DNA of 64,000 bases from Leptolyngbya boryana PCC 6306 (GTDB taxonomy: Bacteria; Cyanobacteriota; Cyanobacteriia; Leptolyngbyales; Leptolyngbyaceae), in the NCBI RefSeq assembly GCF_000353285.1, contig NZ_KB731324.1, positions 6,041,018 through 6,105,017 of the forward strand. Reading direction: 5' to 3'. The position numbers were made by a program, and so were the translations under genes. The notes under the pieces are model-generated. The model ran no database searches. It was not told where the DNA came from and saw only the letters and a list, made by a program, of their open reading frames with translations. Shown piece by piece: positions 1 to 64,000 of this stretch. Positions within the stretch are counted from its first letter, which is position 1. Each line of letters starts with the position of its first letter.

Positions 1-2
1 GC

Positions 3-3000
3 GACGACAATATTACCGGAAATGATGGCAATGACTTGATTTTGGGTGGGTTCGCGAATGACACTATTCAGGGCAATGTGGGTAGCGACATCATTCTCGG
101 AGATAACGGCAAGATGACGCTGCTGAACGGAGTTGTAGCCCGGATTGAGACAACGGAAGCACTCAACGGTGGCAATGACACGATTCAAGGGAATGACGGT
201 GCAGACATTATTCTGGGGGGTTCTGGAGACGATACGATCGTGGGAGGAGCAGACAATGACACTATCCTTGGAGACAATGGTGTAGTTGTTCGTGCCGATG
301 GTTCAGCCCAAGCAAATGATGTCTTCTCAACCGATGAATTAAGTGGCGGAAAAGATAGTATCTCTGGCGGTCTAGGAGATGATTTGATTCTGGGCGGATT
401 TGAGAGCGATCAAATTACGGGCAATGAAGGGAATGACATCGTGTATGGCGATCATGCTTACATCACTCGCAATGCATCGGATGTTGTAGAAGAAATCACA
501 GCACGCTTCGCAGTTCAAGGCGGAGATGATGTGATTGAAGGCAATGCAGGCGATGACATTCTCATCGGTGGAGCCGCGAACGATACCCTCAAAGGCGGTA
601 CTGGAATTGATTTCATCGCTGGAGACAATGCGAAAGTGACGATGCCGAATGGAGTTGTAGCTCGCATTGAAACCACTGATCCAACCCTCGGTGGCAATGA
701 GGCGATCGATGGCGATGACCAAGGCGACTTTATTCTCGGTGGCGCTGGCGATGACACGATTACTGGAGGCGCTGATCTTGCAGATGATGTGATTCTGGGG
801 GATCACGGGGTCATTGTTCGAGCCGATGGAACTGCTCAAGCAAATGATATCTACTCAACTGATCCAGCAAATGGTGGAAAAGACATCATCACAGGTGGAT
901 TGGGCAACGATATCATCTTGGGAGGTGCAGACAACGATCGCATGACCGGCAATGAAGGCAACGATGTGATCTTGGGCGATCATGGTTACATCACTCGCAA
1001 TGCTGCTGATGTCATTGAGAAGATTGAATCTGCTTTTGCAAACCAAGGTGGAGATGACACGATCGCTGGAAATACAGGCGACGATCTCTTATTCGGTGGA
1101 GCCGCAAACGACACGATCACAGGGAATGAAGGCAATGATGTCATCTTCGGCGATAATGGCAGCCTAGATTACACCCTAGATAGTAACCTCACAACCTTAG
1201 ATTTGATCACCACAACCTCGCCAGCAATTGGTGGAAACGATAATATTCAAGGCAATGAGGGTGACGATCGCATTCTTGGTGGAAATGGTGCGGATGCCAT
1301 TCAAGGTAATGCAGGACAAGACATCATTCTCGGTGACAATGGACTCCTTAACTATGGAGTCGATAGCGACTTTACAACCCTCGATCTGATTACGACCACT
1401 GATCCAACCTTGGGTGGCAACGATCAAATCGCAGGGAATGACGGCAATGATATTGCGATCGCTGGAGCCGCAAACGATACTGTCACCGGAGATGCGGGAG
1501 ACGACATTCTAATTGGAGATCAGGCTGAAATTACGTTAACAGGCGGACGGGTAAAACTCGTAGATAGCATCGACCCAGGCATTGGGGGAGATGATGTCGT
1601 CTCCGGGGGCGATGGGACTGATCTGATTCTGGGTGGATTTGCCGATGATATTCTCTACGGCGATGCTGGCAATGACAGAATCTTGGGTGATAACGGTCGA
1701 TTCGATTTTGCTTTTGCAGGGGATGCGGTCGTTGGAGCCGATTCTGACCTATCAACTTTAGATATCATCACAACTACTGATCCAACTTTGGGCGGTGACG
1801 ATAGTATCTTTGGCGGTGCAGGCGAAGATCAAGTAATCGGTGGCTCAGGTTCTGACTTTGTTGCAGGCGATAACGGAGCTGATCCAAACGTTGTCTTGAC
1901 CCGAGAGTGGACAGTTGTTGATGAAGGTGACTTTAACGGAGATGGTCGAACCGATCTCGTTTGGCGCAATCAAGTTCGGGGGGATGTTGCCGTTTGGTTG
2001 ATGAATGGCAAAGAAATACTCGATTTCGCAGTGGTCTTACCCGGTGTGCCTTTGAGTTGGACGATCGAAGGAATTGACGACTTCAACAAAGACGGCAAGG
2101 ATGATTTTATCTGGCGCAATCGTGCTAATGGCGATGTTGCCCTTTGGTTAATGAACGGCAGAAAGATTGACACTGCTGCGATTGTGCTTCCAGGTGTGCC
2201 ACTGAGTTGGGAAATTGAAGGGATCTCTGACCTGAATAACGACAATCAAGCGGATCTGATTTGGCGCGATCGCAGTAATGGCGATGTTGCGGTTTGGCTA
2301 ATGAATGGTTCGCAAATTGCGGGAGCCGCAGTCGTCGTTCCAGGCGTACCGTTGACCTGGACCATTGAAGGCGTTGATGATCTCAATGGCGATGGTAATG
2401 CGGATCTCATTTGGCGCGATCGCAGTAATGGTGATGTTGCCGTTTGGTTAATGAATGGTCTGCAAATTGCTGGATCTGCAATTGTTCTCCCCGGTGTGCC
2501 GTTGAACTGGAACATTCAGGGAATTGGCGATTTTAACAACGATGGCAAAGCCGATCTGCTCTGGCGAGGGCAAACGAACGGTGAGATTGCTGTTTGGTTG
2601 ATGAATGGGTTGCAAATTGCTGGATCTGGAATTGTTCTAGCTGGAATTCCGAGCAATTGGACGATTGAAGGAATTGGCGACTTTAACAATGATGGCAAGA
2701 GCGATATCGCCTGGCGCGATCGCGGTAATGGCGATGCTGCGGTTTGGTTGATCAATGGCACTCAACTAGCAGGAGCCGCCGTGATCATTTCGGGTGTGCC
2801 CTTTAACTGGGAAGTCAAAGCGATTAGTGACTTGAACAACGATGGTAAGGCTGAGTTTGTCTGGCGGGATGCTGCGACCGGAGATGCTGCGGTGTGGATG
2901 ATCAATGCCGTGCAGATTGATGATACAGCGCTCTACCGTCAAGGAGATTCAAAACCTGTGTCCACTGGTGCATCAGATGATTTGGTCATGGGTGATCATG

Positions 3001-5558
3001 CCATCGTCTATCAGGCATTGCAGCGCGATCGCAATTTCGTCTCGATCGACACACAAGCAACCGATGGCGGTGGAGACGACGTGCTGTATGGCAATCAAGG
3101 CGATGATATTCTGCTCGGTCAGCAAGGCAACGACATCATGTACGGTGGTGCAGGTGAAGATGACATGACTGGCGGTCACAATGTGCTAGGTGGTGCCGAT
3201 GGCAGTGATTCGATGGATGGAGAAGCAGACTCAGATGTGATGCTCGGTGATAACGGCACGATTACTCGGCGTTGGGTGAACAATGCGTGGCAGCGATTTG
3301 TGGCACCGTTTGCGACGGTTATTCGAGATATTGTGCGCTTTGATGATGTCGATCGCATCGCTGGCAATGACACGATGATCGGAGGAACGGGTGATGACAT
3401 CATTCAAGGTCAGCGCGGCGACGATTTCATTGATGGTGGTGCTGGAGATGATGAACTCTATGGACAACTGGGCAATGACGTCATTCAAGGTGGAGACGGA
3501 CAAGACACGATTTTAGGAGATGTCGGTATCATTACTCGCGATGTCAATCCAGATGGTTCAGCTCGTCGGAATCTCAATGGTTCGTGGCATCGAGATGTGA
3601 TTCTAACTGATGTTGGTCGTGTGACTGGAACCGTCAGCGGAACACCGACTGCGGCACAATTCCAAAATCCAGATCTCTTGTTACTGACCGAATCGGCTGG
3701 ATATGAGGTCGAACTCCTAGCAGATGGGAATGACGCAATTGATGGGGGATCTGGAGATGATGCAATCTTCGGTCAGCGCGGTAACGACGTGATTCAAGGT
3801 GGAACAGGCAATGATTACATTGAAGGCAATGCAGGCAATGATTTCATTGATGATCTTGCAGGCGATGACTTCATTGTTGGAGATGACACCTCGAATCTGC
3901 CACCGTTTAACACGGAACTCCCGATCGTCACGCGTGCGATTCACCTGATTGAGCAGAATGCAAACCTAGCTCTCGATTTCTTCGGGACGATCGTTACGCC
4001 AAACTTGACCTTAACGCCTGACCCAATTTCGGGCTTGCTGCCAGCCTTGACGCTCTCACCAACTTTAACGCGCGATCATTCTCCGACTCCGATCACGGGT
4101 GCGCTTCGTACAACCTCGGGTGTAACGTTCCAAACGCTAGCTGCTGTCATTCCTGATGTGATCAATCATCTTGATTTACTAGCAGGAAATGACCAAATTT
4201 CGGCGGGTGCTGGCTTAGACACGGTTGTGGGAGATAACTATACGAATACTATTCCGCTGAGAACAGGAGTAGCTGGAATTGATCAATCGTTGGATCTAAT
4301 GATGCGATCGCTGTATCAGTTGAACTATGACCTTCACGGCTTAGAACTTGCGCTGACTGGAACGAGTGGCGCGACTGCACGAGAAATTACACTCGGTGGA
4401 GATGTGATTGATGCAGGGGGAGATCGCGATTTAGTCATGGGTGACAATGCCTTCTTGATCGGGGGCTTAACGATTAAATCACCGAGTAATGCTGCGGCGA
4501 TTAGCACAATGGTCGGAAATCTTCAGCAATTAATTGCGAACTTCAATCGCACCGTTGATACGGTATTAGATCCGCTCACCACTCGACCCATGAATCAGCC
4601 GTTTACTTTAGCGATCGGCAATGATCAAATCACTGGAAATAGTGGCGATGACAAGCTTCTCGCTGATGACACTTTTGTTCTTGCTCCTAACTTCAGCAAT
4701 CCCAACTATGTGAAAGGCAGCTTCTGGAACTATGCACTTATCGGCGGTGATCAGCCTGCTCGTTCTACGCTGCGCGAGTTTAACCTGAAGCTCGGCAACG
4801 ATTTGGTGAATGGTGGTTCTGGAAATGACTTAATGATTGCAGGCTATAGCAATGTGATTCTGCCGCTCGCAAATCAAGCGCCTGTCACTCAAAGCGATCG
4901 CCTACAATTCCAACGCGATCTCGAACTGTTTGCTGAAGATGTCAGAACCTTCATTCGCGACCTGCACAATACCAATCACGGCATTGAGTATGTCAATAAC
5001 AATCAGTCTCATACCCTGATTGCTCAAAACGATGTGATGAATGGTGAAGCAGGCGACGACGTGATGTTAGGAGATAATGCAACGCTGCTGCTCCCGATCG
5101 TCGATCGACAAATCAATCTCAGCTTTGAAATCGTCAGAGGCTATCTCGATTCCAGCGACGAATCTTACAACTTCAGTCAAGGTCTACCTCATCAGTACGA
5201 TTTGATCTACCGCAATTCAAATCTAGGAGCAACGCGATTTGCTGAAGATACGATGACAGGCGGCGATGGAAATGACATCCTGTTTGGACTTCGAGGCGTT
5301 GATACGATGCAAGGAGATGCTGGAGATGATTACTTGTTTGGAGGTGCAGAGACGGATGTGCTGAATGACACATTAGGAACAAATGTGATCCGAGCAACAA
5401 ATCCCAGTGCAGGGGACAGCACAATCATCAATCCTCGCATCAACGCCTATCTTGTGAACTTCCTCAGTCCTGCTCTCCAGCGCTATATCTCAGAGCTAGA
5501 TCAAGAGAAAAATAAACTCACTCTCGAAGGACGGTTCCAGCTTTCCTTCCCGGATTAA
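3..5558 (+). CDS. RTX-type calcium-binding repeat protein with embedded FG-GAP-like repeats, 5' end outside window
   Basis: The reading frame is open from base 3, so the gene starts upstream of the window; the TTG at 36 is only an internal codon. The visible part (about 1850 residues) is mostly glycine/aspartate nonapeptides of the GGxGxDxxx type, the hallmark of hemolysin-type calcium-binding beta-rolls in secreted or surface proteins. From about 1900 to 2930 there are roughly seven units of about 50 residues with FNNDGKxDLxWR and GDVAVWLMNG cores, typical of FG-GAP/VCBS beta-propeller blades that also bind calcium. Further RTX blocks follow, separated by unique spacers of 60-150 residues. 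Such proteins usually leave the cell by type I secretion; no transporter genes are adjacent, and no classical signal can be checked because the N-terminus is missing. Role unknown; adhesin, S-layer or extracellular matrix protein are plausible. Confidence 0.93.
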   Translation, partial: DDNITGNDGNDLILGGFANDTIQGNVGSDIILGDNGKMTLLNGVVARIETTEALNGGNDTIQGNDGADIILGGSGDDTIVGGADNDTILGDNGVVVRADGSAQANDVFSTDELSGGKDSISGGLGDDLILGGFESDQITGNEGNDIVYGDHAYITRNASDVVEEITARFAVQGGDDVIEGNAGDDILIGGAANDTLKGGTGIDFIAGDNAKVTMPNGVVARIETTDPTLGGNEAIDGDDQGDFILGGAGDDTITGGADLADDVILGDHGVIVRADGTAQANDIYSTDPANGGKDIITGGLGNDIILGGADNDRMTGNEGNDVILGDHGYITRNAADVIEKIESAFANQGGDDTIAGNTGDDLLFGGAANDTITGNEGNDVIFGDNGSLDYTLDSNLTTLDLITTTSPAIGGNDNIQGNEGDDRILGGNGADAIQGNAGQDIILGDNGLLNYGVDSDFTTLDLITTTDPTLGGNDQIAGNDGNDIAIAGAANDTVTGDAGDDILIGDQAEITLTGGRVKLVDSIDPGIGGDDVVSGGDGTDLILGGFADDILYGDAGNDRILGDNGRFDFAFAGDAVVGADSDLSTLDIITTTDPTLGGDDSIFGGAGEDQVIGGSGSDFVAGDNGADPNVVLTREWTVVDEGDFNGDGRTDLVWRNQVRGDVAVWLMNGKEILDFAVVLPGVPLSWTIEGIDDFNKDGKDDFIWRNRANGDVALWLMNGRKIDTAAIVLPGVPLSWEIEGISDLNNDNQADLIWRDRSNGDVAVWLMNGSQIAGAAVVVPGVPLTWTIEGVDDLNGDGNADLIWRDRSNGDVAVWLMNGLQIAGSAIVLPGVPLNWNIQGIGDFNNDGKADLLWRGQTNGEIAVWLMNGLQIAGSGIVLAGIPSNWTIEGIGDFNNDGKSDIAWRDRGNGDAAVWLINGTQLAGAAVIISGVPFNWEVKAISDLNNDGKAEFVWRDAATGDAAVWMINAVQIDDTALYRQGDSKPVSTGASDDLVMGDHAIVYQALQRDRNFVSIDTQATDGGGDDVLYGNQGDDILLGQQGNDIMYGGAGEDDMTGGHNVLGGADGSDSMDGEADSDVMLGDNGTITRRWVNNAWQRFVAPFATVIRDIVRFDDVDRIAGNDTMIGGTGDDIIQGQRGDDFIDGGAGDDELYGQLGNDVIQGGDGQDTILGDVGIITRDVNPDGSARRNLNGSWHRDVILTDVGRVTGTVSGTPTAAQFQNPDLLLLTESAGYEVELLADGNDAIDGGSGDDAIFGQRGNDVIQGGTGNDYIEGNAGNDFIDDLAGDDFIVGDDTSNLPPFNTELPIVTRAIHLIEQNANLALDFFGTIVTPNLTLTPDPISGLLPALTLSPTLTRDHSPTPITGALRTTSGVTFQTLAAVIPDVINHLDLLAGNDQISAGAGLDTVVGDNYTNTIPLRTGVAGIDQSLDLMMRSLYQLNYDLHGLELALTGTSGATAREITLGGDVIDAGGDRDLVMGDNAFLIGGLTIKSPSNAAAISTMVGNLQQLIANFNRTVDTVLDPLTTRPMNQPFTLAIGNDQITGNSGDDKLLADDTFVLAPNFSNPNYVKGSFWNYALIGGDQPARSTLREFNLKLGNDLVNGGSGNDLMIAGYSNVILPLANQAPVTQSDRLQFQRDLELFAEDVRTFIRDLHNTNHGIEYVNNNQSHTLIAQNDVMNGEAGDDVMLGDNATLLLPIVDRQINLSFEIVRGYLDSSDESYNFSQGLPHQYDLIYRNSNLGATRFAEDTMTGGDGNDILFGLRGVDTMQGDAGDDYLFGGAETDVLNDTLGTNVIRATNPSAGDSTIINPRINAYLVNFLSPALQRYISELDQEKNKLTLEGRFQLSFPD

Positions 5559-5574
5559 TTTTTTCAGTAAGCCG

Positions 5575-5601
5575 AGCGTATTGAGTTATAAGTAATACGC
5601 T
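5575..5601 (+). terminator. Hairpin after the RTX gene
   Basis: AGCGTATT (5575-5582) pairs perfectly with AATACGCT (5594-5601) around an 11-base loop, 17 bases after the RTX stop codon. The T-rich tract that follows is poor (TCCTTT), so this is a possible rather than a textbook terminator. Confidence 0.4.
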
Positions 5602-5637
5602 TCCTTTGCCAGCTCACTTACCTGTTAGGACTTTCCC

Positions 5638-6804
5638 GTGAAAAAGATTCATGCCCCTTGGATTGCAGCTTCCGCAATTTTTCTCGCTCCTTTCAGTGCT
5701 TTTGCAACTGAAGTTTCTCCTGCTCCTTCGACGATCGCTCAAGCTTCTCCTAATGCAGAGCTAATTAGAAAGCTCCAATTACTAGAGCAAAAGCAACAAG
5801 AGCTAGAGCAAGAAATTGAAAGCTTACGTCAGCAGATTTCGCCACAATCCGGCACTGCTAAAAAGCCTACTTCTGATCAAGTCGGGGTGACTGCTCCTGA
5901 AAAACGTCCTCAACAGTTTGAAGTCTCGGCAGAAGCATTATTCTTAAAGGCTCGAACGAGTAACGCGATGGATTTCGCGATCGTAGACTCAGGACAAGCA
6001 CTAGCAGTTAGTGGGGATCTGGCAAGAGTTCGATATGAAGATCCAACGGCGCTGCGCGTGGGTTTAACCTATCGTCCTGAAAAGACAGCTTGGGAAGTGG
6101 CTGCAACTCATATGTTTTTCAATACTGGCGGACAGCAAAGTGCCGTTCGACCGACTCAAGGGTTCTTGTACTCTACGTTGACGCATCCGGTTCAGAATGA
6201 TTCTGCCAATACGGCGGACGCCAGTGCGCGGATGAATTATGCAGCGACTGATGCCGAACTTGCTTATCGGTTCAAAATTGGACAAAGCTTGGGTGTGCGA
6301 GTGTTTGGAGGCTTGCGCTTTGCGACTGTGAATCAAGTGATGAATGTTGCCTATGATGGACGAGATTTTAACCAGGCAACGGCTCGGATTGAGAATCGAT
6401 TAAGTGGGTTTGGACCTCGCATGGGTGCTCAAGCAGATCTCAGGTTGGGCAAAGATTTTAGTCTGTTTGGTCGCGGTGCAGGAATGATTCTAGTGGGCAA
6501 TCGGACAACGAGCTACGAAGAAACCGATAACAATCGTGCTGATCTGGTTGCTCGGATTTCGCAGGATAAATATCAAACGTTTGTGCCAGGTTTGGAGTTT
6601 GCTTTAGGAGTGAGTTGGCAACCCAAAATCAGTCAGCAAGCGACTTTGAATCTGAGTGCGGGTTATGAATATCAACATCTCTTTAATGTGTCGAATTCGA
6701 TTCGATTTGTCGATGGAGCGAGTCCAGGCGTATTTTCTGAAAGCCAGAATGATTTCAGTTTTCAAGGCTTCTTTATGAAACTTGGGATCAGTTCAGAGTT
6801 TTAG
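5638..6804 (+). CDS. Lpg1974-family pore-forming outer membrane protein
   Basis: 388 residues beginning with GTG. Residues 1-23 form a signal peptide (basic KK, hydrophobic core, AFA cleavage region). A glutamine/glutamate-rich coiled coil at about 40-67 (LLEQKQQELEQEIESLRQQ) follows, then a long segment of alternating amphipathic strands from about 95 to the end. The strand pattern, the FEVSAEALFLKART entry motif and the terminal phenylalanine (SSEF) fit a beta-barrel of the Legionella Lpg1974 pore family. The N-terminal coiled coil could anchor the barrel to peptidoglycan, as SLH-coiled-coil porins do, but no SLH motif is visible. It lies 79 bases after the RTX gene on the same strand, so co-expression is possible. 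Its last 12 bases overlap the end of the convergent kinase gene. Confidence 0.75.
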   Translation: MKKIHAPWIAASAIFLAPFSAFATEVSPAPSTIAQASPNAELIRKLQLLEQKQQELEQEIESLRQQISPQSGTAKKPTSDQVGVTAPEKRPQQFEVSAEALFLKARTSNAMDFAIVDSGQALAVSGDLARVRYEDPTALRVGLTYRPEKTAWEVAATHMFFNTGGQQSAVRPTQGFLYSTLTHPVQNDSANTADASARMNYAATDAELAYRFKIGQSLGVRVFGGLRFATVNQVMNVAYDGRDFNQATARIENRLSGFGPRMGAQADLRLGKDFSLFGRGAGMILVGNRTTSYEETDNNRADLVARISQDKYQTFVPGLEFALGVSWQPKISQQATLNLSAGYEYQHLFNVSNSIRFVDGASPGVFSESQNDFSFQGFFMKLGISSEF

Positions 6805-7962
6805 CGAAGCAAGTGGAAACTGGACGGTGAATGTCGCACCGAGATCGCTGCCTTCACTTTCAACGGTGATTGAACCCCGATGCAGTTCGACCAATTGATG
6901 CACGATCGTCAGACCTAACCCTAACCCGTCTGCGGAAGCAGCATTGGTTTCATCCTGACGAAACCGATCGAAAATATGCGGTAAAAATTCAGGCTGAATC
7001 CCAATCCCGGTATCGATCACTTTGACGTATGCCATTCCATCTAGTTCAGTGAGTTGAACTGTAACTTTTCCGCCTGCTGGAGTGAACTTAATTGCATTGG
7101 TGAGCAAGTTTAATAAAATCTGCTGCAATCGTTTCGGATCGCCTGAAATGACCAGATCTAAATCCATCGAGCTAAATTCAAGCTGAATGTTCTTTTCTGC
7201 TGCTGTTGGTCGAACGCCCTCGATCGCAGCAGAAATGACTGCGTATAAATTGACCATCATGACTTTGATCGGCAATTGACCTCGAATAATGCGTGAAATG
7301 TCTAAGAGGTCTTCAATTAATTGAGATTGAGATTGGGCATTGCGCTCGATCGTTTCTAAGGCTCGATCGATACTTTCAGAATCGAGATTGCGCGATCGCA
7401 GTAATTTCGCCCAGCCTAAAATGGCATTGAGTGGTGTGCGCAGTTCGTGCGTAACGACAGCGAGAAATTCGTCTTTATTTTGATTTGCGGTTTCTGCTTC
7501 TTCGCGTTGCGCGATCGCTCTTCTCAGCGCAATTTGACTTTGTTTAAGCTGTTGATTTAATCGATCCTTTTGGTTTCCCTCGATCATTTGCCGCAGTACT
7601 ACGCTCTGCAGTGTATGTTGTAATACTTCTGGCGTTACTTTGTGCGAGAGGATGTAATCTTTTGCACCTGCTTTTAGAAGTTGCGATGCAATTTCTAATG
7701 TGTGCGCGATCACAACGATCGGAACTGTGTCTTCAAATTGCTTGAGTTTGCTAATAAATTGTTCGCCTTCCATATCATGCAGATCGGAGTGCATCAAGAT
7801 CGCATCTGGAGCAGCATGGCAACAAATATTCAGCGCCGCATTGCCTGAACGTGCTACAACGATATTCCAGTCAACGTCAGGGGACTGACTGAGCGATCGC
7901 TGAAAGAGAGCATTGTCAAACTGCGATCGGCGAATCAAAAGAAGGGTGCAGAACTGCTTCAT
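6793..7962 (-). CDS. Sensor histidine kinase with degenerate N-terminal receiver domain
   Basis: The frame is open from a GTG at 7983, but receiver domains normally begin M-K-x-x-x-L-L-L as at the ATG at 7962, so that start was chosen (389 residues; numbering below follows the longer 396-residue form). Residues 8-125 have the length and hydrophobic pattern of a CheY-like receiver. The acidic pair is RR (18-19), the phospho-acceptor aspartate is His65 (ILMHSDLHDMEG), the switch Thr is Ala93 and the active-site Lys is Ser113. A coiled linker (135-165) leads to a HisKA domain with the H-box VTHELRTPLN (His179) and an HATPase domain with N296, DTGIGI and GLGLGLTI boxes. The kinase half looks active; the receiver cannot take part in normal phosphorelay and may be a pseudo-receiver that binds a ligand or protein. 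No membrane segment, so cytoplasmic. No response regulator is adjacent. Confidence 0.85.
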   Translation of the reverse strand: MKQFCTLLLIRRSQFDNALFQRSLSQSPDVDWNIVVARSGNAALNICCHAAPDAILMHSDLHDMEGEQFISKLKQFEDTVPIVVIAHTLEIASQLLKAGAKDYILSHKVTPEVLQHTLQSVVLRQMIEGNQKDRLNQQLKQSQIALRRAIAQREEAETANQNKDEFLAVVTHELRTPLNAILGWAKLLRSRNLDSESIDRALETIERNAQSQSQLIEDLLDISRIIRGQLPIKVMMVNLYAVISAAIEGVRPTAAEKNIQLEFSSMDLDLVISGDPKRLQQILLNLLTNAIKFTPAGGKVTVQLTELDGMAYVKVIDTGIGIQPEFLPHIFDRFRQDETNAASADGLGLGLTIVHQLVELHRGSITVESEGSDLGATFTVQFPLASLKL

Positions 7963-7983
7963 ATCATTCTGCCAGGGGAACAC

Positions 7984-8322
7984 CTATGAGGAGGATGCAG
8001 AAAGAGCCAGACTTCAACAGTGCCAAGAGTCATGAATTTAATGATCTACAACTCTGAACGGCTTTGCCTCCATCTTAAACGACCTTTGCTCCCAAACCGG
8101 AAGACGGATCGAAAATGAGAGCAAGTTCGAGACATTGCAGAGAATCAATTCTTATTCCTAAGTATGCGAACCTTTGCCTTACTAGATTCTGACGTTTGGG
8201 AATCAATGTCAATCCGTACCAGTTGCTATCATTGCTACATAGCAATCGAAGCATAAGACACGAGAATTTCCTATCTCTCTGTGCCTTATGCTTCTCATTT
8301 CAACGCAAGTCGAGACTAAACT
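7984..8322. other. Gene-free stretch between kinase and pyruvate kinase genes
   Basis: About 340 bases. The part near the kinase should hold its promoter, but no convincing -35/-10 pair was found. The part near 8220-8295 holds two hairpins, listed separately. A 75-codon frame at 8196 runs into the pyruvate kinase gene antisense and is not credible. Confidence 0.5.
8223..8294 (-). terminator. Two tandem hairpins downstream of pyruvate kinase
   Basis: First hairpin in the direction of pyk transcription: GAAGCATAAG (8248-8257) pairs perfectly with CTTATGCTTC (8285-8294). The stem extends inward by CAC/GTG and GAGA/TCTC around mismatches, giving about 17 pairs. The second, TTGCTAT (8223-8229) with ATAGCAA (8239-8245), follows directly. 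Neither has a T-run on the minus strand, so a termination or 3'-end stabilising role is inferred from position only. Confidence 0.5.
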
Positions 8323-10104
8323 CTAGACTGACAGAGCCGCATCTGTCTGCGTTGCACCACTCGAACCGGAATAAACCAATCCTCGTTGCATATCCAACGT
8401 CACAATTTCACCATCGCGGATGACCCCGGTTGCATTTTTCACACCCACTAACACAGGAATGCCTAACCGCAAGCCAATCACCGCTGCATGGCTCGTGAGG
8501 CTACTATCTTCTGTGACAATCCCTGCCGCTTTGCGAATCGCATCAATATGCTCTGCCGTTGTACTCGGTGCAACTAAAATCTCACCCGAATGAAATTGGT
8601 GGATTTCCCGAATGGTGGAAGCTAACCGGGCGCGACCACTGACTGATCCCTGTCCGATTCCTACACCTTTGCCACGGACTGCTGTGACGACTTCAACTTT
8701 GATTAAATCAGTCGAACCCGCGACCCCCTGAAGTGTTCCAGCCGTGAGAACGACTAGATCTCCTTCAGACACCATGCCTTTTTCTTGTGCCACGTTCAAT
8801 GCCGCTTGGAAGGTCTGACCTGTAGAAGGCAAATCTAGAACGAGTAAAGGTTTTACGCCCCAAACAAGTTGCATCTGCCGTGCTACATCTACGTGCGGCG
8901 TAATTGCCAAAATCGGAGTTCTCGGACGGAATTTTGACACGTTCCGCGCTGTCGCTCCGGTCTTCGTCAGGGACATAATTGCGGCTGCATCTAGCTGCAT
9001 CGCAATATTACCGACCGCTTGACTGATCGCATTCGGAATCGATCGACCTGTATTTTCCAACAGTTTTTGAGAATGCTCTTGCTCGATCCGAATTGCGATC
9101 GTTGCCATTTGCGAAACTGCTTCGATCGGGTATTTCCCAACAGCGGTTTCATTCGACAACATCACTGCATCTGTGCCGTCTAAAATCGCATTCGCCACGT
9201 CCGAAATTTCTGCACGAGTCGGGCGAGGACTGCTCACCATACTGTCAAGCATTTGAGTCGCAGTAATCACCGGAATCCCTAAACGATTCGCCGTTTTGAT
9301 CAACCGCTTTTGCAAAATCGGCACATCTTCAGCCGGAAGTTCAACGCCCAAATCGCCCCGCGCGACCATGACTCCATCTGAGATCGAGAGAATCGCTTCC
9401 ATTTGCTCGATCGCTTCGTGCTTTTCGATCTTCACAATTACTGGAACAGACTTACCTGCACTGGCGATCAGTTCTTTGATCTCCAAAACATCTTGAGGAT
9501 TGCGCACAAAGCTCAATGCCACCCAATCCACACCTTGATCCAAGCCAAAGACCAAATCTTTGCGGTCTTTATCGGTTAAAGCTTTGATCGAGAGGTAAAC
9601 GCCAGGGAAATTCACCCCTTTGTTGTTAGAAAGCGGACCACCGACAACGACTCGACAATGCAGCGATCGATCAGCTTGATCGACTTTTTCTACCTTCATT
9701 TCGACTCTGCCATCATCAAGCAGAATCGTTGCGCCTTCAGGAACTTCTTCGGAGAGCTGATCATAAGTGACTGAGCTAATCTCTTGAGTTCCGGGAACGG
9801 TGCGACTGGTGAGGATGAAGGGATCGCCTTTTTTCAGCGTAATTGGACCATTCTCGAAGCGCCCAAGTCGAATCTTTGGTCCTTGTAAGTCCTGTAAAAT
9901 CCCGACGGGCTGATTCAATTCAAAGGAAATCTGCCGAATTAAGCGAATGCTTCGGAGATGGTCATCGTGCGTTCCGTGGGAAAAGTTGAGGCGGAGTGTT
10001 GTTGCACCCGCTTCAATGAGGTCGCGCAAGACTTCGGGACTACTGGTTGCAGGACCGATCGTAGCGACAATTTTAGTTCGACGGTGGGAAGATGGCAGCG
10101 GCAT
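8323..10104 (-). CDS. pyk: Pyruvate kinase with C-terminal phosphohistidine-like domain
   Basis: 593 residues, last step of glycolysis (phosphoenolpyruvate + ADP to pyruvate + ATP), cytoplasmic. The N-terminal TIM barrel carries TKIVATIGPA at the start, the K+/PEP site LRLNFSHG (residues about 38-45), the metal-site region VMVARGDLGVELP (about 245-257) and ATQMLDSM. The allosteric C domain is followed by an extra module of about 110 residues ending in the PEP-utiliser motif TEDSSLTSHAAVIGLRLGIP (about 536-555), with the mobile-domain histidine in TSHA. This extra domain explains the length above the usual 470-480 residues and is common in cyanobacterial and Bacillus-type enzymes. Monocistronic; the ATG at 10104 precedes the conserved barrel entry by about 10 residues. 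No oddities. Confidence 0.97.
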   Translation of the reverse strand: MPLPSSHRRTKIVATIGPATSSPEVLRDLIEAGATTLRLNFSHGTHDDHLRSIRLIRQISFELNQPVGILQDLQGPKIRLGRFENGPITLKKGDPFILTSRTVPGTQEISSVTYDQLSEEVPEGATILLDDGRVEMKVEKVDQADRSLHCRVVVGGPLSNNKGVNFPGVYLSIKALTDKDRKDLVFGLDQGVDWVALSFVRNPQDVLEIKELIASAGKSVPVIVKIEKHEAIEQMEAILSISDGVMVARGDLGVELPAEDVPILQKRLIKTANRLGIPVITATQMLDSMVSSPRPTRAEISDVANAILDGTDAVMLSNETAVGKYPIEAVSQMATIAIRIEQEHSQKLLENTGRSIPNAISQAVGNIAMQLDAAAIMSLTKTGATARNVSKFRPRTPILAITPHVDVARQMQLVWGVKPLLVLDLPSTGQTFQAALNVAQEKGMVSEGDLVVLTAGTLQGVAGSTDLIKVEVVTAVRGKGVGIGQGSVSGRARLASTIREIHQFHSGEILVAPSTTAEHIDAIRKAAGIVTEDSSLTSHAAVIGLRLGIPVLVGVKNATGVIRDGEIVTLDMQRGLVYSGSSGATQTDAALSV

Positions 10105-10515
10105 GTACGGTGAACAACTCTATAGACGATCAAATAAACCAAACCTGCTTTCTCCGTTCGTCGAAAAGCAGTAAGACCCAGGACGTTCAAAATGCTGATC
10201 TAGGGCACTTGGGATACTACCACGTTTAGGTCGATCTCAAAATGGCATCCAGACAGAGATTGACGAAGACTTTAAGCAAAATGTTACACAAGGCACAGAC
10301 AATTGCTTACAAAACATATTGTTGGTCGCGTTCAGCCTGACAACTCATGAATAAACTAAAACAATTGCAATCAAAGAAAAAGAGAAGCAAAAGATCGAAA
10401 CCTCAAATCTACGGATCACTTCATCGTTAAAATGGTTACGATTTATAACTCGTCTTAATCCTTAAACGAACTTCGAAAAGTTTTATTCTGTCCCCTTGCC
10501 CATTTTTCTTGACCA
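10105..10515. other. Divergent promoter region between pyk and debranching enzyme
   Basis: About 410 bases, AT-rich in the centre. It must contain the promoters of both divergent carbon-metabolism genes, but no good -35/-10 pair with 16-18 base spacing was found. No RNA gene or repeat was recognised. Small frames that extend here from pyk are antisense shadows. Confidence 0.5.
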
Positions 10516-12780
10516 ATGTCAGAAATCATTGAAATCGACGGTAAAAAGTTTGTTCCGGCTGAAGAGTTGCCCATTCCAGAGTGGGCTTCTGTGTTGAATG
10601 AGCGCCCCCAACCCATTTTGACGCTCAAAGATGATGATCTGTTTCTACTCACGGATACGTTTGGCAACATTGGCGGCTCCTCAGATGAGGGACGCAGTAG
10701 CGGTTTAGGATTGTTTTGTCATGATACGCGCTTTCTGAATCGGTTAGAGTTTCAGATCGATGGTCGCCCTCCCATTTTGCTGAGCAGCACGGCAGAAAAA
10801 GGATTTGTACTATCTGTGCTGTGTACGAATCCTCGCATTGACGATCGCATTCCTGCTGAAACGATCGGGATCAAACGCGAATTGGTGCTAAATGGAGGAC
10901 TCTTTGAGGAGATCGAGATCGCGAACTATAGTACCGAACCGATTGAGTTTGAATTAAGTCTTAGCTTTGATGCAGACTTTATTGATTTGTTTGAGGTACG
11001 GGGCTTTGATCGATCTCAACGCGGCACTCTGCTTCGACATTTACCCGTCGAGATGACCAAACCTGTTGAAGAAGTTGAGTCAGATCCGGATTCGTTTGAA
11101 GCGCCAGAAACGGCTCAGGTTGAACTGACTCTGGCATATCAAGGGTTAGATGGCTCGGTTTTAGAATCCCGAATCGACTTCGTGCATCATCAGCCGCACT
11201 TTCTCAAAGGCTATACCGCCCTATGGCAACTCAAATTGCAGCCGCATGAGACTCAGAAATTTGGCTACCGCTTGCAGCCTTTGAGTAACGGTCGTCCGGT
11301 TTCGAGAGTCAGCACGCCGATGACGCTTTCCCAAGCCAAAGCGGCAGAACTTTCCGAGGAGCAACATTGGCGGCAGCAGGTGACGCAGATTCGATCGGAC
11401 AAAAACACCTTCAACCGCGTGATCGAACGAGCCGAGCAAGATGTGTACTTGCTCAGACAAACATTTGGCAGAAATAAAGCGTTATCGGCTGGCGTTCCGT
11501 GGTTTTCGACTTTGTTTGGACGTGATTCAATCATTGCTGCTTCTCAGACGTTACTCCTTGATCCCCAAATTGCGAAAGAAACGCTAGCAATTTTGGCGCA
11601 CTATCAAGGCAAAGCGGATGATGAATGGCGCGAGGAGCAACCCGGAAAAATTCTGCATGAGATTCGATTTGGTGAAATGGCGCGCTGTCAGGAGATTCCG
11701 CATACTCCTTACTATGGAACGGTGGATGCCACACCGTTATGGTTAATGTTGTACGCAGAGTATTTCTCCTGGACAGCAGACTATGAGACGCTCGATCGCT
11801 TATGGAATTCTGCACTAGCTGCGATGGATTGGATCGATCGCAATATGCGAGAAACGGGCTATCTTGCTTATCACCGCACGTCAAAGCGAGGGCTGGACAA
11901 TCAAGGCTGGAAAGATTCGGGGAATTGTATTGTCGATCGTAAAGGTAGACTCGCTCAAGGTGCGATTACGCTTTGCGAGGTTCAAGGCTATGTGTATTCT
12001 GCGAAAGTTCGGCTGAGCCACATTGCCCGGATGAAGAAGCGGATTGATCTTGCCGATCGCTGGGATGAGGAAGCAAGAGATCTGAAAGTTCGATTCAATC
12101 GCGATTTCTGGATGGAAGATCAAGATTTCTGTGCTTTGGCATTAGATGGCGATGGCAATCCAGTCGATAGTATTACCTCAAATCCAGGGCACTGTTTGAG
12201 CTTAGGCATTTTCACGCCGGAGAAAGCTTACAGTGTGGCGGAACGGTTACGTGCGCCGGATATGTTCAATGGTTGGGGCATTCGGACATTGAGTAGTTTG
12301 TCGCCTGCTTATAATCCGATGGGCTATCACGTTGGCTCAGTGTGGCCTCATGACAATGCTTTAATTGCGATCGGGCTACGTTCGCTTGGGTTAATTGACC
12401 AAGCGTTAGAACTGTGTAAAGGCTTGCTCGATATGACGCGCTATCAGCCGTATCAACGTCCGCCGGAATTGTTCTGCGGCTACGATCGCACAGATGATAA
12501 TGAGCCAGTTCAATATCCAGTGGCTTGTACACCGCAAGCGTGGGCGACAGGAAGCATTTTTCAATTGGTGCATATGATTGTGAACTTGGTTCCAGACGCG
12601 CCTGGGAACTGTTTGCGAGTGATTGATCCGGCTTTGCCAGAGTCGATTAATTCGCTGTCGTTGCAGAACTTAAGGGTGGGTCCAACATTGTTGGATCTCG
12701 AATTTGAGCGATCGGGGTCTTCTACGTCTTGTCGGGTGTCGAAGAAACGAGGGAATTTGCGCGTGGTAATTGAGGCTTAA
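10516..12780 (+). CDS. Amylo-alpha-1,6-glucosidase (glycogen debranching enzyme family)
   Basis: 754 residues. The N-terminal beta-rich domain (about 30-270) begins LTLKDDDLFLLTDTFGNI and contains GLGLFCHDTRFL, characteristic of the GDE_N_bis family. Residues about 300-745 form an (alpha/alpha)6 barrel of the GH133/GDE C type with GVPWFSTLFGRDSI, ATPLWLMLY, WKDSGNCI and GYHVGSVWPHDNALIA, the last being the conserved catalytic-side motif. Family members hydrolyse alpha-1,6 branches, although some bacterial relatives act on other glucosides. With divergent pyruvate kinase and phosphofructokinase about 4 kb away it fits glycogen turnover. Cytoplasmic: no signal peptide. Its ATG lies right after a CTTGACCA stretch with no obvious Shine-Dalgarno sequence. 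Glucosylglycerate-type specificity cannot be excluded. Confidence 0.9.
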   Translation: MSEIIEIDGKKFVPAEELPIPEWASVLNERPQPILTLKDDDLFLLTDTFGNIGGSSDEGRSSGLGLFCHDTRFLNRLEFQIDGRPPILLSSTAEKGFVLSVLCTNPRIDDRIPAETIGIKRELVLNGGLFEEIEIANYSTEPIEFELSLSFDADFIDLFEVRGFDRSQRGTLLRHLPVEMTKPVEEVESDPDSFEAPETAQVELTLAYQGLDGSVLESRIDFVHHQPHFLKGYTALWQLKLQPHETQKFGYRLQPLSNGRPVSRVSTPMTLSQAKAAELSEEQHWRQQVTQIRSDKNTFNRVIERAEQDVYLLRQTFGRNKALSAGVPWFSTLFGRDSIIAASQTLLLDPQIAKETLAILAHYQGKADDEWREEQPGKILHEIRFGEMARCQEIPHTPYYGTVDATPLWLMLYAEYFSWTADYETLDRLWNSALAAMDWIDRNMRETGYLAYHRTSKRGLDNQGWKDSGNCIVDRKGRLAQGAITLCEVQGYVYSAKVRLSHIARMKKRIDLADRWDEEARDLKVRFNRDFWMEDQDFCALALDGDGNPVDSITSNPGHCLSLGIFTPEKAYSVAERLRAPDMFNGWGIRTLSSLSPAYNPMGYHVGSVWPHDNALIAIGLRSLGLIDQALELCKGLLDMTRYQPYQRPPELFCGYDRTDDNEPVQYPVACTPQAWATGSIFQLVHMIVNLVPDAPGNCLRVIDPALPESINSLSLQNLRVGPTLLDLEFERSGSSTSCRVSKKRGNLRVVIEA

Positions 12781-12901
12781 CGTCAATTCGATGAGGGGTG
12801 CTATCTCAAGAGATTCGCGCCCCTCAATTCCCAAATTTGCGGAATTTAGATCTCAGCGATAGTAGATGCCTTCGGCATCATTTTGTCGAATTTCCATCAA
12901 A

Positions 12902-14194
12902 TTAGAACAATGTTTTCAGCACTAATTTGGGATGAAACACAATACTCGGAGGCTTCAGCATATGTGCCATTTGTAAAAAAGCCAAATGTACCTCAACATC
13001 TTTTTGTGCAGTAGCCATCAATCGATCGAGATAAACCTGGAATAATTTTGCTCCCGATTTCGGTGCGATCGCTCCTTTCGTAGTTGGAAATTTAGAATCA
13101 GATCCGGTTGCTAGTGACCAAGCAAAAGCATTACTGCGAGCCAGTTGCTTTTGAAAATTTGGTTTCTGCGATTTTGCTAACCATTGTTGTAAAACCAGCG
13201 AGGCTAATGCACTTACGGTCATGCCTTGTCCATAGATGGGACAAAGCGCGCAGACCGCATCTCCGATCGCAATTAACCCTTCTGGCATCGCAATTTTTTC
13301 GTAGTGATACAGTCGATTCATTGTGGCACGATGGGCTTGAATATCAGACACGGGTTCTGCTTGCGCGATCGCTTCATAGAAAGCAGGATGATCTAAACTT
13401 TGAGCAAATTGTAAAAAGCCTTGTTCCTCGATCGGCGGATAATCATGTGCATATCCTCCCAAGGTAGCAATCCATTGATCATTTTCCACTTGAGCTAAAT
13501 ATCCCAAACGAGTTTGATCAGGGGGGACTTGGCTAATCAGCAAAACCCTACCATCCGGCTGAAACTGAGAGGGAATGCGATATCGACGAGTTGTATAGCC
13601 TAATCCTGGATCAATCACAGTTATAGGAGGTGGAGTGATTCCAAGAGTTTCTAACCATTGAGGAACGTGGGTACTTCGACCACTAGCATCCACAACAAGT
13701 TGGGCAGTAAGCTCGCCGTTTGGAAGTTTGACACCTTGAATTACAGTCTGATTGAGCAACAATCCAATCACTCGTTGCCCTGGTAAAAAATCAATATTGG
13801 CAATTTTACTCACTTGTTGTCGAATTATGCTTTCGAGCAATGGGCGGGTACAAGTGTAAGATTCTAGCCCAACGGGTGTTTCGGTTGTTGGTGACCAGCG
13901 ACCCGCTTGAAAGTACAAGAAGTCTTTTCCCCAATCAAACGGAATGGCTCCAGCCGTTGCAAGTGCATCGTCAATGCCAGGAAAGAGTGCTTCTAAGATT
14001 CGGTAGCCTTTGGTAAATAGAACATGCGGTTGAACAGATTGCGGTACGCCTCGTCGCGGTTCAGCCGTCAGGGGGAGCTGATCGCGATCGACGATCGTCA
14101 CTTGATGAAAATATTCGGATAGCACACGCGCCGCAAGCAATCCAGCAATACTGCCACCAATGACGATCGCATGTTGATTCTGTTGGATAGGCAT
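12902..14194 (-). CDS. FAD-dependent oxidoreductase (aromatic-hydroxylase-like flavoprotein)
   Basis: 430 residues. A Rossmann dinucleotide fold begins at residue 10 with IVIGGSIAGLLAARVL (a GGSxAG variant of GxGxxG) and ends with an acidic D-R after strand 2 (VTIVDRDQLP). The second FAD motif LIAIGDAVCALCPIYGQGM (about residues 310-330) is of the GD(A/S) type seen in PHBH/UbiH-like monooxygenases and geranylgeranyl reductases. LVVDASGRST around 165-175 is the third typical motif. No membrane segment or signal peptide. Single gene, downstream and convergent with the debranching enzyme. The substrate cannot be deduced. Confidence 0.8.
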   Translation of the reverse strand: MPIQQNQHAIVIGGSIAGLLAARVLSEYFHQVTIVDRDQLPLTAEPRRGVPQSVQPHVLFTKGYRILEALFPGIDDALATAGAIPFDWGKDFLYFQAGRWSPTTETPVGLESYTCTRPLLESIIRQQVSKIANIDFLPGQRVIGLLLNQTVIQGVKLPNGELTAQLVVDASGRSTHVPQWLETLGITPPPITVIDPGLGYTTRRYRIPSQFQPDGRVLLISQVPPDQTRLGYLAQVENDQWIATLGGYAHDYPPIEEQGFLQFAQSLDHPAFYEAIAQAEPVSDIQAHRATMNRLYHYEKIAMPEGLIAIGDAVCALCPIYGQGMTVSALASLVLQQWLAKSQKPNFQKQLARSNAFAWSLATGSDSKFPTTKGAIAPKSGAKLFQVYLDRLMATAQKDVEVHLAFLQMAHMLKPPSIVFHPKLVLKTLF

Positions 14195-14264
14195 AGATTT
14201 GATGGGAGCAACTCAATCCCGACGATAACGATTCGAGGGTTGAATTGCAAGGTTAACCGGATCG

Positions 14265-16403
14265 CTAGGATTTGACGATCGCGCCAAAATCCGCCAGCGA
14301 TCGCGCATGATTTCGCAAAATCCCCAACAAATTCAAACGATTTTGCTTGATGTCTGGATTAGAATCCATCACCAACACGCTATCTTCTCCATCAAAAAAG
14401 GCACTCACGGTTGGAGCAATCTGACTTAAAGCCTCTACGAGCTTCGTGTAATCCGTCTTGCCTTGCAGGGTTTGATTCAACTGTTGCAGGGCAGTAAAGA
14501 AAGCTTTCTCAGAATTCTTTTCAAACAGTTCAGAACGAATGACGGGAACGGGATCAAGCTGTTGTCGATCTAATGTGCCTTGAACGGCGAGTCGAGACGC
14601 ACGATTCACGGTTTCGTAAATGGTTGCTAGACGCTGATCATTGCGAATCGTCTGTAAGAAATTCGCGCGATCGCGGACATCTAATAAGTTCTGCAATGCC
14701 CGCGCTGCGTAGTCTGGGTCATTCTCACCCAACACAGCATTTACTAAGTCATAGTCAATTTTTTCGTCTTTCAGCAATGTTTCAACGCGCTGTAAGAAAA
14801 AGTCTTTCAACTGCTTGAGCAAATCAGCCGTCGCTAATTTCTGGACTTGCGCGTAGTTTTCACTAAAACCCTTAACTAACTGTTCTAAAAGTAAATTGAG
14901 ATCCAGCTTTAAGTTTGCTGCCCAAGTAATGTTGACGATCGCGGTTGCTGCTCGTCTCAGAGCAAATGGATCAGACGATCCAGACGGGATTAATCCCAAT
15001 CCAAAAATGCTGACTAAGGTATCTAAGCGATCGCTAATTCCGACAATCTGACCTGCTAAAGATTGCGGCAAATCATCGCCTGCACCTCTGGGCAAATAAT
15101 GTTCATAAATCGCATTCGCAACCGTTTCGGACTGACCTCCTGCGATCGCGTATTTCTGTCCCATCACCCCTTGAAGCTCTGGGAATTCGCCTACCATTTG
15201 AGTCACGAGATCAGCTTTGCATAAGAGTGCTGCTTGTTCAATTTCAGTGCGATCCCCAACTTGTAACTGAGTGCAAATCTGACCTGCGATCGCCACAATG
15301 CGATCGACTTTTGCACGGACTGATCCCAAATCCGCTTGGAATGTCACTGTTTCGAGCTTGGGTAAATAGGCTTCCAGAGGAATTTTACGATCGGCATCAA
15401 AGAAGAACTTCCCATCGGACAACCGCGCCCGAATCACTCGCTCATTTCCGGATGCAATGATTGCTGCTTTTTGAGGATCGCCATTGGATGCCGTAATAAA
15501 GTTCGGCAATAGTTCAGAACTGCCTGCTTTCTGCACCGGGAAATACCGCTGATGGCTTTCCATTTCGGTTGTGATTACTTCCGCCGGAAGTTCTAAAAAT
15601 TCTGCATCAAACTTGCCCACAACCGCTGAAGGATACTCGACTAAGTTCGTCACCTCGAGCAGCAAATCAGCATCGATAATGGCAACTCCATTCAACTGTT
15701 TTGCTGCTGCTTCGACTTGCTGTTTAATTACAATCTGACGCTGTTCGGGATCAACTTCAACGAATGCAGATTTCAAGGTTGAAACATAAGATTCTGGATT
15801 CGGAATTGAAACCGGATCAGGATGTAAAACGCGATGACCCCAAGAAATGCGATCGCTCTTGTATGCAATCGAATTACTCGTAATCTCGATCGGTAAAACA
15901 TCGCCATCAAGCAACGTGACCAACCAGCGAATCGGTCGAGAAAAGCGCAAATCGCCATCTCCCCAACGCATAAAGCGTTTTCCTTCCAATTGTGTGATCC
16001 ATTGCGGAATTAATTCCGTTAGGATTTGCGCGATCGCTCTGCCTTTGATTGTTTTTTTGACAAAAATGAATTCGCCTTTCTCGGTTGGACGAATTTCAAA
16101 ATCCGCGATCGAGACTCCTTGTTTTTGGGCAAATCCTTCGGCTGCCTTGGTGGGCTGTCCATCCTTGAAAGCTGCTTGTGCAGGCGGTCCTTTGACTTCT
16201 TCTTCTTGATCCGGCTGTTGAGCAGGCAACCCTTGAATGACGATCGCTAATCGTCGCGGCGTTCCATAAAACTGAATCGCGTCAGTCGTCAAATTTAACT
16301 CCGCTAATTGTTTCGGAATCCGCGATCGCCATTGTGACAACGCTTCATCGACAAAACTTGCGGGTAGTTCTTCAGTTCCAACTTCTAGTAAAAATGACGG
16401 CAT
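14265..16403 (-). CDS. glyS: Glycyl-tRNA synthetase beta subunit
   Basis: 712 residues, within the usual 690-720 for the beta subunit of the alpha2beta2 bacterial glycyl-tRNA synthetase. The N-terminus [19 protein letters not shown] is the signature of the family. Further landmarks are RSIRW-like [15 protein letters not shown] (about 150-165), ESHQRYFP, the HD-type core [20 protein letters not shown] (about 395-415) and the C-terminal anticodon-binding region with [20 protein letters not shown]. The alpha subunit gene (glyQ) is not in this window. Separated by 70 bases from the flavoprotein start and divergent from pfkA. Confidence 0.97.
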
Positions 16404-16607
16404 GACTGGGGACGATCGAAATGAGCGAATTAATCAATCTCATCAGTTTACCGTGCCACTGCAATCTTCACGCAATTTTCAGTCTGTAACCCGCATCCGA
16501 AGCACATCATGATAAGAACACAGCGATTTTGTTAGGGGAGAAGTTAATCTTCACGAGATCCTCAGATTCTTGATTTAGTCTTCGAGCATCGTGAATTACT
16601 GTCAGAT

Positions 16608-17669
16608 ATGAAGACATTGGAACGACTCGGAATTTTAACCAGTGGAGGAGATTGCCCAGGGTTGAATGCAGTCATCCGGGCGGTCGTCAGCCATGCCGTG
16701 CTCACTTACGGTTGGCATGTTGTGGGGATTCCTTATGCAACCCGAGGCTTGCTCGATCGAGCAATGATGCCACTGAGCTTACACGGCTTAGATTTAAAGG
16801 GAATTGATCCATTGCTGACAATGGGCGGAACGATTCTTGGCAGCATTAACAAAGGAGATACCCTGAGTAGAATCCAGGAAGTTTTAGATGGATATGCTGC
16901 CTTAGAGCTTGATGCGTTGATTGGAATTGGTGGAGATGGGAGTTTAGCGATTCTCAATCAACTCGCAACTCAGGGAAATTGGCAGTTTATTGGCATTCCA
17001 AAAACGATCGATAATGATGTTGCTTGCACTGAACGAGCCATTGGATTCGATACCGCAGTCAATACGATTACAGAAGCACTGACTCGATTAACCTTTACTG
17101 CTGCGAGTCACGATCGCGTCATGATCGTCGAAGTGATGGGACGAGAAGCGGGGCATCTCGCTTTGCATTCTGGAATTGCAGGCGGAGCGGATGTGATTTT
17201 GATTCCTGAAATTTCTTACTCGATCGCACAAGTCTGCCAACATCTTGCCGAATTGCGCGATCGCTGGGGACGAAGATTTGCGATCGTGGTCGTTGCGGAA
17301 GGCGCACATCGGAGTTTAGAAAGCGCAAATCAATCTTGCGAAGCCATAAAATGTGGGATGGGACAATATGTTGCGAATGAAATCGCAACATGTAGCCCTT
17401 ACCCTGTCGATTGCCGAGTCTCGGTGCTAGGGCACATTCAGCGAGGTGGCATTCCTTCAGCACTCGATCGCCTGATCGCAGCTAGCTTGGGCAAAACTGC
17501 CGTCGATTTAATTGCGAATGGAGAGTCGCAAAAAATGGTTGCCTGGCAGAATGGTCATGCTGAAACCGTTCCGCTTGATGCAGTTTTAGCAAAGAGTCCG
17601 TGTTCTGTTGATCCGGCAAGTGATCTGGTACAGACTGCAAGGGCTTTAGGCATCTATACAGGCAAGTAA
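16608..17669 (+). CDS. pfkA: 6-phosphofructokinase
   Basis: 353 residues, cytoplasmic glycolytic enzyme phosphorylating fructose 6-phosphate. Motifs in order: LTSGGDCPGLNAVIR (11-24) at the nucleotide loop, GIGGDGS (107-112) and the catalytic PKTIDNDV (131-138, base Asp135), then MGREAGHLA and LGHIQRGG for sugar phosphate binding. Gly111 after GGD is the residue associated with ATP use. Lys132 in place of the glycine of classic ATP enzymes is shared with pyrophosphate and mixed group III enzymes. Hence the phosphoryl donor is probably ATP but not certain, and the classic allosteric behaviour should not be assumed. Single gene, divergent from glyS by 204 bases; ends 2 bases before the end of the convergent DUF4342 gene. 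Confidence 0.95.
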   Translation: MKTLERLGILTSGGDCPGLNAVIRAVVSHAVLTYGWHVVGIPYATRGLLDRAMMPLSLHGLDLKGIDPLLTMGGTILGSINKGDTLSRIQEVLDGYAALELDALIGIGGDGSLAILNQLATQGNWQFIGIPKTIDNDVACTERAIGFDTAVNTITEALTRLTFTAASHDRVMIVEVMGREAGHLALHSGIAGGADVILIPEISYSIAQVCQHLAELRDRWGRRFAIVVVAEGAHRSLESANQSCEAIKCGMGQYVANEIATCSPYPVDCRVSVLGHIQRGGIPSALDRLIAASLGKTAVDLIANGESQKMVAWQNGHAETVPLDAVLAKSPCSVDPASDLVQTARALGIYTGK

Positions 17670-17671
17670 AG

Positions 17672-18010
17672 CTATTCTTTTTTCTCAATCACGATCGTGA
17701 GATGTGCCACCATTGCCCCAATCACACCGACAGCCGCAATCACCGGAAACAAAGCTGCACTGACAACACCACCGACAACCCCAACCGTGAGTGGAATTTC
17801 GATGAGTGTTCGCTCTTCGTTTTTGAGAATAATCCGGCGAATATTGCCTTGATGAATCAGTTCTCTGACTTTCGCGACTAAAGCATCGCCGCTAATTGTA
17901 AATTCCTCGATCGTTCCTTTCTCTTCAAAGTGAGGTTCAGTTTCTGGAGAAACAACTTCGGTTGGCACTGTTTCGATGACTTCTTTAGGTTCGTCGAGAG
18001 GAGTATTCAT
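17672..18010 (-). CDS. DUF4342 domain protein
   Basis: 112 residues. After an acidic, proline-rich leader (1-30) comes EEFTISGDALVAKVRELIHQGNIRRIILK (about 35-63; helix plus two strands), then TLIEIPLTVGV and a glycine/alanine-rich hydrophobic segment (about 75-105, one or two short membrane-inserting helices) and a charged EKKE tail. The order and the phrase TLIEIPLT match DUF4342 proteins of unknown function, found alone or fused to UBA-like domains. Probably peripheral or membrane-inserted. It lies tail to tail with pfkA with only 2 bases between the stop codons, which leaves no room for a separate terminator. Confidence 0.7.
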   Translation of the reverse strand: MNTPLDEPKEVIETVPTEVVSPETEPHFEEKGTIEEFTISGDALVAKVRELIHQGNIRRIILKNEERTLIEIPLTVGVVGGVVSAALFPVIAAVGVIGAMVAHLTIVIEKKE

Positions 18011-18111
18011 AGATATAGATCTCCATCATGATTGATATCTAAAGCGTAGAGATAAAAGTTGAGGAAGTTGTGAGGGAGGACAGTTTTTCAACGATTCAAA
18101 GCTCTGTAACC

Positions 18112-18942
18112 TCATTGAAATACTGCTTGCTCAAGGGTGACGCGAAAGAATTCAAAGTAGCGATCGCTGCCAATCCACCAGCCTGCACCCATCTGCGAGG
18201 GAATTGTGTAACCGCCAAAGGTCTGTTCTGCTTGGTATTCCCCACCAAAAGGAATCTTGGCATACTGTTTATCTTCGGTTTGATCCCCCCAACGAAGAAA
18301 AGAACTCTTGAGTAATCTGCCCTGGCTATCAATCACAAAAGTCAGAGTAATCGGCTCATTGTCGAGCGTCAGGCTCGCTTGAATTGTGTTGTCATTAATG
18401 ACTTGCCAACTCACACCTCGCTGAGGCAGTAAAGCAGACGGCAACCAGAACAACTCTCCTACAGAGCGCCCAATTGCCGAGCGCATCAGATCAGGACTTT
18501 GAGCATTGACAACAGGAATCACCCCCCAGAGCGAAAACCGCATTCGTCCAGTACTAGCCGTGTAGTAGTCTGCTCCTTGCATCTGGATAATTCCTTGTCT
18601 TGCGTTCGCTTGCCAGACAAATCCTGTAGTAGAAAGCTGTTCTTCTGCTTGGAGAGGCATCCAGTCTTGATTGGGTGCAAGTCGAATTGTACCTTTCATT
18701 GTTAGGTAGACAGCGTTTGCTAGGGGCGTTCCAGGCGCGATCGCATGTAAAAAATATCGCTGTACAGGTTCCGGTTGATCTGCAATTAGGTCTTGGCTAA
18801 ATGGTTCGACTGCGGGTATTTTAGGTTCTAAGGTTTGCCAAATTTGTGCAATCTCTGCATTATTTTTTGCTTGTATGATGAGTAGCGCAATCAATGCGAT
18901 CGCAACTAACGATCCGACAAGGAATAAAATCTTTGCCAGCAT
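18112..18942 (-). CDS. DUF6544-like membrane-anchored protein
   Basis: 276 residues. One N-terminal membrane helix (about 4-24, rich in A/L/I) followed by a soluble domain. Landmarks are QPEPVQRYFLHAIAPGTPLA (about 56-75), a beta-rich section starting VYLTMKGTIRL, VWQANARQG, LWGVIPVVNAQ (about 140-150) and LFWLPSALLPQRGVSW (about 170-185). The succession of these phrases resembles the DUF6544 family as remembered; the family has no assigned biochemical function. The single helix suggests the domain faces the periplasm. It precedes no gene closely (101 bases to DUF4342). Confidence 0.6.
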   Translation of the reverse strand: MLAKILFLVGSLVAIALIALLIIQAKNNAEIAQIWQTLEPKIPAVEPFSQDLIADQPEPVQRYFLHAIAPGTPLANAVYLTMKGTIRLAPNQDWMPLQAEEQLSTTGFVWQANARQGIIQMQGADYYTASTGRMRFSLWGVIPVVNAQSPDLMRSAIGRSVGELFWLPSALLPQRGVSWQVINDNTIQASLTLDNEPITLTFVIDSQGRLLKSSFLRWGDQTEDKQYAKIPFGGEYQAEQTFGGYTIPSQMGAGWWIGSDRYFEFFRVTLEQAVFQ

Positions 18943-19017
18943 AGCCTCACCTTGAAATTTTTGGTGTACTCATTCTCTACTATAGTCGTGCTTCGGATGT
19001 AGAGAACTCAGATCATC

Positions 19018-20418
19018 CTAGAACTGAAAATAGATAAATGGCGCAGGCTGAGCTGGAGCGAGAAAAACTACACCAAACATGACAAAAAAGAAGGCACATA
19101 GACCCGGAAGTGAACTTAATCTCAAGCGCATTCCTTGAGCTAGCTGGTGACCTGCATAGTCCGTCAGAATGAACATTGGAACTGCGATCGCCAGTGCAGT
19201 TGCAAACCAATTGATGCCCGTTGGATCAATCACACCCCATAGCTTCTGCAAAATGAACAAAGAGGTCGAGAAATCTGACGATCGAAAAAAGATCCAAGTT
19301 AGACACACAAAGAGTAGAGTGACAAAATTTGCACAAAGCTGATAGTCCCATGCTTGTGTAACGCTGCTTTTTGGGATTCTGTCTGCATACAGTTTATGCA
19401 CCACAAGCGCTCCACCATGTAGCCCACCCCAAACCACAAAGTTCCAGCTTGCTCCATGCCATAATCCACCTAACAGCATCACAATCATCAGATTGCCATA
19501 TTGCTGAACTTTCCCACGTCGATCGCCGCCCAGAGGAATATAGAGGTAATCGCGTAGCCAATTCGAGAGCGAAATATGCCAGCGTCGCCAAAACTCGGTA
19601 ATACTGCGTGAGAGATAAGGTGTCGCAAAGTTTTTGGGAATATCAAAGCCGAGAATTTTTGCAGTCCCGATCGCCATATCACTGTAGCCGCAAAAATCAC
19701 AATAAAGCTGAATCGCGTATCCCATCACCGCAAGCCAAAGCGTCATTGCACTGTAATCAGCAGGCTGCTTAAACACTTCATTCACAAACAGAGCTAAGCG
19801 ATCGGCAACAATCACTTTTCTGACTAAGCCCAGTAAGAAAAGTTGAGCACCCTGACTGAAATTCTCCCGGTTTAAGTGAATGCCTTTCTCAATTTCGCCA
19901 AGGAACTGACTCGATCTCAGGATTGGTCCCGAAATCAAATGTGGAAAAAACGCAACCAAAAGCGCAAAATCCCAAAACGTTTTTGCGGGTCTGCTCGTTC
20001 CACGATAGATATCTGCTAGGTAGCTAATGACTTCAAAAGTGATGAACGAAATGCCGATCGGCAAAATGATCCGGAGGTTGGACAAATTCAGGTTCAGAAC
20101 ATTCAGACCCAGATTGAGCGAATCGATGAAAAAGTTGAAATATTTGAAGAACCCTAGCACGATCAGATTGAAAGTAATCCCTGCAATCAGCCATCGCTTC
20201 TTCTCTGGATTCTGGGTCGATTCAATCTGGAAACCAATCGCGTAATTCACGATCGTCAGTGCAGCAAGCAGAAAAACAAAGCGTTCGTCCCAATAGCCGT
20301 AGAAGAAGTAGCTAGCACCGAGTAAAATGATTTTTTTGAATCCCTGCGATCTCGCAAGCAATAAAATTCCAATCAGAACGCTAAAAAAGACAAAAAATTC
20401 TAAGCTTGAGAAAATCAT
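19018..20418 (-). CDS. MBOAT family O-acyltransferase (AlgI-like)
   Basis: 466 residues with about 10-12 membrane helices. The signature WRRWHISLSNWLRDYLYIPLGG appears near residues 285-305, and the catalytic histidine of the MBOAT family lies in LGGLWHGASWNFVVWGGLHG near 330-350. Such proteins move acyl groups, usually acetyl, from the cytoplasm to the periplasm for alginate, cellulose, peptidoglycan or other polysaccharide O-acetylation. The next gene upstream on the same strand (29-base gap) encodes an SGNH-type protein, the standard partner that transfers the acyl group outside. Which glycan is modified cannot be read from this locus, as no glycosyltransferases are adjacent. Confidence 0.9.
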   Translation of the reverse strand: MIFSSLEFFVFFSVLIGILLLARSQGFKKIILLGASYFFYGYWDERFVFLLAALTIVNYAIGFQIESTQNPEKKRWLIAGITFNLIVLGFFKYFNFFIDSLNLGLNVLNLNLSNLRIILPIGISFITFEVISYLADIYRGTSRPAKTFWDFALLVAFFPHLISGPILRSSQFLGEIEKGIHLNRENFSQGAQLFLLGLVRKVIVADRLALFVNEVFKQPADYSAMTLWLAVMGYAIQLYCDFCGYSDMAIGTAKILGFDIPKNFATPYLSRSITEFWRRWHISLSNWLRDYLYIPLGGDRRGKVQQYGNLMIVMLLGGLWHGASWNFVVWGGLHGGALVVHKLYADRIPKSSVTQAWDYQLCANFVTLLFVCLTWIFFRSSDFSTSLFILQKLWGVIDPTGINWFATALAIAVPMFILTDYAGHQLAQGMRLRLSSLPGLCAFFFVMFGVVFLAPAQPAPFIYFQF

Positions 20419-20447
20419 GGTTCAGCAGCCTCAGACATCATGAGTGA

Positions 20448-21581
20448 CTAATTTGTCTTTTTGCGCATTGCTTCGAGCAGGGGAACGAGCCGTTGTGCAA
20501 TCAGTTCATGCCCAATTTCATTGATATGACCTGTGCCAGGGATAGAATTGTTAAACCCGCTGGTCGGTTGATGGAACGTTTGATGATAGTTCACAAAATC
20601 GCGCCGCATTGCCACGATCGGAACCTTGTGCTTTTCTGCGATTTCGATCAAAGCTGCTTCAGCCGGATTAGGTGGCTCATTTGGATTGTTGAAAGTGACA
20701 TAGGGAATATGCAGAATCACCAAGTTCGGGTACTTCGCTTTCAAATTCACAACTGTCCATTCAATCAAGCGATCGTAATTGCCCTGCGATTTTGTCGGTG
20801 CTGCTTCAGTCGGTTTCGCCTGTTTTTTCAGCATCGCTTGAAGGTTCTTTCCGCCGACTCGTAGTGTCGAAATTTGCAACATAAAGCTCAGCTGCGGAAA
20901 CTTTTGCTGAAAGAGTTGAGATAAGCGATCATCACTAGCAAAATCCTGATTGTGAATAGCTTGAAATGTGTTGCCTTGAGCACGAATGTAGAACTCTTTT
21001 GTGGGATCTAAGCCTTCTTCAGTAAAATCAGAATCGTTAATTTGAACTATCACAGCGTCAGGCTGCAATTGAGTCTTGTAGAAATCTGCTAAGTGCAAAT
21101 AGTAGGCAGGTGTCGCCCCGGTTCTACCTCCATTGATAACCGTGACAGGCGAATTCTGCTGCTTGAAAGTCGATCCAATTCGCGCACTGTAGGTTTTGGC
21201 ATCTTCGACTTGTTCTGCACTCGTAAACGAATCCCCGATCGACAAAACTCTAAATTCGCCTTGAGCTTTGGGCAGAATCTCGTCGTTGCGCATTCCTAAG
21301 CTGTTCATTCTGGTGCGGCTGAAGCCTTCACCCGATTCGATTCTGTCACCAGGGTTATAAATTCTTCCTAGAATTGGATGTTTTGTGGTTCCTGGGGACT
21401 GCTCGATTGTATTTCGGACAATGATTTCCCAAGCAAAAAGTGATAACACGATCGCGATCGTGGATTTTAACAGGACGTAAAGAATCGCTCTCTGAGAGGA
21501 GTAACGATCTTCTTGTATGGGGTTAGTTGTCTCTAGAAGCGGTCGTGGGGCGCTCGACCGTCCTGACGTAAAATTTCTCAT
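20448..21581 (-). CDS. SGNH-hydrolase-like protein, partner of the MBOAT enzyme
   Basis: 377 residues. One membrane helix at about 32-54 anchors a periplasmic domain. Block I is VLSIGDSFTSAEQ with the nucleophile Ser118; block V is GTGHINEIGHELIAQRL with His352. The Asp three residues before the histidine, expected in DxxH, is Gly here, so the catalytic triad seems incomplete or uses another acid. Asn/Gly oxyanion candidates are NGGRTGATP (about 149-157). The family (AlgJ/AlgX, DltD and PatB relatives) accepts acyl groups exported by MBOAT proteins, and the next gene on the same strand is such a protein, so the two are taken as one O-acylation unit. Confidence 0.8.
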   Translation of the reverse strand: MRNFTSGRSSAPRPLLETTNPIQEDRYSSQRAILYVLLKSTIAIVLSLFAWEIIVRNTIEQSPGTTKHPILGRIYNPGDRIESGEGFSRTRMNSLGMRNDEILPKAQGEFRVLSIGDSFTSAEQVEDAKTYSARIGSTFKQQNSPVTVINGGRTGATPAYYLHLADFYKTQLQPDAVIVQINDSDFTEEGLDPTKEFYIRAQGNTFQAIHNQDFASDDRLSQLFQQKFPQLSFMLQISTLRVGGKNLQAMLKKQAKPTEAAPTKSQGNYDRLIEWTVVNLKAKYPNLVILHIPYVTFNNPNEPPNPAEAALIEIAEKHKVPIVAMRRDFVNYHQTFHQPTSGFNNSIPGTGHINEIGHELIAQRLVPLLEAMRKKTN

Positions 21582-21862
21582 GATGCATGATTAAACCAAG
21601 TTTTAAAACAACCACTGCGCCCGGATGAGACACAGCCAGGAATCGTGTTAATTGCGACTTAGGAGCGAGATCGGCATCTAACAGCGCTTGTTATATCCCT
21701 AATTTCACTTAAGAATACAGAGAGCTTACATTACTAATTTCAGTGTAATTACTGTATCTAACTAACTTTATCGTCTCTTTAAAGACGAGTCGCCAGTTTT
21801 GAAGTGATGTTCACAAAAGAATGAGCGATTTCTAGCGGAGCTACTGCTAAGTCTCCGCAACG

Positions 21863-23524
21863 CTAGAACGACCTCTCAAAAACTTGCCGAACTTTTCTGA
21901 CTCTCTGCCAGACTTGCGGTGGCAGCCAAAATGGATGATCCCAAGAAGATGCCCCAACTGATTCTCCCAAGACTTCAATTCGCCAAGCTTGCCACATGAT
22001 CAGAAGCCATAAATTATTGCCTAAATAGCGATCGCGTAAATTCGCTCCCATCTGTCCTGACATCATCTGTTCTGCAATCTGGGGCTGCCATCGCCCTTCA
22101 GCCCGCAGCACGCCCGGATTCAACCATTTACCAATCTCACGCCAAAACTCGCCATAGTACCAAGGACGCAACGGCACTCGCATGCCTCGTTTCTCTCGCC
22201 AAACGACCTCTGAGGGCAACCAAGATTCAACCGCACGTTTGAGAATGTACTTTTCGCAAGCTCCTTGTAACATCAGTTCGCCAGAAATTTTGAATGTCCA
22301 GCGAGTTAGGTCGGGATCACAAAATAGCGATCGTACTTGCAATCCTTGTGAAAGTGCCAAGGCAGTCGCACGTGGTTGAATATTCTGTGCGCCTTTTAAC
22401 ATCAGCGATGCACGCCTTAATTGAGCCAGAAGAGAACCACATTTTTCAGGATTCAAAGCATCACCGAGATAAGGTTGGAGATCAAGTTCGCGAATACTTT
22501 GGTAAACAGAATTAGAAAAGATTTGAGATTCACAACCGTGCAATCTGCCAAATGTATTGAGATACTGTTTTGATAACGTGAAATTTTCTGAGTCGTATAC
22601 TTGATTCGCAATTAAAGGCTTATTCGTCCAGCCTGCAAATAACTGATCGCCGTGTTCCCCGTTGAATACAACGCGAACATCTTGAGATGCAGCTTGATTG
22701 AGCAACAATAGTGGAGCCGTTACACCATCTCCATACGGTGCATCTAAAGCTCTAGCCGTTTCAGGAATAGCTTGAATAATCTGTTTCGCTTGGGCTGGAA
22801 CTAGAGTCAATGGAATGTTGAGATAGTCTGCAACTTGCTGCGCGTAAGGTAGCTCTGAATCTTCTACGCCAAAATCAAGAGCATAAGCTCGAACTTTAAC
22901 CCCAGATTGAACTAGTAAAGCAGCCACGATCGAGGAATCAATCCCACCAGATAGAAATACACCAACAGGCTCATCGGGTAAATCTTCAATTTGATGTGCG
23001 ATCGCTGTTTTCAACAGTGCTTGAAGCTGTCTTACGGCTTCAGTTTCATCGTGAATCATTGTGCTGGATTCGCGCCAGTCTTCAGTCTCAGAAATGGTGC
23101 AAGTAAAATCTTTTGTCCAAGTCAGCGTCGTGCCAGCAGAGATAGAAGCGATTTCTGCGATCGGGCTTAGCGGTGTTGGAACATAAGAAAAGCAAGTATA
23201 AGCATACAGTGCAGCATGGCTTACTGTCGGTTGAGTGAGTTTGAGCAGAGGCTTCAACTGGGTTGAGAACCAGATAACCGATTCAATTTTGATCCAGTAA
23301 AGTGGAACTCGACCAAATGCGTCTCGACCTAGTTCTAAAGACGCTTCAGTTGCATTGACCCACACATCATTGATAGTGCTTCTTCCGCAAGCACTGAGCC
23401 GAGTTTGAGTCGTTGCAAATCCCCACTGATCAGTGCAGAATTGAGTTGCTATCTTTGCATCACTGAGTTCAGAGAGTCTCTGTATCAGTTTGGGCTGATC
23501 ACCATAGCCCCAATATCCCAACAT
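21863..23524 (-). CDS. Asparagine-synthetase-like protein without the glutaminase cysteine
   Basis: 553 residues. Residues 1-150 resemble the N-terminal glutaminase domain of class II amidotransferases (LELGRDAFGRVPLYW corresponds to the end of that fold). The N-terminus is MLGYWGYG, so the Cys2 nucleophile of AsnB (MCG) is absent. The synthetase domain has the ATP pyrophosphatase loop GVFLSGGIDSSIVAALL (about 188-204) and VVFNGEHGDQLFAGW (about 284-298; usually SGEGxDELFxGY). Expect an adenylating amide- or lactam-forming enzyme that uses ammonia or an amine rather than glutamine, or a divergent lasso/peptide-modifying relative; no precursor peptide was found. Its ATG overlaps the stop codon of the upstream gene by one base (TAATG), a sign of coupled translation. 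Confidence 0.8.
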   Translation of the reverse strand: MLGYWGYGDQPKLIQRLSELSDAKIATQFCTDQWGFATTQTRLSACGRSTINDVWVNATEASLELGRDAFGRVPLYWIKIESVIWFSTQLKPLLKLTQPTVSHAALYAYTCFSYVPTPLSPIAEIASISAGTTLTWTKDFTCTISETEDWRESSTMIHDETEAVRQLQALLKTAIAHQIEDLPDEPVGVFLSGGIDSSIVAALLVQSGVKVRAYALDFGVEDSELPYAQQVADYLNIPLTLVPAQAKQIIQAIPETARALDAPYGDGVTAPLLLLNQAASQDVRVVFNGEHGDQLFAGWTNKPLIANQVYDSENFTLSKQYLNTFGRLHGCESQIFSNSVYQSIRELDLQPYLGDALNPEKCGSLLAQLRRASLMLKGAQNIQPRATALALSQGLQVRSLFCDPDLTRWTFKISGELMLQGACEKYILKRAVESWLPSEVVWREKRGMRVPLRPWYYGEFWREIGKWLNPGVLRAEGRWQPQIAEQMMSGQMGANLRDRYLGNNLWLLIMWQAWRIEVLGESVGASSWDHPFWLPPQVWQRVRKVRQVFERSF

Positions 23525-24150
23525 TACTTCACCACAAACGTTTCTTCACTAATGGGACGTTCTGCGATCGACATTTTCACCGTCCAATTTCCAGGCTTGG
23601 ACTGCGGCGATAAAGGAGCAAAGCAAAACGTTGTCCAGGGCGATCGTGTAATTTCTTGAGTCTGGAAACGACTCTGATGAATTCTCTCACCTGTTGAATC
23701 TAACCAATCACAACTGACAGCTAAGCGATCGTTGATCGGAGGATTTTTCAATGTGACTCGGTAAAACACTTGTGCGTCTTTTGTGCGATCGAACTGGGTG
23801 ACTGAATTAGTTGAATCTTTTAACGTCACAATGTCTTGAATCGCAGCAATGCGAGCAATCTTATTGTGCTGTTTCTGCTGAACGACAGCAACGGTTGCAA
23901 TCAGGCCAACAATCATAATTGCAACGGTTGAAATGACAATTTTATGGCGCTGGTTTTGCTGAGCTAGAGCTTCTCGTCGGCGCAATTGCACGATCGCGTC
24001 ATCGAGTAAATCGTCGGGCAAATTTAACTCTTGTAAAATCTGTTTGACTTGCTCACGATCGAGTTCGTTGTCGCGAAGTTGAGATAAGCGATCGATTTCA
24101 GCTATGACTTGAGAAAGTTGAGCTTGCGTAAGGCGGGTATCCATATTCAA
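23524..24150 (-). CDS. Conserved single-pass membrane protein
   Basis: 208 residues. The cytoplasmic N-terminal part (1-62) is a charged helical bundle with LDREQVKQILQELNLPDDLLDDAIVQLRRR, broken in the middle by a proline turn; similar N-termini occur in other cyanobacterial proteins as I recall them. A membrane helix at about 70-88 (VISTVAIMIVGLIATVAVV) is followed by a probable beta-sandwich domain (about 100-208) with alternating hydrophobic strands and two cysteines (SCDW and TFCF). No enzyme motif. It starts the operon and its stop codon shares a base with the start of the asparagine-synthetase-like gene, suggesting the two work together at the membrane. Confidence 0.75.
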   Translation of the reverse strand: MNMDTRLTQAQLSQVIAEIDRLSQLRDNELDREQVKQILQELNLPDDLLDDAIVQLRRREALAQQNQRHKIVISTVAIMIVGLIATVAVVQQKQHNKIARIAAIQDIVTLKDSTNSVTQFDRTKDAQVFYRVTLKNPPINDRLAVSCDWLDSTGERIHQSRFQTQEITRSPWTTFCFAPLSPQSKPGNWTVKMSIAERPISEETFVVK

Positions 24151-24205
24151 AACAGTCTCGCAATGAATCTGTCATAGCATAAGCGATCCTGTGATCTGCT
24201 TAGAC

Positions 24206-25294
24206 TTAAAGATTTCCTCTGATTAGCTGCTCTCGCTCGATCGCTTCAAACAAAGATTTAAAGTTTCCTTCTCCAAATCCCTGTGATCCGTGTCGTTCAA
24301 TGATTTCAAAAAATAAAGTCGGACGATCTTGAACAGGTTGCGTAAAGATTTGCAGCAAATATCCTTCGCGATCGCGATCGACTAAAATTCCGAGTTGAGC
24401 CAGTTGCTCGATCGATTGATCAATTTTGCCAACCCGAGCTTCTAAATTTGCATAGTAAGAACTCGGGACACTGAGAAATTCAATTCCTGAATTTTTCAAT
24501 TCGGTGACGGTTTCAACAATGTTATGAGTCAGACAAGCAACATGCTGTACACCCGCACCGTAGTTGTATTCCAGGAATTCTTGAATCTGAGATTTGCCTT
24601 TGCCGATCGCGGGTTCATTAATCGGAAGTTTGACCCTTCCTGTTGAACTTTGCATCACCGATGACGTAAGCGCAGAATATTCGGTCGAGATTGCTCGATC
24701 GTCAAATTTAACGAGTAATTCCAATCCCAACGTCTTCTGAAAAAACTCCACCCAGTGGTTCATTTGTCCTTTTTCAACATTGCCAACGACGTGATCGATT
24801 TGAATCAATCCGGCATTGGCGCGAGACGGAATCGAGCGGGGGACAAATCCTGGCGCGAAAACACCTTGATAGCGATCGCGTTGCACAAACTTGATTAAAG
24901 TATTGCCATAGCCATAAATCATTGCGTAACGATACTTTCCCGCTTCGTCTTGCTCCTCATTCGGTGCAACCGCTTCTAATGCGCCTCGGGAGGTACTGAC
25001 TTGAAATGCACGATCGACATCTCTAACACCCAAAGCAATCACTGCTACATGATCTCCATGCTTCGCCGCTCTTGAAGCGATTGGGTGATCTGGGTTGAGT
25101 GCAGAAGTTAAGACTAAGCGAATTTCGCCCTGCTGCATGACATAAGACGCAACATGGCGTTCTCCGGTATCAAGTCCTCGATATGCGATCGTCGAGAAGC
25201 CAAAACCGCGATCGTAGAACATCGCTGCTTGCTTTGCGTTCCCGACATAAAGTTCTAAATGATCAAAGGTCAGAATCGAAAAAGCGTCGCTCAT
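24206..25294 (-). CDS. hppD: 4-hydroxyphenylpyruvate dioxygenase
   Basis: 362 residues, Fe(II)-dependent conversion of 4-hydroxyphenylpyruvate to homogentisate, the precursor of tocopherol in cyanobacteria and a step of tyrosine breakdown. Two VOC-type halves: residues 8-140 and 163-345. The iron ligands of the family are visible as His168 (IQIDHVVGNV), His251 (GVQHVACLT) and Glu330 (LFFEIIER). The C-terminal helix motif GSQGFGEGNFKSLFEAIE closes the active site. Length is typical. Monocistronic, divergent from the ABM gene by 315 bases. Confidence 0.95.
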   Translation of the reverse strand: MSDAFSILTFDHLELYVGNAKQAAMFYDRGFGFSTIAYRGLDTGERHVASYVMQQGEIRLVLTSALNPDHPIASRAAKHGDHVAVIALGVRDVDRAFQVSTSRGALEAVAPNEEQDEAGKYRYAMIYGYGNTLIKFVQRDRYQGVFAPGFVPRSIPSRANAGLIQIDHVVGNVEKGQMNHWVEFFQKTLGLELLVKFDDRAISTEYSALTSSVMQSSTGRVKLPINEPAIGKGKSQIQEFLEYNYGAGVQHVACLTHNIVETVTELKNSGIEFLSVPSSYYANLEARVGKIDQSIEQLAQLGILVDRDREGYLLQIFTQPVQDRPTLFFEIIERHGSQGFGEGNFKSLFEAIEREQLIRGNL

Positions 25295-25609
25295 GCAAAG
25301 CCTAAAGTATAGAAATTGAACTCAGAAAATTCATATCACTGTGAAATGATTCACTCTGGTTTTTCTAGGAAGAAATATAGATTTGTTCTTAAATTAGCGC
25401 TTTACTAGGCTATGCGTAAAATCTTGGCAATAAATATACCTTGAGGGGGATTGTGTCCCAGGCAGAAGTTTCGTGCAAAAAGATTATTTGAATTCCTGCT
25501 CAATTCCACATTCTGTAACCTAAGTGACAGGAGTGATATGTCTCTTGATGTTGATTTAATGAATCACAGAAATGTGTTATCGATGAAGTTCTAGTTAAAA
25601 CTTTTAGTA
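25295..25609. other. Divergent intergenic region between hppD and ABM gene
   Basis: About 315 AT-rich bases carrying both 5' regions. No RNA gene, repeat or convincing promoter pair was seen. Confidence 0.5.
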
Positions 25610-26284
25610 ATGTTGAATCCTGAAATTAACGATCGCGTCTTTTACTCCACCGTTGTTCTAGAGTATATCGTTCCAAATCAAAATCGCGCCATGTTTCGCA
25701 AGTGGCATAATACTCTGATGTGCTCTGCAAAGCGATTTCCAGGCTATATCAGAACAGATTCTTGTCTACCATTGCAGTGCGTAGATGGTGTGATGAAGTG
25801 GTACTCGATCGTGCATTTTGATACACCTGATCATTTGAATGATTGGCTGAATTCTCGCGATCGCGCCACACTCGTTGAGTCTGGACACAATATCTTTGAT
25901 AACTACAAGTTCAAATCTTTCACGACAGGGTTAGAAGGATGGTTTTCATCTGCGGCAGGACAAGAGCGATCCAGTTTAGGGACTCCTCCCTGGAAACAAG
26001 TCATGTCAGTAGTTTTGGGACTCTATCCACTGGTCATGATCCAAACCAAAATTCTTCCGACACTTGGTTTTTTGCAGTCTTGGTCGCCCGCTTTCGTGAC
26101 TCTAATCAGTAATTTCGTAGTGTCATCCTTACTCACCTGGATTGTGATGCCTCAAATTAGTAACGCATTACGATTTTGGTTACAGCCTGCATTTCGATTG
26201 AGCAATCCCAAGACAGATTGGCTTGGAAGCGCGATCGTGCTTCTGACTCTTGGCTTGATGGTGATGATTTTCAATCATGTTTGA
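25610..26284 (+). CDS. ABM-domain (antibiotic biosynthesis monooxygenase-like) membrane protein
   Basis: 224 residues. Residues 10-105 form a ferredoxin-like ABM fold: strand VVLEYIVPNQ, helix FRKWHNTLMCSAKRFPGY, strand KWYSIVHFDTPDHLNDWLNS. This is the dimeric alpha/beta barrel arrangement used by small cofactor-free oxygenases and by heme-degrading enzymes. The C-terminal third has three hydrophobic helices (about 130-150, 162-180 and 203-222), giving the cyanobacterial type of ABM protein with a membrane tail. Catalytic activity and substrate are unknown. The ATG at 25610 directly follows TTTTAGTA with no strong ribosome-binding site. Confidence 0.75.
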   Translation: MLNPEINDRVFYSTVVLEYIVPNQNRAMFRKWHNTLMCSAKRFPGYIRTDSCLPLQCVDGVMKWYSIVHFDTPDHLNDWLNSRDRATLVESGHNIFDNYKFKSFTTGLEGWFSSAAGQERSSLGTPPWKQVMSVVLGLYPLVMIQTKILPTLGFLQSWSPAFVTLISNFVVSSLLTWIVMPQISNALRFWLQPAFRLSNPKTDWLGSAIVLLTLGLMVMIFNHV

Positions 26285-26359
26285 AACCACCACTTGCTCT
26301 AAAGCATGAAGCATTTTGCGATTTAGTTGAGTTCGGCTTGTCCGACGTTTAGAATCTTG

Positions 26360-26815
26360 CTAGTTTGCTACAGCATCCTTAACTTTCTCTATCACGTCCT
26401 TGGCGATTTCGATTGCTTCTGCTGCCTTCTCCTTGCCTTTTTCCATATAGAAGTCTTTTTTTTGCATAAAAAGCTCCCGTTTCTGAGCCGGAGACAGCGA
26501 TGCAAAATAATCTTTAGGAACCGATTTCAGCATCGCTCCAACTTTGCTTTTCTGTGCAGGAGTCAGCGTAATCGACTTAAACGCTTTCTTCAAAGTCACG
26601 CCATTCGCGATCGCATCTTCAAACTGAGTCTTCTGATCCGGAGTCAAAATCTTCTCAAGCTCTGGAACAATCTTTGCCTTCAACGCAGTAAATGGATCGC
26701 TTGCCGAAGTCACATCAGCAACAAGCATCGGAGCCGCCTGCACTAAATTCGCAAAACTCAGACCTGCCAATAAGCACATCACACAAGCAAAAATTGTAAT
26801 CAATGTCCGTTGCAT
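26360..26815 (-). CDS. Exported helical protein with LTPxQK repeats
   Basis: 151 residues. Signal peptide 1-28 (hydrophobic core and VQAAP cleavage region). The mature part is helical with three short repeats, LTPDQKTQFEDAI, LTPAQKSKVGAML and LSPAQKRELF, reminiscent of the LTxxQ motifs of periplasmic Spy/CpxP-like proteins. The C-terminal 30 residues are a lysine/glutamate amphipathic helix. A periplasmic stress or chaperone-like role is conceivable but not demonstrated. It follows the DUF1275 gene by 18 bases on the same strand, so the two are probably one transcript. Confidence 0.6.
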   Translation of the reverse strand: MQRTLITIFACVMCLLAGLSFANLVQAAPMLVADVTSASDPFTALKAKIVPELEKILTPDQKTQFEDAIANGVTLKKAFKSITLTPAQKSKVGAMLKSVPKDYFASLSPAQKRELFMQKKDFYMEKGKEKAAEAIEIAKDVIEKVKDAVAN

Positions 26816-26833
26816 GGTTGATTTCCTAATCTC

Positions 26834-27613
26834 TTAAACAGTCTTTGTTACTCCTGCCTGAATGTAAGCAGCAACTGCTAGCAGGCTGACTGCAAACAAT
26901 GGCATTGATAAACACCAAAATTCAGCCGAAGGCACAAAGTAAGCGGCTCCTGTCCCACCCAAAAAGAAGCCAGTCAGCAAGGGCAAAGTCAGTTTTAACT
27001 TTCTCATTGCTTCTGCTGCTTCTGACTTTGTTTCCTCGGTCTGTTTGACAAACTTCGCACTGATGTAGTGAACTAAATCGATCGTGAACTGTGTAAAGTT
27101 TCCGGTCATCACCGTGGTCGGAAAATAGCCCGTAAATGAAGCAGCCGCTTCCTTCATCAGCGCATTCTGAATTCCCATTGCCATAACGCCCGTAACTGCG
27201 ATCGGGAAAATCAACTCATCTTGCACATCGACAAGCAAGGTCGCTGAGAACTGCAATCCGACGACCATAAAGATCCCCAGTGCGATCGCTTCTGCACTCA
27301 ACAACACAGGCAACACTGCCCATCCGATCTTTCGAGCAAAATTTGCTAACAGTGACGTAAAAGCCACCGATAGCATAAAAACGGGAAGCATGGAGAGCCG
27401 GAGTAAGGTCGTCTGAGGATCAGAACTGGCAAAGGCTGAACCGGCGAGTGCAATATTTCCTGTCACATGAGCTGTGAAAATACCGAACAGCACAATAAAA
27501 GCCGCCGTATCGACAAATCCTGCAACCCAACTGAGCAAAAATCGAGCAGGAGCATCACGAATTAGAAACGCACTTAGGCTAAATCGCTCTTTCTCAGGTG
27601 CAGTAATTGTCAT
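26834..27613 (-). CDS. DUF1275 (YoaK-like) membrane protein
   Basis: 259 residues with about six membrane helices. Landmarks are FLLSWVAGFVDTAAFIVLFGIFTAHVTGN (about 25-53), ALLVD-like loop, and GIQNALMKEAAASFTGYFPTTVMTGN (about 150-175), in which a paired VTGN/MTGN motif recurs after a duplication. This is the DUF1275/YoaK family of unknown transport-like function. Upstream at 27717-27734 there is a box also present before the MFS gene, so expression may be under a common regulator. Confidence 0.85.
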   Translation of the reverse strand: MTITAPEKERFSLSAFLIRDAPARFLLSWVAGFVDTAAFIVLFGIFTAHVTGNIALAGSAFASSDPQTTLLRLSMLPVFMLSVAFTSLLANFARKIGWAVLPVLLSAEAIALGIFMVVGLQFSATLLVDVQDELIFPIAVTGVMAMGIQNALMKEAAASFTGYFPTTVMTGNFTQFTIDLVHYISAKFVKQTEETKSEAAEAMRKLKLTLPLLTGFFLGGTGAAYFVPSAEFWCLSMPLFAVSLLAVAAYIQAGVTKTV

Positions 27614-27716
27614 GGTTTTTCGGGTTTTTCAGGGCGTTGAGCTTACGGTTCACCCATCTGCACATACAGTAATTTGCTCCGTATTGAATCCTTGTACTGT
27701 CCAAACGGATGAATCG

Positions 27717-27734
27717 CGTATACCGTATATCAAA
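27717..27734 (-). promoter_or_regulatory. Putative operator shared with the MFS gene (copy 1)
   Basis: CGTATACCGTATATCAAA on the plus strand aligns with 28960-28976 at 15 of 17 positions after one single-base gap. It lies 104 bases upstream of the DUF1275 start. Its two ATAC/GTAT half sites suggest a dimeric regulator. Inference from two copies only. Confidence 0.45.
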
Positions 27735-27817
27735 GCTAGGGCAGATTCTAGGTTTATCAATCTAGCCGGATCAAAATTGTATGTTGAACTACAAAATTGC
27801 TCTAAACCCCAATTAAA

Positions 27818-28897
27818 TTAATAATCCGAAAACTTCCATCCATAGGCACACAACCACGAGCCGATCGCACCACCTGTAAAGAAGATCACCATATAAACTG
27901 TCGTGAGACGGTTATGAACTTCAATCGGTAAGCTATAAATTTTTGCCTTGTTAGAAATCTGACCTGTTTGTGTTCCGAGATCCAGTAGGATTGCGCCGAC
28001 AATCAATCCCCAAAGCGTACTGTGAAACTGAAATAAAACGAGAAGTGCGCCGAGAAATAGCCCGATCGCAATTCTCAGCATCACTCTTGGATTGGTGCGA
28101 TCGGTCATCTTTCCTAACAGGGGAGAAGCTCCTGCGCTCATGATCCCAACTAATCCAAACAGCCCAATCATCTCACTTTGAAATTCAAACGGCGGACGTT
28201 CCAATAAGAAGGGCAGGATTGCCCAAAAGCCACTATAGGCTGCAAAGAACATTGCTCCCGCAATCGATCGCTTTCTCAAGGTTGAATGTTCTGCGAATAA
28301 AACAGGCAGCGATCGCAATAATTCCAAATAAGAAATCTCAGTTTTAGCAGGCAACGTGCTCGGCAATTGCTTGACCAAGACGATGCCTAATCCCACCATC
28401 AATCCTGCCGCAATCAAAAATGTGGACTGCCAGCCGAATTCTCCTCCGAAAAACCCACCTGCAACTCGTCCTAATACAATCCCAACGAGCAAGCCGCTCA
28501 TCACAGTTCCCACAATTCGTCCTCTCTGCTCCGAATCTGCCAACTGAGCAGCAAAAGGAATCAATAATTGAGGCACGACCGCTGTGAGTCCAATCATGAA
28601 GCTTGCAGCAATTAACCAATAAAATCCAGGAGACAGCGCGGCACACAGCAGCGCGATCGCATTGCATCCACTCAGCCAAACAATCAATTTCCGCCGATCC
28701 AGCCGATCCCCTAAGGGGACAAAGAACAGCATCCCGATCGCATATCCAATCTGAGTGAGGGTTGGGACAGCACTCACATCCGTAATTGACACCTGGAAAT
28801 GCGTGCTAATTAATCCCAGCATTGGCTGGTTATAGTAAAGACTGCCAATCGAGATCGTACAGGCGATCGTCATTAACCATAGGGCAGAGTGTTTCAT
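27818..28897 (-). CDS. MFS transporter, C-terminally short
   Basis: 359 residues, drug/sugar-efflux type major facilitator (YnfM/YgaY-like). The loop 2-3 motif GDRLDRRKLIVW (about 59-70) and the N-terminal YYNQPMLGLI are typical. About 11 membrane helices are visible, and the chain stops at GWKFSDY, where relatives continue for some 30-40 residues with the last helix. Bases downstream of the stop encode no hydrophobic segment in any frame, so it is either a natural short form or an old truncation. Preceded by the same operator-like box as the DUF1275 gene. Possibly an efflux pump with inducible control; substrate unknown. Confidence 0.8.
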   Translation of the reverse strand: MKHSALWLMTIACTISIGSLYYNQPMLGLISTHFQVSITDVSAVPTLTQIGYAIGMLFFVPLGDRLDRRKLIVWLSGCNAIALLCAALSPGFYWLIAASFMIGLTAVVPQLLIPFAAQLADSEQRGRIVGTVMSGLLVGIVLGRVAGGFFGGEFGWQSTFLIAAGLMVGLGIVLVKQLPSTLPAKTEISYLELLRSLPVLFAEHSTLRKRSIAGAMFFAAYSGFWAILPFLLERPPFEFQSEMIGLFGLVGIMSAGASPLLGKMTDRTNPRVMLRIAIGLFLGALLVLFQFHSTLWGLIVGAILLDLGTQTGQISNKAKIYSLPIEVHNRLTTVYMVIFFTGGAIGSWLCAYGWKFSDY

Positions 28898-28959
28898 AAG
28901 GTTAGGATAAATTGCACCACTGAAGTATGAAGTATACTAAGGCACTCAGTTTGTAAAAT

Positions 28960-28976
28960 CGCATACTGTATACAAA
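28960..28976 (-). promoter_or_regulatory. Putative operator shared with the DUF1275 gene (copy 2)
   Basis: CGCATACTGTATACAAA, containing the palindrome TGTATACA (28967-28974), lies 63 bases upstream of the MFS start in the same orientation as copy 1. A further palindrome AGTATACT sits at 28931-28938, between the box and the gene. Confidence 0.45.
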
Positions 28977-29158
28977 TAATCTTTTTCATATTAGTTTTCA
29001 CCCATCTTGAGAAAGACCCATTGAGTTCAATCGATGGAGAAAATTATGAATGGAATAGAGATTCTTGAAGGTTTAGAAGAAGATAACCCTTTAGAATAAG
29101 TAGGGATGCTGAGCATCTCTGAAATGTTTACCGTTAAATTTAGGAAGGTTCGAGCGGC

Positions 29159-29632
29159 ATGGCACTTCTCACCACAGGCGGACAGCTAATTAAAGATCTT
29201 GAAACCCACGGCGCGATCGCTGCCTATGTTCCCCTCGAAGGCGGATTTGAAGGACGCTATCGCCGTCGAATCCGGTCGGCAGGTTACAAGTCGCTCAGCA
29301 TTACGGCAAGAGGTTTAGGGGATGTGGCGGCTTATCTGACGGGAGTCCATGGCGTTCGTCCTCCGCATTTGGGCAAAAAGAGCACCGGATCGGGTGCGGC
29401 GGTTGGATATACCTATTTCGTTCCGCCGATCGTGACGAGTCAAATTGCTCACTTGCCACCGAAGTCGAAGGGATTATTGCTTTGGATTATTGAGGGACAT
29501 ATTCTGTCGAATCAAGAGCTTGAGTATTTAGCGAACTTGCCGAAGATTGAGCCGCGAGTGAAGGTTGTGATTGAAGTCGGTGGAGAGCGATATTTCCGCT
29601 GGTCACCGCTGACTCAAGTGATTGCGGCGTAA
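29159..29632 (+). CDS. ndhN: NAD(P)H-quinone oxidoreductase subunit N
   Basis: 157 residues, subunit of the cyanobacterial NDH-1 complex in thylakoid and plasma membranes, which feeds ferredoxin electrons into plastoquinone for respiration and cyclic flow. The conserved YVPLEGGFEGRYRRR (about 24-38), ARGLGDVAAYLTGVHGVRPP (about 50-69) and SKGLLLWIIEGHILSNQE (about 103-120) are hallmarks of NdhN, a peripheral oxygenic-photosynthesis-specific subunit. Length is normal. A GGAAGG sequence about 12 bases before the ATG can serve as ribosome-binding site. Its 3' end is overlapped antisense by the extended DUF3122 frame. Confidence 0.95.
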   Translation: MALLTTGGQLIKDLETHGAIAAYVPLEGGFEGRYRRRIRSAGYKSLSITARGLGDVAAYLTGVHGVRPPHLGKKSTGSGAAVGYTYFVPPIVTSQIAHLPPKSKGLLLWIIEGHILSNQELEYLANLPKIEPRVKVVIEVGGERYFRWSPLTQVIAA

Positions 29633-30209
29633 GTCTGAGAATTTTTCTTTGAGTTTGAAGGAGCGATCGACAAAAACTCGATCGCTCCTTTACTGATCTA
29701 TAGGAGTCGTTAATCTCCTCCTCCGGCTGCCAACTTGCCACTCGCCACCATTCCAATGCCGTGTCTTGGGGAACCTTTAACCGCGCTTCTCCAGATTTCA
29801 GGGGCAGAATTAAAGTGAGTTTTGTGTCAGTATCTAACTGGTTCAAGATAGGTTTGAAATCATATTCGCCCACATGAGCGATCGGGAAATCTTTCGAGGT
29901 CACATCCTCAATGCTCAAGAGCGATCGATTGGCTTCAAGTTCTAACGATCGCGGATGATCGATCGTCACCGCTCCAGGAAATCCCACTAATCTTAAATGA
30001 ACTGAATTGGGCTGTCCGAGCGGAAATCGTTTATAAAAAACCACTTGCCAGGCTCGATTTGAGTCATCTTGTAATCTTGATAGCGATCGATACAATACGC
30101 TATTTTGATCCGAATAAGTATGAACCGAAGCAAATGCAGAAGTCGAGACAAAAAGCCAAATTACTCCGACTAAAACGCAAGTTTTCCACAAGCGAAACAG
30201 ATTTTCCAC
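29487..30209 (-). CDS. DUF3122 exported protein with unusual 3' extension
   Basis: 240 residues from a GTG at 30209. Signal peptide 1-28 (hydrophobic, AFASVH). Residues 30-160 match the cyanobacterial DUF3122 family as recalled: HTYSDQNSVLYRSLSRLQD, WQVVFYKRF, HLRLVGFPGAV, the acidic Ig-like strand section and a closing LEWWRVASWQP. The family normally ends there. In this copy the frame continues about 75 codons with low-complexity sequence, passes through the hairpin at 29658-29690 and runs 146 bases into ndhN antisense. The extension is probably not an evolved domain; a lost stop codon or an indel in the GAGGAGGAG codons (near 29725) is likely. The second of three DnaA boxes overlaps the GTG start. 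Confidence 0.7.
   Translation of the reverse strand: MENLFRLWKTCVLVGVIWLFVSTSAFASVHTYSDQNSVLYRSLSRLQDDSNRAWQVVFYKRFPLGQPNSVHLRLVGFPGAVTIDHPRSLELEANRSLLSIEDVTSKDFPIAHVGEYDFKPILNQLDTDTKLTLILPLKSGEARLKVPQDTALEWWRVASWQPEEEINDSYRSVKERSSFCRSLLQTQRKILRLTPQSLESAVTSGNIALHRLQSQPSLAAQSSASSLNTQALDSTEYVPQ
29658..29690. terminator. Hairpin between ndhN and DUF3122 gene
   Basis: AAGGAGCGATCGA (29658-29670) and TCGATCGCTCCTT (29678-29690) are perfect 13-base inverted repeats around a 7-base loop, 26 bases after the ndhN stop. The T-tracts on either side are weak, but position and strength fit a bidirectional terminator for the two converging genes. Confidence 0.6.
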
Positions 30210-30232
30210 AGCTTATTCACCGGTTTTCCACA
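30182..30232 (+). other. Cluster of three DnaA-box sequences
   Basis: TTTTCCACA occurs exactly at 30182-30190, 30202-30210 and 30224-30232, all in the same orientation, with start spacings of 20 and 22 bases (about two helical turns). An AT-rich stretch follows from about 30233 to 30330. TTTTCCACA is the form of DnaA box reported for cyanobacterial origins. dnaA and dnaN are not in the window. Either a replication origin or a DnaA-controlled regulatory region. Confidence 0.55.
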
Positions 30233-30317
30233 ATTTGAATTTTATAATTTAAGACTTTAGTCTGTCATTAAAATTACGCTCGAAAAAACACTGAGAAACA
30301 CATCAATTAAGCGTTTT

Positions 30318-31214
30318 TTAATATTCTTTATCTAGCTCAATCTCGCGCTTTTCAGTCAAAATCATCGCAATCTGTTTTTCGTAGTAAGCAGCTTCGTTAA
30401 TAAAAATTGGAAAAACTGTAGAGTTGCCTTGATAACGAATCGATTCTCCCGCAAAAGTCAGAAAGATCGGCTCATCAGGCTGTAACGGTTCATAGTCTTT
30501 GAACTGGCGATCAGGATGAATGAAAGCTTGTAGATTCCCGATCGCGTCTCTGGGATAATCGATAGCCTCGATCGCTTGATACAACGTCAAACGAGACGGC
30601 ACATCCAGTGGTTTTCCTTGATTCAAAGCTTCGATGTAATCCAAAACGGCGTAAATGAGTTGCTCGGTTTTGAGGAATAGATCAGCGTTGAGAACACTCT
30701 GAGCCACTGCTCCAACTTCAATCGTGAAGCCCAAGGGCGAGAGCGATCGCAATAACGGCGCATCTTGCGTACAATTCATTCCTAAAGCCACTCGCACATC
30801 CGGATAAATCTGGCTCAAATAAGCAGAGAGTCGCAGATTAAAGGGATCAGGAGTCGAAGGAAGAATCGTCAGCCCCATATTCGACGTGGTGCTATGCAGA
30901 TCGATAATCACATCTACTTGAGGCTGATCTCTAGAACCAAGTTGAGCGACAATATCCCGCGCACGTTGATTCTCATAGTTGATCAATTTGGGATTCAATA
31001 AATCCTCGCTGGCAAAGCTTCGATTCAAGTCTTGATCGATATAGCGGCGATTTAGTTCGATCGCTTTTGGATTTGCCAAGAGTGTGATGGTTTCAAAGCT
31101 CGATCGAGTCGTCAATGCTGGAAATTGCTGAAACTTTTTGACGAGATAAACGCCTGTCCATTCATTTCCATGCGTTCCGCCGACAATTGCGACTCGTCGA
31201 ATCAACTTAGACAT
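30318..31214 (-). CDS. Aspartoacylase-like zinc amidohydrolase
   Basis: The ATG at 31214 is preceded by AGGGGGA about 9 bases upstream and begins MSKLIRRVAIVGGTHGNEWTG, so it is preferred over the TTG at 31241; 298 residues. Zinc ligands of the M14/AspA fold are visible as His15 and Glu18 (GGTHGNEWTG) and His107 (DLHSTTSNMG). DQDLNRSF (60-67) is the substrate-carboxylate motif, and TIEVGAVAQ near 165-173 holds the catalytic Glu. The family cleaves N-acetylaspartate or N-acyl aromatic amino acids; the cyanobacterial branch is often annotated as aspartoacylase, but the real substrate is open. Cytoplasmic. Lies downstream of guaA on the same strand but beyond a terminator. Confidence 0.85.
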   Translation of the reverse strand: MSKLIRRVAIVGGTHGNEWTGVYLVKKFQQFPALTTRSSFETITLLANPKAIELNRRYIDQDLNRSFASEDLLNPKLINYENQRARDIVAQLGSRDQPQVDVIIDLHSTTSNMGLTILPSTPDPFNLRLSAYLSQIYPDVRVALGMNCTQDAPLLRSLSPLGFTIEVGAVAQSVLNADLFLKTEQLIYAVLDYIEALNQGKPLDVPSRLTLYQAIEAIDYPRDAIGNLQAFIHPDRQFKDYEPLQPDEPIFLTFAGESIRYQGNSTVFPIFINEAAYYEKQIAMILTEKREIELDKEY

Positions 31215-31269
31215 AACAATTCCCCCTCTGTGTGACTGCAATAATTGGGGGTCTGAACCAATGGGAAAA

Positions 31270-31288
31270 CCCCCAGTGAAACCGGGGG
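31270..31288 (-). terminator. Intrinsic terminator of guaA
   Basis: In the minus direction CCCCCGG (31288-31282) pairs with CTGGGGG (31276-31270) around a 5-base loop and is followed at once by TTTT. It lies 31 bases after the guaA stop. Confidence 0.75.
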
Positions 31289-31318
31289 CTTTCGGAGCGA
31301 ATCAGGCAAGTCTCTAAA

Positions 31319-32944
31319 CTATTCCCACTCGATAGTTCCAGGCGGCTTCGAGGTGATGTCATACACGACTCGATTCACACCCTTCACTTCATTCACAATT
31401 CGGTTAGAAATCGTTTCTAACAAATCGTAAGGAATGCGTGCCCAATCCGCTGTCATGCCATCTTCACTCTTCACACAGCGCAGCACGATCGGATAAGCAT
31501 AAGTGCGCTGATCTCCCATTACACCGACACTGCGGACAGGAAGCAGCACAGCAAAGGCTTGCCAAACATCGTGATAGATGCCAGCCCGATTGATCTCTTG
31601 CCGCACAATCAAATCTGCATCGCGCAAGATATTTAACTTCTCATTCGTCACTTCTCCCAAAATCCGGATCGCTAGACCTGGACCAGGGAAGGGTTGACGA
31701 TTGACGATTTCTTCAGGCAGACCAATCGATCGCCCAACTTTCCGCACTTCATCCTTAAACAGCTTCCGCAACGGTTCAACCAGCTTGAATTGCAGATCTT
31801 TCGGCAGCCCGCCTACGTTGTGATGGCTCTTGATCTTAACAGCGACTCGTTCTCCGGTCTGAGGATCAACATTGGTATCCGCAGATTCGATCACATCGGG
31901 GTACAACGTTCCTTGAGCCAGATAGTCAAACGGCCCCAATCGCTTCGATTCTTCTTCAAACACTCGGATAAATTCATGTCCGATGCGTTTGCGTTTTTCC
32001 TCTGGATCGGTGATGCCTGCGATCGCGTCAACAAATCGCTCCCGCGCATTCACATACGCAACATCAATGTGGAACTGCTCATGGAAAAGTTTCACCAGAC
32101 GCTCTGGCTCTAACTTCCGCATGAAGCCTTGATCGATGAACATACAAGTCAGTTGATCCCCGATCGCGCGATGCAGCAAAAATGCCAGCGTCGAAGAATC
32201 AACGCCACCCGATAAAGCCAGCAGCACCCGCTTATCGCCAATTTTGGCGCGAATTTCTCGAATCGATTCTTCAACAAATGCTTCCGTTGTCCAAGTCGGC
32301 TCACACTTACAGATGTGATAGACAAAGTTGCGAATCAGCGCTTGTCCAAATTGCGAATGCACGACTTCGGGATGGAACTGCACGCCGTACAGATTGCGAT
32401 CGTGTTCTGCGATCGCCGCGCAAGGTGTATTCGTCGTATGGGCGAGTAAGCCAAATCCTTCTGGCAACTTGGTCACAGAATCTCCGTGACTCATCCACAT
32501 GATCGAGTTATCTTCGACATTCGTCAGCAAATCGGTGGGGTCGTCGATCTCAATCTTTGCCTTTCCATATTCACCGCGATCGGTGCGCTCAACGCTACCG
32601 CCAAGCTGTTGCACCATCAACTGCATCCCGTAACAAACCCCTAAAACAGGAATGCCAAGCTCCCAAATCCCTGGATCGCACTGAGGTGCGCCTTGGTCGT
32701 AAACCGAGTTAGGGCCACCCGACAAAATAATGCCTTTCGGATTGAGTTGGCGGAGTTGTTCAACCGTTGTGCGATAAGACAACACTTCAGAATAAACTTG
32801 CGTTTCGCGGATGCGACGGGCAATCAGTTCTGAGTATTGCGATCCAAAATCGAGAATTACAATCATCTGGCGTTCGAGTGCATCAAATCCTTGCGAAGTA
32901 GATGCGGGTGCATCCAAAACAGACGGTTCAATAGGTGGAGTCAC
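31319..32944 (-). CDS. guaA: GMP synthase (glutamine-hydrolysing)
   Basis: Converts XMP to GMP with glutamine and ATP. The frame is open to a TTG at 33019; no ATG occurs before the amidotransferase domain, and GTG at 32944 gives an N-terminus of the length I recall for cyanobacterial GuaA (TPPIEPSVL); 541 residues. The class I glutaminase domain has the nucleophile in [11 protein letters not shown] and His/Glu in [11 protein letters not shown]. The ATP pyrophosphatase domain has [15 protein letters not shown]. The C-terminal dimerisation domain ends with the usual PPGTIEWE, which binds XMP. Follows cbiD by about 100 bases on the same strand. Confidence 0.97.
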
Positions 32945-33046
32945 GAGAGTGTGTCCTGATGAGAGAGAACGAAAATCAAACGAGGTTAAACGAACTTTTG
33001 AAGCGGAATAAAAAAGCAAGGGTTTTGAATATTCTGGCTATTTTAA

Positions 33047-34126
33047 TCACAATTCTCGAACCGACTCAAGCAGTTTCTCTGCTTTTCTACTTTGTCTTAA
33101 AACTTGACGCGATCGATCAAACAAAATTACGCCGATTTCAACGCTTGCTTCGCTGTGTGTATAAATATATTCTTCAGCGCGAGTTTCGATTGCAGCCGCG
33201 ATCGAATCGTAAACCGCAATCTCTTTGCCCAAGGTTCTCAAGTATGTCAATCCGTCCTCAGCCGTAGAACTGGTAAAGATTGATTGTAGATCAGAAGTTG
33301 AGACACCGACTTTTGCCGCATGTGCTGTTAGGATTTCTTGCCGAGCATCTGCCACATGATGATGCGTGTGGAAAATGCCACCTGCAAGCTTGATCAGTTT
33401 CCCGTGATAGCCAAACAGCAGAATCGATTTGACTCGCTGCATTCCCGCTTCGACGAGGAGAGAGCCGATCCAATTGGCAGTTTTGAGCGTGCGATCTCGC
33501 TCAATTCCCATCTTAGCTGCCAAATCTAATCCATTTTCACCAATGCAGAAAACGAGGGTGTCGAATCGCCGCGCTTTTTCTTGTAGCTCGGCTCGAAACA
33601 GTTCTAACTGATCCGGTGCGCTGAGAGGGTGAGCAATGCCAGATGTACCGAGCAGCGATAAGCCTTCGACAACACCAAATGCTTCGTTGGATGTGCGTTT
33701 TGCAAGTTGACGACCTTCGGGCAAAATCAAGGTGATACGTAACGCTTCATGCGGTTCTAAAAGGCGTTCGAGATTCGTTTGGATTAATTGCTGAGCGTAA
33801 GCGTAAATTGCGGCTTGCTGGTCGGCTTTTTGTCCGATGCCTTCTCCGCCGATGATTTCAATCCCTTGTCCTTGAGTCAGTTCGACCATTGCCCAAATTG
33901 GGGTGTTGCGAGTCAAGTCGAGATTATCGCCGGGATCGCTGCGAGTAATTGCTAGTGCTGAATGGGGTGTTAATTTGGCGACTTGTTCGATCGGGATTTT
34001 CACCTGTGCAACTGGATTAATCAGATCCACTTCCACTTCAGAAATTGCAGATTGATGTTTTAAGTGTTGCACGGCAGCGATCGCGGAAGCACAAGCGAAG
34101 ACAGGTAACGTATAACCAGATTTCAT
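33047..34126 (-). CDS. cbiD: Cobalt-precorrin-5B C1-methyltransferase
   Basis: 359 residues. The protein starts with KSGYTLPVFACASAIAAVQHL, the conserved opening of CbiD (R/KSGYTLP.FA), and has the VVEGLSLLGTSGIAHPLSAPD motif (about 170-190) typical of this SAM-dependent family, which methylates C-1 in the anaerobic (early cobalt) branch of corrin synthesis. Cyanobacteria use this branch for pseudocobalamin. It precedes guaA by about 100 bases in the same direction; no other cobalamin genes are nearby. No cobalamin riboswitch was recognised in the 160 bases upstream. Confidence 0.92.
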   Translation of the reverse strand: MKSGYTLPVFACASAIAAVQHLKHQSAISEVEVDLINPVAQVKIPIEQVAKLTPHSALAITRSDPGDNLDLTRNTPIWAMVELTQGQGIEIIGGEGIGQKADQQAAIYAYAQQLIQTNLERLLEPHEALRITLILPEGRQLAKRTSNEAFGVVEGLSLLGTSGIAHPLSAPDQLELFRAELQEKARRFDTLVFCIGENGLDLAAKMGIERDRTLKTANWIGSLLVEAGMQRVKSILLFGYHGKLIKLAGGIFHTHHHVADARQEILTAHAAKVGVSTSDLQSIFTSSTAEDGLTYLRTLGKEIAVYDSIAAAIETRAEEYIYTHSEASVEIGVILFDRSRQVLRQSRKAEKLLESVREL

Positions 34127-34286
34127 AGAAAATCCTTTAAAAATTGGCTTCTATCCCTTCAGATTTACGCCTTAGGTTATATGCGCTGATTAGGTTAAGC
34201 CATTATTAATTTTGGAATAAAAAGAGATTAAATTGTATCTTTTTACTTTGTCTCTCTAAAAAATCAGAGTGTGTATTTTATCACGT

Positions 34287-35024
34287 ATGACAGACCGTTC
34301 AATTCCAAGTTCTAAACATGGCATGAGATTAAAACTACAACCCTTGGCTGAGATTCTCCTGCTGCTACTGCTGACGGATTTTTTGGCTATCTTGGCTCAT
34401 TTTGCATTCCGTCTTGTGCCTCAGTTTAATTCTCTGTATTGGGCGATCAGCAGCGATCGCGGATTTGGAGAAACGTTTCAATACATCAAGGAGTTTTGGC
34501 TTGTCTGTAGCTTTGCAATGTTGGCAAGAATCCGGGCGGAATGGGCGTATCTGTCTTTTTCTTTGTTATTTGGCTATCTGCTGATCGACGATGCGTTTTT
34601 TGTTCATGAGCAAGTTGGGGAGTGGATTGCAACGACTCAAAATTTTCAGCCAGTTTTGGGATTAAGAGCAGTTGATTTGGGCGAGTTAGTCGTTGTCGCT
34701 AGTACAGGTCTATTTTTTCTGGTGCTCATTGGTGTTTCCTACTGGCTAGGTACGCAGAAGTTTCGTTGGGTCTGCAAACGTATCTTCGTATTACTCGGTT
34801 GTCTTGCTTTCGTCGGTGTCGTACTCGACGCGCTGCACATCATGATGGAGGTCATTAATCGACCTGGAATTCCCCTGGGATTTGCATTTGAATTAGCAGA
34901 GGATGGGGGTGAAATGATTGTCATGAGCCTGTTGTGTTGGTATGGTATCTCACTGCTCAAACAGCCCGATCTTTCCCCAGTCAGAACCAATGAAGTTATC
35001 GTTTCTAGCACTAGCCTGAAATAA
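34287..35024 (+). CDS. Multi-pass membrane protein, unknown function
   Basis: 245 residues from the ATG at 34287 (a GTG at 34269 is in frame). About six hydrophobic helices starting LAEILLLLLLTDFLAILAHFA. Conserved-looking polar spots are DDAFFVHEQVGEWI (about 105-118), a DLGELVVV segment and FELAEDGGEMIVMSLLCWYG (about 205-225), in which acidic residues sit within membrane segments. This pattern resembles uncharacterised integral membrane proteins scattered among cyanobacteria and proteobacteria. No enzyme signature. Single gene; ends 10 bases before the end of the convergent O-methyltransferase gene. Confidence 0.65.
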   Translation: MTDRSIPSSKHGMRLKLQPLAEILLLLLLTDFLAILAHFAFRLVPQFNSLYWAISSDRGFGETFQYIKEFWLVCSFAMLARIRAEWAYLSFSLLFGYLLIDDAFFVHEQVGEWIATTQNFQPVLGLRAVDLGELVVVASTGLFFLVLIGVSYWLGTQKFRWVCKRIFVLLGCLAFVGVVLDALHIMMEVINRPGIPLGFAFELAEDGGEMIVMSLLCWYGISLLKQPDLSPVRTNEVIVSSTSLK

Positions 35025-35033
35025 AAAGATAAA

Positions 35034-35693
35034 TCATTTTTTCAACGCTAACGTTAATCCATCTGCGATCGGTAAAATTGTGATCAAAACACGTTCATCT
35101 TGAGCAAGTTTTGTATTGAAAGCGCGAATCGTATTGACAATCTTATCGGAATCGCTGGCATCTGCCACTCGACCTGACCACAACACGTTATCAATCAAAA
35201 TTAATCCACCTGAGCGAACCAATTGAATCACACGATCGTAGTAATTTGCATAGTTTGCTTTATCTGCATCAATAAATGCAAAATCGAAGGTTCCAGCTTG
35301 GTCTTGAAGTAATTGATCGAGCGTCTCGATCGCGGGAGCAATTCGCAGATCGATTTTGTCTGACATACCCGCAAGATTCCAATATTTCTGAGCGATCGCG
35401 GTATATTCCTCGCTCACATCACAGGCAATTAATTTTCCATCTTCTGGCATTGCCATTGCTACAGACAGCGAGCTGTATCCAGTAAAGACTCCAACTTCGA
35501 TCGCTTTTTTTGCCTGCATCAATCGCACCAACAGCGCCATGAATTGACCCTGATCCGGCGAGATCTGCATTCGGGCTTGCGGCATTTCGCTGGTTTCGTG
35601 ACGAAGTTGGGCGAGAATGTCCGATTCGTGCAGCGAGTTTGAGAGAATATAGGCGTATAGAGACTCGTCTACACCAAATGCCTGCTTAAACAT
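35034..35693 (-). CDS. Class I SAM-dependent O-methyltransferase (CCoAOMT-like)
   Basis: 219 residues from the ATG at 35693; the longer frame to 35804 adds 37 residues that do not resemble the family and are antisense to the lipoprotein gene. The start FKQAFGVDESLYAYILSNSL and the cap helix QMQI(A/S)P(D/E)QGQFM agree with the caffeoyl-CoA O-methyltransferase family. The SAM site is AIEVGVFTGYSSLSVA, and the metal-binding DFAFIDADKANY and ILIDNVLWSGRV are present, so a catechol- or divalent-metal-dependent methyltransferase is expected. Substrate unknown. The start codon overlaps the divergent lipoprotein start (CATG). Confidence 0.88.
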   Translation of the reverse strand: MFKQAFGVDESLYAYILSNSLHESDILAQLRHETSEMPQARMQISPDQGQFMALLVRLMQAKKAIEVGVFTGYSSLSVAMAMPEDGKLIACDVSEEYTAIAQKYWNLAGMSDKIDLRIAPAIETLDQLLQDQAGTFDFAFIDADKANYANYYDRVIQLVRSGGLILIDNVLWSGRVADASDSDKIVNTIRAFNTKLAQDERVLITILPIADGLTLALKK

Positions 35694-36111
35694 GTTGAGA
35701 AAATCACTACAAATTATCTTATCTATTGTCCTAGCAATCGGCTTAGTTGCGTGCGGTGGGCGATATTCGGTTCCAGACAATGTGTTGAAAAATGCGATCG
35801 CCATTTCGGTGAATCAAACCGAACAACAGATTAGCCAAGAATTGAAATTGTCAGCCGATCCGAAGGTGAGTATCGATCGGGTCAAAATTACCGAACAATC
35901 GCCCCTAAAGATTCAAGGATCGGACGGCTTCCACGTCAAAGGCGTGTATGATTTCACGCTCAAACTCCCGAAACGTCAAGAAAGCCAAAGTGACAATCCG
36001 TTCGACCTCTATCTCCAACGGAAACCCGAAGGCAAAACGCAAACCTGGCAACTGGCACAACGTACCGAGGATGATTGGAACTTACAGCCGATTGGGGCAC
36101 GTAAGGGATGA
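35692..36111 (+). CDS. Small lipoprotein
   Basis: 139 residues. Lipoprotein signal peptide with lipobox LVAC (Cys21) followed by GG. The mature domain is beta/alpha with NVLKNAIAISVNQTEQQISQEL (about 31-52) then strands VSIDRVKITEQ, FHVKGVYDFTLKL, FDLYLQRK and a closing WQLAQRTEDDWNLQPI, so a compact cystatin-like or NTF2-like secreted fold is possible. No enzymatic motif. ATG at 35692 shares two bases with the ATG of the divergent methyltransferase, so its promoter must lie within that gene's coding sequence. Function unknown. Confidence 0.75.
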   Translation: MLRKSLQIILSIVLAIGLVACGGRYSVPDNVLKNAIAISVNQTEQQISQELKLSADPKVSIDRVKITEQSPLKIQGSDGFHVKGVYDFTLKLPKRQESQSDNPFDLYLQRKPEGKTQTWQLAQRTEDDWNLQPIGARKG

Positions 36112-36249
36112 TTTCTTGCCGAGTTTATCGGGCTGAACGATCGACCTTCTTGCGAATTGAGCAATCCTGTTTGTCACAATCCCTAAAGTAGATTCGATTC
36201 ACGGCAAGCCGTCTTAGAATAAACAGAATTAGTGTTTTTCTCTGTTGTT

Positions 36250-37233
36250 ATGTCTAGCATCACCGTCGATCGCTTAACAAAAGTCTATCCTGTTGCTGTG
36301 AAAGAAGCAGGGTTCAAAGGAACGGTGACCCACTTTTTCAAACGCACTTATCGCCAGGTGAAAGCGGTTCAGGATGTTTCATTTCATATCGAACCGGGCG
36401 AAGTGGTCGGATTTTTAGGGGCAACCGGAGCAGGAAAAACGACGACGTTGAAAATGCTCACCGGATTGATTCATCCGTCTTCTGGCAAAGTGACCGTTGC
36501 AGGACATGTGCCATTTGAGCGTCGATCGAGCTTTTTGCAAAAAATTACGCTAGTCATGGGACAAAAGCAGCAGTTGATTTGGGATTTGCCTGCTGCTGAT
36601 TCTTTGCGCATCAATGCTGCGGTGTATGGAATTAGCGATCGTACGCTAAAAGCTCGGATCGGCGAACTTTCAGAGATGCTGTCTCTAGAAGGCAAACTGA
36701 CTCAGCCTGTCCGCAAACTTTCGCTCGGTGAACGCATGAAATGCGAATTGCTAGCCGCTTTACTTCACGAACCCCAAGTTTTGTTTTTAGACGAGCCGAC
36801 TTTAGGGCTAGATGTGAATGCACAAGTCTCTGTTCGAGAGTTTTTGAAAGAATACAATGCTCAATACAAAGCAACCGTTTTACTAACTAGTCATTACATG
36901 GCAGATATTACTGCCTTGTGTGAGCGGGTGTTGATGATTCATCAGGGACAGCTAATTTATGACGGCAGTTTGGATGGCTTAGTCGATCGCTTCTCTCCCT
37001 GTCGCGAGGTCAAAGTAGAATTTAATCGCACGTACACTGAGTCGGAACTTTCAGCTTATGGGTATGTGCAAGAGGTTGAGAAACAATCCGTGCGCTTTTT
37101 AGTGCAGCAAGAGGACTTGACGCAAGCGATCGCGAGAATCCTAGCCGAGTTGCAAGTGGTTGATTTAGCAGTGAGTGATCCTCCGATCGAAGAAGTCATT
37201 GGGCGAGTATTCCAAGCAGGCGCAGTGATTTGA
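36250..37233 (+). CDS. ABC transporter ATP-binding protein (export type, DUF4162-like)
   Basis: The frame opens at GTG 36232, but ATG 36250 (MSSITVDRLTKVYP) fits the family; 327 residues. Walker A GATGAGKTT (about 57-65), Q-loop around GQKQQLIWDLP, signature LSLGERMKCEL (LSxGE variant), Walker B VLFLDEPTLGLD and H-switch TSHYMADI. The insertion YPVAVKEAGFKGTVTHFFKRTYRQ before strand 2 is typical of the viologen/ABC-2 exporter class. Residues 225-327 form a C-terminal DUF4162-like domain. The usual two membrane permeases are not next to it; they must be elsewhere. Confidence 0.88.
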   Translation: MSSITVDRLTKVYPVAVKEAGFKGTVTHFFKRTYRQVKAVQDVSFHIEPGEVVGFLGATGAGKTTTLKMLTGLIHPSSGKVTVAGHVPFERRSSFLQKITLVMGQKQQLIWDLPAADSLRINAAVYGISDRTLKARIGELSEMLSLEGKLTQPVRKLSLGERMKCELLAALLHEPQVLFLDEPTLGLDVNAQVSVREFLKEYNAQYKATVLLTSHYMADITALCERVLMIHQGQLIYDGSLDGLVDRFSPCREVKVEFNRTYTESELSAYGYVQEVEKQSVRFLVQQEDLTQAIARILAELQVVDLAVSDPPIEEVIGRVFQAGAVI

Positions 37234-37398
37234 GGCTCAGATTACAGTTTGTCTCAAGTTGAATCTTAGAAACTTGTATTGACTTAGAGATGCTTAGGAC
37301 ATAGAACTCGATCGGGAAGAGGCAAAGACAGAAGCGCTTGCCAAAAGATAGCTCTCCATAGCAGGCGTTTTCTTGCAGAAAGCCACCGCTTGATTGTT

Positions 37399-39000
37399 CT
37401 AAGCTTTCTTCATTCGTCCAAACGGAACCTTCTGCGTTACTTCCAAGCTCGCATTCTGAATGTTGTTCTGCACAAACAGAACGTCCTTATTTTGCCACAA
37501 TGGAATAAACGGCACATCCTTGACCAATTCAGCCTGCAACTGCTCAAACAATCCTTTGCGCTTGACTGGATCTAGCTCTTGGCGACTTTGATCAATTAAT
37601 TGATTGACGCGATCGCTAAAGTAAAACGATCCTTGAGACACGGTTGAACCACTCTCACATCGCTGATCTGCTGTTGCCTTAGTACATTCCATAAACGGCT
37701 GAATGTAGTTATCAGCATCGAGAAAATCAGGATTCCAGTCAAATAGAAACATCGGATAAGCAGCTTTATCAATGTTTCGATAAGCCGTAGTAGATTCCAC
37801 ACTGTCTAGCTGAATCTGCATCAAATTGCCCAAGCTCTTACGTACAGACTCTTTGAGAGTAATCGCTGCCATGCCATCAGTTGAGACATTCGATCGATAC
37901 CAGAGTTGTACTTTCAGCGGATTCGATTCGCTGTAGCCTGCTTTGGCAAGTAATGATTTAGCTTTCTCGACATTGCGATCGCCCAATTCTTGAAACACAG
38001 GCTTCTGCTCTTTCATGGTTTTCGGAAGCAGACTATACAGCGGTTCAATCTGTCCCTGAAAAACTCGACTTTCTAGCAACGGACGATCCATCATTGCCGC
38101 GATCGCTTGACGAACTTCTAAGCGATCTAAGGGCGGAGATTTCAAATTAATCGTTAAATAATCAATGCCACTACCAGACTGTTCCAGCATTTTCCAAGCC
38201 GCATTTTTCGCTCCATCTTTGAGCATCCGAATTTGATCGAGGGCTAGACCTTGATAAGCAACATCGATCGCGCCTGTGCGAAAGGCATTAAACAAATTCG
38301 CAGAGCTTGAGAAAAATTGAATATTAATCCCTGGATTCGCAGGTTTAGTTCCCCAATAGCGATCGAATGCTTCGAGCTTCAGCGAATCTGTTCCATACTT
38401 TACTAGCTTGTAAGCTCCCGTTCCTACAAACACTTCGGAATTGAACTTATTTTGACCAATCTCGTAAGCTTTAGGAGAAACAGCACAAGCACCTGAAAAT
38501 GCGAGTAGCGAAGGAAATGCTGCAAAGGGTTTTTTCAGCTTAATCACAAGCTCACCTTCACTTTTAGCCGCGATCGAATCAATCACATCTGCTAGTAAAA
38601 ACGAAGGACTGCCGCCATTTTCGATAAACCGTTTCAGCGAAAATTCCATGGCTTTGGCATTAAACGGTTCGCCATCATGAAACACAACGCCTTGACGAAT
38701 CGGAATCGTATAGGTCAATCGATCTGCACTGACTTTCGGCAAAGCTGTTGCTAATTGAGGCTGTAATTCACTCGTGCCAGGCTTATATCCGTAAAGTCGA
38801 TCGCCTAAGTTGTACAACAAGCTGCCTGCAAAATTCGTATAAGCATCAGCCGGATCGATCGTGTTAATGCTAGCAGTTGAGCCAATCGTAATTTGTCCAT
38901 CTGCATTTGCAGGAGGTTCGTATGTCGATCGAGTACAACCAACCACCAGTGAGAAACAAAGACAGATTAAGAAGAGCGATCGCCCAATTTTTCTCAGCAT
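37399..39000 (-). CDS. ABC transporter solute-binding lipoprotein, family 5
   Basis: 533 residues. Lipoprotein signal with VVGC lipobox (Cys22), then the SBP_bac_5 fold: TIGSTASINTIDPADAYTNF (about 40-59), the conserved YTIPIRQGVVFHDGEPFNAKAMEFSLKR stretch split across about 95-122 and a long C-terminal lobe. Family members bind oligopeptides, nickel or other solutes in the periplasm for DppBCDF/OppBCDF-type importers. No cognate permease or ATPase of that family is adjacent. Gene stands alone, divergent end to end with nothing close; 62 bases separate it from the HTH gene upstream, which may belong to the same transcript. Confidence 0.9.
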   Translation of the reverse strand: MLRKIGRSLFLICLCFSLVVGCTRSTYEPPANADGQITIGSTASINTIDPADAYTNFAGSLLYNLGDRLYGYKPGTSELQPQLATALPKVSADRLTYTIPIRQGVVFHDGEPFNAKAMEFSLKRFIENGGSPSFLLADVIDSIAAKSEGELVIKLKKPFAAFPSLLAFSGACAVSPKAYEIGQNKFNSEVFVGTGAYKLVKYGTDSLKLEAFDRYWGTKPANPGINIQFFSSSANLFNAFRTGAIDVAYQGLALDQIRMLKDGAKNAAWKMLEQSGSGIDYLTINLKSPPLDRLEVRQAIAAMMDRPLLESRVFQGQIEPLYSLLPKTMKEQKPVFQELGDRNVEKAKSLLAKAGYSESNPLKVQLWYRSNVSTDGMAAITLKESVRKSLGNLMQIQLDSVESTTAYRNIDKAAYPMFLFDWNPDFLDADNYIQPFMECTKATADQRCESGSTVSQGSFYFSDRVNQLIDQSRQELDPVKRKGLFEQLQAELVKDVPFIPLWQNKDVLFVQNNIQNASLEVTQKVPFGRMKKA

Positions 39001-39062
39001 TGTCGAGTGCCAAAAATGAGTTTTTTGAGTGTAGCAGGAAAGGTGGTCTGACAGTTGAGTGC

Positions 39063-39416
39063 CTAAGACGATCGAGATTTGAGCAGTTCATGAATACTCT
39101 TGAGTTCAACGAGAATGGCTTCGAGAACTTCTTGCGTGTGATTCGGTTGAGGCTCTTGAATCTCGATCGTCACTTGTTTGATTTTCAAAACTTCTTTGGC
39201 AAATCGAGCGACTTCATTTGAGTGAAACATCAATGGATCGTTCGGAGATTGCCGCAGTTCAGGATTAAGACGCTTGGGATTGAACGGAGGATTGAGTTGT
39301 TCAAGGTCAGTATTGGCATAGCGATAGACCGAAGCTCGCGATCGATTCAGAGTTTTCTGAACAGCTTCGACATCCATTAAACCTGTGGTTCCACCAAATT
39401 CGGTATCCGCGTACAT
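39063..39416 (-). CDS. Small HTH DNA-binding-like protein
   Basis: 117 residues. Residues 13-35 read GLMDVEAVQKTLNRSRASVYRY, a helix-turn-helix of the MerR/excisionase-like type, followed by NPPFNPKRLNPELR, the loop DPLMFHSNEVARFAKEVLKIKQVTIEIQEP and a C-terminal helix. The order is familiar from a conserved cyanobacterial family of unknown role that I believe is sometimes labelled resolvase or DNA-binding protein. It lies 62 bases upstream of the solute-binding gene and could regulate it. Confidence 0.65.
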   Translation of the reverse strand: MYADTEFGGTTGLMDVEAVQKTLNRSRASVYRYANTDLEQLNPPFNPKRLNPELRQSPNDPLMFHSNEVARFAKEVLKIKQVTIEIQEPQPNHTQEVLEAILVELKSIHELLKSRSS

Positions 39417-39559
39417 GCATTCATTCTCGCAATTAGACGCGAAAATCTTAACATAAGAATCTTTGTGTAAAGTAGGATTTATCGATTGTTCTGATCCGCT
39501 TGGAGAACTCTACCTTTACTGTTAATTGGTATAGATGGATCAATTTTGAGGGGTTGGCG

Positions 39560-40414
39560 ATGACTTTGAAGATTCGATCGATGACCCTGGCAGAGGTTCA
39601 AATTGCCTTAAACTGGGCAGCCCAAGAAGGCTGGAATCCAGGACTTTATGATGCAGAACCTTTCTACAAAGCTGACCCCGATGGATTTTTACTTGCAGAA
39701 CTCGATGAACAACCGATTGGCTGTATCTCTGTCGTTCGCTACAGCCAGAAGTTTGGTTTCATTGGGCTGTACATCGTTCAACCCGAATGGAGAGGGAAAG
39801 GCTACGGTTTGAAATTATGGCAGACGGCATGGCAGCAATTTGTATCAAGACTCGATGCTGATGCCAGTATTGGGTTAGATGGAGTGCTCGCTCGAGAAGC
39901 CACTTATCGCCAGGCTGGATTCGTTCCGGCTTACCGTCATGTTCGACATCTTCATCAACCCGATGGTTCAGCTCAGCATCCTGACTGGGTAATTCCTCTC
40001 AATCAACTTCCATTAGCAGAGATTCTTCGATATGACGCTGAACTATTTCCGGCATCCCGTTCGCAATTTCTAGAATCATGGCTTCAGATGCCAGAAAGTG
40101 CAGCGTATGGAGTTGTGGAACAGAATCGATTAGTTGGCTATGGTGTAATTCGCCGCTGTGTGCAGGGATTTAAAGTCTGTCCGCTATTTTCAGATTCGCT
40201 AGAAATTGCAGAAGCTATTTTGCAAGCCTTGATCGTTAAAGCGGGAACAGAGCCTGTGTTTATCGATATTCCAGATGTTCATCCTGCTTTGACAAGCTTA
40301 AAGCAACGATATGCATTAGAACCGATGTTCACTTGTGTGCGAATGTATTGGGGACAAGTTCCAACCTTGCCTGTCGATCGTATTTTTGGTGCGACGACTC
40401 TGGAATTGGGATAA
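39560..40414 (+). CDS. GNAT family N-acetyltransferase
   Basis: 284 residues from ATG 39560, which is preceded by GAGGGG at 8 bases; the TTG at 39500 adds 20 unrelated residues. N-terminal GNAT domain (1-150) with strand LAELDEQPIGCISVV, the acetyl-CoA loop QPEWRGKGYGLKLW (about 75-88) and the later LDGVLAREATYRQAGFVPAYR. The C-terminal half (about 160-284) is a second domain like the YitH/HolE type (DELFPASRSQFLESWL-like). Substrate unknown. Single gene. Confidence 0.85.
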   Translation: MTLKIRSMTLAEVQIALNWAAQEGWNPGLYDAEPFYKADPDGFLLAELDEQPIGCISVVRYSQKFGFIGLYIVQPEWRGKGYGLKLWQTAWQQFVSRLDADASIGLDGVLAREATYRQAGFVPAYRHVRHLHQPDGSAQHPDWVIPLNQLPLAEILRYDAELFPASRSQFLESWLQMPESAAYGVVEQNRLVGYGVIRRCVQGFKVCPLFSDSLEIAEAILQALIVKAGTEPVFIDIPDVHPALTSLKQRYALEPMFTCVRMYWGQVPTLPVDRIFGATTLELG

Positions 40415-40477
40415 GCACTCAGATTGAACGCCCATCTACGATTTGCCTAATTGATGACACGCTCTAATGCATTGGTG

Positions 40478-41047
40478 TCAACCTGGAACTGCGCTTTCTT
40501 CAATCGATTTCTGATGAATGCTAATTTCTAGCAAAAATGTTGTGATTTCATGAATCAAGGGATACTGTTGTAAAAGTTGACGTGTCTCTGGAGAGAGGAG
40601 TCTCAAGATTTCTGCTAACAAGGCTGTCTTGTCTTCTGCTAGAGTGTCTAATAGCTCTTGAGGATGCCGCTGAGCAAATTTCCACTCTAGATCAGTCAAG
40701 GCTTTGCCAATGAGAGTTTCGATAAGCGATCGATCTTGGAAAAAGATAACTTCTAGTTCTGGAACAGCGATCGCTAATTTGAATGGCACAGAGCCAGCAT
40801 AAGTCCGAAGCAAGTACCCTAAATCTGCTTTTCTTTGCTGAATTGCTGACTCATCATTTGTTCTCGAATTCAGAACCAAGACTACAGGTAGACGCTTCTC
40901 GGCAAGCAGAGACATTGCCCGAGATTCTGCATCATAATCGCTTTTGCTTTCAACAAACTGAACTCCTTCTTGTGCCGATTTTGGCAGCACTTTTCTAAGA
41001 ATCTCTGCATCAGAAGGACGTTCTGTAATCAAATAAACTCGATTCAT
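40478..41047 (-). CDS. TOPRIM-like protein with altered metal motif, partner of nuclease
   Basis: 189 residues. The ATG at 41047 overlaps the stop of the upstream nuclease gene by four bases (ATGA) and gives MNRVYLITERPSDAEIL; the longer frame to 41098 is antisense-free but internal to the nuclease gene. The sequence follows a TOPRIM/DUF4276-type layout: LITERPSDA with Glu9, then PVVLVLNSRTND where DxD is expected (Asn60, Arg62), then LAIAVPELEVIFF (about 91-103), the segment corresponding to the P-E-E/A-W-L motif. The expected acidic pair is missing, so metal-dependent cleavage is doubtful. C-terminal helical part 110-189. The role is inferred mainly from its coupling to the nuclease. No known system was identified. 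Confidence 0.6.
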   Translation of the reverse strand: MNRVYLITERPSDAEILRKVLPKSAQEGVQFVESKSDYDAESRAMSLLAEKRLPVVLVLNSRTNDESAIQQRKADLGYLLRTYAGSVPFKLAIAVPELEVIFFQDRSLIETLIGKALTDLEWKFAQRHPQELLDTLAEDKTALLAEILRLLSPETRQLLQQYPLIHEITTFLLEISIHQKSIEESAVPG

Positions 41048-41592
41048 CCCCCTTCCTCCGCTTGAATTCGATAGTTTGGAATTCCTTGCTGCACACAAAA
41101 TCGATACTTTTTCAGCAACGATTGTTGCATTTGTCTTGACTGTAGCGCATATTCAATCTCGTCTCCAGTCCACAGCAAAATTGTTTGAGGAGCAATGTAC
41201 TGAGCAAGAGAAATTGCAGCATACGTAAATCCATTCCGGCTAAACAAAATCCCGATCGTTGATGCAGGTCGGCGCAATAGCTGGTTTCGCATTTTAGCCA
41301 GCGGCTCGATATTGACACGCTCTGCTACGTCTTTGCATTCGATTAAGCAAGCAAGCCCATTGGAATAAATTGCACCATCAATTTGCTCTAATTCTTCTTC
41401 CTCAATGACCACACTGTAAGGATAGATAACTTCTGCACCTTCTAAATGAAATGCCCTGAGTACTAGGTATTCCATTGCTTTCCCACGTTCCCAATCAGGA
41501 GTATCACCCAACTGAATTTGGTTCCATAGCATTAAGAGTTCGTCCCAGTCGTAGCAGGTGATTCTGCGTTCGTATTCTAATGCTGTTGGCAT
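41044..41592 (-). CDS. PD-(D/E)XK restriction endonuclease-like protein
   Basis: 182 residues. The core EQIDGAIYSNGLACLIECKD holds Asp72, Glu85 and Lys87 (ExK), the classical D...ExK triad, with Glu41 on the preceding helix (WERGKAMEYLVLRAF). Later TIGILFSRNGFTYAAISLAQ (about 112-131) is typical of the Mrr/type IV restriction endonuclease core. N-terminal 1-30 is a small helical cap (EYERRITCYDWDELLMLWNQ). Such enzymes cut DNA, often modified DNA. Its stop overlaps the start of the TOPRIM-like gene, so the pair is translationally coupled. No methyltransferase or helicase is nearby, so a standard restriction-modification system is not present. Confidence 0.8.
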   Translation of the reverse strand: MPTALEYERRITCYDWDELLMLWNQIQLGDTPDWERGKAMEYLVLRAFHLEGAEVIYPYSVVIEEEELEQIDGAIYSNGLACLIECKDVAERVNIEPLAKMRNQLLRRPASTIGILFSRNGFTYAAISLAQYIAPQTILLWTGDEIEYALQSRQMQQSLLKKYRFCVQQGIPNYRIQAEEGG

Positions 41593-41667
41593 CTTTTTCT
41601 CTTTGTAACCCTGATTGACCAGAACTCGAAGTTGTCAGAAAACTTCGAGTTCTGATCCCGCGCGGAC

Positions 41668-43734
41668 TTATCCGATTTCTGGTTCCTGACTACCTAATCG
41701 CGATCGCACTTCCACCTTCGCTCTTGGCTTTGTAAGCTGAAACTTCGGCATCAAATGTGGTTTTCCTAGTCCATACGTCAGCGCATAGCTCTGAGACAAT
41801 CCCCACAGCCACACTGAGGGCAATCGAGGCTCTAACCAAGGTTGCATCTGATAAAGCAGCTTTGGAAACCAACCGCTAAAGATCCAACTCATCAACGCAC
41901 TGACGGCAAAGTTCAAGTAATTCCCTAGCCAGCGGGTCAGATCCTTTGCGCCTGCCATTTGCCAGATCCAGAGTAAAAGACGCGGATTTTTCTTAGCAGC
42001 AACGAGTGCCATGCGATTAAATCTTGTCCAAGTCACCCGATCTTTGATAAATGCATCTGCGATCGCTGGCGGCTGATCAGCAAGGACATCAAAGAAGGTA
42101 TTCAGCATCGAATTGACTTGCTGCGGCGGCAAAATCTTACCGGTTGGCACCATCATGCCTTTTGAGAACATCCAAGTCACAGAGACATTACTTTGATAAG
42201 CCCGAATTGCATTCAGCGATCGCTGATCGAGTAAATCATGCTTCAGTGCTGTATCTAGTAAATGAGTCAGACGAGATAGATTCCGTACTAATGACCCAAA
42301 GCCTGTAAACACTAACGGAGATTGCAACGAAGCAGCATCGCCAATCGCAATTAAGCGATCGAATGCAATGGTGCGATCGCGACTGCTCATACTGAAATGT
42401 CCTGGAATGTAGCCAAACGTTGCCTTCTTCCAGACCAGCTTATCCATGTCACAACGCCGATACTCGGGCAGGATCGTAAAGAAATCCTCGTACATCTCAA
42501 GTAAAGAACCTGGATTTTCAGGATGCACTTGATGATAGTGGAACAGATAGAAAGTAAGTTCTTTGCCCTCAGCCGGAAAAAGCTCCCAGATTAACTGCCG
42601 TCCGCGAGAAATGTCTCCGTGACTGTTCAGCACATCGCCATATTGCACATCCCAGACTTCCGGCTCAAATCCTTCAGAAATCACCGCTCCAACTGTTGGG
42701 CAAACACTATCAAAGGCTCGACCTGAATTGAGTTGCCACGCGATCGGTGAAGCCGTTCCCATTGCATCTACGAGCAACCGCCCTGTGACTTGACGATCGC
42801 TTCCAGTGGGCAAATGTTTCGCGTAAATCGTCGCTTTATCTGGGTTAATATCGGCTCGTTCAAACTCAGTCTCATCCCAAATTTCGCCGCCCGCTTCGCG
42901 GAACTTATCCCCGCAGAGTTTGAGAAATCTTTCTGCATCGATCGCAATATTCAAAACCGTCGGCGTATGCAGAATCTTCGCCTTAGCTTGCGGTGGATTG
43001 TTTGCATCAAAGAACTTGTGGAAGCCATCGACATACTCAGCCGCAATCACTCGATCGAATTCGGCGACTGTAAACAATCCCAAATCGATCAAACTCTGAA
43101 ACTCACTGCGTGAAATATTCCATTCCCGATTCATCCGTCCAAACGGCATCCGCTCCAGCAGTAGCACCCGGTAGCCCAATTTTGCCATCACAGCCGCATG
43201 AACAATGCCTAACGCCCCTCCAATGTAGATGAGGTCATAAGATGGCTTCGCTGGCGTGATATTGCCATCATCCGTGCGGAAAACAACTTGCTTCGGAGTT
43301 TGAGGAGTCTGGACACTTTCACGCCAGCGTTGTTCCCACCAGTACACGCGATTTAAGTCATACTCGCCATTCGGTATTTTCTTGAAAAACTCAACCGTTT
43401 TCGGATAATCTGCCGCTAATGCTTCAAAAATCGACTGCTGCGATAAATCAATGTTTGGAGGAGCAGGATAGACTGGCGGAAATTCTTCTCTCAAATCCGC
43501 CACTAATTTTCGGAGAATTTTTGCTTCACCTGCTCCAGCGCGATCTGCCCAGCGAAATACTTTCAGATAGGTCGATCGCTGAACTGACCAGACAAATATC
43601 GAAAGTTCACCTAGCCGAATCCCCGCAGGCATGAGGACTTTCTCGCCTTGTTCAGGAGCATAGTCAGCATGCAGCCATGAAATGACCGCAGCCGTATCGG
43701 GGGTGGGGACTTCTAGGTAAAGGATTTCTTCCAT
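41668..43734 (-). CDS. FAD-dependent oxidoreductase of the CruA/CruP lycopene cyclase family
   Basis: 688 residues. N-terminal extension 1-165 (LYLEVPTPDTAAVISWL, YLKVFRWA) precedes a flavin fold with IYIGGALGIVHAAVMAKLGYR (about 171-191), then ERMPFGRMNREWNISRSEFQSL. NREWNISR is a hallmark I associate with CruA/CruP cyclases. The second FAD motif RLIAIGDAASLQSPLVFTGFG (about 470-490) and a hydrophobic C-terminus (about 610-650) with LGNYLNFAVSALMSWIFSG are consistent with membrane association. CruA makes gamma-carotene from lycopene; CruP paralogues have a less clear role. Which of the two this is cannot be decided here, and a non-carotenoid substrate is possible. Confidence 0.7.
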   Translation of the reverse strand: MEEILYLEVPTPDTAAVISWLHADYAPEQGEKVLMPAGIRLGELSIFVWSVQRSTYLKVFRWADRAGAGEAKILRKLVADLREEFPPVYPAPPNIDLSQQSIFEALAADYPKTVEFFKKIPNGEYDLNRVYWWEQRWRESVQTPQTPKQVVFRTDDGNITPAKPSYDLIYIGGALGIVHAAVMAKLGYRVLLLERMPFGRMNREWNISRSEFQSLIDLGLFTVAEFDRVIAAEYVDGFHKFFDANNPPQAKAKILHTPTVLNIAIDAERFLKLCGDKFREAGGEIWDETEFERADINPDKATIYAKHLPTGSDRQVTGRLLVDAMGTASPIAWQLNSGRAFDSVCPTVGAVISEGFEPEVWDVQYGDVLNSHGDISRGRQLIWELFPAEGKELTFYLFHYHQVHPENPGSLLEMYEDFFTILPEYRRCDMDKLVWKKATFGYIPGHFSMSSRDRTIAFDRLIAIGDAASLQSPLVFTGFGSLVRNLSRLTHLLDTALKHDLLDQRSLNAIRAYQSNVSVTWMFSKGMMVPTGKILPPQQVNSMLNTFFDVLADQPPAIADAFIKDRVTWTRFNRMALVAAKKNPRLLLWIWQMAGAKDLTRWLGNYLNFAVSALMSWIFSGWFPKLLYQMQPWLEPRLPSVWLWGLSQSYALTYGLGKPHLMPKFQLTKPRAKVEVRSRLGSQEPEIG

Positions 43735-43866
43735 GAGTAAGATCTAAACTCCGATCAATTCAGCAAGACGGTTGACAAACCAATAAAAAACAAGCTACTC
43801 CTGATACCAAATTAAATTCTTTACATCATTTTCATTATTATCGAGGACTCGGATCAGATCAGCACT

Positions 43867-44106
43867 ATGAATTATCCTATTTCACCGCGCGCTTCTGAAT
43901 CTATCTCAGTACGGTCTCCTGGGGCTGAAGAACTTATTCTCAACGCGATCGCTGTTGTGATCGAAACCGCTCGCTCTCAGGGACAGTCTTTAGAAGAAAT
44001 CAAAGCTGAAGTCCTAGCCGACGACGCAATTCTAGATGCCCAACAGCGGCAATGGCTCAGCGATATTGTGACGCAAGCTTGGCAGGATTTTCCGCACTCA
44101 TGCTGA
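43867..44106 (+). CDS. Small conserved acidic protein
   Basis: 79 residues. The body is two helices: EELILNAIAVVIETARSQGQ and SLEEIKAEVLADDAILDAQQRQWLSDIVTQAW, ending in WQDFPHSC. Soluble, acidic, no motif of known function. Similar short proteins occur in other cyanobacteria as far as I recall. Stands alone between divergent and downstream genes; ATG has a plausible upstream region but no strong ribosome-binding site. Confidence 0.55.
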   Translation: MNYPISPRASESISVRSPGAEELILNAIAVVIETARSQGQSLEEIKAEVLADDAILDAQQRQWLSDIVTQAWQDFPHSC

Positions 44107-44347
44107 AATGTCTAAGTTGAGAAGCTATCAATTACACTTCTAAGCGATCAATTTATATGAGAAGTCCATCCCGGAATCACCTTCATTTGGGGGTTGCCGA
44201 AGTCTGTGTAGGAGTGATTAAAGCGGACATGGTATGTGCGAAATCCGAAACTTTCTTTGATAAAGTCGGATGCGGCTTACCGAGGTTGAGCCAGTTTTGC
44301 AGTTTATCCGGTAGGCTCTTGATTGATCCTATTTTTCAGGCAACGTG

Positions 44348-45259
44348 ATGAAGGCTGCAATTCAAGTTCTGGGCATCGATTTAGGTGGGACAGCAATTAA
44401 ATTGGGACGGTTTACTCCATATGGAACGTGCCTTCAAGCACTCACGGTTCCAACGCCTCAACCCGCTTTGCCTAGAGCGGTGCTGATGACGATCGTTGAT
44501 GCGATCGCTGACCTTGATCCGAAGCGCGAAGCTTGTGCGATCGGAATTGGTATGCCAGGACCAACCGATGCTAGAGGACGCATCGCCCGAATCGCAATCA
44601 ATTTGCCGGATTGGATTGAGATTCCCTTAGCCGATTGGATCGAAGAAAAAACAGGACGACCGACGATTTTGTCGAATGATGCCAATTGTGCAGGTTTAGG
44701 AGAAGCGTGGCTCGGTGCTGGCAAAGCCTTTCAAAATTTCATTCTTCTGACGCTGGGAACCGGGGTCGGAGGGGCAATTATTTTGAACGGGGAACTGTTT
44801 ATCGGACATACGGGCGCAGCAGGTGAATTAGGGCTGATTAGCTTAGATGCGAATGGCGCGCCCTGTAAGAGTGGAAATCGCGGCTCTCTGGAGCAGCATA
44901 CGTCGATTCAAGCAATTCGACGACGGACGGGAAAAGAACCGGATGAATTGTGCAGATTAGCGCGATCGCACGATCCAGCAGCCTTAGAATTTTGGCGATC
45001 CTATGGACGCGATTTGGGACTGGGTTTGACGAGTTTGATTTATGTCCTGACTCCAGAAGCGATCTTAATTGGTGGGGGAATCAGTGCGAGTGCAGAATTT
45101 TTCTTACCAAGCGCGATCGCAGAAATCGAACAACGAGTCATGCCAACTTCGCGAGAAGGATTACAGATCATTCCTGCTCAGTTAGGGAATTGCGCTGGAA
45201 TGATTGGGGCTGCAAAATTAGCTCTCAATTCACGTTACATTGAGAACTGCCCTGAATAA
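44348..45259 (+). CDS. ROK family sugar kinase (glucokinase-like)
   Basis: 303 residues from ATG 44348 (GTG 44345 precedes it). Phosphate-1 motif LGIDLGGTAIKLGRF (about 8-22), the ROK SNDANCAGLGEAWLG stretch (about 113-127), LTLGTGVGGAIILNG (phosphate-2, about 135-149) and the GHTGAAGELG loop with the sugar-binding His/Glu. The ROK zinc signature CxCGxxGCxE appears as CKSGNRGSLE, retaining only the first Cys, so zinc is probably not bound this way. Likely glucokinase; polyphosphate or other hexose specificity cannot be excluded. 12 bases separate it from hisIE on the same strand. Confidence 0.85.
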   Translation: MKAAIQVLGIDLGGTAIKLGRFTPYGTCLQALTVPTPQPALPRAVLMTIVDAIADLDPKREACAIGIGMPGPTDARGRIARIAINLPDWIEIPLADWIEEKTGRPTILSNDANCAGLGEAWLGAGKAFQNFILLTLGTGVGGAIILNGELFIGHTGAAGELGLISLDANGAPCKSGNRGSLEQHTSIQAIRRRTGKEPDELCRLARSHDPAALEFWRSYGRDLGLGLTSLIYVLTPEAILIGGGISASAEFFLPSAIAEIEQRVMPTSREGLQIIPAQLGNCAGMIGAAKLALNSRYIENCPE

Positions 45260-45271
45260 ACACCGATTGTT

Positions 45272-45916
45272 ATGGCTTCCATCGAACTTGTTTCTGCTGA
45301 TTCCATCCCCACTGACAAGATTAAATATGACGATCGCGGTTTAGTACCTGCGATCGTGCAGGATTATTTGGATGGCGCGGTTTTGATGATGGCGTGGATG
45401 AACCAAGAGTCTCTGCAAAAGACGCTAGCAACTGGTGAAACTTGGTTTTGGAGTCGATCGCGGCAAGAGTTTTGGCATAAAGGGGCAACGTCTGGACATA
45501 CGCAGAAGGTGAAGGCGATTCGATACGACTGCGATAGTGATGCGCTGTTAATTTCAGTTGAGCAGATTGGTGATATTGCTTGTCATACAGGCGAAAGAAG
45601 CTGCTTTCATCAAGTGAATGGCAGCATTACGCCTCCGCTTGCTGATACCTTGTCGCAAGTGTTTGCTGTGGTTTGCGATCGCAGAGATAACCCCATTGAG
45701 AAGTCTTACACTCGGACATTATTTGAAGGCGGAGATAACAAGATTCTCAAAAAGATTGGTGAAGAAGCGGCAGAAGTGGTGATGGCTTGTAAGGATGATG
45801 ACAAAGATGCGATCGCGGGTGAAGTGGCGGATTTGTTCTTTCATTCATTAGTCGCGATCGCGCATCATGGTGTGGATTTGAAAGATGTTTATCGCAAGCT
45901 TCAGTCTCGCCGATAG
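45272..45916 (+). CDS. hisIE: Bifunctional phosphoribosyl-AMP cyclohydrolase / phosphoribosyl-ATP pyrophosphatase
   Basis: 214 residues, steps 2 and 3 of histidine synthesis. HisI domain (1-115): [20 protein letters not shown], the [20 protein letters not shown] segment, the metal-site [12 protein letters not shown] and CHTGERSCF. HisE domain (about 125-214): [24 protein letters not shown] and the D-rich [21 protein letters not shown]. Fused arrangement is usual. It follows the ROK kinase gene by 12 bases, so co-transcription is likely although the two pathways are unrelated. Second his gene of the window (hisD) lies 15 kb away. Confidence 0.96.
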
Positions 45917-46010
45917 AGATGCACGGCTTGATCGAAGAAATTCACCCAAAAATCATGGATGAGCAGTTTGAATTTTTTGATCAGGCAATTCTGAATCAAA
46001 TTCAGGTTCA

Positions 46011-46400
46011 CTAGCGTTCATAGAGTTCTAATGGCAAACCATCTGGATCTTTGAAGAAAGTGAATCGTTTACCCGTCCATTCATCGACTCGAACAGGTTC
46101 AGTTTCGATTCCTTTTGCAGAGAGGTCAGCGATCGCGAGATCCAAATCAGCAACCGAAAAAGCGAGGTGTCTCAAACCACAAGCTTCGGGATAGCAGGGT
46201 CGCTCAGGCGGATTCGGAAAAGAGAACAATTCAATTTGAGTCTGAGAATCAACTTGCAAATCGAGCTTGTACGATTGGCGTGCTTCTCGAAAGACCTCAC
46301 GAATGATTGAAAAGCCTAGTAAATGGACATAGAAATGCTTTGAGCGATCGTAGTCGGAGCAAATAATTGCAATGTGATGAACGGCTTGAATGTTTTGCAT
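46011..46400 (-). CDS. VOC family protein (YaeR/glyoxalase-like)
   Basis: 129 residues from ATG 46400; TTG 46427 is in frame but adds nothing family-like. MQNIQAVHHIAIICSDYDRSKHFYVHLLGF is the first VOC half (its His8 likely a metal ligand); the second half has LRHLAFSVADLDLAI and the closing FFKDPDGLPLELYE with the Glu ligand. Single-domain, about 125-130 residues, similar to YaeR and SMU-type proteins, whose activity is not glyoxalase I in all cases. Single gene, convergent with hisIE. Confidence 0.85.
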   Translation of the reverse strand: MQNIQAVHHIAIICSDYDRSKHFYVHLLGFSIIREVFREARQSYKLDLQVDSQTQIELFSFPNPPERPCYPEACGLRHLAFSVADLDLAIADLSAKGIETEPVRVDEWTGKRFTFFKDPDGLPLELYER

Positions 46401-46562
46401 CGTCTGGTCAAATGAATACAAGATCAATCAAATTGATCGTAATCGGAACCTGAAACTAAAGGAGTGCAGCCAGAAGTTTCTGCTAAATTAACGAGTAGAA
46501 AGCTCTGCAACTTCTATCAAATGGAAGGGGTTAATTCACACCTCCTCACAGTCATTAAACCT

Positions 46563-47828
46563 ATGTTTCAAGCGACACGACGACGATTAGCACTTTGGTA
46601 CACCACAGTCACCGCTGTGTTGTTGTTAGTGTTTGCAAGTGGGTTTTATTTCTATGTGCGATCGACATTAATCGAGCGCATTGATGACACCTTAAATCAT
46701 GTGGCAGAAGTCGTTCAGCGATCGCTGGTGATCCAAGCGATCGGGGATCAGGTGAGCGTCAATGTTGAAGCGAGCTTTCGGGATAATTCCATTTCTTTGG
46801 AAGACGATCACATCGATTTGGAGTGGTTTGATGCGAAGGGGCAACAACTGTGGTCAACCTTTGCAGAACCCCTTTCTATTCCCATGCATGTCAATCACGA
46901 TGGCGAGACTGTTCATGTCTCCGACACACAACTCTTGCGGCAGGTGACTGAGAAAGTTCAGATTGGCAATCGGGTATTAGGATACTTGCGCGTGAGCCAT
47001 CCTTGGTTTGAAGTCACAAAGCCAACTCGTCAATTAGTATTGGACTTGAGTGTTGGCACGGCGATCATGGTGGGAATTGTTGCTGCGATCGGGTGGTTTC
47101 TGTCGGGAATTGCCATGCAACCGATTCGCGAATCCTATCAACGGTTGAAGCAGTTTACCGCTGATGCATCGCATGAGTTGAGAAACCCGATCGCTGTCAT
47201 TCAAACGAATGTACAAGTGGCACTGTCCGATCCTGACCCTCAGATTCAGCAGCAATATTTGCAAGTGATTGAACGGCTCACTCAGCGACTAGGCAAACTA
47301 GTCGATGATTTACTATTTTTAGCGAGACAGGATAGTGGGATTGTTCAACCTCAGAGAACTGCGCTCGCGCTCGATGATTTACTCGATGAGGTTTTAGAAG
47401 AACAAGGCATTACGACCGCAGACAAGGAATTGTCATTTAAGGTCGATCGCACGTCAGAATATTGGTTACAGGGTGACCGGGATCAGCTTTCTCGACTGTT
47501 TACAAATTTGATTAGTAATGCGATCAAATACACTCCCGAGCAGGGAGAAATCACAGTTGAGCTAGTCGCAACGAAAGCTGGATTACAAACCAAAGTCATT
47601 GATACGGGCATTGGAATTCCAGAAGGCGCGATCGCGAAATTGTTCGATCGGTTCTATCGAGTTGATCCAGCTCGAACAAAAGCAACGGGAGGATCAGGAT
47701 TGGGACTCGCGATCGCGCTCGCCATTGTTGAAAACCATCATGGACACATTCAAGTTGACAGTCAGGTAAACCAGGGAACAACTGTTACTGTAACGCTCCC
47801 CCAATCCGATAGCCAATCCCCAACGTAG
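46563..47828 (+). CDS. Two-component sensor histidine kinase
   Basis: 421 residues from the ATG at 46563 (MFQATRRRLALWYT); frames from 46464 add 33 residues with no family-like features. First membrane helix about 13-30, a periplasmic sensor segment of about 120 residues, second helix about 160-178, HAMP-like linker, HisKA H-box DASHELRNPIAVIQTNVQ (His204), N-box NLISNAIKYTP, G-boxes DTGIGIPEG and GGSGLGLAIALAI. A standard EnvZ/BaeS-type kinase. No response regulator is next to it. Stimulus unknown. Confidence 0.9.
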   Translation: MFQATRRRLALWYTTVTAVLLLVFASGFYFYVRSTLIERIDDTLNHVAEVVQRSLVIQAIGDQVSVNVEASFRDNSISLEDDHIDLEWFDAKGQQLWSTFAEPLSIPMHVNHDGETVHVSDTQLLRQVTEKVQIGNRVLGYLRVSHPWFEVTKPTRQLVLDLSVGTAIMVGIVAAIGWFLSGIAMQPIRESYQRLKQFTADASHELRNPIAVIQTNVQVALSDPDPQIQQQYLQVIERLTQRLGKLVDDLLFLARQDSGIVQPQRTALALDDLLDEVLEEQGITTADKELSFKVDRTSEYWLQGDRDQLSRLFTNLISNAIKYTPEQGEITVELVATKAGLQTKVIDTGIGIPEGAIAKLFDRFYRVDPARTKATGGSGLGLAIALAIVENHHGHIQVDSQVNQGTTVTVTLPQSDSQSPT

Positions 47829-47961
47829 GTTTAAAACGTTTGCGCCTAAGGCTTTCAGTTCGCTCAGTAGGGTGATTGAAAAATGTTGGGTTTACCCATT
47901 CTGAACTTGAGTTGTAAGCGGCACAGGAACGAAACAGCTCGGCTTTTCATCTTTTACCAGG

Positions 47962-48150
47962 CTAATGCCGGAATTTTCTCTTCCGCTGTTTATGCTTCGC
48001 CAATGCTTTACGCTTGCGTTTTTCGATTGGTGTCTCAAAATAGCGATGCTTTCTCATATCTGGAAAAATTTCTGCCTTAGAAACTTCTCGCTTAAATCGA
48101 CGTAATGTAGATTCGATTCCTTCATTCTCACCTGGAATAACTTGGGGCAT
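47962..48150 (-). CDS. rpsU: 30S ribosomal protein S21
   Basis: 62 residues, basic, with the S21 landmarks [20 protein letters not shown] and the [20 protein letters not shown] segment. It follows a gene for an RRM RNA-binding protein on the same strand (147 bases between), the rbp-rpsU order described in filamentous cyanobacteria, where the two are linked in cold response. Confidence 0.95.
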
Positions 48151-48194
48151 TCATTCTCCTCCCGAACATGAAATGTAATGAAAGCTGATGAAGA

Positions 48195-48218
48195 AGGCTA
48201 CCCATGACTGAGTAGCCT
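48195..48218 (-). terminator. Hairpin between rbp and rpsU
   Basis: AGGCTAC (48195-48201) pairs with GTAGCCT (48212-48218) around a 10-base loop. No T-run follows on the minus strand, so it may be an RNA processing or partial termination site rather than a full terminator. Confidence 0.35.
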
Positions 48219-48296
48219 CTGACCAACTTTGACTGTAAGCATTCAAGCTGCCATTAACGCACAGCGAAATTTGCGCATCTGCTCCAGTCTTTAAGT

Positions 48297-48596
48297 TTAG
48301 TAACGTCTAGAACCGCCTCGATTGTCCCACCCCCCCTGAGACGACCCGCGGTCTTCACGGGGTTTCGCTTTATTCACCTTGAGATCGCGCCCCATCCACT
48401 CGGCTCCATCGAGTGCTTCAATCGCAGCGTCTTCTTCTGCATCGGTTCCCATCTCGACAAAAGCAAATCCCCGCATCCGACCCGTTTCGCGATCGGTCGG
48501 CAGTTGCACCCGCTTCACGGTTCCATACTCTGAGAAAGCCTGGGTTAAACCATCCTGTGTCGCCTGATAGGACAAATTACCAACGTAAACTGACAT
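48297..48596 (-). CDS. RRM RNA-binding protein, copy 1
   Basis: 99 residues: one RRM (1-80) with RNP2 VYVGNLSY (residues 3-10) and RNP1 GRMRGFAFVEM (about 40-50), then a short glycine/arginine tail (PREDRGSSQGG...GGSRRY). This is the cyanobacterial Rbp type, often cold-inducible. rpsU follows. Its leader shares a 13-base element and TATCTTCGG with the divergent copy 2. Confidence 0.95.
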   Translation of the reverse strand: MSVYVGNLSYQATQDGLTQAFSEYGTVKRVQLPTDRETGRMRGFAFVEMGTDAEEDAAIEALDGAEWMGRDLKVNKAKPREDRGSSQGGWDNRGGSRRY

Positions 48597-48667
48597 AAAG
48601 ATTCTCCAGAATCATCAATGAAGAGAGGTATGTTCGGAGAAACGCTAGGCTGGAACGATTTACACGC

Positions 48668-48700
48668 CCGAAGATAAACCTTATCAGGAAGTTTAGCATA
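48668..48700 (-). promoter_or_regulatory. Leader element of rbp copy 1
   Basis: Read on the minus strand, TATGCTAAACTTC (48700-48688) and TATCTTCGG (48676-48668) lie in the same order and spacing class as in front of copy 2. The first may contain a -10-like TATGCT. It lies 92 bases before the start codon. Confidence 0.5.
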
Positions 48701-48755
48701 GAGAGAGCAATATGCGGGGAAATTGATTTGTGCGATCGCACCTAAGGGTCAAGAT

Positions 48756-48790
48756 TATGCTAAACTTCTTATAGAAGAGACTATCTTCGG
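48756..48790 (+). promoter_or_regulatory. Leader element of rbp copy 2
   Basis: TATGCTAAACTTC (48756-48768) and TATCTTCGG (48782-48790), identical to the elements on the opposite strand before copy 1, end 97 and 75 bases before the start codon. Likely transcription start region and conserved 5' untranslated leader, possibly for cold control. Confidence 0.5.
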
Positions 48791-48864
48791 CAATGTGATC
48801 TCCTCTATCAAATGTTGCTCCGAATCTAACTCTCTCTACACTGTAATTCTGGGGCAACAATTGT

Positions 48865-49170
48865 ATGTCAATTTATGTTGGTAACCTCTCTTATGAGGTT
48901 GTACAAGAAAATCTTGCTGAGATTTTCGCTGAATTTGGAACAGTCAAGCGTGTTCAGCTTCCGACCGATCGCGAAACAGGACGCTTACGCGGATTCGGAT
49001 TTGTTGAAATGGCGAGCGATGCGGAAGAGGATGCCGCGATCGAAGCCTTAAATGGTGCGGAATGGATGGGACGCGATTTAACAGTGAATAAAGCAAGACC
49101 CCGTGAAGACAGAGGCTCTTCTCGTGGCGGCAGTTTCGATCGTAAAGGTGGCTCCTCTCGGCGCTATTAG
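48865..49170 (+). CDS. RRM RNA-binding protein, copy 2
   Basis: 101 residues, close paralogue of the divergent copy 1. RNP2 IYVGNLSY (3-10), RNP1 GRLRGFGFVEM (about 40-50), then PREDRGSSRGGSFDRKGGSSRRY, a somewhat longer glycine/serine/arginine tail. Both copies share the leader and the distance of about 90-100 bases, so they arose by inverted duplication of gene plus leader. Confidence 0.95.
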   Translation: MSIYVGNLSYEVVQENLAEIFAEFGTVKRVQLPTDRETGRLRGFGFVEMASDAEEDAAIEALNGAEWMGRDLTVNKARPREDRGSSRGGSFDRKGGSSRRY

Positions 49171-49293
49171 AGTGTTGAATTTCTGAATTCTTAATTCAGT
49201 CGCATCTTATAAAGTCTTGCAGGCAGGCTAACAGTCTGCCTCATTTCTTATGATGCGCTGTTGCAAGGCATGTTCTTCTCTATCCTCATCCCA

Positions 49294-49656
49294 ATGAATA
49301 TCAAAGAAATTATCAGTCGATATGCGGCAGGACAACGAGACTTTAGCAATCTGAATCTGATTGCTGTTAACTTTAGAAATCTGAATCTAGCGGGCATCAA
49401 TTTGAGTGGTGCTAACTTAACGAAGGCAAATCTGACTCAAGTTAACCTCAGTCATGCCAACCTCACAGATGCGATTCTGACTGGAGCAACGTTAACAGGC
49501 ACGAATTTTACTCAAGCCAACCTTACTAATGCCAATCTAAGCGATACCAATCCGAATCAGGCGAATTTCAGGCAGACCTATCTGAAAGGAACAATCCTAC
49601 CCGACCTAGTGAATCGTACTTCTCCTAAAACTCCTCTCACCTCTCCACCTGTATAG
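49294..49656 (+). CDS. Pentapeptide repeat protein
   Basis: 120 residues from ATG 49294 (MNIKEIISRY), chosen over TTG 49261, which adds 11 residues of no family character. From residue 18 about 14-15 A(N/D)LxxANL-type pentapeptides follow (NLNLIAVNFRNLNLAGINLSGANL and so on), giving a right-handed beta-helix of about three to four turns, then a polar C-tail SPKTPLTSPPV. Such proteins are abundant in cyanobacteria; functions unknown. Single gene, ending before the shared terminator. Confidence 0.85.
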   Translation: MNIKEIISRYAAGQRDFSNLNLIAVNFRNLNLAGINLSGANLTKANLTQVNLSHANLTDAILTGATLTGTNFTQANLTNANLSDTNPNQANFRQTYLKGTILPDLVNRTSPKTPLTSPPV

Positions 49657-49708
49657 GTACTATCTGTAGTAAGTGCTATTTTCTTAGAATTTTATTTCTT
49701 CAAGTAAG

Positions 49709-49737
49709 AAAGCCTCCGGTGTCTAGCCGGAGGCTTT
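49709..49737. terminator. Bidirectional terminator between pentapeptide gene and rpoC2
   Basis: AAAGCCTCCGG (49709-49719) and CCGGAGGCTTT (49727-49737) pair perfectly around a 7-base loop, with T-rich flanks on both strands. It ends the pentapeptide gene on the plus strand and lies 87 bases after the rpoC2 stop on the minus strand. A second, weaker hairpin, GCCGGATG/CATCCGGC (49781-49788 and 49805-49812), lies nearer to rpoC2. Confidence 0.8.
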
Positions 49738-49824
49738 TATATGAACTATGGATCGAGTCATTCGACGGTTTGCATGAATCGCCGGATGCGGGTCAATTCC
49801 TCAACATCCGGCTCTCCCTAACCA

Positions 49825-52800
49825 TTACAGATCGTCATCCATATCATCTGCGATCAGATCATCATCATCATCAATAATCGGCGAATAGATCGAATCTGAA
49901 TCTGCTTCATCTGAGTTGCCGAAGCTCTCAAAGCTAAAGCTAGGACGATCGTCCATTGCTTCTAAGCCATAAGAGCGCGCCGTACGATCGTCAAGAACGA
50001 CATCCGAGAAATCAGTATCCTCATCCAAGAACATTGGATCATAAACTGGATCAATGTCGGCTGGGCTACCCATTTCTTCGTAAGCATTGAAGCCCGTTCC
50101 CGCAGGAATGAGACGACCAATGATCACGTTCTCTTTCAGACCGCGCAACCAGTCAGATTTTCCTTCGATCGCAGCTTCAGTCAGTACCCGCGTCGTTTCT
50201 TGGAAACTTGCCGCAGAGATGAAACTATCTGTGTTGAGTGAAGCTTTCGTGATCCCGAGCAACACAGGCTCATACTGAGCAGGTGCGCCCCCAGTGATTG
50301 ACATCGCATCATTGACTTGCTCAATTTGGTAGATTTCCACCAACTCACCGGGCAGCATCGTCGTATCACCGCCGTCTTCAACTCGTGCTTTTGAGGTCAT
50401 CTGACGCACGACGACTTCGATGTGTTTGTCAGAAATATCAATCCCTTGAGATTGATACACCGATTGCACTTCGTTTACCAAGAAGGTCTGAACTTCCCGC
50501 AAGCTAAACAAAGCCGCATCATGCAAACTGACTTCTTCATTTCTGGCTCGGAACATCACTTCGAGTAATTCGTGCGGGTTTGCAGGGCCATCTGTAAGCC
50601 GCTCTCCAGCCGCGACTTCTTGACTATCCCCGATGATCACGTTTTGTCCGGGACCAATTGGGTATTCGGTGATCAGACCTTCTCGATCGACGATCTTCAC
50701 TTCAACCGAATCGTCTTCTCCGTAAACGACTTGAGCCGTTCCCGCGCGACGTGCCAGAATACAAGCTTCTTTGGGCTTACGAGCTTCTAGAAGTTCTTCA
50801 ATTCTCGGCAAACCTTGAATGATGTCTCCCGTCTTGGTGCGCTCAAAAATCAGCAGCACGAGATTATCGCCCCGTTGTACCAAGTCGCCATCATCGACGT
50901 GTAGTACTGCACCCGGAGAGACGCGATACGGACGAGCAATCCGCACAACAACTTGATCGCCTTGGACACTCAAGATCTGTCCAGATTCTTCAAGAACAGT
51001 TCCACCGATATCACTGCCAGCAATCAACAGATCGCCTGCTTTGACACTCGGGTTACTAGCGGTCAGGGTGACTGTATCGACTTCACGAACGACGAGAATC
51101 CGACGAATCGATTCAGCCCCTTGGCGAATCCCTTGAACTTCCCCTGCTTCTTTACAGAGAATTTCAGTCCGAGCAACAACCGCTCCTGCGGTAATCTGGT
51201 CGCCATCTTTGACCATGATGCGAGTCTGAGTGCTGCCTTGAGTCACGTCAGCGGCAATGTCACGCCGAATCACCAGCGATTCGAGAATCACCAACTGAAG
51301 CCGCATGACTTCAGGATCAGTCTCATCAGGAATCAATTCGATATCAGCAGCGAGTTGCGCGTCTTGATCGACTTCGAGAACGAGTTGAGTTCTGAGCAAT
51401 TCCAAACCTTCAACGGATTTGACCCGCTCACCATCTTTGTAAGGCAGGCGTTGAACAGCTCTGAGACGAATTGCTCGACCCGATTCTTCCTTAGCAGATT
51501 CTTGGCTTGGAACTGCTGGATCATCTGGTACGTTAAATTCAGTCACCGGACGCAGTAGAATTGCCGGACCTTCCGGTGTTTCAACGTACTCGGCATACAG
51601 TAGTTCACTCGCGGTTAATCCAGGCATGACTTGCTGCCCTGGATTGACGAGCGTTGCTTCACGAGTGATCACCTCATCCAAGCTATCGATCATGTGCAGA
51701 TCGCCCGGCTTGATCACCACTTCGCGCAGAATGTCATTTTTTTGCGTGACTTCGATAACTCCGTTGCTTTGACAGAAAATGTCTTTCACAACTTCGGTTC
51801 CGGCTTCGACATACTGACCGTCTTCGACCATCAGAAGCGAGATGTCTTTATTCACCTCATGCGCTTCTTCGGGAATCCAGAGAATGGTTCCACCTTTGAT
51901 GACTTCGTAGCCTTGTTTTGCCTTGCCTTTCTTGCCAATCTCAACGCCGGAGTACTTGATGATTCCTCCAGTTTGAGTATGGTAGCGATCGTCTCTCAGT
52001 TCAGCGACGACTTGACCGTTTGTAACCTGAGTTCCTGGAGTCGCTTTCAGTAAGAAAGTCTGATTTCCAGCGGTTTCCAGCAAGTACTGATCCCGTCCTT
52101 GAGAGGTCTCAGCCCGAACTCGCGCTTGATCCAACATGACGGATGCCGTGATGATTTGGATCTCGCGCCCGCCTTTGCTATTTTCGACTCCGTTCTCAGG
52201 TAGACGAACGACCCCACCATTTTCAGTGACGAGCTTCGTTTCAGCGATCGTGCTATTGGCTTCAATGCGATCGCCGTTTTTCACCACAGGTTCAGCACCC
52301 GGCGGCAAGTTATACACTTCGCCCGAGAGTACCCACATCAAACCGCCTCTTTGTGCAGTTCGAGTGGTGTTACCTTGACGGTCTTTTTTCTCTTCGGGAA
52401 CGACATCTGCGAACCGAACTTCTCCAGCTAAGTCAGAGGCAACGTCCTTCGAGGCTTTCTCAGTCGTCTTGCGTCCGCGTCCGGTTAAAGGAACTTCTGC
52501 GAGAGTCTGTCCAGCTTTCACCTTCATCCCATCTTTCACTAAGAGCGTCGCCCCTTGTGAAACGGTGAAGGCTTGTTGCTGTCCGCCTGAGCCTTCCAGT
52601 GTGATTTTCAGTTCAGATCCTGCGCTCTCAACAATCAGCGCATCTTCTCCATGACGAGTCCGGTAGGGACGAGTTCTCAAGCGTTTGGGAACCTTGATCG
52701 TTCCATCAAAGTTTGCCCGTTCTTGACGCGCCATTTCTCCGGTAAACACCCCACCGGTGTGGAATGTCCGCATCGTAAGCTGTGTACCGGGTTCCCCGAT

Positions 52801-53790
52801 CGATTGAGCCGCGATAATCCCGACTGCTTCTCCAATATCGACCATGTGAGCATGGGCTAAGCTCCAGCCATAGCAATGCTGACAAACCGATCGCGCAGAT
52901 TCACAGGTCAACGGCGATCGCACGACGACTTCTTGAACTTTTGCTTTCCCAATCAGTTGAGCAATGTCATCTGAAATGGCTTCATTGCGAGCAACAATGA
53001 TTTCCCCGGTTTCAGGATGCAGGACATCTTGAGCGGCAACGCGACCGAGCAGACGATTTTTCAACGGAATAAGAACGCGATCGCCATCCATCATGGGACG
53101 CGCTGGAATGCCTCGGGTCGTGCCGCAGTCGAGTTCACGAATGATGACATCCTGAGAAACATCCACCAATCGACGGGTGAGGTATCCAGAGTCGGCTGTC
53201 CGAAGCGCGGTATCGACAAGACCTTTGCGCGCACCGTAGGAGGAAATAATGTACTCCGTTACCGTTAAGCCTTCTCGGAAGTTGGTCTTAATCGGCAAGT
53301 CAATAATTTCCCCTTGTGGGTTTGCCATCAAGCCCCGCATCCCGACCAACTGACGAACCTGTGAGATATTTCCCCGTGCTCCGGAGAATGCCATCATGTA
53401 GACCGAGTTGAGCGGGTTATTCGATCGAAAATGTCGAACCACCTCGTCTTTAAGTTCTTCACTGGTTCCGTTCCAAGTATCAATTACTTTTTGGAACCGT
53501 TCGACTTCCGTGATTTCTCCGCGAGTATATTTCTCTTCGGTGTCGCGAATCGTTTCAGTCGCGGCATCAAGTAGCGCTCGCTTTGTCGGAGGAATTTGTA
53601 GGTCATCGACACTGATGGAAACGCCTGCGCGCGTTGCATATCGGAAGCCAAGATCTTTGATCAAGTCTGCCATTTGTGCGGTGCGGGCAGTTCCATAGTG
53701 GGTGAATGACCACGCGATCAAGTTAGTCAATTCTTTTTTGTTGACAACCTGATTACGAAAAACTTGCTTTTCTGAGTTCTGCTCTGCCAT
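49825..53790 (-). CDS. rpoC2: DNA-directed RNA polymerase subunit beta' (C-terminal part)
   Basis: 1321 residues from ATG 53790 ([16 protein letters not shown]); the open frame extends to 53871 through a tandem repeat and is not coding there. The N-terminal part has the Zn-site [15 protein letters not shown], followed by bridge-helix and trigger-loop segments ([27 protein letters not shown]). The long middle (about 340-1000) is the sandwich-barrel hybrid insertion SI3 that is large in cyanobacteria. The acidic C-terminal tail [15 protein letters not shown] is also typical. Transcribed after rpoC1. Confidence 0.98.
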
Positions 53791-53821
53791 GCTGTGCCCC
53801 ATGTTTGCCGTGAGTTTTTGT

Positions 53822-53850
53822 GGGGGAGTGGGGAGTGGGGAGTGGGGAAG
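53822..53850. repeat. Short tandem GGGGAGT repeats between rpoC1 and rpoC2
   Basis: About four copies of a GGGGAGT/GGGAGTG heptamer run from 53822 to 53850 within the 104-base gap before rpoC2, followed by CTAGCTC-like duplications (53877-53893). Cyanobacteria commonly have such short tandemly repeated heptamers in intergenic DNA. Their position inside the essential rpo operon is notable; the transcript must carry them. Confidence 0.75.
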
Positions 53851-53894
53851 TGTTCTCAAAGCTTCCCCCAATCTTCCTAGCTCCTAGCTCCCGA

Positions 53895-55760
53895 CTAGCT
53901 AACCAATGCGTCGAACACTGTCTTGTTGTAGATAATTCGCCCTGCTGTTGTTTTGATGTACTGCGAAATCAAATTCCCGTCTGCATCTTCACGACGACGG
54001 CAAGACTCATAGATTTTGGTCACAATGCCCTCGGCTTCTTGTTGCTCGATCAAGTCACCATTGCCACCCTCGACTTCGCCATCAAATCGCACCCAAACGT
54101 AGGAGTGCAGATCAATTTGGTTCTGTTCGTAAGCTGTGATCGCATCGTCGAGATTCGCAAAGTAGCGTCCTTCGCCCTTTGTCGCTTCTGGATTTTCTGC
54201 GGTCAAGTAGTAGCAGCCTAAGACCATATCTTGGCTAGGCGTAATGATCGGGCGACCGGTTGCAGGCGAAAGAATGTTATTCGATGCCAGCATTAAGAGG
54301 CGCGCTTCTGCCTGAGCTTCGAGCGAGAGCGGCACGTGAACCGCCATTTGGTCACCGTCAAAGTCAGCGTTAAAGGCTGGACAGACAAGCGGGTGCAGTT
54401 GAATGGCACGACCATCGACGAGGATGGGTTCAAAGGCTTGAATCCCCAGACGGTGCAGCGTCGGGGCGCGGTTCAGGAAGACAGGGTGTCCTTCGATCAC
54501 CTCTTCTAGAACGTCCCAAACGGTCGGATCGTTACGCTGAATCAGTTTCTTCGCGGCTTTGATGTTGTTGACTAAGCCTTGACGAATTAGGCGATGAATC
54601 ACAAACGGTTGGAAAAGCTCGATCGCCATTTCTCGCGGCAGTCCACACTGATGAATTTTCAGCTTTGGCCCAACTACGATTACAGAACGACCGGAGTAGT
54701 CAACCCGTTTACCGAGCAAGTTCTGACGGAATCGACCTTGTTTCCCTTCGATAATGTCGGAGAGCGATTTCAACGGACGGTTGTTTGCCCCGACGACCGT
54801 TCGACCCCGACGACCGTTATCGATCAATGCGTCTACTGCTTCTTGCAACATCCGCTTTTCATTCCGCACGATAATTTCAGGAGCGAGAATTTCTTGCAGA
54901 CGAGCCAGACGATTGTTGCGGTTGATCACGCGACGATACAAATCGTTCAAGTCGGAAGTCGCAAACCGTCCACCATCGAGTTGCACCATCGGGCGCAAGT
55001 CCGGTGGAATCACCGGAATGACATCTAACACCATCCACTCAGGCAATGAGCCTGTCGCGATGAAGTTATCTAAGACGCGCAGACGTTTGATCAATTTGGC
55101 GCGTTTCTGACCTTTGGAAACTGCGATTTCTTCGCGCAGTCTTTCAGCTTCTTCGTCCAAGTTGATGTCTTGCAGCAGTTGCTTCAGTGCTTCCGCCCCG
55201 ATGCCAACTTCGATTCCGCTCAGCTGAGAATCTTCGCTGTAGAGTTCATCTTCGATCTCAATCCACTGATCTTCGGTCAGCAATTGCTTGTAGGTCAGAT
55301 TGTCAGCATTACCAGGATTGAGAACAACGTAAGCGTTGAAGTAAACAATTTGCTCAACATCGCGCAGTGGCATATCGAGCAAGATCGCCATGTAGCTTGG
55401 AATCCCTTTGAGGTACCAGACGTGAGCGACAGGAGCCGCCAGTTTGATATACCCCATCCGGTGACGACGAACGCGCGACTCGGTTACTTCGACTCCGCAA
55501 CGCTCACAGACAATTCCCCGGTGGCGAACCCGCTTGTATTTGCCACAATGGCATTCCCAATCTTTTGCAGGCCCAAAAATCCGCTCACAAAACAAGCCGT
55601 CCATTTCAGGCTTGAGTGTACGGTAGTTGATGGTTTCTGGCTTCGTGACTTCTCCAACGACTTGCCCATTCGGTAAAGTCCGTTCTCCCCATTGGCGAAT
55701 GCGTTCCGGAGATGCCAGACCGATTTTCACATAGTCAAACCGCTGTTCTATCTTTGGCAT
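53895..55760 (-). CDS. rpoC1: DNA-directed RNA polymerase subunit gamma (N-terminal part of beta')
   Basis: 621 residues from ATG 55760 ([18 protein letters not shown]); the longer frame adds 10 residues with no support. Zinc ribbon with [20 protein letters not shown] (about 70-89), [17 protein letters not shown], and the catalytic metal motif [12 protein letters not shown] (about 463-474) with the three Asp. The split of beta' into two genes is a cyanobacterial/plastid trait. 123 bases separate it from rpoB. Confidence 0.98.
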
Positions 55761-55883
55761 CGTGTTGTCCTTGAGTTGGTGTAGCGACAAAAATGTGTGA
55801 GGGGTACGAAGCAGAACGCTGTGAAGGCGACATCTTGCCTGGATAAGGATAGATGCTAATTTACAGCGTTCTAACTTCTAGGC

Positions 55884-58800
55884 TTAATCGTCGTCCTCTT
55901 CCAGCGATTCACGCGAAATCGACTCATAAGTTGGACGCGACGGCGCGCGACGGCTATTGACATCCGCCATTAAATCAACTTCCATATCTCGGCTGCTTCC
56001 ATCGTCTTTGGTCTCAACCTTGTGGACTGCCACATCAAGACAGAGAGATTGCAACTCGCGCATCAAGACCTTAAAGGATTCCGGTGTTCCAGGTCGCGGA
56101 ATGGCTTTACCTTTAACGATCGCATTGAGCGCTTCATTTCGCCCTTGCATGTCGTCGGATTTCACCGTCAGCAATTCTTGCAGGGTGTAAGCAGCTCCAA
56201 ATGCTTCGAGCGCCCACACTTCCATTTCTCCGAATCGCTGTCCACCCTGCTGCGCTTTTCCACCCAACGGTTGCTGAGTAACGAGCGAGTACGGACCAGT
56301 CGATCGCGCGTGGATCTTGTCGTCAACCAAGTGAACCAGTTTCAGCATGTAAGCTTTACCGATTGTGATCGGTCGATCGAAGGCTTCACCCGTTCGTCCG
56401 TCATAGACCTGAATCTTACCTGGATCGTCTGGATTGTAGAGCCAGTAACCATCTGCGGTGGCTTTGATCCGCGTGTCCTGAGCTTCCTGCAATTTGCCAT
56501 GCACCGATTCACGCGATTTTTCTTCGCCGTGCATTTCATCAAATGGCACGATTTTGAATCGAGCTTCCAGACATTGAGCTGCCCAGCCTAAGAGACATTC
56601 ATAGACCTGACCCACGTTCATCCGGCTCGGTACACCGAGTGGATTCAGAACGATGTCAACGGGTGTGCCATCGGGAAGATAGGGCATATCTTCGATCGGT
56701 AAAATCCGCGAAATAATCCCTTTATTTCCATGTCTCCCCGCCATTTTGTCGCCGACTTGGATCTTCCGTTTCTGAGCGACATAAACACGAACAACCATGT
56801 TTGCACCCGGCGGCAATTCGTCTCCTTGCTCACGAGTAAACACCCGCACGTCAACGATCCGACCTTTCTCACCGTTTGGTACACGCAAAGAGTTGTCTCT
56901 TACATCGCGCGCCTTTTCACCGAAGATCGCTCTCAGGAGTTTTTCTTCAGGAGGCTGATCAGATTCCCCTTTCGGAGTCACTTTACCGACGAGGATATCG
57001 CCCGCTTCGACATAGGCTCCAATTCGGATAATGCCGTTTTCATCCAGTTGACGCAGAGAATCTTCCCCAACGTTGGGAATTTCACGCGTGATTTCTTCCG
57101 GCCCTAACTTGGTTTGACGCGCTTCAATTTCATATTTCTCAATGTGAATTGAGGTATAAACGTCGTCGTAAACGAGGCGTTCACTAATTAGAATCGCATC
57201 CTCGTAGTTGTAGCCTTCCCAAGGCATGTAGGCGACTAGGATGTTTTGACCTAGCGCTAATTCGCCTCGCTCAGTCGCAGAACCGTCTGCCAAAATTTCC
57301 CCAGCTCTCACCTTATCGCCGACAAAGACGATCGGGCGTTGGTTTAAGCAGGTATCTTGGTTCGATCGCTGATACTTCTGCATCTGGTATTCAATTTCTT
57401 TACCAGTTGCAGCATCTTTCACGCGCAGCGTTGTCGCATCGACATAAGTCACTTCACCATCAGTTCGGCTGACGACGACCATCCCAGAGTCACGCGCTGC
57501 CTGTGCTTCTAACCCAGTTCCCACTAAAGGACGTTCTGGACGCAGCAGAGGAACTGCCTGACGTTGCATGTTCGATCCCATTAAGGCTCGGTTCGCGTCA
57601 TCGTGTTCCAGGAATGGAATCAGCGAAGTTGCAACCGAGATGATCTGTACCGGAGAAACGGCAACATAGTCCACTTCTTCAGGTGCAGCAGTCGTAAAGT
57701 CTTGGCGATATCGAACTGCGATCGATTCTCCAATGATGTTGTTGTCTTCGTCGGTGTTGATGTCACCTGCTGCCACCCGCAGATCGTCTTCTTCGTCCGC
57801 GGTCATATAGACGGCTGGCAAGTCTTTGCGAACCCGACCGTTCTCGACCTTGTAATAAGGAGTTTCGATAAATCCGTACGGATTGACGCGTGCGTGGGTT
57901 GCGAGTGAGCCAATCAGACCTGCGTTCGGGCCTTCAGGAGTCTCGATCGGGCAGATCCGTCCATAGTGCGATGGGTGAATATCACGCACCGCGAAACCTG
58001 CACGCTCACGAGTCAGGCCACCTGGACCGAGTGCGCTGATCCGGCGTTTGTGGGTCAGCTCGGCGAGAGGATTGGTTTGATCCATGAACTGGGATAGCTG
58101 CGACGAACCAAAGAACTCTTTGATTGCAGCGACCAACGGTTTCGGGTTGACCAAAGATGCAGGAGTTAATGAATCCGAATCAGAAACAGTCATCCGTTCC
58201 CGAATGATTCTTTCTAAACGGTTCAGCCCAACTCGCACCTGGTTTTGCAGCAATTCACCAACCGAACGAACGCGACGATTTCCCAAGTGGTCAATATCGT
58301 CGATCATGCCGATATCGAATTCCAGGTTGATCAGATAGTCGATCGCCGACAAGATATCTTGCGGAGTCAGAACTCTGGTCGCTTCCGGTACGTTCAGGCG
58401 CAATTTTTTGTTCAACTTATAGCGACCCACTTTGCCCAAGTCGTAGCGTTTGGGGTCAAAGAATCTCGACTCTAAAAGTTGTGCTCCACCTGAAACGGTC
58501 GGAGGCTCACCCGGACGCAATTTCCGGTAAAGCTCCATCAACGCTTCTTCTTCGCCGTACTGACCTTCTTTCTCGATCGTTTTCTGGAAATACTCCGGAT
58601 GTCTCAGCGAATCAAAAATCTCGTTATCGGTCAGACCCAACGCTTTGAGGAGCACTTGCGCCGACAGTTTCCGAGTTTTATCGATCCGTACCCAAACCAA
58701 GTCGTTCTTATCGGTTTCAAACTTCAACCATGCGCCTCGGTTGGGAATCAAACTCGCATTGTAAGTCCGACGACCATTCTTATCGGTTTCCGACTTGTAA

Positions 58801-59204
58801 TATACGCCAGGACTACGAACGATCTGATTGACGATCACACGTTCCGCACCGTTGATGATGAACGTTCCGCGATCGGTCATCAGCGGCAAGTCACCAATAA
58901 ACACTTCCTGTTCTTTGATTTCCCCAGTCTCTTTGTTGATGAGGCGAGTGGGGACATACATCTGAACGGCGTAAGTGCTGTCTCGACGCTTAGCTTCATC
59001 GACATCATACTTCGGACGTTTCAGTTTGAAGTTTTTGCCGATAAAATGAAGTTCTAGCTTCCCGGTGTAATCAGTAATCGGTGAAAAGCTGTCGAGTTCT
59101 TCGATAAGCCCTTCTTCGAGAAACCAACGGAAGCTTGCCCGCTGGATTTCAACTAAATCCGGTAGTACGAAGGCGGGAGTGGTATAGGTCTGCTGCTCAG
59201 TCAT
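55884..59204 (-). CDS. rpoB: DNA-directed RNA polymerase subunit beta
   Basis: 1106 residues. Landmarks in order: [37 protein letters not shown], rifampicin region [88 protein letters not shown] at the C-terminus. ATG 59204 follows AGGAG at 6 bases. First of the rpo trio; promoter listed separately. Confidence 0.99.
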
Positions 59205-59626
59205 GCGTCTCCTCTGCAGGGTCGCGCTGCGATCGCGAATCCCAGATTTTACGGTAATTGCAAAAATATGTCAATGCAAAAAGTTTGGGCTTCTAAAGAA
59301 CCCCAAAACAACGGAATATTAGATTGTTGGACGTTGAGAAACGGGTGAGTTAGCCAGTTAAGCCTCCAAGGTTGCCAATGAAGGTGGAACGAAAAAGGTG
59401 AGCCGCGTAGCCTTGATTCGTTGGCGGTGCGAAAAGCTCATAGAATTCAACCCCGAAAAGCTGAATTCAACAAGTCAATGAAAATTAGCCTAGTAATTTT
59501 CGCACTCTTCTCATTATGGCGCAAGTTTTTCATTTTGTGCCTTGACGATTCGAGGAACTTGTGAGATGCAGGCTTAGCGGATGCGGCTGAAACTGCATAC
59601 CTCCCACGTCGATTAGAGATCGCTGC
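59205..59626. other. Gene-free stretch between tatD and rpoB
   Basis: About 420 bases. The rpoB-proximal end holds the rpoB promoter. A partial direct duplication of GAAAAGCT...GAATTCAAC (59431-59451 and 59455-59471) lies in the middle. No tRNA, known structured RNA or credible frame was recognised in the remaining 300 bases on either strand. Confidence 0.55.
59246..59274 (-). promoter_or_regulatory. rpoB promoter
   Basis: Minus strand: TTGACA (59274-59269), exactly 17 bases, then TAAAAT (59251-59246), a near-ideal sigma-70-type promoter. Transcription would start about 35 bases before the rpoB ATG, leaving room for AGGAG only. Confidence 0.75.
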
Positions 59627-60433
59627 TCAATTCGGAGCAAGCGATTCAGAAATCGTCAGCCCGAACAGTCGGCAAGCATTTTCTGTCGTCTGTTTTGCAA
59701 GCTGCTCGATCGAAACGTCACGGAGCGCTGCGACGTGTTGAGCCACGTACTGAACATAGGATGGTTCATTCCGCCGCTCCCCCCGTTTTGGAACCGGAGC
59801 CAAAAACGGACAGTCGGTTTCGACTAAGATGCGATCGCTCGGAACAAGTTTGGCGGATTCATGGATTTGCTTCGCGTTCTTAAACGTAACCGTACCGCTG
59901 AAGCTGACATAAAAGCCTAAATCCAGAAACCGCTGAGTTTCTGCTGGAGTCCCGCCCCAGCAGTGCATCACGCCTTTGACTTGTCCTTGCTCGCGCCAAA
60001 AGTCTTGCACCACTTCTGCCATCGTTTCAGCCGCGTCTCGACAGTGAATAATCACGGGCAGATCTAACTGCTTCGCGATCGCTAACTGTGTCCGAAATGC
60101 TGCAATCTGCTCAGATCGATTTTCTGCTTTGAAAAAATCTAGCCCGGTTTCCCCGATCGCCACAACCCGCGAATCCGATTGCGCCAGGGTGAGAATTTCC
60201 TGTTCTGAATTCGCCGACCATAACTCCTCGACATCGAGCGGATGAAGACCGACCGCAAACGAGAGTTCGGGGAAACGATTTGCTAGATTCTGAATTTGCG
60301 GAAATTCCGACGGTTCCACGCAGGAATGGACTAATCGAACCACGCCTGCTTCACGCCAACGCTCAGCGATCGCATCCAAGTCAGGCTCGAATGCGTCGAA
60401 ATTAATATGAACGTGAGTATCGATCAGTTGCAT
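59627..60433 (-). CDS. tatD: TatD family metal-dependent hydrolase
   Basis: 268 residues, (beta/alpha)8 barrel. DTHVHINF (5-12), GETGLDFF (about 95-102), IIHCRDA (about 130-136), WGGTPAE-like segment, and the terminal [20 protein letters not shown], with the His, Glu, Asp ligands of this nuclease family; the last motif is diagnostic. Candidate 3'-5' exonuclease or peptide hydrolase. Lies 12 bases downstream of rpsT on the same strand; the rpsT-tatD-rpoB order is common in cyanobacteria. Confidence 0.95.
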
Positions 60434-60444
60434 TCAGAGATGAA

Positions 60445-60786
<342 letters not shown>

Positions 60787-60961
60787 TCAGATAAAATACT
60801 ATAACATCAGGATCGCTCGATCTGTGTATTCCTTCAGAAATCCAGGTTAAGCTAGATAAAGAAACGACAAACGCTCCCCAATTCGGGTCAAGACCGTTAG
60901 AATCGTTCAAGCCCTGCATATCTCGGACGGGTTCTTTTAGAGACTGACACTTCCTAACTCC

Positions 60962-62275
60962 ATGCTGCGAATCATTACTCAGTGGTCTGAGGCAACATCT
61001 GAACTGCGACGCATTTGCGATCGCACTCATGACGATCAAGTTGTACATAAAGAAGCGACAGTCCGGGAGGTACTGCAAGCTGTCAAACGTCAAGGTGATC
61101 GTGCGCTTTTGGCATATACCTTAGAGTTTGACCAACAAGAATTGGCTCCTGAAGAATTAAAAGTTAGCCCCCTAGAACTTGAAGCTGCTTATAGCCAAGT
61201 CTCTGGTGAGCTGATTGATGCAATTCGCCTTGCCCGCAAACAAATCGAAGCCTTTCACCGTCAGCGTGTGCCGAAAAGCTGGGTGCATTTTGGCGACGAT
61301 GATGTTGTTCTGGGGAAACGCTACACTCCGGTCGATCGCGCCGGGTTGTATGTTCCAGGCGGAAAAGCGTCGTATCCAAGTACGGTTTTGATGAATGCGG
61401 TTCCCGCGATCGTGGCGCAAGTGCCCAAGATCGTCATGGTGACTCCACCTGGAAAAGATAAAGCCATCAATCCAGCCGTTCTGGTTGCGGCTCAAGAAGC
61501 AGGAGTGACAGATATCTATCGGGTAGGTGGAGCGCAAGCCGTTGGTGCTTTGGCGTATGGGACGGAGACGATTCCGAAAGTCGATGTGATCACAGGTCCC
61601 GGCAATATCTATGTGACCTTGGCAAAAAAATTAGTTTACGGAACCGTTGGCATCGATTCTCTAGCAGGTCCGTCTGAAGTGTTGATCATTGCTGATCACA
61701 CCGCAAACCCGACTCATGTGGCAGCGGATATGCTGGCGCAGGCGGAACATGATGCAATGGCAGCGTCGATTCTAATTACAACCGATGCGATTTTGGCGCG
61801 GAAGGTTGTGGATGAAGTTGAGCAGCAGTTAGTCGATCATCCGCGTCGAACCTTGACCGAAAAAGCGATCGCGCATTACGGCTTGATTATTGTTGTAGAA
61901 ACCTTAGAAGCGGCAGCCGAGCTTTCTAACGAGTTCGCGCCAGAACACTTAGAACTCGAAGTTGCTGATCCTTGGGAGTTGATGCAAAATATCCGTCATG
62001 CTGGAGCGATTTTCTTAGGAGATTCGACTCCTGAGGCAGTCGGAGATTATTTGGCAGGACCTAATCACACATTGCCAACGTCTGGATCGGCTCGATATGC
62101 TTCGCCTCTGGGTGTGGAAACGTTTTTGAAACACTCAAGTGTGATTCAGTATTCGCCGATCGCGCTGCAAAAGGTTGCGAGTGCAGTCGATATCTTAGCG
62201 ACGGCTGAGGGCTTACACTCTCATGCAAACTCGATCCGAGTTCGCAAAGATTCGCTGCTCAATCCTGAACCGTAG
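60962..62275 (+). CDS. hisD: Histidinol dehydrogenase
   Basis: 437 residues; last two steps of histidine synthesis, NAD and zinc dependent. N-terminus ITQWSEATSELRRICDR; VDRAGLYVPGGKASYPSTVLM (about 117-137); TDIYRVGGAQAVGALAYGT; GPGNIYVTLAKKLV; AGPSEVLIIAD with Glu for catalysis; AQAEHDAMAASILIT (Asp and His zinc ligand region); GPNHTLPTSGSARYASPL. Length normal. Divergent from rpsT by 217 bases. Confidence 0.98.
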   Translation: MLRIITQWSEATSELRRICDRTHDDQVVHKEATVREVLQAVKRQGDRALLAYTLEFDQQELAPEELKVSPLELEAAYSQVSGELIDAIRLARKQIEAFHRQRVPKSWVHFGDDDVVLGKRYTPVDRAGLYVPGGKASYPSTVLMNAVPAIVAQVPKIVMVTPPGKDKAINPAVLVAAQEAGVTDIYRVGGAQAVGALAYGTETIPKVDVITGPGNIYVTLAKKLVYGTVGIDSLAGPSEVLIIADHTANPTHVAADMLAQAEHDAMAASILITTDAILARKVVDEVEQQLVDHPRRTLTEKAIAHYGLIIVVETLEAAAELSNEFAPEHLELEVADPWELMQNIRHAGAIFLGDSTPEAVGDYLAGPNHTLPTSGSARYASPLGVETFLKHSSVIQYSPIALQKVASAVDILATAEGLHSHANSIRVRKDSLLNPEP

Positions 62276-62326
62276 AAATACTCGATTGAAGATTAAGGGA
62301 TTCCGGTAGTTTTTAGAACTCTAAAG

Positions 62327-62359
62327 ATAGAGCGCTACAGTCAAAGTGTGGCGCTCTAT
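62327..62359 (+). promoter_or_regulatory. Hairpin directly upstream of the universal stress gene
   Basis: ATAGAGCGC (62327-62335) pairs with GCGCTCTAT (62351-62359), with ACA/TGT continuing inside past a T-G wobble pair. The stem ends one base before GGGAGG (62360-62365), the likely ribosome-binding site of the next ATG. It could terminate hisD or regulate translation; no T-run follows. Confidence 0.5.
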
Positions 62360-62373
62360 GGGAGGCAGACCTG

Positions 62374-62802
62374 ATGCTAAATACGGTATTAGTCGCGATC
62401 GATGTCGCAGAGTCTTCTGCGAGACAGGTGCTCAATACAGTTGAGGAGTTGAAACTCGAACCGCGCTCAAAAGTTGTGTTGTCGCATGTCGTGCCAACGA
62501 ATCAATCTGAAGTGGATATCGTCGTCGATCGACCGAGCGCTGATTTAGAAAGCTTTCCCTACGCTGAAATTGAAAAGCAGTTACAAACCTATCAACACTC
62601 GCTGGCTTGTAAGAGCGAAGTTGAAATTGTCACGGGTGATCCTGCCGAAGAAATTTTGAGGCTCGCAAAGATCCATCACGCGGATCTGATTGTGCTGGGA
62701 AGTCGAGGTTTGACTGGGATGAAGCGAATTTTGCTTGGCTCTGTTAGCAGTCAGATTGTAGAAGATGCACCGTGTTCTGTCTTAGTGGTGAAACCAAAAT
62801 AG
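62374..62802 (+). CDS. Universal stress protein family (UspA)
   Basis: 142 residues. VLVAIDVAESSARQVLNTVEEL opening strand and helix; the C-terminal ATP-binding signature GSRGLTGMKRILLGSVSSQIV (about 109-129) fits the G-x2-G-x9-G-S class, so an ATP-binding Usp is expected. The ATG at 62374 follows GGGAGG at 8 bases. Follows hisD by about 98 bases through a strong hairpin. Soluble, probably dimeric. Confidence 0.9.
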   Translation: MLNTVLVAIDVAESSARQVLNTVEELKLEPRSKVVLSHVVPTNQSEVDIVVDRPSADLESFPYAEIEKQLQTYQHSLACKSEVEIVTGDPAEEILRLAKIHHADLIVLGSRGLTGMKRILLGSVSSQIVEDAPCSVLVVKPK

Positions 62803-62906
62803 GCGGATCGCGAACTTGCCCATTTTTGGTTCAATCACTCTACGATTCGATTTTGCGATTTCAACCGATTGCGCTAACCCAGACATTTGCAATTCAGTAC
62901 AACAAT

Positions 62907-62942
62907 AAACCTCGCTCAATGTTGCGATTGTGAGCGAGGTTT
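62907..62942. terminator. Bidirectional terminator between usp and fabG
   Basis: AAACCTCGCTCA (62907-62918) and TGAGCGAGGTTT (62931-62942) pair perfectly around a 12-base loop; TTTAT follows on the plus strand and TTATTG on the minus strand. It lies between converging stop codons. Confidence 0.85.
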
Positions 62943-62955
62943 TTTATCGATTCAA

Positions 62956-63729
<774 letters not shown>

Positions 63730-63858
63730 TCATATCGAGAAGCGGGAATCGCAGATCAGTGAATCTGCCAGGACTGATCCCGGATAGCTTGAAAATTTGG
63801 TGAAAAGATGATTAACTCGCAGAAGCTAGATGGTCTTTTCCCCTCATTGAGGAGTAGG

Positions 63859-63924
63859 ATGGCTTCTATTGCGATCTCTCAATTTGTATCGATCGCTCTC
63901 TTGCAGTTTTACACTCACCTATGA
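63859..63924 (+). CDS. Possible 21-codon upstream reading frame
   Basis: ATG at 63859 has AGGAG starting 9 bases ahead of it, much better than the ATG of the next gene, and encodes a 21-residue hydrophobic peptide that ends with TGA overlapping the next ATG (ATGA at 63921-63924). Could be a translational coupler, or the two frames were once one. Confidence 0.3.
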   Translation: MASIAISQFVSIALLQFYTHL

Positions 63925-64000
63925 CCAGAGAACGCGGCATTCCTAATCGTCGGAACCGTAAGTCATCGCCGTCTCACCGAAGCGTGGCAGCTTCTTCGCG
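63921..64000 (+). CDS. Start of unidentified gene, cut by right edge
   Basis: Only 26 complete codons are visible: MTRERGIPNRRNRKSSPSHR and a serine/alanine stretch. The basic, proline/serine-rich N-terminus is uninformative (perhaps a cytoplasmic tail of a membrane enzyme). Rests on the four-base overlap with the upstream small frame. Confidence 0.45.
   Translation, partial: MTRERGIPNRRNRKSSPSHRSVAASS

Follow-up and report, generated by a model that had tools for sequence, protein, structure and literature searches.

The three DnaA boxes clustered in this part of the Leptolyngbya boryana genome are best read, with moderate confidence, as a non-origin DnaA-binding site in which three high-affinity boxes of one orientation, lying on one face of the helix, are fixed downstream of guaA in many cyanobacterial families, and the cluster probably has a part in regulating how much DnaA is present or how active it is. 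The anchor that is in fact conserved lies on the 3' side of guaA, a relationship beyond what the first-pass annotation of this DNA saw. The window (the whole stretch of 64,000 nucleotides that was analysed) corresponds to C1:6041018-6105017 of a genome of 7.26 Mb in five contigs, all of which was searched. The features concerned are as follows (positions are those of the window):

30182-30190, plus strand: DnaA box 1, TTTTCCACA, within the DUF3122 coding start region; kept in 8/8 genomes of the genus
30202-30210, plus strand: DnaA box 2, TTTTCCACA, over the GTG codon at which the DUF3122 ORF starts; kept in 8/8 in the genus
30224-30232, plus strand: DnaA box 3, TTTTCCACA, immediately upstream of the DUF3122 ORF; kept in 8/8 in the genus
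30182-30232, plus strand: three-box DnaA-box cluster of the guaA-linked class, on the strand opposite to guaA
29487-30209, minus strand: DUF3122 ORF with a signal-peptide-like N-terminus (Pfam PF11320, E=1.1e-36), its start overlapped by the cluster
30239-30268, minus strand: promoter-like match for DUF3122, ATGACA-18-TAAAAT, 10/12 (consensus match only)
30318-31241, minus strand: aspartoacylase-type AstE/AspA gene, which in this genome separates guaA from the cluster
31319-33019, minus strand: guaA (GMP synthase), the conserved anchor; the cluster is 3' of guaA
33047-34126, minus strand: cbiD, next to guaA on its upstream side; the guaA-type loci fetched from other genera keep this order

The boxes are exact copies, beginning at 30182, 30202 and 30224 on one strand, of a 9-mer that perfectly matches the cyanobacterial DnaA box (PMC4674748), and their start-to-start distances of 20 and 22 bp confirm the spacing of two helical turns that had been reported for them. 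Along the minus strand the order is cbiD, guaA, the aspartoacylase-type gene, the cluster and DUF3122, with ndhN convergent.

Position of the cluster relative to guaA

Close pairs of perfect boxes were found in 66 of 77 relatives, compared with no control pairs in all 77; the genomes lacking any close perfect pair are G013, G036, G042, G052, G054-G057, G066, G073 and G074. The fetched cluster loci sort into a few shared neighbourhoods. Among 184 clusters from 65 genomes, 53 are at dnaN, 38 precede hemJ, 26 precede a PD-(D/E)XK nuclease gene and 35 lie at most 3 kb from guaA. Every one of these 35 lies downstream of guaA (19-1090 bp past its stop codon) with the boxes on the other strand, where random placement of clusters in 6-Mb genomes would put 0.22 within 3 kb. 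Since this cluster-based survey preselects perfect pairs, and since related genomes are not independent events, the test was repeated from guaA itself using two protein-based samples blind to the boxes, one around the window's genome and one around a distant family. In 38 of 54 distinct genomes, at least two, and usually three, perfect boxes closely follow the end of guaA and are on the opposite strand, with spacings of 21+20 bp (14), 21+31 bp (9) or 21+21 bp (4). The families with a guaA cluster are f1, f3, f7, f18, f19, f24, f25 and f28 in these samples, together with f8 from the cluster-based survey. Across all clusters, spacings have maxima at 11, 21, 31, 42, 52, 63 and 74 bp and so keep a phase of 10.5 bp (vector length 0.82). 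Structured RNAs from Rfam had no match in six loci, including the one covering the window's cluster (L056), and the literature searched, which was thin on subscription journals, yielded no mention of guaA-, DUF2811- or DUF3122-linked DnaA boxes in cyanobacteria.

The gene beyond the cluster is variable, and the next ORF is convergent with guaA in 22 of 37 loci scored by a mechanical ORF scan, so that the boxes usually have no promoter to control. In two genomes (G005 and G007) the cluster accompanies DUF3122, with guaA on a different contig, while in a third (G031) a cluster of the same spacing is found beside DUF3318 with guaA elsewhere. The boxes are therefore not a guaA promoter, and their persistence without guaA, combined with the variable neighbour, indicates an element kept for itself.

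DnaA-box roadblocks occur at E. coli asnC, and DnaA on the opposite-facing boxes could by the same means end guaA transcription or insulate the convergent neighbour, thereby linking GMP synthesis to DnaA. This explanation, which is rather unlikely, would account for the invariant orientation to guaA, the short distance past its stop codon and the ORF, mostly convergent, that follows the cluster. In E. coli, a DnaA box is likewise tied to GMP-synthesis genes and DnaA binds and down-regulates the guaB promoter (PMC2885671); the E. coli site, however, is a repressing one within the guaB promoter, whereas the cyanobacterial site is 3' of guaA and separable from it. As the main role of the cluster, control of guaA transcription is weakened by the three genomes in which cluster and guaA are apart, and a whole AspA gene separates the two in the window. 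The absence of the cluster from 16 of the 54 guaA loci, some of them within the same family, argues further against a roadblock, and it also counts against the preferred reading, a non-origin DnaA-binding site. So does the invariant orientation to guaA, which a pure sink would not need and which inheritance of the region as a block explains simply.

Boxes at the start of the DUF3122 gene

The boxes had been described as upstream of DUF3122, which is not strictly the case, as box 2 lies on the GTG start and box 1 in the first codons. Their conservation there has a narrow range. In eight genomes of the genus, whose DUF3122 loci were found by protein search regardless of boxes, 24 of 24 boxes are perfect and in the same place, with spacings of 20 and 21-22 bp, but at 26 DUF3122 loci outside the genus there is no perfect box. 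The surrounding DNA has diverged within the genus (pairwise identity of 0.54 in the spacer between boxes 1 and 2, and 0.58 at third codon positions elsewhere), and the perfect genus boxes amid diverged spacers, together with the many guaA loci that carry the cluster, indicate maintenance by selection.

A distance of 7 bp separates the end of the promoter-like match from box 3, and the putative DUF3122 transcript start would fall at that box. Because boxes 1-3 span this putative transcription start and the start codon, bound DnaA should repress DUF3122, within the genus only. That the boxes exist for this purpose, as an operator repressing a secreted-protein gene with the cell cycle, is unlikely, even though the arrangement holds in all eight genomes and the cluster remains with DUF3122 in the absence of guaA in G005 and G007. 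Outside the genus the same cluster adjoins guaA with other or convergent neighbours, DUF3122 genes have no perfect box nearby, and the boxes are thus not at the start of the same gene in all members of the class. Repression of DUF3122 would be at most a local side effect, and DUF3122 as a conserved partner holds within the genus only.

The DUF3122 ORF also continues (29487-29632) antisense into the 3' end of ndhN, and relatives have matches to its final ~50 residues at separate sites, away from their DUF3122, as expected for ndhN antisense.

Chance, and the question of an origin

A chance repeat, or a site for another protein that shares the 9-mer by accident, is very improbable, although DnaA binding at the locus is a prediction from sequence. 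Under a first-order Markov model, the window should contain 0.89 copies of the 9-mer per 64 kb, and the two further single copies listed by the first-pass annotation are indeed exact (19940 and 33367, both on the minus strand). Under the same model, 1500 simulations produced no same-strand pair within 60 bp, and when the letters of the 9-mer were permuted in 150 ways, 2 of the permutations formed pairs at a distance of 14-44 bp in 864 kb of the same genome. Over the whole genome the enrichment of the 9-mer is slight (74 copies versus 55 of the reversed control motif). Its close same-strand pairs, in contrast, are confined to exactly four chromosomal places, and the reversed motif forms none in this whole genome or, as noted above, among the 77 relatives. 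The four places are the likely oriC, the upstream regions of two DUF2811 genes and the guaA site at 6.07 Mb. The marking of oriC by the same 9-mer with the same phasing argues against a different protein.

Least probable of all is a replication origin, main or secondary, which the first-pass annotation had put forward as a candidate and against which a fuller cluster elsewhere counts. The gene dnaN is located at C1:4074733, and the six boxes on both strands just upstream of it (C1:4074371-4074698), ~2.0 Mb from the window's cluster, are the likely oriC, since a dnaN-linked box cluster is the usual cyanobacterial oriC (PMC4674748); clusters occupy this position in 53 of 63 genomes with clusters. 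The reported absence of dnaA and dnaN from the window was correct, with dnaA at C1:6141213 (70 kb away) and dnaN 2.0 Mb away, and neither gene adjoins the cluster. Three perfect boxes do form a cluster of the kind expected at an origin, and three suffice in some predicted cyanobacterial oriCs (PMC4674748). The AT-rich stretch described beside them exists, but it is confined to this strain and the nearest of its relatives; among 27 homologous loci it is not conserved and the flanks average 51-56% AT, so that no conserved unwinding region adjoins the boxes. The guaA site thus shares with oriC the same box and the same 10.5-bp phasing, but differs in having three boxes on one strand, rather than boxes on both strands beside dnaN. 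GC skew, sampled as 40 x 20 kb, displayed no inflection at 6.07 Mb, a result that is uninformative in itself, as the best arm contrast anywhere (0.018) was below that of shuffles (0.025 at 95%), and that is weak evidence because cyanobacterial skew is often irregular (PMC7198777). Firing from several places, as in Synechocystis and Nostoc PCC 7120, could in principle accommodate a further origin; in those cyanobacteria, however, multi-origin replication is DnaA-independent (PMC7198777), so boxes are not needed for such firing.

Probable DnaA control and other box clusters

Conservation of the site lends support to the alternative put forward together with the origin, a locus that titrates DnaA or is regulatory, with DnaA binding itself inferred. 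According to the preferred reading as a non-origin site, DnaA would occupy the three boxes next to one another, probably in oligomeric form, and the site would act either as a sink or as a locus that changes DnaA activity, in the manner of the Bacillus DnaA-box clusters or of E. coli datA/DARS. It would thereby set the quantity of active DnaA reaching the dnaN-linked oriC. The boxes, their phasing, position and orientation, and their conservation despite changing spacers and neighbours are observed directly; occupancy by DnaA, oligomerisation and any effect on initiation are predictions made from these patterns.

Several known systems provide partial parallels. The guaA site consists of several close DnaA boxes away from oriC, as do the non-origin DnaA-box clusters (DBCs) of Bacillus subtilis, loss of six of which leads to early initiation (PMC5295017); unlike the DBCs, the cyanobacterial cluster keeps one position past guaA in different families and has head-to-tail boxes with 10.5-bp phasing. 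E. coli datA, also non-coding, carries several DnaA boxes of high affinity and restrains initiation (PMC5295017), but its boxes number five, it depends on IHF and it stimulates the hydrolysis of DnaA-ATP, whereas the cyanobacterial site usually has three boxes. DARS1 and DARS2 of E. coli contain a conserved core of three DnaA boxes outside oriC (PMC4245941), the number also present in the window; the DARS cores serve to regenerate ATP-DnaA, with both IHF and Fis involved at DARS2. While the placement of datA and DARS matters in E. coli (PMC5295017), no conserved distance from oriC was found for the cyanobacterial site, which in 10 genomes lies anywhere between 0.06 and 0.82 of a replichore away, and this counts against a strict parallel with the two E. 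coli systems.

A short site that keeps one gene address across many families offers a handle on DnaA control in cyanobacteria, and Leptolyngbya boryana is genetically workable, making a direct test of such control possible there. Cyanobacteria are often polyploid, and several lineages replicate independently of DnaA. A broader interpretation, which must be considered doubtful, is that cyanobacteria throughout the phylum may share DnaA loci at constant places outside the origin, 3' of guaA and ahead of two genes for small DUF2811 proteins, which together would constitute a DnaA control circuit, in which the guaA site would couple initiation to GMP/GTP supply and DUF2811 would be a DnaA-responsive regulator.

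The clusters assigned above to hemJ and to the PD-(D/E)XK nuclease gene are in reality ~240-600 bp upstream, on the same strand, of a gene for a small DUF2811 protein (~50-66 residues) that stands between, and DUF2811 therefore replaces both genes as the cluster partner. Two DUF2811 paralogues are encoded in the window's genome, and the linked clusters are at L046:9382-9954 (G000 C1, ~4.380 Mb) and L044:9632-10179 (~0.626 Mb). DUF2811-linked clusters recur in ~40 fetched loci across families, and the protein appears, by eye only, ribbon-helix-helix-like. The guaA loci fetched at 8 kb contain no DUF2811 gene. In three genomes in which no hemJ was found (G070, G063 and G060), the hemJ position, with the same box cluster and DUF2811, is occupied by a flavin amine-oxidase-type, HemY/HemG-like gene (L238:4613-6016, L276:1891-3327 and L278:4491-6011, respectively). 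The products are protoporphyrinogen oxidase-like and unrelated to HemJ, which has apparently been swapped in place.

A further box cluster is present near a sigma-70 family gene in G028, G035, G019 and the distant G050 (L210:4001-5199, L289, L290 and L284). The cluster is upstream of this gene in L210, L289 and L290, and a DnaA-controlled sigma factor is possible at these loci.
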